Part shown: positions 1 to 38,226 of the stretch, piece after piece
Position numbering within the stretch: position 1 is the stretch's first letter
Layout: the number at the start of each line of letters is the position of its first letter
IMG/VR virus record: IMGVR_UViG_3300037156_000075
Span: 1 to 38,226 of that record
DNA: 38,226 nucleotides
Origin: a virus
Direction: 5' to 3' (one strand)
Notes under the pieces: generated by a model
Database searches by the model: none
What the model saw: the letters and a program-made list of their open reading frames with translations, nothing else
Told to the model about the DNA's origin: nothing
Made by a program: the position numbers and the translations under genes

Positions 1-929
1 CAGCGCTCCTCGAAAACGATCCTGATTATGTTCACAGATTAAATTCTGAACCAAACGAAGCGTTACGAAAGGCCTATCGATATGGTGATTGGGACATCTT
101 TGCGGGCCAATTCTTTGGTGAGATTCGCCGAGAAGTGCATTTCATTGAGCCTTTTCCCATTCCTCGTCATTGGCCCCGTTTCGGCGCATACGATTTTGGA
201 TTTAACCATCCCGCAGCTTTTGGCTGGTTCACCAACGATGAGGACGGAAACGTTTTCCTTTATCGGGAGTTTATCAAGGCGGGGCTACGGGTTGATCAAT
301 TTTCCAAACACGTTAACCAATTCGAAGACACCAAGCTCCTCAATCCTGTTGTTGCCGGATGGGACGCATGGGCCCAAAAGAATGTAATTTCGTCGCACGA
401 TAAGGGCTCAAGCCCAACGGTCGCGGAAGAATTCGCAGCCCACGAGATTCAACTCTCACGCGCGGAGATCGATCGCATTCAAGGCGCGCAGCAGGTTCGC
501 AACTATCTCGCATGGCAAAAGACTACGCCAGAAGGCCAAGACGGGCGCCCGCGATTCTATATTTTCAATACATGTCCCATCACATTCGATGCGCTCACGA
601 GAATGCAGCACGATCCGGACCGCTTAGAAGATGTTTTGAAAGTTGATTCATCTGACGGCGATCCTCTCTCGGGCGATGACGCCTACGATATGTGCCGCTA
701 CGCCCTCATGAGTCGCCCAATGATCGCCCAAGCTCCGAAGGTGCGAAATCCCTATGGCTCTTCAGCGTGGGCCGCACAGCAAACTAAGCAAATGGAAGAG
801 TCAATCGATCACCAAGCGCAGGTCCAACAAGCGCAAGAGAACTTCGAGGACTTAGTCGCGATTCTCGACATGGACCCAGACGACGATCCTTTAATGCACT
901 TCGTGAACAAGAGAAAGAGTGGACGATGA
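1..929 (+). CDS. terL: Terminase large subunit TerL, 3' part (residues about 196-503)
   Basis: This is the C-terminal part of the DNA-packaging motor; the reading frame is open at the left edge (codons start at base 3) and ends in TGA at 927-929. It continues the gene that starts at 36829, because bases 1-815 match 37412-38226; joined, TerL is 503 residues, normal for the family. The portion holds the RNase H-like nuclease domain, with an early acidic motif (SYDFGFNHP or AYDFGFNHP), a middle GWDAWAQ motif and a late DDAYDMCRY motif as candidate metal-binding acidic sites. It would cut concatemers into genome lengths at the portal. The next gene overlaps its stop by four bases. Family assignment is firm; the exact catalytic residues are inferred. 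Confidence 0.93.
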   Translation, partial: ALLENDPDYVHRLNSEPNEALRKAYRYGDWDIFAGQFFGEIRREVHFIEPFPIPRHWPRFGAYDFGFNHPAAFGWFTNDEDGNVFLYREFIKAGLRVDQFSKHVNQFEDTKLLNPVVAGWDAWAQKNVISSHDKGSSPTVAEEFAAHEIQLSRAEIDRIQGAQQVRNYLAWQKTTPEGQDGRPRFYIFNTCPITFDALTRMQHDPDRLEDVLKVDSSDGDPLSGDDAYDMCRYALMSRPMIAQAPKVRNPYGSSAWAAQQTKQMEESIDHQAQVQQAQENFEDLVAILDMDPDDDPLMHFVNKRKSGR

Positions 930-1183
930 AAGACTCATCACTTTGGCACGACGGCATGGAATTTATTCCAGATTACAATGTTTGCGATCATGAGCGGGTC
1001 AAAAGAACGTGGGCCGAGCGGCTCTTCGAATTTCCATGGAAGCCATGGCAATCGCACAAATCAGTTTTTGCGCCAAAGGCTTACATGATGCCAGGAAACA
1101 AAGTCATTTTAAGCCTTCAATCCTATGCCGCGCTGAGAACACACATTCAAGAGAAGAAAAAAAATGGATCAAAACAAGCTTAA
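926..1183 (+). CDS. Small tryptophan-rich protein between TerL and portal
   Basis: An 85-residue protein I do not recognise. Its ATG overlaps the TerL stop as ATGA, so it is probably translated by coupling. It is rich in Trp, Phe, His and Lys in the first half (motifs FEFPWKPWQSH and SLWHDG), and ends in a basic helix with a run of lysines. There is no signal peptide or membrane segment. Position between terminase and portal suggests a packaging or head-assembly accessory role, but that is inference from context only. The following gene starts inside its last 20 bases in another frame. Confidence 0.7.
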   Translation: MKDSSLWHDGMEFIPDYNVCDHERVKRTWAERLFEFPWKPWQSHKSVFAPKAYMMPGNKVILSLQSYAALRTHIQEKKKNGSKQA

Positions 1184-1436
1184 AGAAGCAATCGCGTTCG
1201 CTCGTGAAAATGGACTCAAGTCAATCGAGGTTGAAGGCATTCGTATGGAACTAGGAGACCTCCCTATGGAACTAAATGTCCAGGGTCTCCCAGATGTACC
1301 ACAGCCCGAAGGCCCCTACGACAATCTCACAGACGAAGAAATCACTTACTGGGGCTCTGATTACTTCAATGAGCTGCAAGTCCAAAAAGAATTAAGAGCC
1401 AAGGCCAAAGAGGAAACGGAGTCCACTCGTGAGTAG
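1164..1436 (+). CDS. Small acidic protein upstream of portal
   Basis: A 90-residue acidic protein of unknown function. The ATG lies within the 3' end of the preceding gene (20-nt overlap) behind a purine-rich stretch (gagaagaaaaaaa) that can serve as a ribosome site. The N-terminal 25 residues look like an amphipathic helix, the middle is Pro-rich, and the C-terminal third (from about residue 50) is a charged helix rich in Glu and Lys. The portal gene starts 8 bases before its stop. It has no recognisable catalytic motif. It most likely belongs to the same late transcript as TerL and portal. Confidence 0.7.
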   Translation: MDQNKLKEAIAFARENGLKSIEVEGIRMELGDLPMELNVQGLPDVPQPEGPYDNLTDEEITYWGSDYFNELQVQKELRAKAKEETESTRE

Positions 1437-3375
1437 TCAAAAGGTTTCTCGTAAGAATATGAAGCAATCGGTGAACGGGAAAACAACTCGTGAGCCGAGA
1501 ACCGACGGGACAGACCGGACAAAGTATTTCTGGTGGAAAAACTTCGATGACGATGAAAGGCTAGCGCATGAGCTTTGTTCAACTATTCGATTCCTTTCAA
1601 AACATCAAGACAACAGGCTTAACCAGCTCACGAATTCCACAAGACTCTATGGAAATTCTACGGCTTATAACCAGCTTGGCACTAGTTTTAGTCGTGTTAC
1701 AGCAGCAAGCTCGACCCCTTCTAACTCTCGCATTAGTTTTAATCTCTGTAGTTCTGCTATTGATACACTGACAGCGCAAATCGCTAAAAATAAAGTCGTG
1801 CCAACATTCATTACTTCTGGTGGAATTTGGGGAATGCAGCGGAAGGCCGAGAAGCTTTCCAAATTCATCGAAGGAATTTTCTACGAACAAGATGCGCATG
1901 AGAAACTCACATATCAAACTCGTGATTCTGGCATCTGGGGCGATGGTATCCTGCACCCCTATCGTGATGCCAATAACCGTGTCGCGATTGAGCGCCGTGT
2001 TCCTCATGAGTTTCTGGTTGATCTTGTGGAGAGCGCTGTTCTCGACGTGCCGAAACAACTCCACACGCTTAAGGTGGCAGACCGCGATTCCATCATTGAC
2101 CTCTATCCTGAGCATGAAGAAGCAATTCGACTCTGCGGGCCTGCCAATTTTGACGATACTGGTGGCGATCCGACGGCGGCGAATCTTATTTGCATATCGG
2201 AAAGTTGGCATCTGAAGTCTGGGCCAAAAGCCAAAGACGGAATGAAGGTCATTACTCTTCCGGATAGCTCTGTCATTCTCGATAAAGAAGAATACAAAAA
2301 AGACTTTTATCCATTCGTGATCTTGCCTTATTCGAAGCGCGCAATCGGCTTCTGGGGGCAGGGCGCATGCGAGCGACTGCAAAACATCCAGGGCGAAATC
2401 AATCGCCTGATGATCGCAATTCAGCGCGCGATGTGGATGGGCGCAGGCTACAAGATCCTGTCGCATGTAAATGACCGCGTGCCGACTCAGCACTTCACAA
2501 ACGATATTACGTCAATCATCAAATGGTCTGGAGCGATTAAGCCAGAATTCATTACGCCGGCGTTCATCCAAGCCGAGATCTCTCCCTATATTGATTCTCT
2601 GATCGCCAAGGGAATGCAGCAAGAGGGCATTAGTCAAATGCAATCGGCCAACATGAAGCCTCAGGGGATTGATTCTGGCGCAGCCCTTCGGACTTACGAT
2701 CAGATTGCAGATGATCGCCAGCTGTTCTTCGCTCAAAGAGTTGAGGGAGCGGCTTTAGAGCTCGCGCGCCAGTGTATCGAAGTCGTGAAAGACATCGCGG
2801 CTGATACTGGCGGCTCTTACAAGGCGAAATTCCCAAACACAAACTTCATTGAGACAATCGATTGGGCAGAGATTGATCTGAAAGAGGACGAGTGGTGGCT
2901 CAAGGCTTTCCCGACTTCCGAACTTCCGGAAGAGCCAGCGGCAAAACTCGCAGCAGTTCAGGAGTACGCGCAAGCTGGATTCATTAGCCCTCGCACGGCT
3001 CGCAGACTCATGCGCATGCCGGACATTGAGATGGCCGATGCGTTAGCTAATGCCGCTGAAGATTTGATCTGCAAAATGATCGAGGACATTCTTTACGATG
3101 GCAAAAACTCTCGGCCCGATGGCGAGATGGACTTAGTTTTAGCTCGTTCGGTTGCGCTTGAGTATATGAACTATGCGAAGCTCAATGATTGCCCGCCGAA
3201 AAGAATCGCAATGCTTCGTACTTGGATGGGATATCTGAGCGACGAGCAGGGCTTAACAGCTCCGCCAATGCTCCCGATGATGCCAGGAGCAGCGCCAGGA
3301 CAGGCTGCTCCGATGGCAAACCCTGAGCCGACTCCGACCTCCAACATGATTCCGAATATCGCAGGCGCCGCATGA
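1429..3375 (+). CDS. Portal protein (head-tail connector)
   Basis: A 648-residue protein with the size, position and pattern of podovirus portal proteins: it follows TerL and precedes scaffold and capsid. The portal forms the dodecameric ring through which DNA is packaged and ejected. The N-terminal 50 residues are polar and basic. The core from about residue 80 has the usual mixed alpha/beta pattern, with a long helical stem region around residues 300-420. The C-terminus is a flexible Pro/Met/Ala-rich tail (LPMMPGAAPGQAAPM) typical of portal barrel ends. The start is GTG at 1429, chosen because GGAG at 1418-1421 is seven bases upstream; an in-frame ATG ten codons later lacks a better site. 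The stop overlaps the next ATG (ATGA). Confidence 0.85.
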   Translation: MSSQKVSRKNMKQSVNGKTTREPRTDGTDRTKYFWWKNFDDDERLAHELCSTIRFLSKHQDNRLNQLTNSTRLYGNSTAYNQLGTSFSRVTAASSTPSNSRISFNLCSSAIDTLTAQIAKNKVVPTFITSGGIWGMQRKAEKLSKFIEGIFYEQDAHEKLTYQTRDSGIWGDGILHPYRDANNRVAIERRVPHEFLVDLVESAVLDVPKQLHTLKVADRDSIIDLYPEHEEAIRLCGPANFDDTGGDPTAANLICISESWHLKSGPKAKDGMKVITLPDSSVILDKEEYKKDFYPFVILPYSKRAIGFWGQGACERLQNIQGEINRLMIAIQRAMWMGAGYKILSHVNDRVPTQHFTNDITSIIKWSGAIKPEFITPAFIQAEISPYIDSLIAKGMQQEGISQMQSANMKPQGIDSGAALRTYDQIADDRQLFFAQRVEGAALELARQCIEVVKDIAADTGGSYKAKFPNTNFIETIDWAEIDLKEDEWWLKAFPTSELPEEPAAKLAAVQEYAQAGFISPRTARRLMRMPDIEMADALANAAEDLICKMIEDILYDGKNSRPDGEMDLVLARSVALEYMNYAKLNDCPPKRIAMLRTWMGYLSDEQGLTAPPMLPMMPGAAPGQAAPMANPEPTPTSNMIPNIAGAA

Positions 3376-3464
3376 ATCACTGTGATTTAGCCGTCTGCAT
3401 TGAGCTTGGAATCTTCGCTGTGATCTCGATCGCCTTAATTCTCACAATTATGAGGCTCAAATGA
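3372..3464 (+). CDS. 30-residue single-pass membrane peptide
   Basis: A tiny gene too short for usual gene finders. Its ATG overlaps the portal stop (ATGA at 3372-3375) and its TGA overlaps the next ATG (ATGA at 3461-3464), so it sits exactly between two coupled genes. The product is 30 residues: a short polar N-terminus with two Cys, a hydrophobic segment over about residues 11-27 (LGIFAVISIALILTIM), and a basic end (RLK). That pattern fits a single transmembrane helix with a positive cytoplasmic tail. Function is unknown; a membrane peptide in the portal operon could be a small virion or lysis-related component. The perfect double overlap is the main evidence that it is real. Confidence 0.6.
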   Translation: MNHCDLAVCIELGIFAVISIALILTIMRLK

Positions 3465-3829
3465 AAGTGGTTCGCGTTGCCAGAAACAAATTCCGAGATC
3501 TCAAGCGCACGAAGCTTTTGTTTCTCACCTACGTTCTCACGTTTCCGGACGGAGAATATTGGATGAAACAGCAAGAGATGAGCGCTCATGACATGATGTT
3601 TGAATTAAAAAAGATCATCGCTCAACACAGGCGTCAAAAATCCGAATGGAAAGACCGCGCGATGGCTATTTGGCGCTGTGGCGAATGCTGGTGGAAAGAT
3701 GAGGCCGGCGTTGAGCATCTCATCATGCTTGAAGACAAGCGTCGACCCAAGCGCGAGCTCCGCTGGGGCGTAAACCAAGCAGGATTCGCAAACTTTAGAA
3801 CAGAAACAGGAACGGAGACACCACAATGA
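3461..3829 (+). CDS. Basic protein with a WRCGECWW motif
   Basis: A 122-residue basic protein I do not recognise. The N-terminal 60 residues are Lys/Arg-rich with a predicted helix-strand pattern. Around residue 70 it carries WRCGECWW, a CxxC flanked by Trp, followed by a strand and a basic loop (DKRRPKREL). The CxxC could bind metal with only one pair visible, or be redox active; neither is shown. The start overlaps the preceding membrane peptide gene by four bases and its TGA overlaps the next ATG. It sits between portal and scaffold, a slot that often holds small head-assembly proteins. Confidence 0.7.
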   Translation: MKVVRVARNKFRDLKRTKLLFLTYVLTFPDGEYWMKQQEMSAHDMMFELKKIIAQHRRQKSEWKDRAMAIWRCGECWWKDEAGVEHLIMLEDKRRPKRELRWGVNQAGFANFRTETGTETPQ

Positions 3830-4086
3830 GCAATAAAGAGTGGTTCATTCGACCGGGTGCAGACTATTCCGCTGAGTTTATTCAGGACATGCAGGACGAA
3901 TTTCCATTTAGCGATGGCGTCCCAGTGATCAGAAAAGACATCTATTTAGATCTTTATCTGAAGTGGGCTCAAGCCTCGGTCTTTCTCGAAACAATCGTCG
4001 GCAATTCTCAGCATGATCATTCAGTTATCCCAGAAGAATACGTCAATAAAATACGAAAATTTTTAGAAGAGGTGAATCGTGTCTAA
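3826..4086 (+). CDS. Small acidic protein before scaffold
   Basis: An 86-residue acidic protein, function unknown. It starts with an ATGA overlap with the preceding gene and runs eight bases into the scaffold gene. It has an N-terminal stretch with aromatic residues (EWFIRPGADYSAEF) and two predicted helices covering about residues 38-60 and 68-86. No membrane segment, Cys pairs or enzyme motif are visible. Its tight packing into the portal-scaffold operon suggests expression with head genes. It could be a scaffold-binding or portal-binding accessory, but nothing in the sequence proves this. Confidence 0.7.
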   Translation: MSNKEWFIRPGADYSAEFIQDMQDEFPFSDGVPVIRKDIYLDLYLKWAQASVFLETIVGNSQHDHSVIPEEYVNKIRKFLEEVNRV

Positions 4087-5089
4087 AGCAAGCGCGCTCG
4101 CAGCACTTAAAGCAGTACCAATAACAGATATTCAATCGGCAGTTCATCCACAAGATCCAAAGATGGCCGGGACTCAGCCAGGACTTTTAACTCCGAATGT
4201 TCCGGTCGGCACTGTGGTTAATGTTCCGGTTGATACGATTACGGCTGCTGAACCAAAAGATGAGTTACAAAGCAGTCGCTTGGCAATCTTTGCAAAGAAA
4301 GAGGCCGCAATTCAAAAAGAGCGCGAGGCTTTAAAGCGTGAACGTGAGGAGTGGGAGAAGGGCGACCGCGCCAAGAGCTCCGAAGTTCTTTCAAAGGCAA
4401 AGCTCTTCGAGGAAACTTTCTCGAAAGATAAACTCGCGGCATTTCGCATGCTCGGCTATTCCGATACAGACCTCATCAACATGATGTCAGGAGTCGAGGA
4501 GGGGCGCGCGGCCGGGACTGGATCTTTGAGCCAAGAAGAAGTCCGAAAACTCGTCAAAGAAGAGACGAACCGCGTTCGTCAGGAATTCGAAGAGAAAGAA
4601 AAACAAAAGCTCTCGCAAAATAATGAGCAAATGGTTCGCGGACTTAAGTCAGACATCAAAGACACAATCAAAGAGATGTCTGAGAAGTACGAATACTGCG
4701 CATTTGAGGGTGACGACGCCCAAGCAAAAGCTTATCAAATCATTGTCGATAATTTAGAGGCCACGAAATCAGATGAAAAACCGTATGGAGAGCTTCTCTC
4801 GATCGAGCAAGCTTTGGATGTCGCTGAAGAGTATTATGAGAAGCGCGCTGAAGCCATGGATGCGCTCAAGAAGCGTCAAGCCCGGGGCCAGGCTGCACAG
4901 ACTGAAGCGCCGACTTCTGTCAAAGAGGGCGAACCACCAAAATCGAACATGTCGGCAGCCCGGCCCAGAACTTTAACGAATAGTGTTGCCGCATCAACAG
5001 CCGCAAGCAACACGGTTCAATTTGAAACACGACAACAAAAAAAGGAGAGGCTTGCTAAATACCTCTCCTCTTTAAACGACAAGACTTAG
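4079..5089 (+). CDS. Scaffolding protein
   Basis: A 336-residue, highly charged protein directly before the capsid gene cluster, matching phage head scaffolds by position and composition. It would template procapsid assembly and be lost before DNA packaging. The N-terminal 60 residues are low-complexity; residues about 65-110 form a strong coiled coil (alternating Lys/Glu with regular Leu/Ala, for example KKEAAIQKEREALKRERE). More helices follow to about residue 265, and the C-terminus is Ser/Ala/Thr-rich and basic, as expected for a capsid-binding end. The start is GTG at 4079 with gaagagg about eight bases upstream; no nearby ATG is better. Its TAG overlaps by four bases the stop of the converging minus-strand gene. 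Confidence 0.82.
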   Translation: MSKASALAALKAVPITDIQSAVHPQDPKMAGTQPGLLTPNVPVGTVVNVPVDTITAAEPKDELQSSRLAIFAKKEAAIQKEREALKREREEWEKGDRAKSSEVLSKAKLFEETFSKDKLAAFRMLGYSDTDLINMMSGVEEGRAAGTGSLSQEEVRKLVKEETNRVRQEFEEKEKQKLSQNNEQMVRGLKSDIKDTIKEMSEKYEYCAFEGDDAQAKAYQIIVDNLEATKSDEKPYGELLSIEQALDVAEEYYEKRAEAMDALKKRQARGQAAQTEAPTSVKEGEPPKSNMSAARPRTLTNSVAASTAASNTVQFETRQQKKERLAKYLSSLNDKT

Positions 5090-5184
5090 GCTTTTTTCGC
5101 GCGGCGAGTGACTTTTTTAGTCTTGCCCTTGCCGTACGATTTTTTGCCAGACGTCGTTTTTGCTTTGATTACTTTTTTTGCCAT
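5086..5184 (-). CDS. 32-residue lysine-rich basic peptide
   Basis: A short minus-strand gene missed by length filters: ATG at 5184, TAA at 5088-5086, 32 residues. More than 40 percent of residues are Lys or Arg (MAKKVIKAKTTSGKKSYG, then GKGKTKKVTRRAKKA), with no acidic residues. It resembles the Lys/Arg-rich tails of histone-like proteins and could bind nucleic acid or neutralise charge, but I recognise no family. GAGG lies about six bases before the ATG, which supports translation. It is the second gene after the Acb2-like gene, eight bases downstream, so the two probably share one transcript. Its end converges on the scaffold gene. Confidence 0.6.
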   Translation of the reverse strand: MAKKVIKAKTTSGKKSYGKGKTKKVTRRAKKA

Positions 5185-5192
5185 GACGGACC

Positions 5193-5447
5193 TCAGTTTC
5201 CAGTTACGGGTTTAGTAGCGTATTTCACCGCGAACATGCTGCCTTCTTCAAGCTTCGTTTTCACGATTTGAAGGCCGCGTTCGTTTGCTTTTGGAATCAC
5301 AGTTTCCAAAAAGGTATAGAGCTCATTGAACTTGAAACGAATCAAGTTCGAAAGCTCAACGCCTTTCGCGTCAACCGGCCACGCATTGAATTCGTTTGCG
5401 ATCTTGCCTGTCGTGCCGACGCCCGTAGTTCCATGTCCTGTTTCCAT
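5193..5447 (-). CDS. acb2: Acb2/Tad1-type cyclic-nucleotide sponge (anti-CBASS)
   Basis: An 84-residue protein whose C-terminal half carries the Acb2 hairpin signature. The stretch LQIVKTKLEEGSMFAVKYA aligns with T4 Vs.4/Acb2 (pattern L-I-KTKL-E-SM-A), and the preceding helix (ELSNLIRFKFNELYTFLE) matches the first helix of the hairpin. Acb2 proteins form hexamers that bind the cyclic di- and trinucleotides made by CBASS, and related proteins sequester Thoeris gcADPR signals, so defence effectors are not triggered. The start at 5447 is chosen over an upstream TTG/ATG because GGAGG lies five bases before it. The gene is antisense to the late genes, which fits early, separate expression. Ligand range cannot be read from sequence. 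Confidence 0.82.
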   Translation of the reverse strand: METGHGTTGVGTTGKIANEFNAWPVDAKGVELSNLIRFKFNELYTFLETVIPKANERGLQIVKTKLEEGSMFAVKYATKPVTGN

Positions 5448-5474
5448 AAGACCTCCAATTGGATTGTTTCGTAA

Positions 5475-5503
5475 AGAATTCCGCAGCCATAGACGCAAGT
5501 CAA
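5475..5503 (-). promoter_or_regulatory. Putative sigma70 promoter for the acb2 operon
   Basis: On the minus strand TTGACT (5503-5498) is followed after 17 bases by AATTCT (5480-5475). The -35 is near consensus and the -10 is weak. It lies 28 bases upstream of the acb2-like start and would let the two minus-strand genes be expressed by host polymerase apart from the late genes. The assignment is by eye. Confidence 0.4.
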
Positions 5504-5521
5504 GCATCGCGATTTAGCCCA

Positions 5522-5550
5522 GACTCATGCCGGGAATCCACACCTATTAG
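5522..5550 (+). promoter_or_regulatory. Late element copy 1 with seven-codon ORF (MPGIHTY)
   Basis: GACTCATGCCGGGAATCC at 5522-5539 is the first of three exact copies in the genome (others at 19001 and 35096), all on + and all between operons. Within it ATG at 5527 opens a seven-codon frame ending TAG at 5548-5550. It lies about 100 bases before the capsid gene, with the minus-strand acb2 operon on its other side. I infer a late promoter or leader element. There is no good ribosome site before this copy, which favours a DNA role here. Confidence 0.65.
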
Positions 5551-5642
5551 AAGACTGCTGAAGACATATTTTGCCCATCAGACATCGGGCGCTTGCGGTT
5601 GCCAAAAATACATCTCTCGAAAATTAACCGGAGCAAATCCAA

Positions 5643-6944
5643 ATGGCAGCTATTACCCAGAGCACGGTCCCAGGCATTTTAAAAGAACTCTATGATGGCC
5701 AGAAGACAATGTGGCTTACCTATTCTGACAATCCGCTTTTGGCCATGTTCGATAAGCAAACCAAGTTTAGTGGTAAATTTTATCCAAATTCGGTCGTTTA
5801 CGGCCTCTCTCAAGGCGCATCTGCAACCTTCGCCAACGCTTACGCCAACCAGAACAGCCCGCAGGTCGCTGAATTCTTGATGACAAGAGTTTCCGACTTC
5901 TCGCTCGCTACTATAGATGGCCAGCTTTTAGCCGCTGCAACCACTGATCCGGGCGCGTTTCTCGACGGCTCTGAGCTCATGATCGATGCCGCTTGGCAGA
6001 CCGCTGTTAACAGACTTGCTTCGGCAATGTTCCGTAACGGCGCCGGCACAATCGGGCAGATCAGCTCAGTATCTCACGTCTCTGGTGCTGGACCATATAT
6101 CACGCAAATCGTTTTATCGAATCCTGACGATTCGGTTCAGTTCGAAGTCGGCCAAGCTCTTAACGACGTTCAAAACGTCGATGGCTCTGGTTCAACTTCG
6201 ATTCTCGCAAGCCCACAGGTTGTCATTTCTGTAAACCGGAACACTGGCGTTTTGCAGACTACATCGGCAGTCGACGGCAGCACGGATTTCACTGCGAACT
6301 ATTATCTCGCAGTTCAAGGTGATTTGCCTTCGACAGCGAATAACAACTTTCAACCGAGCGGTTCGACAACTACGAACTCTCTCTTGAAACTTGCTGGTCT
6401 TCAGGCTTGGTTGCCAATGACCGCACCGGGCGGCAGTGATTCATTCTTCGGAGTCAATCGCAGCGCAGACGTTCAGCGTCTCTCGGGCGTTAACTCGAAT
6501 CAAACGGGCGTGTCTATCGAAGAGGGATTGCTCTTCGGCACAGGTCAAATCGCACTTCAGGGCGGCAAAGTCGATACGGGCGTTTGCTCTTACGCGACCT
6601 ACACAAGCCTGATCACTTCACTCGGTTCAAAAGTTGTCTATGTCGATGAAAAAATCGGCGAGATCGGCTTCCGCGGCGTGCAAGTGAATGGCGCGAATAC
6701 AGTCATGAGCGTCTTCCCGGATCGTAGCTGCCCAGACGGTTGGGTATTCGCTCTCGAGATGGACGACTGGACTCTCCGCTCGCAAAACGAAGCTCCGCAC
6801 ATTCTGAAGTACCTCGATCAAATCGAGATCTTGAGAGTTCAAGGACAAGACAGCGCAGAACTTCGGGTCGGCGGCTATATGCAAATGTATCCGAAACACC
6901 CCGGTCATCATGGCGCGATCCAGGTGCAACTGAATGAATTCTGA
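5643..6944 (+). CDS. Major capsid protein (HK97-fold type)
   Basis: A 433-residue protein in the capsid slot directly after the scaffold, with the overall pattern of HK97-fold capsid proteins of podoviruses. An N-terminal arm is followed by a helical region to about residue 130 (PGAFLDGSELMIDAAWQTAVNRLASAM resembles the spine helix area; only its position is indicated). A Ser/Thr/Gly-rich insertion spans about residues 135-250. The C-terminal axial part ends in DQIEILRVQGQDSAELRVGG followed by MQMYPKH. It would form the icosahedral shell. The ATG at 5643 follows a CCGGAG sequence. It is the first gene after late element 1, which fits strong late expression. A long intergenic leader of about 100 bases precedes it. 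Confidence 0.85.
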   Translation: MAAITQSTVPGILKELYDGQKTMWLTYSDNPLLAMFDKQTKFSGKFYPNSVVYGLSQGASATFANAYANQNSPQVAEFLMTRVSDFSLATIDGQLLAAATTDPGAFLDGSELMIDAAWQTAVNRLASAMFRNGAGTIGQISSVSHVSGAGPYITQIVLSNPDDSVQFEVGQALNDVQNVDGSGSTSILASPQVVISVNRNTGVLQTTSAVDGSTDFTANYYLAVQGDLPSTANNNFQPSGSTTTNSLLKLAGLQAWLPMTAPGGSDSFFGVNRSADVQRLSGVNSNQTGVSIEEGLLFGTGQIALQGGKVDTGVCSYATYTSLITSLGSKVVYVDEKIGEIGFRGVQVNGANTVMSVFPDRSCPDGWVFALEMDDWTLRSQNEAPHILKYLDQIEILRVQGQDSAELRVGGYMQMYPKHPGHHGAIQVQLNEF

Positions 6945-7077
6945 AGTATGCAGAATCATTAGGCTTTATTGATTTAGCAATTAAAAAACAGTTTCCAGGG
7001 GTTCTGTAAAAACGCCTGACCGCACACCAACGGGGGTTGATGAAGCGGCAATTAATCCCAAAACCTTAGGGGAACAC

Positions 7078-7953
7078 ATGTCAAACGCACGGTACACGCA
7101 GTTTTTCTATACGCCACACAAGGCGCCAGTTCTTCTTGATTGCAATTTTATAATCGATCCAGCGAATGGCAACGGCTACGGTGTCCGCGCGCTCAAGGGC
7201 CAGGGCATTTCTCGCGTTTACATGAACTCAACTGCTTCAATCACTGGAACGGTTGCGACGACAGCGAATCAAATCACTGCGATTGCTCAGGGGACCTCAA
7301 GTCTTCAAATCGGAATGCCGGTTCAAGGAACTGGAATCCCAGCTCAAACAGTTATTACAAGCATCATCAGTTCAAGCGCTGTCGGAATTTCCGCGACGCC
7401 CACTGGAAACCACGCTAGCGAAACGATCACCTATCAGGCCCCAGGCAGCCCGAATCCAAATGCTGGAAATATCCTCGTTCAATTCACTGACAACTTTCGA
7501 CGATACTTTGGCGGCTTCAGCGGCTTCGTGAGCCCTGTTTCTGGAAGCGCGATCGCGGTCACAACTGGCGTCACAGCCGGATTGCTTTACACGATCGTGG
7601 TTCTCGGAAATACTTCCTTGGCTCAATGGCAAAAACTTGGCGTTCCGGTCGGCACTGTCCCGGCTGTGGGCGTTACCTTCATGGCTCCTGTTACAACAAC
7701 TGCGACAGGCACAGGATTTATCGAAGTTCCGGCGGCGGCTGGATCAACAATCGATCACATCGAAGCAATCGGCGATCCGAATACAACGATTCAGTCGAGC
7801 CAAAGCTCAACGGCCATCGTGGGCCAGTCGAGCGGTGCATATATTTGGCTCGCATGTTTTGCCAATAGCGTACTGACTGCGCCGGTTTCTCAATCTGGTG
7901 TCGGCCTCGCGTTCTACTTCTCAAATTCCAAAATCATGGTGGACGGAGAATAG
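7078..7953 (+). CDS. Capsid-associated/decoration-type structural protein
   Basis: A 291-residue Gly/Ser/Thr/Val-rich, all-beta-looking protein directly after the capsid gene. It contains the segment YTIVVLGNTSLAQWQKLGV and PAVGVTFMAP (about residues 160-200), a pattern I associate with small beta domains in phage capsid-decoration and fibre proteins. The N-terminal 50 residues are more globular, and a repetitive Thr/Ser/Ile-rich middle region follows. The start has GGGGAACAC just upstream. A likely role is capsid decoration or head fibre; the precise role is inferred from position. A 133-base gap separates it from the capsid gene, in which I see no clear terminator or promoter. Confidence 0.65.
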   Translation: MSNARYTQFFYTPHKAPVLLDCNFIIDPANGNGYGVRALKGQGISRVYMNSTASITGTVATTANQITAIAQGTSSLQIGMPVQGTGIPAQTVITSIISSSAVGISATPTGNHASETITYQAPGSPNPNAGNILVQFTDNFRRYFGGFSGFVSPVSGSAIAVTTGVTAGLLYTIVVLGNTSLAQWQKLGVPVGTVPAVGVTFMAPVTTTATGTGFIEVPAAAGSTIDHIEAIGDPNTTIQSSQSSTAIVGQSSGAYIWLACFANSVLTAPVSQSGVGLAFYFSNSKIMVDGE

Positions 7954-7955
7954 CA

Positions 7956-8234
7956 ATGAGCATGATGTGGGATTCTAAAAAGATGATGCAAACGCTCATG
8001 CAGAAACGCAAGAGCGGGGGCGGTCCGATGGAAATGGGGCCAACGAAAATGTCCCCGGAATCATCGAGTGATGCCGAGGGCGAACCTGATCCACGCCATG
8101 CAGCCGCTCAAGACGTAATGATGAGCATGGATTCAAAATCGCCAGAAAAACTCATGCAATCGCTCGCGAACTTCGTCGATTTACATCTAGCACAGCCACA
8201 AAAAGAAAACCCGATGGAAGAGGACGAAGATTAG
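7956..8234 (+). CDS. Small methionine-rich acidic-tailed protein
   Basis: A 92-residue protein with an unusual composition: 15 or so Met residues, many in the first 40 positions (MSMMWDSKKMMQTLMQKRK), a Gly-rich linker, and an acidic end (PMEEDED). No domain is recognisable. It starts two bases after the preceding stop and ends nine bases before the adaptor gene, so it belongs to the head operon. Helical, highly charged small proteins in this position may act as head-completion or minor virion components. I cannot assign a function. Confidence 0.65.
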   Translation: MSMMWDSKKMMQTLMQKRKSGGGPMEMGPTKMSPESSSDAEGEPDPRHAAAQDVMMSMDSKSPEKLMQSLANFVDLHLAQPQKENPMEEDED

Positions 8235-8243
8235 GGGTAGTCA

Positions 8244-9290
8244 ATGTCTGCTCCTGCGCTCCCAACCACATTCACGGTTCAGACCGGAGATGGAAATAAT
8301 TTCATCTCTTGGGATTTGTCTACGACCGCCGCAACATCCTACGTTCTCCAGCGCTCAACAGACGGCGTAAATTTCACAACGCTTATCACGCTCTCGGCTT
8401 CAAATCCCGGCAGCGGAGCTCCGTGGAATTATTATCTCGACGCCGCTGCGAATATCGGCGGCCCTCTTGTCGATACTCAATATTATTATCAAGTCGAGGC
8501 CGTCAACGGCTCGGGAAATAGTGGTTACACGGCGGCGGCCTCTGTCGTTACGTCTGCCATCGGAGTTTCAACGCTTGGATATTTGCGGACGCAGGCGCAA
8601 TTGCGGTGCGATCGATTCAATTCGACTTTCGTTTCTCTGGCTGAATGGAATTCGTATCTCACCGAGGCGCGAAAGCAGCTCTACAATATTCTCACAACCG
8701 CTTACGGCAATGATTACTTTGTAGCGACTCCGTACACCTACACTTTGGCTGGGAATCAACAGTTTTATCCACTGCCGGCGGATTTCTATAAGCTTCTCGG
8801 TATCGAAGTCGCGCTGAATAATTCAGATCCGCTCTCCTGGGTCACGATCAAGAAATTCGAATTCATCGAGCGCAATCGTTGGTCATTCCCGAACGTGTAC
8901 ACCTATCAGGGCATCACAAACATGCGGTACCGCGTGAACGGAAGCAATTTGTACATTGTTCCGCCCCCTCAGGGTGGCCAAACGATGCGAATTTGGTACG
9001 TTCCGCGCCCCACGATTCTCATGGCCGACACCGATACTGTCGACGGCATCTCAGGCTTCGAAGAATTCGTAATCGTGACTGCGGCGCTCATCGCTTTGAT
9101 CAAAGAAGAGTCTCCAACTGCCGATGCGTTCAAGGCGCTCAAAGATGAGCAAATGGAAATGATCACGACCGCAGCAAACAACCGGGATATCGGCGAGCCG
9201 GAACAAGTCTCAGATACCAAGCGGCTCAATGGCGGATTCGGCGATGGATACGACGACGGCGGCAATGGCCCGATGGGTGGGTTTTACTAA
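8244..9290 (+). CDS. Head-tail adaptor with N-terminal fibronectin type III-like domain
   Basis: A 348-residue two-part protein. Residues about 5-105 have the FN3 strand pattern (FISWDLS, YVLQRSTDG, YYYQVEAVN). Residues about 112-348 resemble podovirus adaptor proteins that bind below the portal (P22 gp4/T7 gp11 role): helices in LAEWNSYLTEARKQLYN, then QQFYPLPADFYKLLGIEV and a late helix FEEFVIVTAALIALIKEE. The tail would dock on the ring formed by this protein. A surface FN3 on an adaptor may bind the host surface weakly or decorate the neck; that is inference. The gene overlaps the next one by a single base (stop TAA then ATG sharing A). Confidence 0.72.
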   Translation: MSAPALPTTFTVQTGDGNNFISWDLSTTAATSYVLQRSTDGVNFTTLITLSASNPGSGAPWNYYLDAAANIGGPLVDTQYYYQVEAVNGSGNSGYTAAASVVTSAIGVSTLGYLRTQAQLRCDRFNSTFVSLAEWNSYLTEARKQLYNILTTAYGNDYFVATPYTYTLAGNQQFYPLPADFYKLLGIEVALNNSDPLSWVTIKKFEFIERNRWSFPNVYTYQGITNMRYRVNGSNLYIVPPPQGGQTMRIWYVPRPTILMADTDTVDGISGFEEFVIVTAALIALIKEESPTADAFKALKDEQMEMITTAANNRDIGEPEQVSDTKRLNGGFGDGYDDGGNGPMGGFY

Positions 9291-9589
9291 TGGCGCTCGC
9301 GATCATTCAATCTCAAGACAGAGTTTTGAATCAAGTGCAAAAAAATGTGCAGCAAGCTCTCGCGCCGCTTTTGATTAATCCAATGATTGGCGGGGGCGGA
9401 AATATCGTGACCCAAACTCTCGCCGTCGGACCGAACGCAATCAATCACGGACTCGATCGCCTTCAGCTCGGCTGGATTCCTGTTGATCAAAACGCAGCAG
9501 CAAGCTTTTACCGCTCGCAACCATTTTCTCAAACAACTCTCACGATCGTAAGCAGCGCCGTCGTGACTGTATCGTTTTATTGTTTTTAG
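9290..9589 (+). CDS. Small beta-rich tail/neck protein (INHGLDR family)
   Basis: A 99-residue protein. After an N-terminal helix (about residues 5-27) it has a compact beta domain with the pattern AINHGLDRLQLGWIPVDQNAA and a terminal strand pair rich in Thr and Val. I recall small phage structural proteins with a comparable NHGLGR...GW.vvD pattern beside tail hub genes, where function is not established. It lies between the adaptor and the hub protein, one base overlapping the former and nine bases from the latter. It likely takes part in neck or tail assembly. Confidence 0.6.
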   Translation: MALAIIQSQDRVLNQVQKNVQQALAPLLINPMIGGGGNIVTQTLAVGPNAINHGLDRLQLGWIPVDQNAAASFYRSQPFSQTTLTIVSSAVVTVSFYCF

Positions 9590-9598
9590 AGGACTTAA

Positions 9599-12500
9599 AT
9601 GGCAATTGATTCTCAGGTCGTGCCCGTCGATTTAGGACAGGGTCTCGATCTCAAAGACGATCCGAAACAGGTCATCGCCGGCAAAATGCTGGCCATGAAC
9701 AATTGTAGTTTCAAATCGCCTAAGGAATTGTCCAAGCGAGACGGATTTGCGAGCATTCCCCAGGCCATCCTAGGAGGCGGATCAGTCTCCAATGGCGTGG
9801 GTATTTCTTCGTTTCAAAACGAGCTCGTTAGTCTCGATGGATCTTCGCTCTACTCATATTCACCGGATCTCGCAGAACAAGTCAACCGCGGCCCACTGGT
9901 TCCGGTTTCTTTGGGCGTTTCGCCAGTCATCCGAAACACGAATCAGCAGACAATTCAGGATTCAGCCTTTCATGCTGGCACAGGCCTTCAGTGCTTCACA
10001 TGGTTAGACACGGGCGCGAGCGTCTCCGTTAATTACTCGATCTTTGATTCTACAACCGGCGCAATTATTGTTTCCGATGCGGTTGTTTCTGCCACCGGAA
10101 CAAGGGCGAAAGTCTTAACGCTCGGGCAATATTTCATCATTATTTTCTTTGATAGCTCTGACAATCATCTCAGATATCGGGCAATTAATACCTCGACTCC
10201 GACCGCTATTGGCGCCGTGACGGATATCGCAACGGATATTTCGAGCGCAGTTCCGGCATTTGATGCGACAATCATCAACGGCTCGGCCTATATTGCTTAT
10301 CGCTCGGGAACTTCAAAGGTCGGATTTTATTCGATCAGCTCTGGCCTGGTTCTTTCGAGTCAATTTCTAGAAAACACCACTGGCGCAATTCATTCGGCAA
10401 TTTCCATTGTAGGCGATGCCTCGTTTAATGTTTGGTGCGCATATACGACCGGCACGACAGGACAGGTTCTTTATGGAACTGTTGTCAATGCTGCGCTCAA
10501 TTCAGCGATCCTTGCGCCAACTTCGGTCGCGACAAGTATCAACGCAACAGGATTCGACACATTCAACATCACTCAGATTGTTAACGGAACAACCGCGACA
10601 ATCTATTGGGAGCAGACTTTAACCGTATCTGATTACATTCGACAAAATACGCTGACAATCACGGGAACAGTCGGAACGGCGGCCAATGTAATTCTAAGAA
10701 TGGGCCTCGCCTCAAAGGCATTTGTCTTTGGTGGAGTGACTTATTTCCTGGGAATTTATGCCGGCGACATTTTGGCCAATCCGGTTTCTACGCTGGTCCC
10801 AACGTCCATTGAGCCGACATATTTTTTGATAAATGCTTCTGGTAAAGTCATCGCAAAGATTGCTCCGTCTTCTGCTGGTAAATTCTATGTGAGCGGCCTT
10901 TTGCCGGAAGTAATTCCATTAAGCGCTACGAAGTTTTCAATTCCATATCAGTTCGAGGATGACCTTTCTGTCGTGGGCGGTGCGATTTTTTATAATACCG
11001 GCGTGATGAATGCGACTCTCAATTTCCAGATTCCCTACGCATGCCCGAAAATAACAATCGGTCAAAACCTGCATTTCGGAAGCGGTCAACTTTGGGCTTA
11101 CGATGGCGCGAGCATTGTCGAACAGGGATTTCATATTTATCCCGAAAATCTTTTGCAAGGGATTACTCTTGGAGGCGGCGGAATCGGTTCGACGCTAAAC
11201 TCTGGCGCTATCAACCAAGTTCAGTATAAGGCAATTTACGAATGGGCCGATAATCAGGGCCAAATCCATCAATCAAACCCGAGCCCGGCGCTAACCGTCC
11301 CTCTTCCGCCGACATCAATACTTACGGCCATTACTTTTACGGCAAACTCAACGATAAATTCAAATGTTTTAACGTCGGTCTCATCGTTCTCGAATCTTTT
11401 TGTCGGACAGGTTTTGAACGATGCGACGAACGCGACAAATTTGAATGCCGGAACATACATCACACAGCTTGATGCGACTAATGGAAATATCTATTTAAGC
11501 TCACCGGCCGTTGGCTCGAAGAGTGGCGATACTTATTCAACAAAAGATGTCGTGATTATCAGAATTCACGTTCCAGCACTAACGGCCACTCTGAAGCAAA
11601 ACGTTTCTCTGGTTCTCTATAGAACTCAGAACAATCAAACTATTTTTTACCGAGTTACTTCTCCGAGCGCTTCGACGGCGGGCGCGGCCAACAACGGCTT
11701 TACTTATAATTCCCTTAGTTCTGAATCGATTACGATTGTTGATTGTCTTCCTGACAGCGCAATTATTGGCAATGAGCAGCTTTACACAACGGGCGGAGTT
11801 CTTGGAAATATCAATGCGCCGGCCATCTCTGCCGTCGCAAGTTATCAGCAGCGCATGGTTTATCTGTCGCCTGAAAATCCATTTCAACTTGGATACTCAC
11901 AGCAGGTCAACGATACGGACCCGGTCGCGTTTAACTCTCTAGAGCTTGTTCAAAACCTTGATCAGAAAATCGGTCGGGCAACGGCTATCGGCGCAATGGA
12001 TACAGAGCTTATTATTTTTGGACCAAAACGAAAATTCCTTTTAACCGGCGCGGGTCCTGCGCCAAATGGGACACAGAATGATTTTTCCACTCCTACCCCA
12101 ATTGCTGGCGTTAGTGGCTGTTCTAACCCTGTTAGCGTTCTTGAACTTCCCGGGGGATTAATTTACCAGGATTCGCAAAAAGGCTTTTGGCTTTTAGATC
12201 GTTCGCTTCAAGAGAAATATATCGGAGCCGATGTTGAGCAGTATAATTCTCAAACGGTTACTTCGGCCAACCTAATTCCGAATGCGACAAAATGCACATT
12301 CACGCTCTCGAATGGCGTAAATCTCACTTATGATTATTTCGTCGGACAATGGGAAACGGATCCCTTCCCGGCAGCCGTTATCGATTCGACAAATTTCCAG
12401 AACGATATGACCTACATCCAGGCCAATGGTCTAATTTTGCAGCAAACTCCCGGTGTTTTCACAGATGGCGGCGCCCTTATTCCGATGAGCCTCAAAACTG

Positions 12501-12832
12501 GCTGGCTGAGTTTTGCACAGATTTCCGGATTTCAACGCGTTTGGGAATTGCAGATTTTAGAAACTTTCAAAAGCCCGCACGCGCTCACTGTGAATATTTA
12601 CACGGATTATGGGACGACTCCGACAACTACGAAATTTATTAATGTTCCTGCGAATGTTTATACGCCGTTCAGGATTCGGCTCAATGTTCAAAAATGCACG
12701 GCGGTTCAAGTCGAAATTATTGAATCACAGCCGGGGGGCGTTTATGGCGAGGGCCTCTCGCTCTCGAGCCTAGCTTTTAAAGTCGGCGCCAAAAAAGGAC
12801 CTTACAAACTTCCAGCGGGGCAGTCTTACTGA
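9599..12832 (+). CDS. Tail hub/nozzle protein (P22 gp10 / T7 gp12-like stabilisation protein)
   Basis: A 1077-residue protein, the largest in the genome. The N-terminus (VDLGQGLDLKDDPKQVIAGK, then a KRDGF motif) is the recognisable start of podovirus tail tubular B / packaged-DNA stabilisation proteins. The rest is mostly beta, as expected for the beta-propeller-like hub. The late region contains YDYFVGQWETDPF (about residues 910-925). It would form the hexameric nozzle below the adaptor and hold DNA in the head. It is longer than P22 gp10 (about 470) or T7 gp12 (about 790), so inserted domains are likely, with Ser/Thr-rich segments at about 560-650. The gene overlaps its successor by one base. 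Confidence 0.78.
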   Translation: MAIDSQVVPVDLGQGLDLKDDPKQVIAGKMLAMNNCSFKSPKELSKRDGFASIPQAILGGGSVSNGVGISSFQNELVSLDGSSLYSYSPDLAEQVNRGPLVPVSLGVSPVIRNTNQQTIQDSAFHAGTGLQCFTWLDTGASVSVNYSIFDSTTGAIIVSDAVVSATGTRAKVLTLGQYFIIIFFDSSDNHLRYRAINTSTPTAIGAVTDIATDISSAVPAFDATIINGSAYIAYRSGTSKVGFYSISSGLVLSSQFLENTTGAIHSAISIVGDASFNVWCAYTTGTTGQVLYGTVVNAALNSAILAPTSVATSINATGFDTFNITQIVNGTTATIYWEQTLTVSDYIRQNTLTITGTVGTAANVILRMGLASKAFVFGGVTYFLGIYAGDILANPVSTLVPTSIEPTYFLINASGKVIAKIAPSSAGKFYVSGLLPEVIPLSATKFSIPYQFEDDLSVVGGAIFYNTGVMNATLNFQIPYACPKITIGQNLHFGSGQLWAYDGASIVEQGFHIYPENLLQGITLGGGGIGSTLNSGAINQVQYKAIYEWADNQGQIHQSNPSPALTVPLPPTSILTAITFTANSTINSNVLTSVSSFSNLFVGQVLNDATNATNLNAGTYITQLDATNGNIYLSSPAVGSKSGDTYSTKDVVIIRIHVPALTATLKQNVSLVLYRTQNNQTIFYRVTSPSASTAGAANNGFTYNSLSSESITIVDCLPDSAIIGNEQLYTTGGVLGNINAPAISAVASYQQRMVYLSPENPFQLGYSQQVNDTDPVAFNSLELVQNLDQKIGRATAIGAMDTELIIFGPKRKFLLTGAGPAPNGTQNDFSTPTPIAGVSGCSNPVSVLELPGGLIYQDSQKGFWLLDRSLQEKYIGADVEQYNSQTVTSANLIPNATKCTFTLSNGVNLTYDYFVGQWETDPFPAAVIDSTNFQNDMTYIQANGLILQQTPGVFTDGGALIPMSLKTGWLSFAQISGFQRVWELQILETFKSPHALTVNIYTDYGTTPTTTKFINVPANVYTPFRIRLNVQKCTAVQVEIIESQPGGVYGEGLSLSSLAFKVGAKKGPYKLPAGQSY

Positions 12833-13200
12833 TGAGATTTTATCAAGACAAAGACTTCAAAGAAATTTCGCATTGGTGCTCACTTCGTGATCGCCCGGCG
12901 CCCGAAGAGTGGGCGTTGCCAGATTCGGGCTTCATTGTCGACGGCGTGGCCTGCGGATTTCTCGTCATGACAAATACTAAAATCGGCATTCTCGATTTCT
13001 ACATTTCCAATCCTCATGCGGACAAAGAGGCGCGGCGCGAGGCGCTTGAAGAAATCACGAACGAATTAATTGAAGCGGCGAAAGAGGTCGGTATTCGCAG
13101 CATTGTTTTCTCAACGCAATTTGAATCCATCCGGCAGCTTGGTCATTTTTTCGGATTTACTTCAGACGGTGAATATTCTTATTTCACCAAGGAGCTTTAA
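12832..13200 (+). CDS. GNAT-fold-like protein in tail module
   Basis: A 122-residue protein with a GNAT-like order of elements: an N-terminal helix, strand GFLVMTNTKIGILDFYIS, a long helix (EARREALEEITNELIEAAKE), a strand (SIVFSTQF) and a C-terminal helix-strand (IRQLGHFFGFTSDGEY). The acetyl-CoA pyrophosphate loop (Q/RxxGxG/A) is not clear, so it may be a structural rather than catalytic copy. Similar small acetyltransferase-like proteins occur next to ejection genes in podoviruses; their role is not settled. It begins at the last base of the hub gene and ends at the base before the next ATG. Confidence 0.6.
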   Translation: MRFYQDKDFKEISHWCSLRDRPAPEEWALPDSGFIVDGVACGFLVMTNTKIGILDFYISNPHADKEARREALEEITNELIEAAKEVGIRSIVFSTQFESIRQLGHFFGFTSDGEYSYFTKEL

Positions 13201-14526
13201 ATGGGCGGTCTTTTTGGTTCAGGTTCGTCAAGCTCGCCCCTGGGGCTCACTCCGCAAAACGGATATCAGGCGAATAATCCTCTGAATACCGGGGCGCTAA
13301 ATCAGCAGATGGCGAATTCTCAGCAAGGATTTGGTCAAAATCAAGCGAACCAGACCCAGCTTGCTCAAGCCCTCTTGGCGCAATCGCAAGGCCAGGGTCC
13401 AAATCCTGCGTTGAATCAGATGAATCAGGCCAACAATCAAAACATTCAACAAAACGCTGGAATGATCGCCTCACAAAAAGGAATTTCTCCGGCTCTCGCG
13501 ACGCAGCTTGCGTCCCAAAATCAGGGGAACATGAGCCAGCAAAATGCGGCAAATGCGGCAACGATGAGCTCTCAACAACAACTCGGAGCACAACAACAAC
13601 TCGGCAACGTCTACGCACAGCAGGCCGGAGAGAATCTTCAGAACTCAAATCAAAGCGGGCAGCTCATAAATTCAGATATTAACGGCACAAATCAAATCAA
13701 CGCGGGCGTTGCTGCGCAAAACACGGCAGCAAATCAAAGTACGACGAGTGGAATATTGGGCGGCCTCGGCGGATTTGGAGCGAGCGCGATGGGCCTCGCC
13801 CGCGGCGGAATGGTTCAAAAGTTTGCTGGTGGCGGAGCGGTTGGCTCTGGCGCAAGCGCGGCGATTGCTCAACAGATGTTGCAGGCGGCGGGTGTTCCGC
13901 TTTGGGGAAGCGGCGTCAGCTATCAAAGCGGGTCCGGCGGAACTCCCGGAATGCCCCAAGGTTCCGATGGAAGCCAGTCTGTTGCTGGCGGCGCGGGCGA
14001 TAGCACGGGAATGCCGGGCGGTGGTGGCTCAATGATGCAGTCCGGGGGAATGGGCGGCGCGCTTGAGGGAACTGGCGGCGCTGCCGATGTTGCATTGCTC
14101 GCATCTAAGGGTGGAACGATTCCGCATTATGATTCCGGTGGCGCGGTTGGCGGCCTCATGAAATTAGCGCCGCTCGCGATGATGCTGATGAGCGATGGCG
14201 GGAAGGTTCCGCCGCACATCCATGCGGTAGCAAAAATTTACCATCCAAATTTCCAGGCCAAAGGTACTGAAGTCTTGAAGGCAAAGGGCGGCAATGTTCC
14301 TGGAAAAGCAAAGGTTCCTGGAGATTCTCCCGAAAACGATACCGTGAAGACCATGCTTTCTCCGGGCGAGGTCGTTATCCCGCGCTCGGTAATGAATTCA
14401 AAAGATCCAGCTCAGGGCGCGCACGACTTTGTTGCCATGGAGCTCGCGAAGCGCGGCAAAGGAAATCCGCAGGCCGATTTCAAGGGCGCACTGAAGCAGG
14501 CGATTTCATCTCGAAAGGGCAAGTGA
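13201..14526 (+). CDS. Gln/Asn/Gly-rich internal virion (ejection) protein
   Basis: A 441-residue low-complexity protein. The first 190 residues are extremely rich in Gln, Asn and Ala and likely helical; the middle is Gly/Ser/Met-rich. The C-terminal part has GG-type motifs (GGMVQKFAGGGAV, GGTIPHYDSGGAV, GGKVPPHIHAV) and the phage motif SPENDTVKTMLSPGEVVIPR, seen in ejection and tape-measure-type proteins. By position it is the first of four consecutive ejection proteins that would leave the head with DNA and build a channel through the envelope. The ATG directly follows the preceding TAA. Exact role is inferred from order and composition. Confidence 0.65.
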   Translation: MGGLFGSGSSSSPLGLTPQNGYQANNPLNTGALNQQMANSQQGFGQNQANQTQLAQALLAQSQGQGPNPALNQMNQANNQNIQQNAGMIASQKGISPALATQLASQNQGNMSQQNAANAATMSSQQQLGAQQQLGNVYAQQAGENLQNSNQSGQLINSDINGTNQINAGVAAQNTAANQSTTSGILGGLGGFGASAMGLARGGMVQKFAGGGAVGSGASAAIAQQMLQAAGVPLWGSGVSYQSGSGGTPGMPQGSDGSQSVAGGAGDSTGMPGGGGSMMQSGGMGGALEGTGGAADVALLASKGGTIPHYDSGGAVGGLMKLAPLAMMLMSDGGKVPPHIHAVAKIYHPNFQAKGTEVLKAKGGNVPGKAKVPGDSPENDTVKTMLSPGEVVIPRSVMNSKDPAQGAHDFVAMELAKRGKGNPQADFKGALKQAISSRKGK

Positions 14527-14529
14527 TTT

Positions 14530-16209
14530 ATGAAGCTCCAGGATTTCAAAGTCGAGAGCGAAGCTGAAGATACCTATCATTTGACCCACCCGGTTTCTGG
14601 AAAAAAGTTTACCGTCGAGAAAAAAAGCCTCGCGCCAAAAGCACACGAAATGATCAAGAAAATGTGCTCGGGCGGAAGTGTTGCGCTGGCGAACGGCGGC
14701 AAGGTGCCCGCTGCGCTTGCCTCAAGCGACGCCTCTCAATCTCCTGATATTTTACAAACGCTTTTGTCTGCGCCGATTGCCCCGGCCACCGATGCCTCAG
14801 GCGGCGTGCAATATGATCCTTCAACTGATCCATTGGCCGGCGCAACCCCTTCGACCCCTATGTTTGACACCCAGCCGGGCAATAAATACAACGCCTTGCC
14901 TGGCGAGGAGCGTGTCGCCAAAGCGGCAGGGGCGCAAGATCAAGCTCCGGTTGCATCTGTAAAGCAGGCCGCGATTCAAACCGCGAATGCTCAGCCACAG
15001 CCACAACAGCCGCAAGTTGATCCTTTTGGCCAATATGCGCAGGCGCAAAATGCCAACGTCGATACACAAATGAAAGCCGCTCAAGATCTCATGCGCACCA
15101 TGGGCTCGAGCAATGGAGCCTCTCAACAGGCCTTTGCAGATGCTCAAAAACAAATGCAGGCAATGGAAAGCCCTGATCAGACCATTGCGCGACATCACGC
15201 CGCCGATGCGCAATTCATGCAACACCTTCAAGATTCGCAAATTGATCCAAACAGATATTGGAAAAATACAAGTACCGCTGGGAAAATCTTAGCGGGTCTT
15301 TCGATGGTAATTGGAGGAGCCGGAGCGGGGGCCAATGGCAAAAACCTTGCTTATGAAACTATCCATAATGCGATCAATAACGATATTGATGCGCAAAAAG
15401 CGGATCAATCGAAAACAATGAATCTTTGGAAGATGAATCGCGATGCGACTCAGGACGATCTTTCGGCGCATCTTCAGACTAAAAATCAGCTTTTATCTCT
15501 CGCACAAATGAAGGCGGCACAGGCCGGGGCTAATATTCAGAGCGCTCAAGGTAAATTTCAACTGACTCAGCTTATGGGACAATTGCAGGCTCAGAAAAAC
15601 GACAACAATCGGCAGCAAGGTCTTTTGAGAATGAATCAAATGGCGGGCGGCCCAAATGGACAGGCGATGGGTGTTGATCCATCTCTTTTAATTCCCGCTA
15701 GTGCAAATCCAGCGGCGAAACAAAAGGCGCTGGATGAAATTGAAGCGGCACAGAATACGGCGAACGGAAGAGACAAGGCGCTCTCCGCATTTGACGATTA
15801 CGCCAAAGAAGCAACCGCAGTGAGAACTGTCGGTGGATTAAGAACTCCCGAAGCCGCGGCGAGATTCCGAGCAGCAATTTCGCCGATGTTTAAAGATATT
15901 GAGGGAAGCGCAAGACAACAAGCCATTGAGGCTTTGATAGATCACGTATCGCCATCGGCATTTGATTCTGATTTGACGGGAAAAACTCAAGGAAAGCGCC
16001 AGGCCGTCATGGATTTTATGGATTCTAAAGCTTCCGCGCCGACATTCAAAAGCTTGACTGGAATGGATCTAGGAAATTTTGCTTCGACTTCGGCAAATGC
16101 TTTTGATCGTGACCCAAAATTACGACAAATGGCGCAAGTCGCAAAGGCTTATCCAAACGATCCCGCATCAAAAGCGTTCTTTAAAAAATATGGTAGCGGT
16201 GGAAAATGA
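14530..16209 (+). CDS. Internal virion (ejection) protein
   Basis: A 559-residue protein. The N-terminal 60 residues form a small domain ending in GG motifs shared with the preceding protein (CSGGSVALANGGKVP). Residues about 75-190 are Pro/Gln/Ala-rich and disordered-looking. A short hydrophobic Gly-rich segment follows at about residues 250-275 (AGKILAGLSMVIGGAGAG), then long helices rich in Gln, Ala and Met. The C-terminal 150 residues look like a compact helical domain. The Gly-rich hydrophobic stretch may insert into membrane during ejection. It starts three bases after the previous stop and overlaps the next gene by four (ATGA). Confidence 0.65.
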   Translation: MKLQDFKVESEAEDTYHLTHPVSGKKFTVEKKSLAPKAHEMIKKMCSGGSVALANGGKVPAALASSDASQSPDILQTLLSAPIAPATDASGGVQYDPSTDPLAGATPSTPMFDTQPGNKYNALPGEERVAKAAGAQDQAPVASVKQAAIQTANAQPQPQQPQVDPFGQYAQAQNANVDTQMKAAQDLMRTMGSSNGASQQAFADAQKQMQAMESPDQTIARHHAADAQFMQHLQDSQIDPNRYWKNTSTAGKILAGLSMVIGGAGAGANGKNLAYETIHNAINNDIDAQKADQSKTMNLWKMNRDATQDDLSAHLQTKNQLLSLAQMKAAQAGANIQSAQGKFQLTQLMGQLQAQKNDNNRQQGLLRMNQMAGGPNGQAMGVDPSLLIPASANPAAKQKALDEIEAAQNTANGRDKALSAFDDYAKEATAVRTVGGLRTPEAAARFRAAISPMFKDIEGSARQQAIEALIDHVSPSAFDSDLTGKTQGKRQAVMDFMDSKASAPTFKSLTGMDLGNFASTSANAFDRDPKLRQMAQVAKAYPNDPASKAFFKKYGSGGK

Positions 16210-18359
16210 GCGGTCTTGATGAATTGAAGGATTTCATGGCGCAGGATCAGGCGCCACCAGGAGCCCCCATTGCGGCGGCGCAGCCGACCCATGGCGCCGA
16301 CCAGAATCTTGAGGCTCTGCAATCTTTCATGAAGCCTGAAACTAATGCGGAGACCTATGGAACCCTTCCGCAACAGGCGATTGCGGGCCTTGAGGGCGTG
16401 GCCCGTGGTGCGACTTTCGGGACTTCGGATCTCGCCGAGTCTAAACTTGGAATTTCAACCCCTGAGGCCATCAGGGGCCGGATGGAAGAAAACCCGATTA
16501 CTTCTGGCGCTGGCTCTTTGGTTGGCGGAGCGGGTTTAATTGCGGCCACAGGCGGCCTAGGCGCGATTCCCGAAGCTGGCGCAGGGTTGGCCGCAAAACT
16601 TGCTGGCGGCGCGGCTCTCGGCGGCGCATTCGGCGCAGGAACTGCCGTCACAGATTACGCTCTCGGCGATCCAAACCTGAATGCGCAGAAAATTGCGACA
16701 CAGATTGGGCTCGGCGCGTTGCTTGGGGTTGGCGCGGAAGGTCTCGGCGCTGGAATAAATTCAGTTCTGGGAAAATTCGGAGCAGTTAAGGGATCGGTTG
16801 CGAATGCGATCGGAGAGGCCGGCGGTCCTGCGACAATGGCCGAGCCAATAGTGGCCGGCGAGGGGCCCGTAGTTGACGCTAACATTTCAAATAAGCCGAG
16901 TTCGATCGATTCAATTATGCAGCGGGTGGCCGACGCGAAAGCCGCAGGAGAGACGACAGAGCTTCCTCAAAAGGCGCTTGTGCTCGATGCAGAATCTCGC
17001 CTTCCAGATTTAAAACATGGACTTCATGATTTACAGCTTGAATCTCTGGATGATCAAAACAAAAGAGATCTCTATAAAGAAGGTCTGGATGAGCCGACTC
17101 CAATCGGCGACGGCCTCAGAGATTGGGAAACTATTCAAAGAAACGAGCGCGATCAGGCGCTTGATAAAACAATTCAAAGTCTCTCGCCAAATACTGAAAA
17201 CACTTCGAACTTAGCAGAGGCCGGCGAGCGGGTCGCACAAGCGTTCGCTGATAACGATGCCGCACAAAGAGAGGCCCTGGCGCCTGCGTTAAATGCGATT
17301 AAATCCTATGAGACCAAAGATCCTTTTAGTCACGTCCCCGGCGTCATCGAAGCTTTCGTTAAAAAAGTTCCTGGCGTGGCTCGCATGATCGATACGACCG
17401 GCGAAGAATTAAAAATCAATCCCTATTCGACAGCGTGGGGAATCGATCGCGCGACCTACGGCGCGGTCAAGCAGGCGATTGAAGGGCTTCAAGAGGGCCC
17501 TGCGTTTATCAAAGAGCTGATGAATGTCAGAAATGGACTCGATCAGAACGTCAACATGCTCCAGGGCGGAAAAGCCGCAAGCCAAATTTCAGGACTCAAA
17601 TCAGGGTTGCTAGATTATATTCAAGGCGAGATTGAAAAAATCGATCCATTGATCCGTGGCATTCGGAACGGAGCGAATGAAGTGGACGCAAATGCTGCAC
17701 ATATCCGCTCAACGCTTAAAGACTGGGCGATCATGGAGCAGCAAAAAGAAATGATCGGCAAAGTTTTCGGAGCTCCAATTGGATCGGAAGAATTTGGACA
17801 GATCTCCAAACGTGTTCCCGAAAAAATACTGGGGAAGATTTTTTCTAATACTGCCACAGTGAACGCCGCGAGAAATGTTCTTTCTCCAGAACAATTTGGC
17901 GAGGCTGTGTCGAATTTGCTTGCGGCGGCTAAAGAGTCTGCGTCTACAAAAGGTATACTTTCTCCAGACAAATTCTATTCATTCTTAAAAAAGAATCAGT
18001 ATGTCCTGGATGCGGCGCTTTTTGATAAGGCCGGGGCCGGGCAGAGAATCCAAGACTTAAACACCACGATGCGAATGCTTTCAGAGGGGCCCCTTAATTC
18101 ATCGCGAACGGCCAAGTCTTTGCGTGGAATCCTAAAACCAAATGACATTGACGAATTAAGCATTGGCAGCGTTCTCGGGAAAGCGCGGGCCTATTTCGAT
18201 GAGAAGTTAAATAGTCGAATGCTCAACAACAAAATTAATCAGGCGCTCGGCGAAACTGCGGCGAGACAACAAAAATTCGATGCCGTAAATAAAATGACAA
18301 AAGAAGTCGACACGAAAATTCAAGACGGCATCGATGATATTTTAGGAAAGAAAAAATGA
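16206..18359 (+). CDS. Large ejection protein with Gly/Ala-rich membrane-like region
   Basis: A 717-residue protein. After a short Pro/Ala-rich start, the segment PQQAIAGLEGVARGATFGTS (about residue 57 on) leads into roughly 100 residues of Gly/Ala-rich hydrophobic sequence (about 95-195, for example GLIAATGGLGAI and IGLGALLGVGAEGLGAG) with several possible membrane-spanning or pore-lining helices. The rest, to residue 717, is charged and helical, ending in a basic C-terminus. This organisation is common in podovirus internal core/ejection proteins that form the trans-envelope channel. No lytic transglycosylase motif is visible. The start is coupled by an ATGA overlap, as is the next gene. 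Confidence 0.68.
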   Translation: MSGLDELKDFMAQDQAPPGAPIAAAQPTHGADQNLEALQSFMKPETNAETYGTLPQQAIAGLEGVARGATFGTSDLAESKLGISTPEAIRGRMEENPITSGAGSLVGGAGLIAATGGLGAIPEAGAGLAAKLAGGAALGGAFGAGTAVTDYALGDPNLNAQKIATQIGLGALLGVGAEGLGAGINSVLGKFGAVKGSVANAIGEAGGPATMAEPIVAGEGPVVDANISNKPSSIDSIMQRVADAKAAGETTELPQKALVLDAESRLPDLKHGLHDLQLESLDDQNKRDLYKEGLDEPTPIGDGLRDWETIQRNERDQALDKTIQSLSPNTENTSNLAEAGERVAQAFADNDAAQREALAPALNAIKSYETKDPFSHVPGVIEAFVKKVPGVARMIDTTGEELKINPYSTAWGIDRATYGAVKQAIEGLQEGPAFIKELMNVRNGLDQNVNMLQGGKAASQISGLKSGLLDYIQGEIEKIDPLIRGIRNGANEVDANAAHIRSTLKDWAIMEQQKEMIGKVFGAPIGSEEFGQISKRVPEKILGKIFSNTATVNAARNVLSPEQFGEAVSNLLAAAKESASTKGILSPDKFYSFLKKNQYVLDAALFDKAGAGQRIQDLNTTMRMLSEGPLNSSRTAKSLRGILKPNDIDELSIGSVLGKARAYFDEKLNSRMLNNKINQALGETAARQQKFDAVNKMTKEVDTKIQDGIDDILGKKK

Positions 18360-19000
18360 GCGACTATCAAGCAAAGACCGATAGAATCCAAGAGCTCGCG
18401 AACGCGCCAGAGGCGCTCGGCGCCCACATCTCGAATCATGTCGATGGAATAACTCAGCATTTGCCAAATATTTCTCAAAGCATCGGTAACGCAATTTCAA
18501 CCAATGTTGGGTTTTTAAATTCTAAGATCGCAAAACCTGTTCAGCAATTTCCCCTATCTGCCAAATGGGAGCCGTCCGAAGCTCATAAACAGAAGTTTGA
18601 AAAATACTACTCGGCGGTGGATGACCCGACTTCTGTTTTGAAATTAATCAAAAGCGGTGATTTGACTTCTGAGGCGATGGAATCGCTAAAAGTCTGCCAT
18701 CCAGAACTCTTGCAGCATATGCAGCAACAGCTCGTTAAGCAGGCCGATCCTGAATCAGCGAAAAACCTTCCCTATCATGTGAAACAATCCATCTCGATGT
18801 TTTTGGGCGCGCCCCTGGACGAGAGTCTTTACCAGCCGGTTCTTGCGGCAAACCAGGCGGCTTTTGCAAATCCCGCGCAATCGAATGCGGATAAAAAAAT
18901 GGCGGCCGGAAAATCAACTCAGTCCGGCTTGGAAAAGCTGGGCTTCGCAAAACGCGCGGAAACTGAATTAACTCCAGAGGAAACGAGCGGCAAGGAGTAG
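18356..19000 (+). CDS. Small helical ejection-module protein
   Basis: A 214-residue helical protein ending the ejection cluster. It has an N-terminal amphipathic helix, a segment DDPTSVLKLIKSGDLTSEAMESLK (about residues 82-106; key pattern: DP, then two short helices), and a Pro/Gly/Lys-rich tail. Similar DP-containing helical segments are typical of small proteins associated with phage core proteins, but I do not assign a family. The ATG overlaps the preceding stop (ATGA). Its TAG at 18998-19000 directly abuts late element 2, so transcription or translation units change exactly here. Confidence 0.6.
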   Translation: MSDYQAKTDRIQELANAPEALGAHISNHVDGITQHLPNISQSIGNAISTNVGFLNSKIAKPVQQFPLSAKWEPSEAHKQKFEKYYSAVDDPTSVLKLIKSGDLTSEAMESLKVCHPELLQHMQQQLVKQADPESAKNLPYHVKQSISMFLGAPLDESLYQPVLAANQAAFANPAQSNADKKMAAGKSTQSGLEKLGFAKRAETELTPEETSGKE

Positions 19001-19029
19001 GACTCATGCCGGGAATCCTCATTAATTAG
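19001..19029 (+). promoter_or_regulatory. Late element copy 2 with seven-codon ORF (MPGILIN)
   Basis: GACTCATGCCGGGAATCC at 19001-19018 begins at the base after the preceding stop codon. ATG at 19006 opens a seven-codon frame ending TAG at 19027-19029. AAGGAG nine bases before this ATG is a good ribosome site. Downstream, a CCGCG-aac-CGCGG hairpin and GCGGTTAAACCCGAAAGG precede the next gene; a similar GCGG-ACCC-AAAGG order follows copy 3. Inferred role: start of the fibre-module late unit. Confidence 0.68.
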
Positions 19030-19071
19030 AGGCGTCCGCGAACCGCGGTTAAACCCGAAAGGTGTCACATC

Positions 19072-19464
19072 ATGTCGACCGGCAAAAGAGTCATTTACCC
19101 CGTCTCAATCATTGGCGTCTTGCCCGCAGGAATTCAAAAAAGCGGCGGACAACCTAGCGGCGTTTCCGGCGATATGTCCCAAGCCACAATTACAAGTATC
19201 GGTTTTAATATAGAAAACTTCGATATCGCAGGCCTCCAAATTGTTTGGACCGGAACACCTACCGGAAATTTAGTTTTAAACGGATCTGGCTACAATGGCG
19301 GCTATCTTCCGCTCCCTGGATTTGCTGTGAATTCACCAGCCGGTTCGCCTGGCGGAACTCTTCTCGATATTACAGTTACATCAATGCTCTGGCTTCAATT
19401 GGTCTACACAAAAGTCAGCGGCACCGGAACTCTTGCAGCTTTCGCGTTTGCCAAGGAATATTGA
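19072..19464 (+). CDS. Small beta-rich virion protein upstream of fibre
   Basis: A 130-residue beta-rich protein rich in Gly, Thr, Ser and Leu. The pattern IVWTGTPTGNLVLNGSG, then LLDITVTSMLWLQLVYTKVSG and TGTLAAFAFAKEY, suggests a jelly-roll-like small structural domain. The protein at 22135 has the same order (GTLNIQMS, then GVFNIPKF, WLRGSYVKN and TVQIQ), so the two may be distant relatives flanking the fibre gene. A likely role is a head or tail surface protein. AAAGG about nine bases before the ATG serves as ribosome site. It is the first gene after late element 2. Confidence 0.6.
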   Translation: MSTGKRVIYPVSIIGVLPAGIQKSGGQPSGVSGDMSQATITSIGFNIENFDIAGLQIVWTGTPTGNLVLNGSGYNGGYLPLPGFAVNSPAGSPGGTLLDITVTSMLWLQLVYTKVSGTGTLAAFAFAKEY

Positions 19465-19466
19465 AG

Positions 19467-21881
19467 ATGAAAAAACTCATTTTACTAATCCTCATGCTTC
19501 CTTGTATTGCGATGGCCCAGCGCTATCCGCCGAGCTCAAACGGTATTCCGACTTATACAAATACGGCGGCGCTTCCTGCTCTCGCAACAAATGGCGCGGC
19601 TGCAATTACTCTCGATACCTATACACTTTGGCTTTTTGATTTTGGCTCTCTCACATGGCTCGCGGTCGGAAGCCCGGGTGCAGCCCTGGCCGTCGGATCT
19701 CCGGCAAATGGCCTTTCAATTACCACTAACGTTTTGTCTCTTGCGCTCGCGTCGACTTCGACAACTGGCGCGCTGTCGAGCACGGATTGGAATACGTTTA
19801 ACGGAAAACAAAGCACAGTTTCTTTTGGGGCTTTTGGCTCAACTCCGAACGCAAATGGGGGTGGAATTTCTGCCGGAGTTATTACTCTTCAGCCAGCCGA
19901 TGCATCAAATCCCGGTGGCGTGAGCATGTCAGCCCAGACCCTCGGCGCAGGTGACAAGACTTTCGCAGGAAATATCCTCACCTCAACCGATGCGACTTAT
20001 GATATCGGATCGTCCGGCGCTCGCTTTGGTAGCGGCTACTTTTCAACACAGCTTTTGGTTGGCAAACTCGGCGCTGGTCTCGGGGCCGTTACACTTTTGC
20101 CAAACGGATCAACTGGCGGAACAATTCGTCTTTCCTATCCAAACGTAGTTTCTTGGCATGAAATTGCAGAGGACGGCATACATCTTAATATCATCGACTC
20201 TAACGGGTACGTCCTCGCGCAGTTTTCAAATAATGCTAGCCCTTTATATAATTTCAATGGTGCGGCCAATACTCCGATCTGGACATTAAACGGAACAGGT
20301 ACGGTTCAGACGGGCTCGCTTGGTTTAAGCGGCTCATCTTCTGGAACCGTGGCAACACAAGTGCAGGCAGCCGCAGGCACTTACAACTTCAACCTCCCAA
20401 TCACAGCGGGCAGCGCAGGCCAGGTCCTTAGGTCTCAAGGCGGCGGTTCGACAGCGATGGACTGGCTTACGCCCACAACGGGAACGGTCACGACCGTATC
20501 GGTCGCAAGCGCAAACGGCTTTGCTGGCACAGTCGCCAATGCAGCCAGTACGCCTGCCATCACTCTCTCAACTTCAATCACCGGCATTCTCCAGGGCAAT
20601 GGAACAGCCATCAGCTCTTACCCGACAACTGGCTCGGGCAACATCGCGCTGGCATCAAGTCCATCGTTCACGACTCCAGCGCTTGGGACTCCGTCGGCCT
20701 TGGTCGGAACAAATATCACTGGCACAGGTGCTGGTTTTACGGCGGGCACCGCTACCAATATAGCTGGCGGGGCTGGTGGCTCAATCCCATATCAAACCGC
20801 TTCGGCTACAACGGCTATGCTTGCTAACGGAAGCGCCGGGACGTATTTGCAATCTCAGGGCACAACTCTAGCCCCAATCTGGTCATCTGCGCCGGCTCCG
20901 GTTGGTGTTGCAGCGAGAAACTTTCTGATCAACGGCAACATGGATCTGTGGCAGCGCGGGACATCGAAAACCATTGCATACAATACGGCAGCATTTGTAG
21001 CCGATAGATGGCATGGGTTTAATTTCACAAACACAGGCGGCGTAATAACTTACGCTCAGGCAGCAAGCACGCAAAACGGCGCTCTCTATGATGCCAGCAT
21101 CAAGGTCACCACTGCGCCAGGCACGCCGGACAGCACCTATTACGACTACTCATTTTACCAGTATGCCGACAACTTAACGTCGTTGACTGTCTACAATGGG
21201 ACGCTGTCAGGATCGGCATACATCAAGGCCTTGGGGAACGTAACGTCAGTGCAAATCGCGGCACTGACTGCGACCGGCCAACTCAGCCCGAACGGTGGGA
21301 CTATTCTCGGATCGGCTGCAACATGCACAGTCAACTCCTCCACTTATACCCTTTGCTCTTTTCAAAATATTTCTGTCGGCACCACGCCCACTACATCTGG
21401 CATTATTGGTCTTGGAGTTTTCCCGAATGGCGTTTCGTCAGGACATTTCACTGATCTGAATAATGGGTTTCTTGTAACTCAAGCTATGTTAAACTCTGGT
21501 GCGACCGCTGCGACATTTGCGAGAGCAGGCGCGAACTTCGGCGAAGAACTCGCGATGGCTCAGAGGTTTTATGAGAAGAGTTATGACGTGCAAACGTTTC
21601 CCGCTACGGCGACCAACTTGGGCTCTATTGCATTTGAAGAAGTCATAACTTCGGGTCAATTCGCGCTCAGTTTTAAGGTGTCAAAAGTAGTCGCCCCGAC
21701 GATTGTCATTTACAGCCCTGTCTCGGGCACTTCGGGCAACTGTTACGACTTCGGGACATCAGGGGATGTTTCTTGCAATACGACTTCGGGATTCACGAGC
21801 ACAAATGGTTGGCTGGCCGCGACTTTTGGCTTTGCCTCGCAGTTACTCTCGCTTCATTACACAGCCGATGCGGAGTTCTAA
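19467..21881 (+). CDS. Tail fibre-like protein with Sec signal peptide
   Basis: An 804-residue repetitive, Gly/Ser/Thr/Ala-rich protein. Fibre motifs include STDWNTFNGKQ (about residue 105), YDIGSSGARFGSGYFS (about 178) and a C-terminal domain starting at NFLINGNMDLWQRGTS (about 485), a motif typical of phage fibre tips. Oddly, it starts with a classic signal peptide: MKK, a hydrophobic core, then AMA/QR (cleavage after residue 17). The start at 19467 follows the previous stop by two bases, with AAGGA ten bases upstream; the frame is open further 5', but only over the preceding gene. It either binds the host from the virion or is exported. The C-terminal Cys pairs (TCTVNSSTYTLC, NCYDFG and SCN) would suit an oxidising periplasm. 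Confidence 0.75.
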   Translation: MKKLILLILMLPCIAMAQRYPPSSNGIPTYTNTAALPALATNGAAAITLDTYTLWLFDFGSLTWLAVGSPGAALAVGSPANGLSITTNVLSLALASTSTTGALSSTDWNTFNGKQSTVSFGAFGSTPNANGGGISAGVITLQPADASNPGGVSMSAQTLGAGDKTFAGNILTSTDATYDIGSSGARFGSGYFSTQLLVGKLGAGLGAVTLLPNGSTGGTIRLSYPNVVSWHEIAEDGIHLNIIDSNGYVLAQFSNNASPLYNFNGAANTPIWTLNGTGTVQTGSLGLSGSSSGTVATQVQAAAGTYNFNLPITAGSAGQVLRSQGGGSTAMDWLTPTTGTVTTVSVASANGFAGTVANAASTPAITLSTSITGILQGNGTAISSYPTTGSGNIALASSPSFTTPALGTPSALVGTNITGTGAGFTAGTATNIAGGAGGSIPYQTASATTAMLANGSAGTYLQSQGTTLAPIWSSAPAPVGVAARNFLINGNMDLWQRGTSKTIAYNTAAFVADRWHGFNFTNTGGVITYAQAASTQNGALYDASIKVTTAPGTPDSTYYDYSFYQYADNLTSLTVYNGTLSGSAYIKALGNVTSVQIAALTATGQLSPNGGTILGSAATCTVNSSTYTLCSFQNISVGTTPTTSGIIGLGVFPNGVSSGHFTDLNNGFLVTQAMLNSGATAATFARAGANFGEELAMAQRFYEKSYDVQTFPATATNLGSIAFEEVITSGQFALSFKVSKVVAPTIVIYSPVSGTSGNCYDFGTSGDVSCNTTSGFTSTNGWLAATFGFASQLLSLHYTADAEF

Positions 21882-22133
21882 ATGATCGACTCACAAGCCG
21901 TCGAACATTTGAGCAAACGCGACGACCGACTAGAAGACAAAATCGAAGAGTCATGCGCCGCAATTTCTGATTTGAAGGTTGAAATCGCAAAGTTAACCGT
22001 TGCGGTAACTCGTTTGAACGGCCTCGGCGGCAGAGTGAATCGAATGCAGAGATGGATCTGGCTTGTCACCGGTGGCGGAATCGCCGTCGGAGTTTTAATC
22101 AGTAAAGGCATCGAAATATTTTTCGGGAGATAA
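21882..22133 (+). CDS. XhlA/holin-like membrane protein
   Basis: An 83-residue protein with an N-terminal charged coiled coil (about residues 8-47) and one C-terminal transmembrane helix (about 57-80; WIWLVTGGGIAVGVLI), followed by a short basic end. This layout matches XhlA-type proteins and small phage holins that sit in the inner membrane during lysis. The ATG directly follows the fibre stop, so translation is coupled. It is the best holin candidate in the genome, but a single-helix membrane protein could also have another role. Confidence 0.6.
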   Translation: MIDSQAVEHLSKRDDRLEDKIEESCAAISDLKVEIAKLTVAVTRLNGLGGRVNRMQRWIWLVTGGGIAVGVLISKGIEIFFGR

Positions 22134-22134
22134 A

Positions 22135-22503
22135 ATGAGACCAAACAATCAGGCCAACATGAGTGCGCTCGATGCTTCAGTTAATCAAAGCGGCCTCACT
22201 ATTCCAGCCGATCAGGTCGTGGCAATTTCAGCTCAAGCAGTCGTCACAGGCTTATCGACGGGGACGCTCAATATTCAGATGTCCAATGACCCAGATTCAG
22301 CATGCACGACCGACTCGACCGGAAAGCTTCAGCCCACAAATTGGTCCAATATCGCGACTGTTGGAACGGTGACTCTATCCGGAGCGGGCGTTTTCAATAT
22401 TCCGAAGTTCGATGTCTGCGCAAAATGGCTCCGCGGATCGTATGTGAAAAACAATGGGTCTGCCGGGACGGTTACTGTTCAAATTCAAACAATCGCCCTT
22501 TAG
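22135..22503 (+). CDS. Small beta-rich structural protein
   Basis: A 122-residue protein with an all-beta pattern: strands GTLNIQMS, an Asp/Cys-containing loop, then TVTLSGAGVFNIPKF, WLRGSYVKN and TVTVQIQTI. This matches a widespread type of small phage surface protein in which a Trp-Leu-Arg strand precedes a Tyr. The order of elements resembles the protein at 19072. It lies one base after the holin-like gene. I infer a virion-surface or fibre-associated role; identity is not established. Confidence 0.6.
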   Translation: MRPNNQANMSALDASVNQSGLTIPADQVVAISAQAVVTGLSTGTLNIQMSNDPDSACTTDSTGKLQPTNWSNIATVGTVTLSGAGVFNIPKFDVCAKWLRGSYVKNNGSAGTVTVQIQTIAL

Positions 22504-22514
22504 AGGTCTAGGTT

Positions 22515-22835
22515 ATGCAAATAAAATTGATCCTCTTGCTCGCCAAGATCAGCCCATGGATTGCCAAACGCTTGATAAATGCCTTTTTTAGCCACAAAAT
22601 TAAACCGGTAGCCGAGCCAATAACTAAAAACCCAGGGGACGCAATGAATCCAGCAGCAATTTTCGGTCTTTTATCGATACTCGCACCGGAACTCGCAATA
22701 CTCGAAGCTTCTGAAGTCGCAAAAATCAAGGCGCTTGTTCTTGCAAATGTTCCGAATCTTGTTCAGCAAAAAATCTTGCTTGATCTTCTCGCCGGAATCG
22801 ATGCCGCTGCGAAAGACGGAATCGCCGCAGTTTAG
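22515..22835 (+). CDS. Small hydrophobic protein in lysis region
   Basis: A 106-residue protein with a hydrophobic, Lys-containing first 35 residues (an amphipathic or membrane-associated helix), then a possible second start at an internal ATG at 22644, preceded by aggggac, which would give a 63-residue product beginning MNPAAIFGLLSILAPE. The C-terminal part is helical, Ala/Leu-rich. The gene could encode one protein or a nested pair, as in dual-start lysis genes; this cannot be decided from the sequence. The upstream ATG has GAGG eight bases before it. It follows the fibre cluster and precedes the DUF5675 gene. Confidence 0.55.
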   Translation: MQIKLILLLAKISPWIAKRLINAFFSHKIKPVAEPITKNPGDAMNPAAIFGLLSILAPELAILEASEVAKIKALVLANVPNLVQQKILLDLLAGIDAAAKDGIAAV

Positions 22836-22924
22836 CTCTAAATCACTCTAATTGTTGCATTTTCCCTCTGGGTGGTTTTTCATGGATGATGTGCTGCCTA
22901 GGGGTTTAAGCAATTGGGGGCCAA

Positions 22925-23356
22925 ATAGACTTAGTTCTTCAGCGCCATCAGTTTTTACCAACCGGAATTTTCGGCAGTCTTATTGCTGGTGAGAATGTGA
23001 TCGCGGTTACTCTCGAACATGGATATGATATCGGCGGCTTTTGGCTTCCGAAAGTCAGGGCCGGAATTTATAACTGCGTTCGCCATGCTCCGAATCGCCT
23101 TCCTTATGAAACCTTCATGCTCGAAAACGTACCAGATTTCCAAGGCGCGCCAGTTTCCGGCATTCTGATCCATAAGGCGAACTGGGAACGTGAGCTGGAG
23201 GGCTGCATCGCGGTCGGCCTCGCCGCGATCAATAACAATGAGATGATTACGGGCTCAAAGCTCGCCTTCGACAAAATGATGAGCCTTCAAGCCGCCGTGA
23301 ATTCGTTTAAGCTCACAATTGCGGAAGACGAATCAGGCGCGGCGCCGACTTCCTGA
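22925..23356 (+). CDS. DUF5675 protein (lysis-region candidate enzyme), no conventional start
   Basis: A DUF5675-type protein. From GTG at 22997 it has 119 residues, but conserved-looking sequence continues upstream in frame (LVLQRHQFLPTGIFGSLIAG), so the real start is before 22931. Upstream only ATA (22925) and ATT (22913) are available before an in-frame TAA; AGGGG lies eight bases before the ATT, and GGGGG before the ATA. I give the ATA form, 143 residues. Motifs: KVRAGIY (about 43-49) and ILIHKANWERELEGCIAVG (about 80-98), an H...GC arrangement reminiscent of L,D-transpeptidases. As no endolysin is visible, a cell-wall role is plausible; DUF5675 function is not established. The 3' end overlaps the minus-strand RHH gene by 24 bases. 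Confidence 0.65.
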   Translation: MDLVLQRHQFLPTGIFGSLIAGENVIAVTLEHGYDIGGFWLPKVRAGIYNCVRHAPNRLPYETFMLENVPDFQGAPVSGILIHKANWERELEGCIAVGLAAINNNEMITGSKLAFDKMMSLQAAVNSFKLTIAEDESGAAPTS

Positions 23357-23512
23357 TTTCGACATTCTTTCAATCATAAATCTAATCAGTTCAGAGATGT
23401 TGCCTCGCGAATGACGAAGGGCCAGCATCTCAAGCGTCTCGCGCTCCTCGGCTGTCAATCTTATAGTCAGTGAGCCGCTTCTTGTAATCTTTTCTATCTG
23501 CTTGTATTTCAT
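23333..23512 (-). CDS. Ribbon-helix-helix DNA-binding protein
   Basis: A 59-residue basic protein with an Arc/CopG-type ribbon-helix-helix pattern: strand SLTIRLT (residues 14-20), helix EERETLEMLALRHS (22-35), a turn with Gly-Asn, and helix ISELIRFMIERM (39-50), then a basic tail. Such proteins bind operators as dimers or tetramers and commonly repress. I place the start at ATG 23512; a TTG 12 codons earlier is possible. It faces the early operon starting at 23630, with a palindromic operator between them, so autoregulation and repression of the early genes is a reasonable inference. No strong ribosome site is visible. Confidence 0.65.
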   Translation of the reverse strand: MKYKQIEKITRSGSLTIRLTAEERETLEMLALRHSRGNISELIRFMIERMSKSGSRRRA

Positions 23513-23587
23513 AGCCAGCAATATACTCGATTTGGCACAGTCTCTCAACTGCTTAAAAAATGTCTTGCATTTTGTCGTGCGGCGCGC

Positions 23588-23617
23588 TAAACTGATTACA
23601 GTTCAGTTTAGTTAAAT
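23588..23617. promoter_or_regulatory. Palindromic operator upstream of the early operon
   Basis: Perfect inverted repeat TAAACTGA (23588-23595) and TCAGTTTA (23603-23610) around seven bases, with a nested AACTG-ATTA-CAGTT repeat at 23590-23603. It is followed by AGTTTAGTTAAAT (23605-23617), which recurs exactly at 34251-34263. A possible -35 TTGCAT and -10 TAAACT (17-base spacer) place the palindrome over the -10. Probable target of a phage repressor. Confidence 0.65.
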
Positions 23618-23629
23618 AGGAGACATCAG

Positions 23630-23983
23630 ATGCGATATCTCAAGCGATTCAAAGATTTCTTCGGCGAAGACGATTCTTTTATTGTGCCCTCGCTGACGCC
23701 GTTTAAGTTTCAATGTACGGCCCTGGTTGATATTTTGCGAACTCCGAATATAGACGGCCCGGATAAATTTGAGATCATCGATTGTGAAATTTGCGAGATT
23801 TACATAGTTCACACCTGCAAAACGACTTTCCAAGAGAGTCTTATAAAAATTGATGCGGCGGCCTTCATTCGAGATCACCGCGCGGCTTATCGTGAAATTG
23901 AAAATGAAATTGAATTCAAGGCGCTAAACAAAGCCAAATGCACCGGCATCGAATCCGGCTGGAAAGAAGTTGAGGAAGAATGA
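23630..23983 (+). CDS. First gene of early operon, hypothetical
   Basis: A 117-residue protein of unknown function with a good ribosome site (AGGAGA, eight bases before ATG). It has a mixed alpha/beta pattern, several Cys (two in IIDCEICEIY and two more at about residues 63 and 104) and an acidic, helical C-terminus. It is the first gene downstream of the 23588 operator and is coupled to the next gene by an ATGA overlap, so it probably leads the early recombination operon. No motif lets me assign a role. First genes of early operons are often host-takeover or anti-defence proteins, but that is only a hint. Confidence 0.65.
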   Translation: MRYLKRFKDFFGEDDSFIVPSLTPFKFQCTALVDILRTPNIDGPDKFEIIDCEICEIYIVHTCKTTFQESLIKIDAAAFIRDHRAAYREIENEIEFKALNKAKCTGIESGWKEVEEE

Positions 23984-24198
23984 AACAATTTATAGTTAAG
24001 GTTCAGTTACCGCTCGCAACCAACGCGCCCGAGGCGCTTGCCCTCGTCTATGACAAGACGAAAAGCTTTTATGATCAGGTTGAGATTACAGAGGAGCTAA
24101 AAGAACAAATGTTGGATCTTCCGAAGGCCTTCTTTTTTGCAAAAATGATTAATGAAGAAATTTTCCTTACAGGGCGCGCCCCCTGGCAGAAATGGTGA
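23980..24198 (+). CDS. Hypothetical early protein
   Basis: A 72-residue protein, function unknown. It starts with a beta strand (QFIVKVQLPLA), then a helix, then a Phe-rich segment (KAFFFAKMI), and ends with GRAPWQKW. The layout could be a small alpha/beta domain. It overlaps the preceding gene (ATGA) and ends three bases before the exonuclease gene, so it is part of the recombination operon. It shows no metal or nucleotide motif. Small proteins directly before YqaJ/RecT pairs are common and mostly uncharacterised. Confidence 0.6.
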   Translation: MKQFIVKVQLPLATNAPEALALVYDKTKSFYDQVEITEELKEQMLDLPKAFFFAKMINEEIFLTGRAPWQKW

Positions 24199-24201
24199 TT
24201 T

Positions 24202-25113
24202 ATGAAACAAGTATTTATCCCAAAGAACCAAGAAGAGTGGCTGAAATTACGGCTTCGAGATGTGACCTCCACCGAGGTCTCGGCGCTGTTTGGACTATCG
24301 CCGTGGACAACGGTTTTTGAGGTGTGGCATCAAAAGAAAAATCAAGAGATCGTTGATTTTCATAAAAACGAGAGAATGTCATGGGGCACAAGATTGCAAG
24401 ATGCGATTGCTCATGGGGTGGCGGAAGATGATGGCTTGAAAATTCGCCGCATGGATGAGTATATCCGCCAAGAGGATAAGTTTATGGGCGCGTCTTTTGA
24501 CTTCGAGATTCTCGACGACGAGGGAATTCTTGAGGTGAAAAACGTCGATTCATTCATTTTCAAAGACGGCTGGATTGTTGACGGCGATAACATCGAAGCG
24601 CCTCCTCATTATGAGCTCCAGGTGCAGCACCAGCTTGCGGTTTCCGAGAAAAAATACGCAGTTATCGCAGCCCTGGTTGGTGGAAATCGCATTGTCAAAA
24701 TTCGTCGTGAGCGAGACGAAAAAGTCATTTCGGCAATCGAAACAAAAGTTAAAGAATTCATGTATAGTTTGATTGAAGACAGAGAGCCGAAGCCGGACTT
24801 CGTTCGCGATGCTGAATTCATTTCTCGTCTCTATGGGTTCGCCGAGCCTGGTAAGATCTTGAATGCAGAGGGTGATATTGAAATCGCCACTGCGGCACAT
24901 GAGTATAGATCTCTCGGCGAGGAAATTAAATTCTTAGAGGGCCGTCGCGCTGAGATGAAATCGAAAATGCTTATGAAAATTGGTTCGGCAGAAAAAGTCT
25001 TGGGCGCTGGGTTTTCGATTTCGGCTGGCGTTGTCGAGGGCGGTCGGGTCGAGGCGTTTGATCGTAAGGGCTATAGAGGATTTCGCGTAAACTTCGTAAA
25101 GGAAAAGAAATGA
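24202..25113 (+). CDS. YqaJ-type (lambda exonuclease family) recombination nuclease
   Basis: A 303-residue exonuclease of the PD-(D/E)XK superfamily, YqaJ branch. The pattern is clear: STEVSALFGLSPWTT (about 23-37), WGTRLQDAIA (61-70), the active-site pair GASFDF (Asp about 100) and GILEVKN (Glu 111, Lys 113), and YELQVQHQLAV (about 137-147), whose Gln residues are characteristic. It would resect double-stranded ends 5' to 3' to give single strands for the RecT partner in the next gene. The C-terminal 90 residues are helical. The ATG at 24202 lies three bases after the preceding stop and the stop overlaps recT (ATGA). Confidence 0.88.
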   Translation: MKQVFIPKNQEEWLKLRLRDVTSTEVSALFGLSPWTTVFEVWHQKKNQEIVDFHKNERMSWGTRLQDAIAHGVAEDDGLKIRRMDEYIRQEDKFMGASFDFEILDDEGILEVKNVDSFIFKDGWIVDGDNIEAPPHYELQVQHQLAVSEKKYAVIAALVGGNRIVKIRRERDEKVISAIETKVKEFMYSLIEDREPKPDFVRDAEFISRLYGFAEPGKILNAEGDIEIATAAHEYRSLGEEIKFLEGRRAEMKSKMLMKIGSAEKVLGAGFSISAGVVEGGRVEAFDRKGYRGFRVNFVKEKK

Positions 25114-25907
25114 GCACTAAAGCTATCCAACCAATCGACGCGCTGAGAACTAATTTAGATAGAATGGGCGGGGAGTTTAAAAAGGTTCTTCCTGCGCATA
25201 TTTCTTCGGACAAATTCGCTCGGGTCATAATGACGACGATCCAGGGAAACCCTGAGCTTCTCGCTGCCGATCGCAATAGCCTTTTCTCCGCGTGCCTTAA
25301 GGCTGCGACCGATGGCGTTCTTTTGGATAATAGAGAGGCGGCTCTCGTCGTTTTCAAAGGAAAGGCCGGGCCGACTGTTCAGTATATGATTATGATAGGG
25401 GGTTTGTTAAAAAAGCTCAGAAATTCCGGAGAGCTTTCTTTTATCACCTCCGACGTGGTCCATGCTAACGATGGATTTAAAAAATTTACGGATGATTCCG
25501 GCGAGCACCTTATCCATACTCCGGACCATTTCGGAGATCGCGGCGAAATCATCGGAGCGTTCGCGATGGCCATAACTAAAGACGGCTCGCGCTATATCGA
25601 AGTCATGAGTCTTGAGCAAATATTGAAGCGCAAGGCCGTGAGCAAGGTTCAATATGGCCCCTGGGCAACGTGGTTCGATCGTATGGCGTGCAAGACCGTG
25701 ACCCGCCTACTATGTAAACGCCTACCGTCTTCGACAGACCTTGACGCTCTAATAGCGAATGACGATGAATCCAATGACCTGACACAGGCCGAGCAGCCGA
25801 AAACTCTCGCCTCGCCGACCTCGAGCAGGCTTTCGCAAATAATTTCGCCAGAAGAAAAAGCCGCATTTACAGAACCTGATTGGGATGACGAGGTGAAAAA
25901 TGACTAA
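25110..25907 (+). CDS. recT: RecT-family single-strand annealing protein
   Basis: A 265-residue RecT/Bet-type annealase. Family features: an N-terminal helix, then FARVIMTTIQGNPELLAADR, SLFSACLKAATDGVLLDNRE (about residues 51-70), a strand region with VQYMIMIGGLLKKLRNSG, and the downstream GPWATWFDRMACKTVTRLL helix (about 185-203). It coats the single strands made by the YqaJ nuclease and anneals homologous strands, for genome circularisation or concatemer formation. The C-terminal 50 residues are acidic and disordered (ending DWDDEVKND), a region that in related proteins contacts host SSB. Coupled to both neighbours by overlapping start and stop codons. Confidence 0.9.
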   Translation: MSTKAIQPIDALRTNLDRMGGEFKKVLPAHISSDKFARVIMTTIQGNPELLAADRNSLFSACLKAATDGVLLDNREAALVVFKGKAGPTVQYMIMIGGLLKKLRNSGELSFITSDVVHANDGFKKFTDDSGEHLIHTPDHFGDRGEIIGAFAMAITKDGSRYIEVMSLEQILKRKAVSKVQYGPWATWFDRMACKTVTRLLCKRLPSSTDLDALIANDDESNDLTQAEQPKTLASPTSSRLSQIISPEEKAAFTEPDWDDEVKND

Positions 25908-26118
25908 GGCGCTGCATGAATCTTTAGTGATCGTTGACGGCGAAGTAAGGCCAAAAAATCCATGGAGAGACACCTTGATTCTTCCAGAATCCAGCCTTCA
26001 GTCATGCGCTTACAAAGATTATTGCGAGGATCGACTCGCGCACGGGGTTGAACCAATGTCGAAAGACGATTGGACCCGGCTCATGGAAAATGGAAACGCT
26101 GGGGATGGAAAATTGTGA
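25900..26118 (+). CDS. Hypothetical early protein downstream of RecT
   Basis: A 72-residue protein whose ATG lies eight bases inside the end of recT. It contains a Cys pair region (QSCAYKDYCEDR, about residues 38-49) and Trp residues, and a C-terminal MSKDDWTRLM helix. I recognise no domain. It is probably translated with recT and may be a small DNA-metabolism accessory. The next gene, a 33-residue membrane peptide, starts on its stop codon. No regulatory sequence is visible between them. Confidence 0.6.
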   Translation: MTKALHESLVIVDGEVRPKNPWRDTLILPESSLQSCAYKDYCEDRLAHGVEPMSKDDWTRLMENGNAGDGKL

Positions 26119-26216
26119 TCTGCGTGCTCAAATATTTGGCGCTCTGCTTCTTGGCTATTTTCATTATTATTTTCGTGAGCTTATTATCGAAATTTATTGA
26201 TCTGGAGGATGATTAA
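26115..26216 (+). CDS. 33-residue membrane peptide
   Basis: A tiny gene with a GTG start overlapping the preceding stop (GTGA at 26115-26118) and TAA at 26214-26216. The 33-residue product is MICVLKYLALCFLAIFIIIF, then VSLLSKFIDLEDD: a hydrophobic helix over about residues 3-24 followed by a short acidic end. It is a convincing single-pass membrane peptide by composition. Two Cys lie in the helix. It ends the recombination operon, before a 500-base region without convincing genes. Function unknown; superinfection exclusion or another membrane role is possible but not shown. Confidence 0.55.
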   Translation: MICVLKYLALCFLAIFIIIFVSLLSKFIDLEDD

Positions 26217-26234
26217 AAAGAATTTTTTCAGCTC

Positions 26235-26270
26235 AAAAAAGAAAACCCGGTGACTTTCGCCATCCGGGTT
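26235..26270 (-). terminator. Rho-independent terminator on the minus strand
   Basis: Read on the minus strand, AACCCGG and CCGGGTT (26270-26264 with 26250-26244) form a 7-bp GC-rich stem around 13 bases, followed by TTCTTTTTT (26243-26235). This is a good intrinsic terminator for a leftward transcript, yet the only candidate leftward unit is the gene-poor region to its right. Confidence 0.75.
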
Positions 26271-26717
26271 CGCTAATCTTCTCAACGCGACTCAAGAATT
26301 GCCTTGAAGAATGCCTCAAAGCACTCCACTCGTCAAATTCTAAAAGTCGCCATGGGGGCACCTTGTTAGTGTCCCAAAAGCAAGATTTGCGCGTCCGGCT
26401 TATATTTTGCTTGGTCTCTGGGAGACTCCTGTCAATGGGCAGTAGCATAGCTATCCGACATCGGCGATCGGGATGGCATAACAAGGGCTGAAAAGCGACT
26501 GGCTCCATAGTGGGATAGTTCTTTTTTGAAGGCGATGACCCTGGCAGCAACCTCGCGTGGCAATGCTCCAGGCAAGGGGAATCAACTCCCTGGCCTCGAT
26601 CCTTCTTTAGACTGATGAATACTGGGCCTACCGGGAATAGAATCGGGTACAGAGGTTGAATCTTAAAGAATAAACGCAAGTCTTCTCTTAGGCATTCTTG
26701 CGTCTTCACCACGAGGG
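26271..26717 (-). other. Gene-poor structured region, candidate noncoding RNA
   Basis: About 450 bases with no convincing protein gene, in a genome where genes otherwise touch. On the minus strand the region ends in a strong terminator. Several stems can be drawn: GTCTC-tgg-GAGAC (26414-26426), and CCTGG (26540), CCAGG (26668 minus 100, i.e. 26568) and CCTGG (26589), where the middle block can pair with either neighbour. A 7-bp stem lies before the rtcB start. A minus-strand frame is open through most of it but looks non-biological. It may be a leftward noncoding RNA or a structured leader of rtcB; no known RNA family was recognised. Confidence 0.35.
26674..26703 (+). promoter_or_regulatory. 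Hairpin in the leader of rtcB
   Basis: ACGCAAG (26674-26680) and CTTGCGT (26697-26703) form a perfect 7-bp stem around 16 bases, just upstream of the rtcB ribosome site GAGGG (26713-26717). It may regulate rtcB translation or stability. There is no T-run, so it is not a normal terminator on +. Confidence 0.4.
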
Positions 26718-26723
26718 ATGAAA

Positions 26724-27902
26724 ATGAAATTCGTTCTCAATGACTCAAGAGTTCCGATAAAAGTTTGGTCTGACGAAAGTGACGTCGAACCCGAAGCGAT
26801 TCAACAACTGAAGAACACTGCGAACCTTCCTTTCGTTTTCAAACACGTTGCAGTCATGCCGGACGTTCATTTCGGCAAAGGTGCTACGGTCGGCTCGGTA
26901 GTCGCAGCTAAGAATGCAATTTGTCCGGCCTGTGTTGGTGTCGACATTGGTTGTGGAATGATGGCAGTCAAAACGAATCTTGATCACCGAATTGTCCAAG
27001 AAAAGATCAAAGAGATTCGTCATTCAATTGAGCGGTCTATCCCGGTCGGATTTGATCAAAATAATACTCTTAGCTTAACCGTTGAGTCATGGACTGGATT
27101 CAGTCATCCGGTTTTTGAATCTCAGAGCAAAAATCTTCGAAAGAAAGCTTCTTTGCAGCTTGGCTCTCTCGGTGGCGGAAATCACTTCATTGAAATTTGT
27201 CTAGATACCGAAAACAGTGTTTGGGTGATGCTGCATTCTGGTTCTCGCGGCATTGGGAATCTTTTAGCCCGCAAACATATCGATACGGCCAAGGGTTTGA
27301 TGAAAAAATTCTTTGTTGAACTGCCGGACCCGGATTTAGCTTATTTGCCGAGAGAGACCGTTGAGTTTGATGATTACATCAAGGACCTTCAGTGGTGCCA
27401 AGAATACGCGATGCAAAACCGTCATGAGATGATGGGTCGGGTTTTGAAGGATTTATCTTTCGCAATCTTTGGAGAAAACGGAAAGGTCACGACTTCAAAC
27501 GAAGTAAATTGTCATCATAACTACGTTGCATGGGAGAATCACTTTGGCGAAAACGTGATGGTCACTCGAAAGGGAGCCGTCCGCGCTCGAAGTGGAGACA
27601 TGGGAATCATTCCCGGCTCGATGGGAGCAAAATCTTTCATTGTGCGGGGGCTCGGAAATATTCAATCGTTTGATTCTTGTTCTCATGGAGCAGGGAGACG
27701 AATGTCGCGCAACCAAGCTCGCAAGACTTTCTCTCTTGATCAGCTTGCGGCGCAGACATCTGGTGTTGAATGTCGAAAAGATGAGGGCGTCCTTGACGAA
27801 ATTCCGGGTGCTTATAAAGACATAGCGACAGTAATGGAAAATCAAAGGGATTTGGTCGAGATTATTGCAGAGCTTAAACAAATAATGTGCATTAAGGGGT
27901 AG
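26724..27902 (+). CDS. rtcB: RNA ligase RtcB (3'-phosphate to 5'-OH)
   Basis: A 392-residue RtcB: GTP- and Mn-dependent ligase joining 2',3'-cyclic phosphate or 3'-phosphate ends to 5'-OH ends. The signature set is complete: GVDIGCGM (metal Cys about 77), GGGNHF (150-155), HSGSRG (171-176), NCHHNY (262-267), PGSMG (297-301) and SHGAGRRMSR (320-329), with the His of HGAGR (about 321) being the guanylylated residue. The start at 26724 is chosen because GAGGG is six bases upstream; the ATG at 26718 touches that site. In a phage it may repair tRNA cut by host anticodon nucleases; this role is inference. It follows the structured region and precedes the recombinase by ten bases. Confidence 0.92.
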   Translation: MKFVLNDSRVPIKVWSDESDVEPEAIQQLKNTANLPFVFKHVAVMPDVHFGKGATVGSVVAAKNAICPACVGVDIGCGMMAVKTNLDHRIVQEKIKEIRHSIERSIPVGFDQNNTLSLTVESWTGFSHPVFESQSKNLRKKASLQLGSLGGGNHFIEICLDTENSVWVMLHSGSRGIGNLLARKHIDTAKGLMKKFFVELPDPDLAYLPRETVEFDDYIKDLQWCQEYAMQNRHEMMGRVLKDLSFAIFGENGKVTTSNEVNCHHNYVAWENHFGENVMVTRKGAVRARSGDMGIIPGSMGAKSFIVRGLGNIQSFDSCSHGAGRRMSRNQARKTFSLDQLAAQTSGVECRKDEGVLDEIPGAYKDIATVMENQRDLVEIIAELKQIMCIKG

Positions 27903-27912
27903 GATTTTTATC

Positions 27913-28839
27913 ATGGACGATAAAAAAGAAATCAGAGCGAGGCTGGCTGAGCTGACCCAAATGATGGGCGAAGAAACAGAAGTTAAGCCGACAATCGAAC
28001 AACTTTGGAACGAATGGTTTTTAGGAATGAGTCAGACGAAATCACAGGGGACAATTTCATCGATCAAATCGTCGTGGAAAAATTTACGACCATATTTAAA
28101 TCAGATGCATTTAGATCAGATTAATAATATTTGGTGGACTACGGTTTTGATTCCTGGAATTCGAAGAGATCGGCATAATGAGTTTAAATTTGCAAATGCG
28201 AGAAAGTGGCTTTCGATGTTGATGAAACACTGTGAAGAAAATCAGAAGGCTCCTCGGGGTTGGCGCAGGCCGAGACTCACGGACCCAGATCCAGAGACCG
28301 AACAGGGGCGAGTTTACTCTATCGAAGAAACGGATAGACTCGAGGCCAACGCCGATTGGCTTTTGTTACCTAAGCTTGTGATGGGGTGCCCGCACTTTAT
28401 GCGAAGATCCGAGATCGCTCTTTTAGCTTGGGACCGTATTGACCGCAAAAATCAGTTCATCAATCTGAAGGCGCAGGATACTAAAATCAGAAAGCCTCGA
28501 GAAATTCCCTACAACGACCGTCTCGAAGGTTTGTTTAAAATCCTTGAGCAGCGGCATGCTGAAATGGGAATTGTTTCGCCGTATGTTTTTCCGTCGCCGA
28601 TTAATCCGCAGAAATCTATCGGACGCGACGGATTCGCCTCTAGCTGGGCAACCTGCAAGCGAGCCGCATGCGTGGTCGGTAAGTTTCATTGGCTGCGAAA
28701 AAGCGCAATCACTCGGGCGATCAATGCCCCTGGATCGAACATCATGCTTATTTGCAAAGTAGCCGGGCTTGATCCGAAGATGGCCTACAGCACATACTTT
28801 ATTCCGGACATGGAAGAACTTCGAAGGGTGACGAAATGA
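27913..28839 (+). CDS. Tyrosine recombinase/integrase-like protein
   Basis: A 308-residue protein with a core-binding N-terminal half and a C-terminal catalytic-type half. Landmarks: HFMRRSEIALLAWDRI (Arg about 164/165), KIRKPREIP (Lys about 191-194), FHWLRKSAITRAI (His 259, Arg 262) and AYSTYF (candidate Tyr 295). The usual LGH block before the Tyr is replaced by KVAGLDPKMA, so the second His is missing, which occurs in some divergent family members. It could integrate the phage or resolve dimers. It lies ten bases after rtcB and overlaps the next gene by four bases. No flanking attachment site was identified in the window, so function as integrase is not proven. Confidence 0.75.
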   Translation: MDDKKEIRARLAELTQMMGEETEVKPTIEQLWNEWFLGMSQTKSQGTISSIKSSWKNLRPYLNQMHLDQINNIWWTTVLIPGIRRDRHNEFKFANARKWLSMLMKHCEENQKAPRGWRRPRLTDPDPETEQGRVYSIEETDRLEANADWLLLPKLVMGCPHFMRRSEIALLAWDRIDRKNQFINLKAQDTKIRKPREIPYNDRLEGLFKILEQRHAEMGIVSPYVFPSPINPQKSIGRDGFASSWATCKRAACVVGKFHWLRKSAITRAINAPGSNIMLICKVAGLDPKMAYSTYFIPDMEELRRVTK

Positions 28840-29060
28840 AAATTCTCAGAAAAGGAAAATATCAATCTTCGGCGTCTCGGCGATTGATTAAAGATCCTCG
28901 CGCTAGAATTGAGATTTTGAAAACCAGGCTTGAAGCGTTTAAGATATCTTTAGAAAAAATTCGCGCTATCGATGGTTTTAAATCTGCACGGGTGACGTCT
29001 AAAATTGGAAAGATCGTGGAGATGGAACGCGAGATTTTATCGATTGAACAGCTGTCGTGA
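28836..29060 (+). CDS. Small basic coiled-coil protein
   Basis: A 74-residue, Lys/Arg-rich protein with an ATGA overlap with the recombinase gene. The first 22 residues are basic and polar (LRKGKYQSSASRRLIKD), and the remainder is one long amphipathic helix with Ile/Leu/Ala spacing (EILKTRLEAFKISLEKI), likely a coiled coil. The overlapping start suggests it is co-translated with the recombinase and might act as an accessory, such as a directionality factor, but it has no clear winged-helix or MerR-like pattern. Function unknown. Confidence 0.6.
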   Translation: MKILRKGKYQSSASRRLIKDPRARIEILKTRLEAFKISLEKIRAIDGFKSARVTSKIGKIVEMEREILSIEQLS

Positions 29061-29104
29061 ACCGCCTGCATGGCCTCTTGCAGTGAATTTTAACTAGGAG
29101 AAGT

Positions 29105-29947
29105 ATGGACCAACAAGAATTGAGAAATGTTTTAGAGAAGCATCGGAAATGGGTTGTCGGCGAGCCGGATGGCGAGCGGGCGGACCTTCGCTCTGCGAAC
29201 CTTAGCTCTGCGGACCTTAGCTCTGCGAACCTTCGCTCTGCGGACCTTCGCTCTGCGGACCTTCGCTATGCGGACCTTAGCTCTGCGAACCTTCGCTCTG
29301 CGGACCTTAGCTATGCGGACCTTCGCTATGCGGACCTTCGCTCTGCGGACCTTCGCTATGCGGACCTTCGCTCTGCGAACCTTCGCTATGCGGACCTTCG
29401 CTCTGCGAACCTTCGCTATGCGGACCTTCGCTCTGCGAACCTTCGCTCTGCGAACCTTCGCTCTGCGAACCTTAGCTCTGCGAACCTTCGCTCTGCGGAC
29501 CTTCGCTATGCGGACCTTAGCTCTGCGAACCTTCGCTCTGCGGACCTTAGCTATGCGGACCTTCGCTATGCGGACCTTAGCTCTATCAAAGAGGATTTCT
29601 TCAAGCGGCTCACGCTGGCGAAAGCCGAGGTCATTGGGCTTCTAGATGCGCTGATGAAAGGCAAAATCGACGGCACGTCATATTCTGGCGACTGTGCATG
29701 TTTCGTCGGGACTATCGCGCGCGTTCGAAAAGAAGAATACGAGCATCTGACAAATGGACTAAAGCCGGAAGCTGATAGCCCGACTGAGCGTTGGTTCTTG
29801 GCGATCCGCGAAGGCGAAACTCCAGAGTCTAATTCGGTCGCGAAAGTGACGCGCGATTGGATCAAAGAGTTTGCGCTCAGTAATGAAATTATTTTGCCGG
29901 AATATAAATTGATTTCGAGTGTTGAGTTCCCAGCCGCGTTCGCGTGA
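29105..29947 (+). CDS. Pentapeptide-repeat protein with C-terminal domain
   Basis: A 280-residue protein: a 25-residue N-terminal helix, 27 consecutive pentapeptides of the form A(D/N)L(R/S)(S/Y) (about residues 26-160), then a 120-residue C-terminal domain with Cys (GDCACFVGTIA) and Trp. Pentapeptide repeats fold as a right-handed quadrilateral beta-helix; 27 units give nearly seven coils. Related Qnr and MfpA proteins mimic DNA and bind gyrase, so a DNA-mimic role in protecting phage DNA or inhibiting a host enzyme is possible but not shown. The start has taggagaag seven bases upstream. It is among the most repetitive proteins visible, with a DNA repeat beneath it (see repeat entry). Confidence 0.88.
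   Translation: MDQQELRNVLEKHRKWVVGEPDGERADLRSANLSSADLSSANLRSADLRSADLRYADLSSANLRSADLSYADLRYADLRSADLRYADLRSANLRYADLRSANLRYADLRSANLRSANLRSANLSSANLRSADLRYADLSSANLRSADLSYADLRYADLSSIKEDFFKRLTLAKAEVIGLLDALMKGKIDGTSYSGDCACFVGTIARVRKEEYEHLTNGLKPEADSPTERWFLAIREGETPESNSVAKVTRDWIKEFALSNEIILPEYKLISSVEFPAAFA
29180..29584 (+). repeat. 27 x 15-bp coding tandem repeat
   Basis: The array is 27 uninterrupted copies of GCG(G/A)ACCTT(C/A)GCT(C/A)T, 405 bases. Only three positions vary, each between two bases, and each change alters an amino acid (Asp/Asn, Arg/Ser, Ser/Tyr); no synonymous variant is present. A 75-base block of five units (units 6-10) recurs exactly as units 22-26. This points to recent expansion by slippage or recombination. 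Confidence 0.97.
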
Positions 29948-29978
29948 TTGGTTGCTCGAGAGGCGAGAGGTGGTCTTG

Positions 29979-30281
29979 ATGGATTTGTTTTTATTCTGGG
30001 ACAAAAACAAAGATGAATTAGAGATCCTCGATGAGCATGGGGAGTTTTGGTTTTACAGCGAGGATGCCGTCGAAATAGATCAGACTCAAGGCGAGCACGG
30101 CCGGTATTGGACAAGGCTTGAAAAACTTATGGATTCAACGCCACTGAATATAGACGCTAAACGTTTTGAGATTTTAGACGTGGAAACCGGCGAATGGCTG
30201 GAGTGGGAAGATGCTCCAGAGGCATTGATACAACAGGTGCAAAAACTAGCGGGCGTAATGGATTGGCAAAATGTTTTTTAG
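29979..30281 (+). CDS. Acidic hypothetical protein
   Basis: A 100-residue acidic protein with many Trp and Glu (FLFWDKNKDELEILDEHGEF and ETGEWLEWEDAPEAL). It starts with ATG 29979, preceded by GAGAGG about eight bases upstream; the frame is open further 5' but overlaps the pentapeptide gene end. No family is recognised. Strong acidity and small size are shared with several phage DNA-mimic or anti-restriction proteins, but composition alone does not prove this. The next gene begins 38 bases downstream. Confidence 0.6.
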   Translation: MDLFLFWDKNKDELEILDEHGEFWFYSEDAVEIDQTQGEHGRYWTRLEKLMDSTPLNIDAKRFEILDVETGEWLEWEDAPEALIQQVQKLAGVMDWQNVF

Positions 30282-30319
30282 GCACGCGTGTTCTTTATAA
30301 GCAAACGATTGGGGAAATG

Positions 30320-30568
30320 ATGACTGATCTGGAATTAGCCACCGCGTTTTTTACTCGCCTTCGAGATCGTGGGTTTAAAGTCAATTTTAACGAAGAAGCT
30401 TATGGGTCCAAAGATGAAAACGGACCAAATCCAATGGTCTTTGAGCTTTTGAATGCCGAGGGGGAAAGTTTCTGTGAATTCGATTTTCGATCAAATGGTG
30501 CATTTTACAGAATATCCGGATTCACTTCGGGCTATTGGCAGGACGAAGTCGATTGGAATAAATATTAA
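30320..30568 (+). CDS. Hypothetical acidic protein
   Basis: An 82-residue protein starting at the second of two adjacent ATG codons (30317 and 30320); the second has the better spacing, five bases from GGGG. It has an N-terminal helix (LELATAFFTRLRDRGF), then strands with Asn/Asp/Glu-rich loops (FELLNAEGESFCEFDF) and an aromatic C-terminus (GYWQDEVDWNKY). It looks like a small alpha/beta fold. Function unknown. It is the last + gene before the minus-strand HTH pair, 33 bases from its stop. Confidence 0.58.
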   Translation: MTDLELATAFFTRLRDRGFKVNFNEEAYGSKDENGPNPMVFELLNAEGESFCEFDFRSNGAFYRISGFTSGYWQDEVDWNKY

Positions 30569-30601
30569 CAGCCGCGCAGGCGGCCAGTGAAAGACGTGGG
30601 T

Positions 30602-30787
30602 CTAGGTGTTTTTAAGTTTAATTTGGAATAATTCCCATTTAGCAGGCGGCATGTTGCGCTTGCCGTATTCCCAGTCCTGCCATGTGCGGAGAGGCGCGCC
30701 GATCAGCTCGCCAGCCTGGGATTGGGTGAGCTTCGCTTTGTCGCGGGTCTTGCGGATTATTTCAGGAGTGGGCTGCTTATTGGTCAT
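30602..30787 (-). CDS. Small XRE/Cro-type helix-turn-helix protein
   Basis: A 61-residue protein with a compact Cro/C1-like HTH: LTQSQAGELIGAPLRTWQDW (residues 20-39) followed by EYGKRNMPPAKWELF. The spacing and the Trp after the second helix match small phage and antitoxin HTH proteins. It would bind an operator as a dimer, probably the palindrome inside its own promoter at 31018. The start at 30787 overlaps the end of the upstream minus-strand gene by 11 bases, so the two are one operon. It may be a repressor or the antitoxin part of a two-gene unit; the data do not choose between these. Confidence 0.75.
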   Translation of the reverse strand: MTNKQPTPEIIRKTRDKAKLTQSQAGELIGAPLRTWQDWEYGKRNMPPAKWELFQIKLKNT

Positions 30788-30989
30788 CAGCGCCGTCCCA
30801 TTCAAAAGAGATGAACATTTGACTGTCTTCTTCGAAAGAGTCGACCGAGTAAAAGCGGTCACGAAGAAACTGTTCGAAGGGCTTAACTTCAGTTTTCAGA
30901 AGAGGAACGCTAACGAAAGAACCCTCTTCGATTTCCTCTTGGTTATAGTCTTTCATCGTTTCTTCAAAAATCTGTTCCGGTGTTCTCAT
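30777..30989 (-). CDS. Acidic protein paired with the HTH gene
   Basis: A 70-residue, strongly acidic protein, first gene of a minus-strand operon. The start at 30989 has AAGGAGA seven bases upstream. It begins with a helix (PEQIFEETMKDYNQEEIEEG), then strands and a short helix KPFEQFLRDRF, and ends DGADDQ. No toxin or antitoxin family is recognised. The order (acidic small protein then HTH protein) resembles both toxin-antitoxin pairs and immunity modules. It lies opposite to the surrounding genes and has its own promoter, consistent with expression in a different phase from the early operon. Confidence 0.65.
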   Translation of the reverse strand: MRTPEQIFEETMKDYNQEEIEEGSFVSVPLLKTEVKPFEQFLRDRFYSVDSFEEDSQMFISFEWDGADDQ

Positions 30990-31011
30990 TTTCGTCTCCT
31001 TGTTGAATACA

Positions 31012-31039
31012 GTATTACACGCATTGCGTGCATTCGCAA
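31012..31039 (-). promoter_or_regulatory. Promoter with palindrome in the spacer for the HTH operon
   Basis: On the minus strand TTGCGA (31039-31034) and TAATAC (31017-31012) are separated by 16 bases. The spacer contains the perfect palindrome CACGCA-T-TGCGTG (31018-31030). This placement is typical of an autorepressed promoter, with the HTH protein at 30602 as the natural candidate. Confidence 0.55.
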
Positions 31040-31109
31040 GGGGAAAAATGAGATATTTATAACTAGCGGAAAGTACTGGCAATTGATCATTGAAGACAAG
31101 TGAGGGAAA

Positions 31110-31349
31110 ATGAGCAGACCAAAAATGACTAATGAATGCCGCAAGGCCTGGGATGCGCTTCCAGACGCGCTGAATATTGCCATGGCAACCGATTGTTTCA
31201 GGTATGGCTGGGAGTCAGCGCTTGAACCAAGATCCATCGACAAAATAGTCTGCGCATGGTCGATCCAGACCGGAACTGCGCTGACATCAAAGAGCTTAGA
31301 TTTATTGGTCGATATGATCAGCCGATCTGAGGCTAAGGCATACAAATGA
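31110..31349 (+). CDS. Hypothetical small protein
   Basis: A 79-residue protein with gaggg six bases before the ATG. It contains RKAWDALPDALNIAMATDCF and RYGWESALEP, a helical pattern with Trp and Tyr seen in small phage proteins of unknown role. It is the first + gene after the HTH operon and overlaps the next by an ATGA, starting a string of about twelve coupled tiny genes to 33957. No function can be assigned. Confidence 0.6.
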   Translation: MSRPKMTNECRKAWDALPDALNIAMATDCFRYGWESALEPRSIDKIVCAWSIQTGTALTSKSLDLLVDMISRSEAKAYK

Positions 31350-31483
31350 CGCGAGAAATCTTTTGGATGATCCTGGCCACCAATATGCTTTCGACGGTGA
31401 ATGGTGTGATTTTTGGCTGTGCACTTTATAAGGAAGCGTTTGGCGAAAGGCGAGAGCTGTTCGTCGATTGCTCGCGATCTTAA
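31346..31483 (+). CDS. 45-residue membrane peptide
   Basis: A short gene with ATG overlapping the preceding stop (ATGA at 31346-31349) and TAA at 31481-31483. The 45-residue product begins MTREIFWMILATNMLSTVNG and continues VIFGCALY, giving one likely transmembrane helix (about residues 5-28), followed by a charged tail (KEAFGERRELF). It falls below usual length cut-offs. Its coupling to the upstream gene and hydrophobic core support it, but no function is known. Confidence 0.5.
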   Translation: MTREIFWMILATNMLSTVNGVIFGCALYKEAFGERRELFVDCSRS

Positions 31484-31555
31484 AGTCCAGAGAACCACAA
31501 TTGGACGAATTAGAAGCGGCAAAGTCCACGGCGCCTGTGTGCGCGAAAGGTAAAG

Positions 31556-31786
31556 ATGACGACAGACGAAACAGAGCGAGCTGAAATTGTTGATGCCGTT
31601 GAAGATTGGGCAAGAACAAAGCTTGAGCTTCAATGTCTAGCCGAGTGTGGCGTTTCGCCGTGCAACTCTTATGGAGTGTGTGAGCATTGCAGCGAAATTC
31701 ATTTGTTGCGCGCAGGAGCAAGCAAGGCTCTCAAAATTCAGCAAGAGCGACGTCTTGCTTTCCAAGCACAAAAGGAGTCCAGGTGA
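31556..31786 (+). CDS. Cys-containing small protein
   Basis: A 76-residue protein with five Cys ([21 protein letters not shown]), an arrangement that could bind a zinc ion between two helices. The N-terminal part is acidic and helical; the C-terminal part is a basic helix. Start ATG 31556 follows gaaaggtaaag, a usable ribosome site. The stop overlaps the next gene (GTGA). A 72-base gap before it holds no convincing feature. Function unknown; zinc-bearing small proteins of this kind can bind nucleic acid or protein. Confidence 0.58.
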
Positions 31787-32076
31787 AAACACCGCAGGAA
31801 CGATACGAACAAGATTCCATGTATAAGCACATGGTTGACGCAATGACAGCGATGATTCGCCAAGCGCAATTTAGCCCGAGCGAAATGCGCGAGATGGCGG
31901 TGTTCGCAAGCATTCAATATGAACTTTACTATGGTGTCCGGCACTACTACACGGTGCCTTTTCAAGTAAACGAAGCCTTCGAAACTCTTTCTAAATACCG
32001 GAAACAGACAATTGAAGAGCAGGAGAAAAAAGCGCAAGAGGCCAGCGCTGCTCCAAAAGCAAAGGAGCGAGAGTGA
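31783..32076 (+). CDS. Helical hypothetical protein
   Basis: A 97-residue protein starting at GTG 31783, with AGGAG seven bases upstream and a GTGA overlap with the previous stop. It is largely helical: [21 protein letters not shown], then a [18 protein letters not shown] helix, and a charged C-terminal helix. The NH2-terminal part is reminiscent of phage proteins with a short PSE-helix pair, but no family is secure. It overlaps the next gene by four bases. Role unknown. Confidence 0.6.
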
Positions 32077-32258
32077 CCGCTCAAGCCGTATGGTGTGATT
32101 TTATATGTCTCGATTGCGCTTGCGAATGGAAAGTTTCATTCGATCACAGTGAGGCACCGGAGGATAAGAAATACAAAAACTGGTTTTTGCCTTGCCCGGT
32201 TTGTTCATCGACAGAGACATATCCATCACTGAATCCAAAAGCAAAGGGGCGCCAGTGA
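32073..32258 (+). CDS. Zinc-ribbon-like small protein
   Basis: A 61-residue protein with a GTG start overlapping the previous stop. It has [12 protein letters not shown] (CxxxCxxC-like) and PCPVCSS (CxxC) separated by about 25 residues, the layout of a zinc ribbon. The segment between is charged ([14 protein letters not shown]). Such small zinc ribbons commonly bind nucleic acids or ring-type partners. It is one of two adjacent Cys-rich products in this cluster. Function not established. Confidence 0.6.
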
Positions 32259-32437
32259 AGCCATGCCCCTATTGTGAAGATGGATATTATTATTTTCAGG
32301 TTTGTTGCCAGAAACCAAACGGTAATGAGTGTTGCGGAAGCCCGGAGTCAGATCGAACTCTATGTATCCATTGTGAAGGCACGGGTCAAATAAGCGATGA
32401 GACGGTCGAGCCTCCGCGAGCTACCGATGGGAAGTGA
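32255..32437 (+). CDS. Cys-rich small protein with CxxCxG motif
   Basis: A 60-residue protein starting at GTG 32255 (GTGA overlap with the preceding gene). It carries CPYCEDGYYYF, VCCQKPNGNECC, and LCIHCEGTGQI; the last matches the CxxCxGxG motif of DnaJ-type zinc fingers. It may form a two-zinc domain that binds unfolded protein or nucleic acid, but no J-domain is present. The next gene starts ten bases before its end in another frame. Function unknown. Confidence 0.6.
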   Translation: MKPCPYCEDGYYYFQVCCQKPNGNECCGSPESDRTLCIHCEGTGQISDETVEPPRATDGK

Positions 32438-32603
32438 AAAACTGACTATCGAAGATTTAAGCGTGATTGAAGATGTCCTTTATAAAGAGATGTCGATTGA
32501 GCGTCTTGAGATCGCTAACATCAGATGCAAAATTTTAATGATGCGCGCGGAATTACTACGAGCACGGGCACCTAAAGCCACGACGACAAGTGAGGGGAAA
32601 TGA
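32427..32603 (+). CDS. Small helical hypothetical protein
   Basis: A 58-residue helical protein starting at ATG 32427 within the end of the preceding gene. It consists of two helices (KLTIEDLSVIEDVLYKEMSI and RLEIANIRCKILMMRAELL) with a basic tail. The ribosome site is weak, so translation may rely on coupling. Its stop overlaps the next ATG. No family recognised; the two-helix layout suggests an oligomeric coiled coil. Confidence 0.5.
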   Translation: MGSEKLTIEDLSVIEDVLYKEMSIERLEIANIRCKILMMRAELLRARAPKATTTSEGK

Positions 32604-32836
32604 CTGAAAAACAAAAGCAGAAGTACGCAACAGCAAATGACTTCTGTCGAATCACGCCGGATCTTGTTTGGTACCACCCGCAGTTTGATATCATTGGTAT
32701 TCAGAGTCTCAACCATTTGAGTTGGTCGGATGTAGACATCGCAGAGCCGCAGGTAACTATCGGTGGGATTGTGGTTCATCAGGTATGGGTTCATGACTTC
32801 GGACTTCTTGGCTGGATCTTGATTGGAGACTTATGA
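32600..32836 (+). CDS. Hypothetical protein
   Basis: A 78-residue protein with gagggga six bases before the ATG. It has a beta-rich middle (VWYHPQFDIIGIQSL and PQVTIGGIVVHQVWVHDFG) and a hydrophobic C-terminus (LLGWILIGDL). It looks like a compact beta domain with several His and Trp. ATGA overlaps link it to both neighbours. Function not recognised. Confidence 0.58.
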   Translation: MTEKQKQKYATANDFCRITPDLVWYHPQFDIIGIQSLNHLSWSDVDIAEPQVTIGGIVVHQVWVHDFGLLGWILIGDL

Positions 32837-33045
32837 GCGAACGTGTTGCCAGAGCCGACAACGAGGGTCGCGTCTATATCGTTTATGATGACCGCGACGG
32901 CGGTCGATCACAGCACGTCGTCGCTAAGAACCGCAGAGACGCGAAGACGAAAGTCGATTTTCCATTTACGCATGTGTCGTGGCGGCCTTGGTTAAAATTC
33001 GTCGATGGCAAGTTCACTGATCAGTGGGGAAGGGAATACAAATGA
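32833..33045 (+). CDS. Basic hypothetical protein
   Basis: A 70-residue basic protein in the coupled series, ATG overlapping the previous stop. It has a strand GRVYIVYDDRD, a basic loop HVVAKNRRDAKTK, and an aromatic C-terminal region FTHVSWRPWLKFVDG. The pattern suggests a small beta fold that could bind nucleic acid, although no family is recognised. Overlaps the next ATG by four bases. Confidence 0.58.
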   Translation: MSERVARADNEGRVYIVYDDRDGGRSQHVVAKNRRDAKTKVDFPFTHVSWRPWLKFVDGKFTDQWGREYK

Positions 33046-33389
33046 GCGCGCAGTCACAATCCGACAAATGTCCACTCTGCGGTGGATACGATCTCGATTG
33101 CACTTGGGAGCCAGACCCACCGTTGAATAATACAGTCACGCGTGAGGAACTGGCAAAAGAAGAATATCCAGACAGTCCCGGATTGCATGGAAACCAAGGG
33201 AGAGAAGCAGGAAAACTTAGAACAGCATTCATAAATGGCTACGACGCCGGTCGTGAGGCGATGGCGGAGGAAGTGAAGCGGCTGAGAGAGGCTCTTGAGA
33301 AGATCGGTAAGCTAGCACTTCCAAATATAGAAATTGCCTTCATTATCGAGGCAGCGCTGGCCCAGAACGCAAGCAAGGGGGAAGAGTGA
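33042..33389 (+). CDS. Small protein with a CPLCGG start
   Basis: A 115-residue protein starting at ATG 33042 (ATGA overlap). Near the N-terminus it has KCPLCGGYDLDCTWEPDPPL, a CxxCG knuckle with a further Cys, resembling half a zinc ribbon. The rest is helical and acidic (EEVKRLREALEKIGKL). A common phage layout is a restriction-alleviation (Lar-like) zinc ribbon CPFCG, but the second CxxC needed for that is not seen here. Function unknown; the Lar comparison is weak. Confidence 0.58.
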   Translation: MSAQSQSDKCPLCGGYDLDCTWEPDPPLNNTVTREELAKEEYPDSPGLHGNQGREAGKLRTAFINGYDAGREAMAEEVKRLREALEKIGKLALPNIEIAFIIEAALAQNASKGEE

Positions 33390-33688
33390 TCAAAGGAATG
33401 GCTCAGCGCCGAATAGATCGGAACGCCTGGGAAATCGCAATTTACGACGATCAGCGCAAGCTTTCATACACCATGGAATTCAAAGTCCATGAAGCGAAAG
33501 ACGACTACTCTTTTGAAACCAGTATGTTCTCTCTTCATAGCGATCAAATTGACATGCTTAAAGCCTTTGCTTCGGCGCTTCAGCAAATGGAAATTATGCC
33601 AGAGAGTGCGACGACTGCCGAACTGAAGGCGACAAAAGCCCATTTGGAAGATATGCGCACGCTCGTATTGAAACGACCGCTTGCTTGA
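33386..33688 (+). CDS. Hypothetical protein
   Basis: A 100-residue protein with a GTG start at 33386 overlapping the preceding stop; an ATG four codons later (33398, after aaagga) may be the true start. It has strands in the first half (AWEIAIYDDQRKLSYTMEF) and helices later (SDQIDMLKAFASALQQMEI). The layout suggests a small alpha/beta protein. No known domain. It sits near the end of the accessory string. Confidence 0.58.
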   Translation: MIKGMAQRRIDRNAWEIAIYDDQRKLSYTMEFKVHEAKDDYSFETSMFSLHSDQIDMLKAFASALQQMEIMPESATTAELKATKAHLEDMRTLVLKRPLA

Positions 33689-33705
33689 ATAGCCACGGAG
33701 GCGTG

Positions 33706-33957
33706 ATGGATTGTTGCGGGCAAAACAAAATGAGCGTTGAGGAATTCTTGGTTCAGATATCTGCCTATGCCGATCGCGAAGGAATCAAAATTCTCGCGAT
33801 CACAATTGATTCACATTCTCATAATGAGTTCATGATGGGTCTTTGGGGGAAGATGGTCGGCGGCGGACGGCCACCACCTCCAGATTCAACAATTACATTG
33901 AACACGAGCGTCGGAGAAATCGCAGTTAGAGGTCCGACAAATCCGAAGGGTAAATAG
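33706..33957 (+). CDS. Last gene of the accessory string, hypothetical
   Basis: An 83-residue protein. I choose ATG 33706, with GGAGG four bases before it, over a TTG at 33685. The product starts MDCCGQNKMSVEEF, has a helix-strand unit (YADREGIKILAITIDSHSH), a Gly/Pro-rich loop (GGGRPPPPDS) and a final strand pair. The CC and HSH could bind metal. It converges on the minus-strand sigma4 gene. Function unknown. Confidence 0.55.
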   Translation: MDCCGQNKMSVEEFLVQISAYADREGIKILAITIDSHSHNEFMMGLWGKMVGGGRPPPPDSTITLNTSVGEIAVRGPTNPKGK

Positions 33958-33968
33958 CGCCACGTGTC

Positions 33969-34000
33969 CACTTACGACAAGTGCCGTTTCATTTTGAAAC
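33969..34000. terminator. Weak hairpin pair between convergent genes
   Basis: CACTT-acgac-AAGTG (33969-33983) and GTTTC-atttt-GAAAC (33986-34000) lie between the last accessory gene and the converging sigma4 gene. Stems are 5 bp and lack a strong T-run, so this is only a possible bidirectional terminator. Confidence 0.3.
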
Positions 34001-34224
34001 TAAAGAGCGTGAGAAAGAATGTGGCCGATCGCATCTGCATAAATCGTCCAAACTTGTGACTCTGAAATCCTGAGCACGATCGCAATTTCCGCGAAACTCA
34101 AATCATCCATGTAATAGAGAGAAATAACCAACCCCTCCCGATGAGAGAGGCTTTTGACTCTGGTGATGAGATCAAGTCGCGACAATTTCGCGCCAGCTCC
34201 CCTTGTCATCAAATCATGCTCCAT
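34000..34224 (-). CDS. Free-standing FliA (sigma28)-like region 4 protein
   Basis: A 74-residue protein consisting almost only of sigma factor region 4. The stretch SLSHREGLVISLYYMDDLSF (about 25-44) and then AEIAIVLRISESQVWTIYADAI (45-66; helix-turn-helix) follows FliA region 4 closely (pattern L-RE-LV-LYY-L-EI-VL-ES-V-AI). Regions 1-3 are absent, so it cannot act as a complete sigma. It could bind a -35-like site and the polymerase beta flap as an activator or appropriator. ATG 34224 has no ribosome site; ATG 34209 has GGAG nine bases upstream and may be the true start. It is divergent from the HTH gene at 34293, which has a sigma28-type promoter. Confidence 0.78.
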   Translation of the reverse strand: MEHDLMTRGAGAKLSRLDLITRVKSLSHREGLVISLYYMDDLSFAEIAIVLRISESQVWTIYADAIGHILSHAL

Positions 34225-34232
34225 AGTGAGAT

Positions 34233-34263
34233 TTTAACTAAAATAGGTCTAGTTTAGTTAAAT
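34233..34263. promoter_or_regulatory. Operator between the divergent regulatory genes
   Basis: Perfect 10-bp inverted repeat TTTAACTAAA (34233-34242) and TTTAGTTAAA (34253-34262), ten-base spacer. The right arm lies within AGTTTAGTTAAAT (34251-34263), identical to 23605-23617 before the early operon. It overlaps the -35 of the rightward promoter and a TAAAAT -10-like sequence of the leftward gene. Confidence 0.7.
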
Positions 34264-34285
34264 TAATTTAATCCCTCGCCGATAA
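34259..34285 (+). promoter_or_regulatory. sigma28 (FliA)-type promoter
   Basis: TAAATTAA (34259-34266), 11 bases, then GCCGATAA (34278-34285). The -10 equals the enterobacterial FliA consensus and the spacing to TAAA is exact. Transcription would start at about 34291-34293, at or next to the ATG of the downstream gene, so the mRNA would be nearly leaderless; indeed no ribosome site is visible there. Confidence 0.6.
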
Positions 34286-34292
34286 CTGGGCC

Positions 34293-34706
34293 ATGAGCGA
34301 CAAAGATGCCTGCAAAATTCTTCGGCGCGAACAGGCCGAATGGCGAAAGAAACTTATCGATAGCGGATTCAGCGATCACGAAGACGATCACGGCAACCTC
34401 TCTCAACCTGACCTTCGGACAAATAGCTTCGAATGCAGGGACAAGGTCTTAGACTTCTTCCTCTTTCTTGATCATCTCCTTACTCACTATAAAGAAATGC
34501 CCGCCTTCGAGCGCAAGGTTCTGACCCTTTATGCGAGCGGAGAATTCATTACCGATATTTACCGCAAACTTAAATGCTCCGAAAAATCCGCCAGAATGGT
34601 CGTAAAGCGCTACAAGGGCCTGATCAAGGGCATCCATAGCCTTCTCGACAACGAGAATCATCTCGACGAGCAGCAATCCAGAAAAACAATGTCGGCTTGT
34701 GGGTAA
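34293..34706 (+). CDS. Helix-turn-helix regulator (sigma4/late-activator-like)
   Basis: A 137-residue protein. The first 60 residues are charged and polar; residues about 69-112 (MPAFERKVLTLYASGEFITD, then IYRKLKCSEKSARMVVKRY) form a sigma region 4-like or LuxR-like HTH, as in phage late-gene activators. The tail is acidic and His/Gln-rich. It has no clear Shine-Dalgarno and begins at the predicted start of transcription. Located just before the late packaging unit, it is a plausible activator of late element copies at 35096, 5522 and 19001; this is inference. It overlaps the next gene by eight bases. Confidence 0.65.
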   Translation: MSDKDACKILRREQAEWRKKLIDSGFSDHEDDHGNLSQPDLRTNSFECRDKVLDFFLFLDHLLTHYKEMPAFERKVLTLYASGEFITDIYRKLKCSEKSARMVVKRYKGLIKGIHSLLDNENHLDEQQSRKTMSACG

Positions 34707-35094
34707 GTTTCTTTCTTCCCTCGAGGCGGAACAAATTCAAGACGACGACTCAACCGATGAGGGCCGCGGAACCTGGCGCCTTCTTGCCCCCCTAATTTAT
34801 CTCGCGGATTCCGGCGTGACCTATTCCGCGCCGGCCGGGTTCGTTACCGATTTCGCGAGCATTCCGCGCATTCCGATCGTTTTTGATATTTTCGGCGACC
34901 GGGCCAATCTCGCGGCGTCTCTCCATGACTGGCTTTACACCGCCGACCCCATCACAAAGCTTCATCCATGCCCAGATCGCCTAACTGCCGACCAGCTTCT
35001 ACGCGAGGCATGCCTGGCCCAAGGTGTTGGCAAATTCATCGCCTACGTTCTTTACCTGGGCGTTCGGCTGGGCGGCGCGAGCCACTGGGCCTAG
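34699..35094 (+). CDS. DUF1353 family protein
   Basis: A 131-residue protein of the DUF1353 type found in many phages. The family pattern is visible: TYSAPAGFVTDFASIPRIP (about residues 40-58), LAASLHDWLYT (about 73-83) and a C-terminal ADQLLREACLAQGVGKF with the end LYLGVRLGGASHW. The HDWLY and DFAS motifs are the family hallmark; a molecular function is not established, though an association with lysis or packaging regions is frequent. The start is GTG 34699, eight bases inside the previous gene. Its TAG ends one base before late element 3. Confidence 0.75.
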   Translation: MGKFLSSLEAEQIQDDDSTDEGRGTWRLLAPLIYLADSGVTYSAPAGFVTDFASIPRIPIVFDIFGDRANLAASLHDWLYTADPITKLHPCPDRLTADQLLREACLAQGVGKFIAYVLYLGVRLGGASHWA

Positions 35095-35095
35095 A

Positions 35096-35124
35096 GACTC
35101 ATGCCGGGAATCCTCTCTCTTTGA
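35096..35124 (+). promoter_or_regulatory. Late element copy 3 with seven-codon ORF (MPGILSL)
   Basis: GACTCATGCCGGGAATCC at 35096-35113, one base after the DUF1353 stop. ATG at 35101 opens a seven-codon frame ending TGA at 35122-35124. Downstream CCGC and GCGG can pair and GCGGACCCAAAGG precedes the GTG start at 35161, like the leader after copy 2. Inferred start of the packaging late unit. Confidence 0.67.
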
Positions 35125-35160
35125 GACCGCAAGAGTTACGCGGACCCAAAGGCGATACCG

Positions 35161-35607
35161 GTGAAGCAGCCAGCAGCATTCAAAATACGAGAACCGCTGC
35201 CTAGTGATCTGAACTTCATTACCAGTTCCTTTCTCAAATCCATGAAAAAGGAATCCTCGCTCGGCAGATCCTGCTCGGTGCGAGTCTTTTTCAAAGAATT
35301 CAACGAAGTCATCGACTACATCCTCAGCGTTTCGACGGTTCTCATCGCTTGCGAAAACGAACACGCGAACACGATCCTTGGATATCTCATCTTTGAAGAT
35401 AAGACGATTCACTACGCCTACACGAAATCCGATATGCGCCGGTTCGAGATCGCAAAAGAGCTGATTCGATTCGTATTCCCTGACGAGCGCTCGCTCCAAT
35501 TCTCGCAGAACACGAACGACATGAAAGCCATCGCCAAGAAATATCCCGAATTAATTTTCAATCCATTTTCTCTCTATAGAAAGATTCCAAATGAAAAAAC
35601 GGCTTGA
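35161..35607 (+). CDS. GNAT-like acetyltransferase-fold protein
   Basis: A 148-residue protein of the small phage GNAT-like type: KIREPLPSDLNFITSSFLKS (about residues 8-27), a strand with TVLIACENEHANTILGYLIF (about 60-79), then KTIHYAYTKSDMRRFEIAKE (about 82-101; the R.fEIAkeL replaces the usual acetyl-CoA loop RxxGIAxxL). The Gly of that loop is Glu here, so catalysis is doubtful. Proteins of this type often lie next to terminase genes, and their role is unknown. GTG 35161 is used, with AAAGG about nine bases before. It overlaps the next gene by 17 bases. Confidence 0.65.
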   Translation: MKQPAAFKIREPLPSDLNFITSSFLKSMKKESSLGRSCSVRVFFKEFNEVIDYILSVSTVLIACENEHANTILGYLIFEDKTIHYAYTKSDMRRFEIAKELIRFVFPDERSLQFSQNTNDMKAIAKKYPELIFNPFSLYRKIPNEKTA

Positions 35608-35950
35608 TGAGGTCGATTTCTCAATTCGAGGCAATCGCCGCGCGCTCGAGCGGATGCTCCTCAAAAAAATGAATACGAAAAAGCCGCCCTATATGGACGC
35701 GGCCGTGCTCATGAAATTCCGCAAAGACTGCAAAGAAATGGTTAACGAAGCCTTAACAGAAATCAGAGAAGGAAAAGAAAAATGGCGAAAACGAGCAAGC
35801 TTGAACACGCGGCCCCAAAAGCAAACGAACCAGGAGAAGCCGCACCAATCGAACCAGGAAAAACCTACGCGAAGTCGGTGGAGCTTGGGCTCGGTACTCA
35901 CCTCCTTGGGACTGTCCTCTCTATCAAAGCGCAAAGGGGCACGCTCTTAG
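35591..35950 (+). CDS. Small basic protein with long out-of-frame overlap
   Basis: A 119-residue protein. Residues 1-66 (for example FSIRGNRRALERMLLKKMNT, MDAAVLMKFRKDCKEMV) form a helical basic domain; from about residue 67 the sequence turns low-complexity (Gln/Asn/Ser/Arg-rich) and overlaps the next gene for 169 bases in a different frame. The N-terminal part looks real, while the tail may merely be readthrough sequence with no stop codon selected. It starts 17 bases before the end of the GNAT-like gene. Function unknown, probably linked to packaging by position. Confidence 0.58.
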   Translation: MKKRLDEVDFSIRGNRRALERMLLKKMNTKKPPYMDAAVLMKFRKDCKEMVNEALTEIREGKEKWRKRASLNTRPQKQTNQEKPHQSNQEKPTRSRWSLGSVLTSLGLSSLSKRKGARS

Positions 35951-36066
35951 AAGTCGGCCGCGATGGCGTGACCGCAGTTTCCGGCAAGAACGGACGCCGC
36001 GTGCTCGTTCCCTGGGCCAACATCAAGGCATGTGAACTCTATCCGGACGCTCCAAAAGCAGCATAA
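35782..36066 (+). CDS. Small conserved-type protein upstream of terminase
   Basis: A 94-residue protein with GAAGGAAAAG before the ATG. The first 30 residues are Ala/Pro/Glu-rich linker; the rest is a small beta-barrel-like domain (ELGLGTHLLGTVLSIKAQRG, then TLLEVGRDGVTAVSG and RRVLVPWANIKACELYPDA). This barrel pattern with a V.WaNIK segment appears in small phage proteins beside packaging genes; I do not know a function. It begins inside the preceding gene. Confidence 0.65.
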   Translation: MAKTSKLEHAAPKANEPGEAAPIEPGKTYAKSVELGLGTHLLGTVLSIKAQRGTLLEVGRDGVTAVSGKNGRRVLVPWANIKACELYPDAPKAA

Positions 36067-36083
36067 AGTAGGAGTTTTTAACC

Positions 36084-36437
36084 ATGTCTAGACAAAAGGG
36101 CAGCACGAATCGAAAGACGGACGAGCTCCAGGCGATCGCGGATCGTCTGAAAGTTCATCCATTTGAGATTCTTTGCCTGATTGCCGGGAACGACTGGAAA
36201 ACGCTCGGACTCAAACCAATCAAAGATTGGCTACCGACCCCAGACGGAATGCCGGAAAAATTTGATGAACTGTCTCCAATTGAGATAGGCGACCGCCTAC
36301 ACGCCGCCAAAGAAGCCTGCCGCTACCTTTACCCGCAACGCAAGGCCGTTGAGCACACGACCGGCGAAGAGGGTTTCCGAGTGATCCTGGAAGACTACAC
36401 GGGCAAGAAAGCTCAGGTCATCGATGACCCAGAGTAA
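36084..36437 (+). CDS. Candidate small terminase or packaging-associated protein
   Basis: A 117-residue protein with taggag about eleven bases before the ATG. It contains a motif LKVHPFEILCLIAGNDWKTLG (key pattern: HPFEILC, then NDWKTLG; about residues 22-43) and DRLHAAKEACRYLYPQRKAVE (about 85-105), both of which I associate with small proteins just upstream of large terminase genes. A DNA-binding HTH is not obvious. It is the best TerS candidate by position, though the next gene is an alternative. It overlaps that gene by 14 bases. Confidence 0.5.
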   Translation: MSRQKGSTNRKTDELQAIADRLKVHPFEILCLIAGNDWKTLGLKPIKDWLPTPDGMPEKFDELSPIEIGDRLHAAKEACRYLYPQRKAVEHTTGEEGFRVILEDYTGKKAQVIDDPE

Positions 36438-36828
36438 GCGCAACGCCGAGGGCCGCGAGCTTTACGAATTCAATCTCAACGAAAAGCAGATGGCTCGAGT
36501 TGCTGCCTATGCCACGAAGCTTCGGTCCAAGAACTCACGAGAAATCTCAGCGGCCTGTCGCGAGCGCCTGAATCCTGAATTCGTGAAAAATGCGGAAAAT
36601 GTCCGGGCGATGAATAAAGCCTTGGGCCACGATCGCGACGCGAAAAAAGAGAACATGGCCAATCTTCACCAGCTGGACGATCTCAACGCAGCACTTCATC
36701 TGCCTATTTCGTATCGAAATGAGACACCAAGGGCCCCTGAGCAGCCTTTAACAATTTTCCAGCTATTAAATAAATGGCGCGATTCCTTTAGGGAGCGGTG
36801 GTGGTTCAAACTACTGCCGCCGTATTAA
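36424..36828 (+). CDS. Basic helical protein upstream of TerL
   Basis: A 134-residue basic, mostly helical protein. Residues 1-60 are Arg/Lys-rich (EKQMARVAAYATKLRSKNSR), and the C-terminus is Trp/Arg-rich (KWRDSFRERWWFKLLPPY), the sort of tail that can contact DNA or the portal. The stop TAA is immediately followed by the TerL ATG. It is an alternative small-terminase candidate by position. No confident family. Confidence 0.58.
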   Translation: MTQSKRNAEGRELYEFNLNEKQMARVAAYATKLRSKNSREISAACRERLNPEFVKNAENVRAMNKALGHDRDAKKENMANLHQLDDLNAALHLPISYRNETPRAPEQPLTIFQLLNKWRDSFRERWWFKLLPPY

Positions 36829-38226
36829 ATGACAGAGCTCCACATCTCTCTTCAGCCAAAGCAAAAGCAGTTTCTCAAGTCAGTTGAGAGCACGCCGATT
36901 ACGTTTTTCGGTGGCGCGAAAGGCGGCGGGAAATCCAAGGGCGTGAGGCTTATCCTGCTTCTTCGCAGGCTTCGTTATCCGGGAACTCATGCCGCGCTCT
37001 TTCGCCGCACCTACAAAGAACTCGAGGGCAATCACATCCGGCCCCTGTTTGAAGAATTCCCAATGCTTAAGGCATATTGGAACGATTCCAAAAAGCTTTT
37101 GTCTTTACCCAATGGCTCCTCAATCGAATTCTGCCACTGCGAAAACGCCAAAGACGTCGAGCGGTACCAGGGCCGAGAATATGACGACCTTGCAATCGAA
37201 GAGGCCGGTCAATGGCTCGAGAAAATGTTTCGAACACTTCTGGGCTCAAACCGCTCGAGCAAAGCCGGAATCAAACCGCGGTGCCTGCTCACGGGGAACC
37301 CGGGCGGCGTTGGCCACACATGGCTTAAGCGTCTCTTTATCGAACGAAGATTCACAGAGCGCGAGCGCCCAGAGGACCATGCGTTCATCAAGGCGCTCGT
37401 GGACGACAACCCAGCGCTCCTCGAAAACGATCCTGATTATGTTCACAGATTAAATTCTGAACCAAACGAAGCGTTACGAAAGGCCTATCGATATGGTGAT
37501 TGGGACATCTTTGCGGGCCAATTCTTTGGTGAGATTCGGCGCGAGGTTCACTTCATTGAGCCTTTTCCCATTCCTCGTCATTGGCCCCGTTTCGGCTCAT
37601 ACGATTTTGGATTTAACCATCCCGCAGCTTTTGGCTGGTTCACCAACGATGAGGACGGAAACGTTTTCCTTTATCGGGAGTTTATCAAGGCGGGGCTACG
37701 GGTTGATCAATTTTCCAAACACGTTAACCAATTCGAAGACACCAAGCTCCTCAATCCTGTTGTTGCAGGATGGGACGCATGGGCCCAAAAGAATGTAATT
37801 TCGTCGCACGATAAGGGCTCAAGCCCAACGGTCGCGGAAGAATTCGCAGCACATGAAATTCAACTCTCACGCGCGGAGATCGATCGCATTCAAGGCGCGC
37901 AGCAAGTTCGAAACTATCTCGCGTGGCAGAAGACCACGCCAGAGGGCAAAGACGGCCGGCCGAGATTCTATATTTTCAACACATGCCCAATTACTTTCGA
38001 TGCGCTCACGAGAATGCAGCACGACCCGGACCGCTTAGAAGATGTTTTGAAAGTTGATTCATCTGACGGCGATCCTCTCTCGGGCGATGACGCCTACGAT
38101 ATGTGCCGCTACGCCCTCATGAGCCGCCCAATGATCGCCCAAGCTCCGAAGGTGCGAAATCCCTATGGCTCTTCAGCGTGGGCCGCACAGCAAACTAAGC
38201 AAATGGAAGAGTCAATCGATCACCAA
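36829..38226 (+). CDS. terL: Terminase large subunit TerL, 5' part
   Basis: The first 466 codons of TerL, running off the right edge; the missing end is at 1-929. Walker A GGAKGGGKS (residues 28-36) and Walker B DDLAIEEAG (119-127, with the catalytic Glu) are clear, with the coupling motif TGNPGG (about 155-160). The RNase H-like nuclease starts with GSYDFGFNHP (Asp about 259). TerL is the ATPase that drives DNA into the procapsid and cuts it. ATG follows the preceding TAA with no gap. In the redundant part this copy differs from the copy at 1-815 mostly at synonymous positions. Confidence 0.95.
   Translation, partial: MTELHISLQPKQKQFLKSVESTPITFFGGAKGGGKSKGVRLILLLRRLRYPGTHAALFRRTYKELEGNHIRPLFEEFPMLKAYWNDSKKLLSLPNGSSIEFCHCENAKDVERYQGREYDDLAIEEAGQWLEKMFRTLLGSNRSSKAGIKPRCLLTGNPGGVGHTWLKRLFIERRFTERERPEDHAFIKALVDDNPALLENDPDYVHRLNSEPNEALRKAYRYGDWDIFAGQFFGEIRREVHFIEPFPIPRHWPRFGSYDFGFNHPAAFGWFTNDEDGNVFLYREFIKAGLRVDQFSKHVNQFEDTKLLNPVVAGWDAWAQKNVISSHDKGSSPTVAEEFAAHEIQLSRAEIDRIQGAQQVRNYLAWQKTTPEGKDGRPRFYIFNTCPITFDALTRMQHDPDRLEDVLKVDSSDGDPLSGDDAYDMCRYALMSRPMIAQAPKVRNPYGSSAWAAQQTKQMEESIDHQ
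37412..38226 (+). repeat. Divergent terminal redundancy (wraps to 1-815)
   Basis: Bases 37412-38226 correspond to 1-815 at an offset of 37411 with no gaps and about 27 mismatches by eye (about 3.3 percent). Nearly all changes are synonymous in terL; the exceptions I see are one Ala/Ser and one Gln/Lys. This marks a circular or circularly permuted genome assembled from at least two related variants. Confidence 0.93.

Follow-up and report, generated by a model that had tools for sequence, protein, structure and literature searches.

A viral contig from IMG/VR (38,226 bp, analysed over its whole length and hereafter called the window) encodes a small protein that consists of little besides region 4 of a FliA/WhiG-type (sigma28) sigma factor. 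We read this protein as a regulator, not a sigma factor in its own right, that would act at the gate of the late (packaging) operon (probability roughly 0.4). This putative gate comprises the lone sigma28 region 4, a divergent gene for a candidate late activator, the sigma28-type promoter facing that gene and a palindrome lying over the −35 element of the promoter (Table 1).

Table 1. Features of the window that bear on the region 4 gene and its divergent neighbour.
Feature	Position	Strand	Remarks
Stand-alone FliA/WhiG-type sigma region 4 gene	34000..34209	−	69 aa; the 74-aa reading starts at 34224
Palindrome TTTAACTAAAATAG-GT-CTAGTTTAGTTAAA, candidate operator between divergent genes	34233..34262		13/14 pairs
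Predicted sigma28-type promoter TAAA-N15-GCCGATAA	34259..34285	+	12/12 to the flagellar consensus
137-aa HTH protein (the neighbour), candidate late-gene activator	34293..34706	+	Conserved in related phages upstream of packaging genes
Large terminase	36829..38226	+	tblastn to annotated terminases; downstream end of the presumed operon from 34293
Second half-site copy AGTTTAGTTAAAT	23604..23616	+	In the other divergent intergenic region, 23549–23629

The ORF listing of the window contains an open frame of 74 aa at 34000–34224(−), and this frame, to which the initial annotation had pointed, is a real small gene. It is the sole stop-free frame across its stretch, and its codon-usage score (+0.22 bits per codon, compared with 0.16 to 0.38 for real small genes of the same phage) is above that of every one of 16 tested shadow ORFs, whose highest score was 0.21. 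Because a GGAG lies nine bases 5′ of the ATG at 34209, that codon is the likelier start, which would give a protein of 69 rather than 74 aa.

Sequence profiles assign the product to the sigma factors. Its top NCBIfam family is FliA_WhiG (TIGR02479, 4.1e-11), with residues 18–69 aligned to positions 168–219 of 224 in the model, that is, to the extreme C-terminal region 4, and the protein stops about five residues past this match; its score of 43 bits, against a cutoff of 189.6, falls short of a full-length family member. The initial annotation had proposed a search against sigma70 region 4 families, in which a better match to LuxR would speak against its assignment. In this search Pfam Sigma70_r4 (PF04545) matched at 9.9e-8 (31.8 bits, above the curated cutoff of 24.1) and GerE/LuxR at an E-value of 0.077, below its cutoff, and a LuxR or unrelated HTH identity is thereby ruled out. 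Among solved structures the closest proteins are FliA and WhiG, the top PDB match being FliA (6pmi, 1.4e-5). AlphaFold, given a shallow alignment, predicted the four-helix arrangement of region 4 (pLDDT 82), and numerous sigma region 4 domains rank among the top Foldseek matches of this model at a probability of 1.00. The model also matches the region 4 portion of the sigma28–FlgM complexes 1rp3 and 9wsf; the Foldseek E-values are modest (best 2.6e-3, none <1e-3) because the domain is short. By profile match and predicted fold, the product is therefore a FliA/WhiG-type sigma region 4 in both family and architecture, and the earlier description of a 74-residue product with little besides this domain is borne out by Pfam, NCBIfam and the model alike.

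This domain stands alone. Profile searches found no match to sigma region 2 (Sigma70_r2, PF04542; E-values up to 10) or region 3 (Sigma70_r3) in the ORF or anywhere in the window, and the FliA_WhiG profile matches one place in the window only, the region 4 ORF. The domains that bind the −10 element and core polymerase are thus absent from the ORF, as originally proposed, and from the window as a whole. Since the 38-kb phage lacks regions 2 and 3, the protein is not half of a split sigma factor, and an arrangement of the SigO/RsoA type, with region 2 on a separate gene of the same genome, was rejected within the reach of the region 2 profile; a more divergent partner, or one supplied by the host, would escape this search. 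Viral contigs were profile-scanned twice for FliA-like region 4, and in the loci returned the domain always lay within a longer sigma protein: 241–291 aa in L060 and L078–L087 (three of these loci, L084–L086, encode one identical protein), 183 aa in L061 and 125 aa in L059 (= L076), which is near a contig end. The tblastn matches in fecal phages were to full-length FliA/SigD-like sigmas (H4, H5 and H7) and to an ECF-like sigma (H1), none of them stand-alone. Scanning viral contigs and 84,980 species genomes directly with the region 4 protein returned no relatives, by a method that depends on short exact peptide matches and overlooks distant homologues. No homologue of its gene was found in related phages, which were retrieved with the large terminase as query; the weak PF04545 matches in these phages fell in XRE-type genes (G018 and G024) and in a homologue of the neighbour (G005) and were all below the cutoff.

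This orphan status, with no homologue in related phages, would fit a functionless remnant: a sigma gene may have decayed and left its 3′ end, in which the frame stays open by chance. Such a remnant is improbable, however: the domain is intact and comes with a start, a ribosome-binding site and a stop, the codon usage is like that of real genes, and regulatory DNA lies in front of the gene. As for ancestry, the initial annotation had inferred an origin from the host flagellar sigma. This is a possible source but not a preferred one, because other viral contigs also carry full-length genes for FliA/WhiG-like sigmas, and descent from a phage sigma is equally likely. The full-length sigmas (L060, L078–L083 and L084–L086; 241–291 aa) form a phage sigma gene group that merits its own study.

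The protein resembles FliA (6pmi, 1rp3, 9wsf) and WhiG (6pfj) in domain sequence, with FliA_WhiG as its best NCBIfam family, and in fold, but differs from them in having region 4 only and in the part that reads DNA. The core LYY..L..EI..VL..ES is retained, and the stretch with which FliA reads the −35 element, ESRVSQ, is replaced by ESQVWT (SRVSQ to SQVWT), at what we take to be the base-contact positions of sigma70 (R584, E585 and R588). The last helix has lost its basic tail and is now hydrophobic, so that in place of the SRVSQ and basic last helix of TIGR02479 the protein has SQVWT and a charge of −2.0. The full-length sigmas of viral contigs (L060 and L078–L087) belong to the same domain family but, besides being longer, keep an intact SR[VI][SC]Q recognition motif. 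Recognition-helix charge is −2.0 to −2.4 in the region 4 protein versus +1.5 to +4.0 in sigmas of viral and fecal contigs, and −2.0 versus +2.9 to +3.9 in three solved FliA/WhiG proteins, a comparison of few sequences in which charge stands in only crudely for DNA binding. Because basic and base-reading residues are lost, ordinary −35 reading is disfavoured, with charge as a rough guide, and the sequence suggests that the protein more likely works by protein–protein contact than by reading a −35 element.

The region 4 gene and its divergent neighbour are separated by a 68-bp gap, which carries TAAATTAATTTAATCCCTCGCCGATAA, a perfect match to TAAA-N15-GCCGATAA, the consensus in use for FliA and WhiG promoters (PMC2859248, PMC8325347). 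This is the single perfect instance in the window, where 0.04 are expected (three spacings, both strands), and 339 kb of sequence from related phages has no such site. The chance of a perfect consensus in a gap of such composition is 2e-4, a figure that is no blind test, as the motif was noticed during reading of the gap and the hypothesis came from the region 4 finding. In the E. coli form, TAAAGTTT-N11-GCCGATAA, the −35 octamer TAAAGTTT is matched at five of eight positions. A terminase search of genomes for a host gave distant MAG matches only (42% and 34%). A consensus scan found no sigma70-type promoter in 33600–34800. A transcript initiated at the sigma28-type site would begin at ~34291–34293, at the start codon of the neighbour, and would thus be leaderless.

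The same gap holds the palindrome, the sole inverted repeat in the window with at least 13/14 pairs and a gap of up to 12, which was reached by 0 of 3,000 gap shuffles. Its right arm ends in the TAAA of the promoter, so that it overlaps the −35 element, and its half-site centres are 20 bp apart, on the same DNA face. A 13-mer is common to the arm region and to the second half-site copy in the other divergent intergenic region (reached by 2 of 1,000 shuffles). That gap is faced by a second small divergent gene, 23333–23548(−), whose product is ribbon-helix-helix-like by eye; it has no Pfam match and a codon score near zero, and no close relatives were found. The same palindrome also occurs in viral contig L064, but this contig is from an unrelated, AT-rich phage and the occurrence was attributed to chance.

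A small divergent gene next to a unique palindrome overlapping a −35 element raises the alternative of a DNA-binding switch, in which region 4 would dimerise through its hydrophobic last helix, bind the palindrome and repress both divergent promoters, with the −35 of the sigma28-type promoter occluded until induction. The repetition of the half-site in the other divergent gap and the placement of both centres on one face are consistent with such binding, and an integrase (PF00589) in the window suggests a temperate phage. We nevertheless consider this switch somewhat unlikely: the recognition helix that would have to bind no longer carries the residues that make it basic and base-reading in FliA, dimerisation is putative, and the neighbour or the 23333–23548(−) protein could instead be what binds the palindrome.

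Homologues of the neighbour, 33–46% identical, are encoded by six related phages (L002, L003, L006, L008, L010 and L070); they are 117–137 aa long with a pI of 9.4–10.7 (five measured) and are followed by a 35161-type gene and then, where the contig reaches far enough, by packaging genes. In the three relatives inspected (L002, L003 and L006), no divergent region 4 gene lies upstream of the homologue, and the region 4 gene and its gap therefore seem to have been added in this phage. The C-terminal half of the neighbour resembles sigma region 4 (hhalign 91.5%, E = 8.5e-7), a tentative match from small alignments, and a single-sequence structure model (pLDDT 64.5) gave no usable fold matches. 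Position, size and charge can be compared with those of the RinA/Ltr late regulators of staphylococcal phages (PMC13123087): the neighbour is likewise ~130 aa, has an HTH and basic homologues, and lies directly upstream of packaging genes, but none of the named late-activator families matches its sequence convincingly. We infer that the genes from 34293 through the large terminase form one late operon, with the product of the neighbour as its activator.

The terminase gene crosses the join of the contig ends, which overlap (1–815 and 37412–38226) with 788 identical bases over 815 bp; the genome is terminally repeated or circular and was assembled with strain variation. Elsewhere in the window, a phage-encoded RtcB RNA ligase (26718–27902(+), 8e-127) lies near RecT, a YqaJ exonuclease and a phage integrase. 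The translated ORF at 29105–29947(+) contains many tandem ADLRSANL-type units and is pentapeptide-repeat-like, and 30602–30862(−), which overlaps an unassigned ORF at 30777–31082(−), encodes an HTH protein like the MqsA antitoxin (8.4e-5, below the cutoff).

In sigma factors, the core that the region 4 protein retains is the part that meets the beta-flap tip of RNA polymerase, and the basic DNA-reading face is gone. Most probably, the protein would take the position of FliA region 4 by docking on the flap (or on sigma28 partners), and firing of the sigma28-type promoter would then depend on its level; flap docking and the direction of its effect are presumptive, as is the late-activator role of the neighbour. 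A phage precedent for this possible mode is T4 gp33, a flap-binding coactivator that does not bind DNA by itself and that represses alone and activates with a partner (PMC7892883). By analogy, the small protein described here may take up the position that sigma region 4 normally fills, its flap binding being putative; gp33, however, is structurally unrelated to region 4 (PMC7892883), whereas the present protein is a genuine region 4 homologue.

Free region 4 might alternatively serve as a decoy that mimics FliA region 4 and titrates host FlgM, so that FliA is freed for the sigma28-type promoter of the phage. The FliA-specific type of the domain, the perfect promoter adjoining its gene and the predicted fold, which matches the region 4 part of the sigma28–FlgM complexes, all point this way, but FlgM contacts its sigma factor at multiple regions (PMC3861889) and a lone region 4 may bind it too weakly, which leaves the decoy with a low probability. 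An FlgM-like gene was not found in the window, which has no bearing on the host.

The regulator at the late operon is thus favoured by its family and fold, the lack of regions 2 and 3, the altered helix, the adjacent promoter, the RinA/Ltr-like neighbour and the gp33 precedent. Against it, the protein is an orphan, so that selection on its flap surface is unmeasurable, and the palindrome suggests a DNA-bound regulator instead; between docking on host RNA polymerase and a palindrome-binding repressor, docking is slightly favoured.

Phages are known to encode full-length sigma factors and unrelated flap binders, and in a limited open-access set of the literature we found no description of a FliA-type region 4 that stands alone and whose gene faces a consensus flagellar promoter. 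A more speculative and rather unlikely extension is that the stand-alone sigma28 region 4 module ties firing of the late operon to the host flagellar sigma, either because it swaps places with FliA region 4 on the polymerase or because it sequesters FlgM, and that the phage thereby reads or commandeers the motility state of its host. If real, the module would allow host transcription to be redirected by very small means and would tie host motility control directly, and in a testable way, to late expression of the phage.
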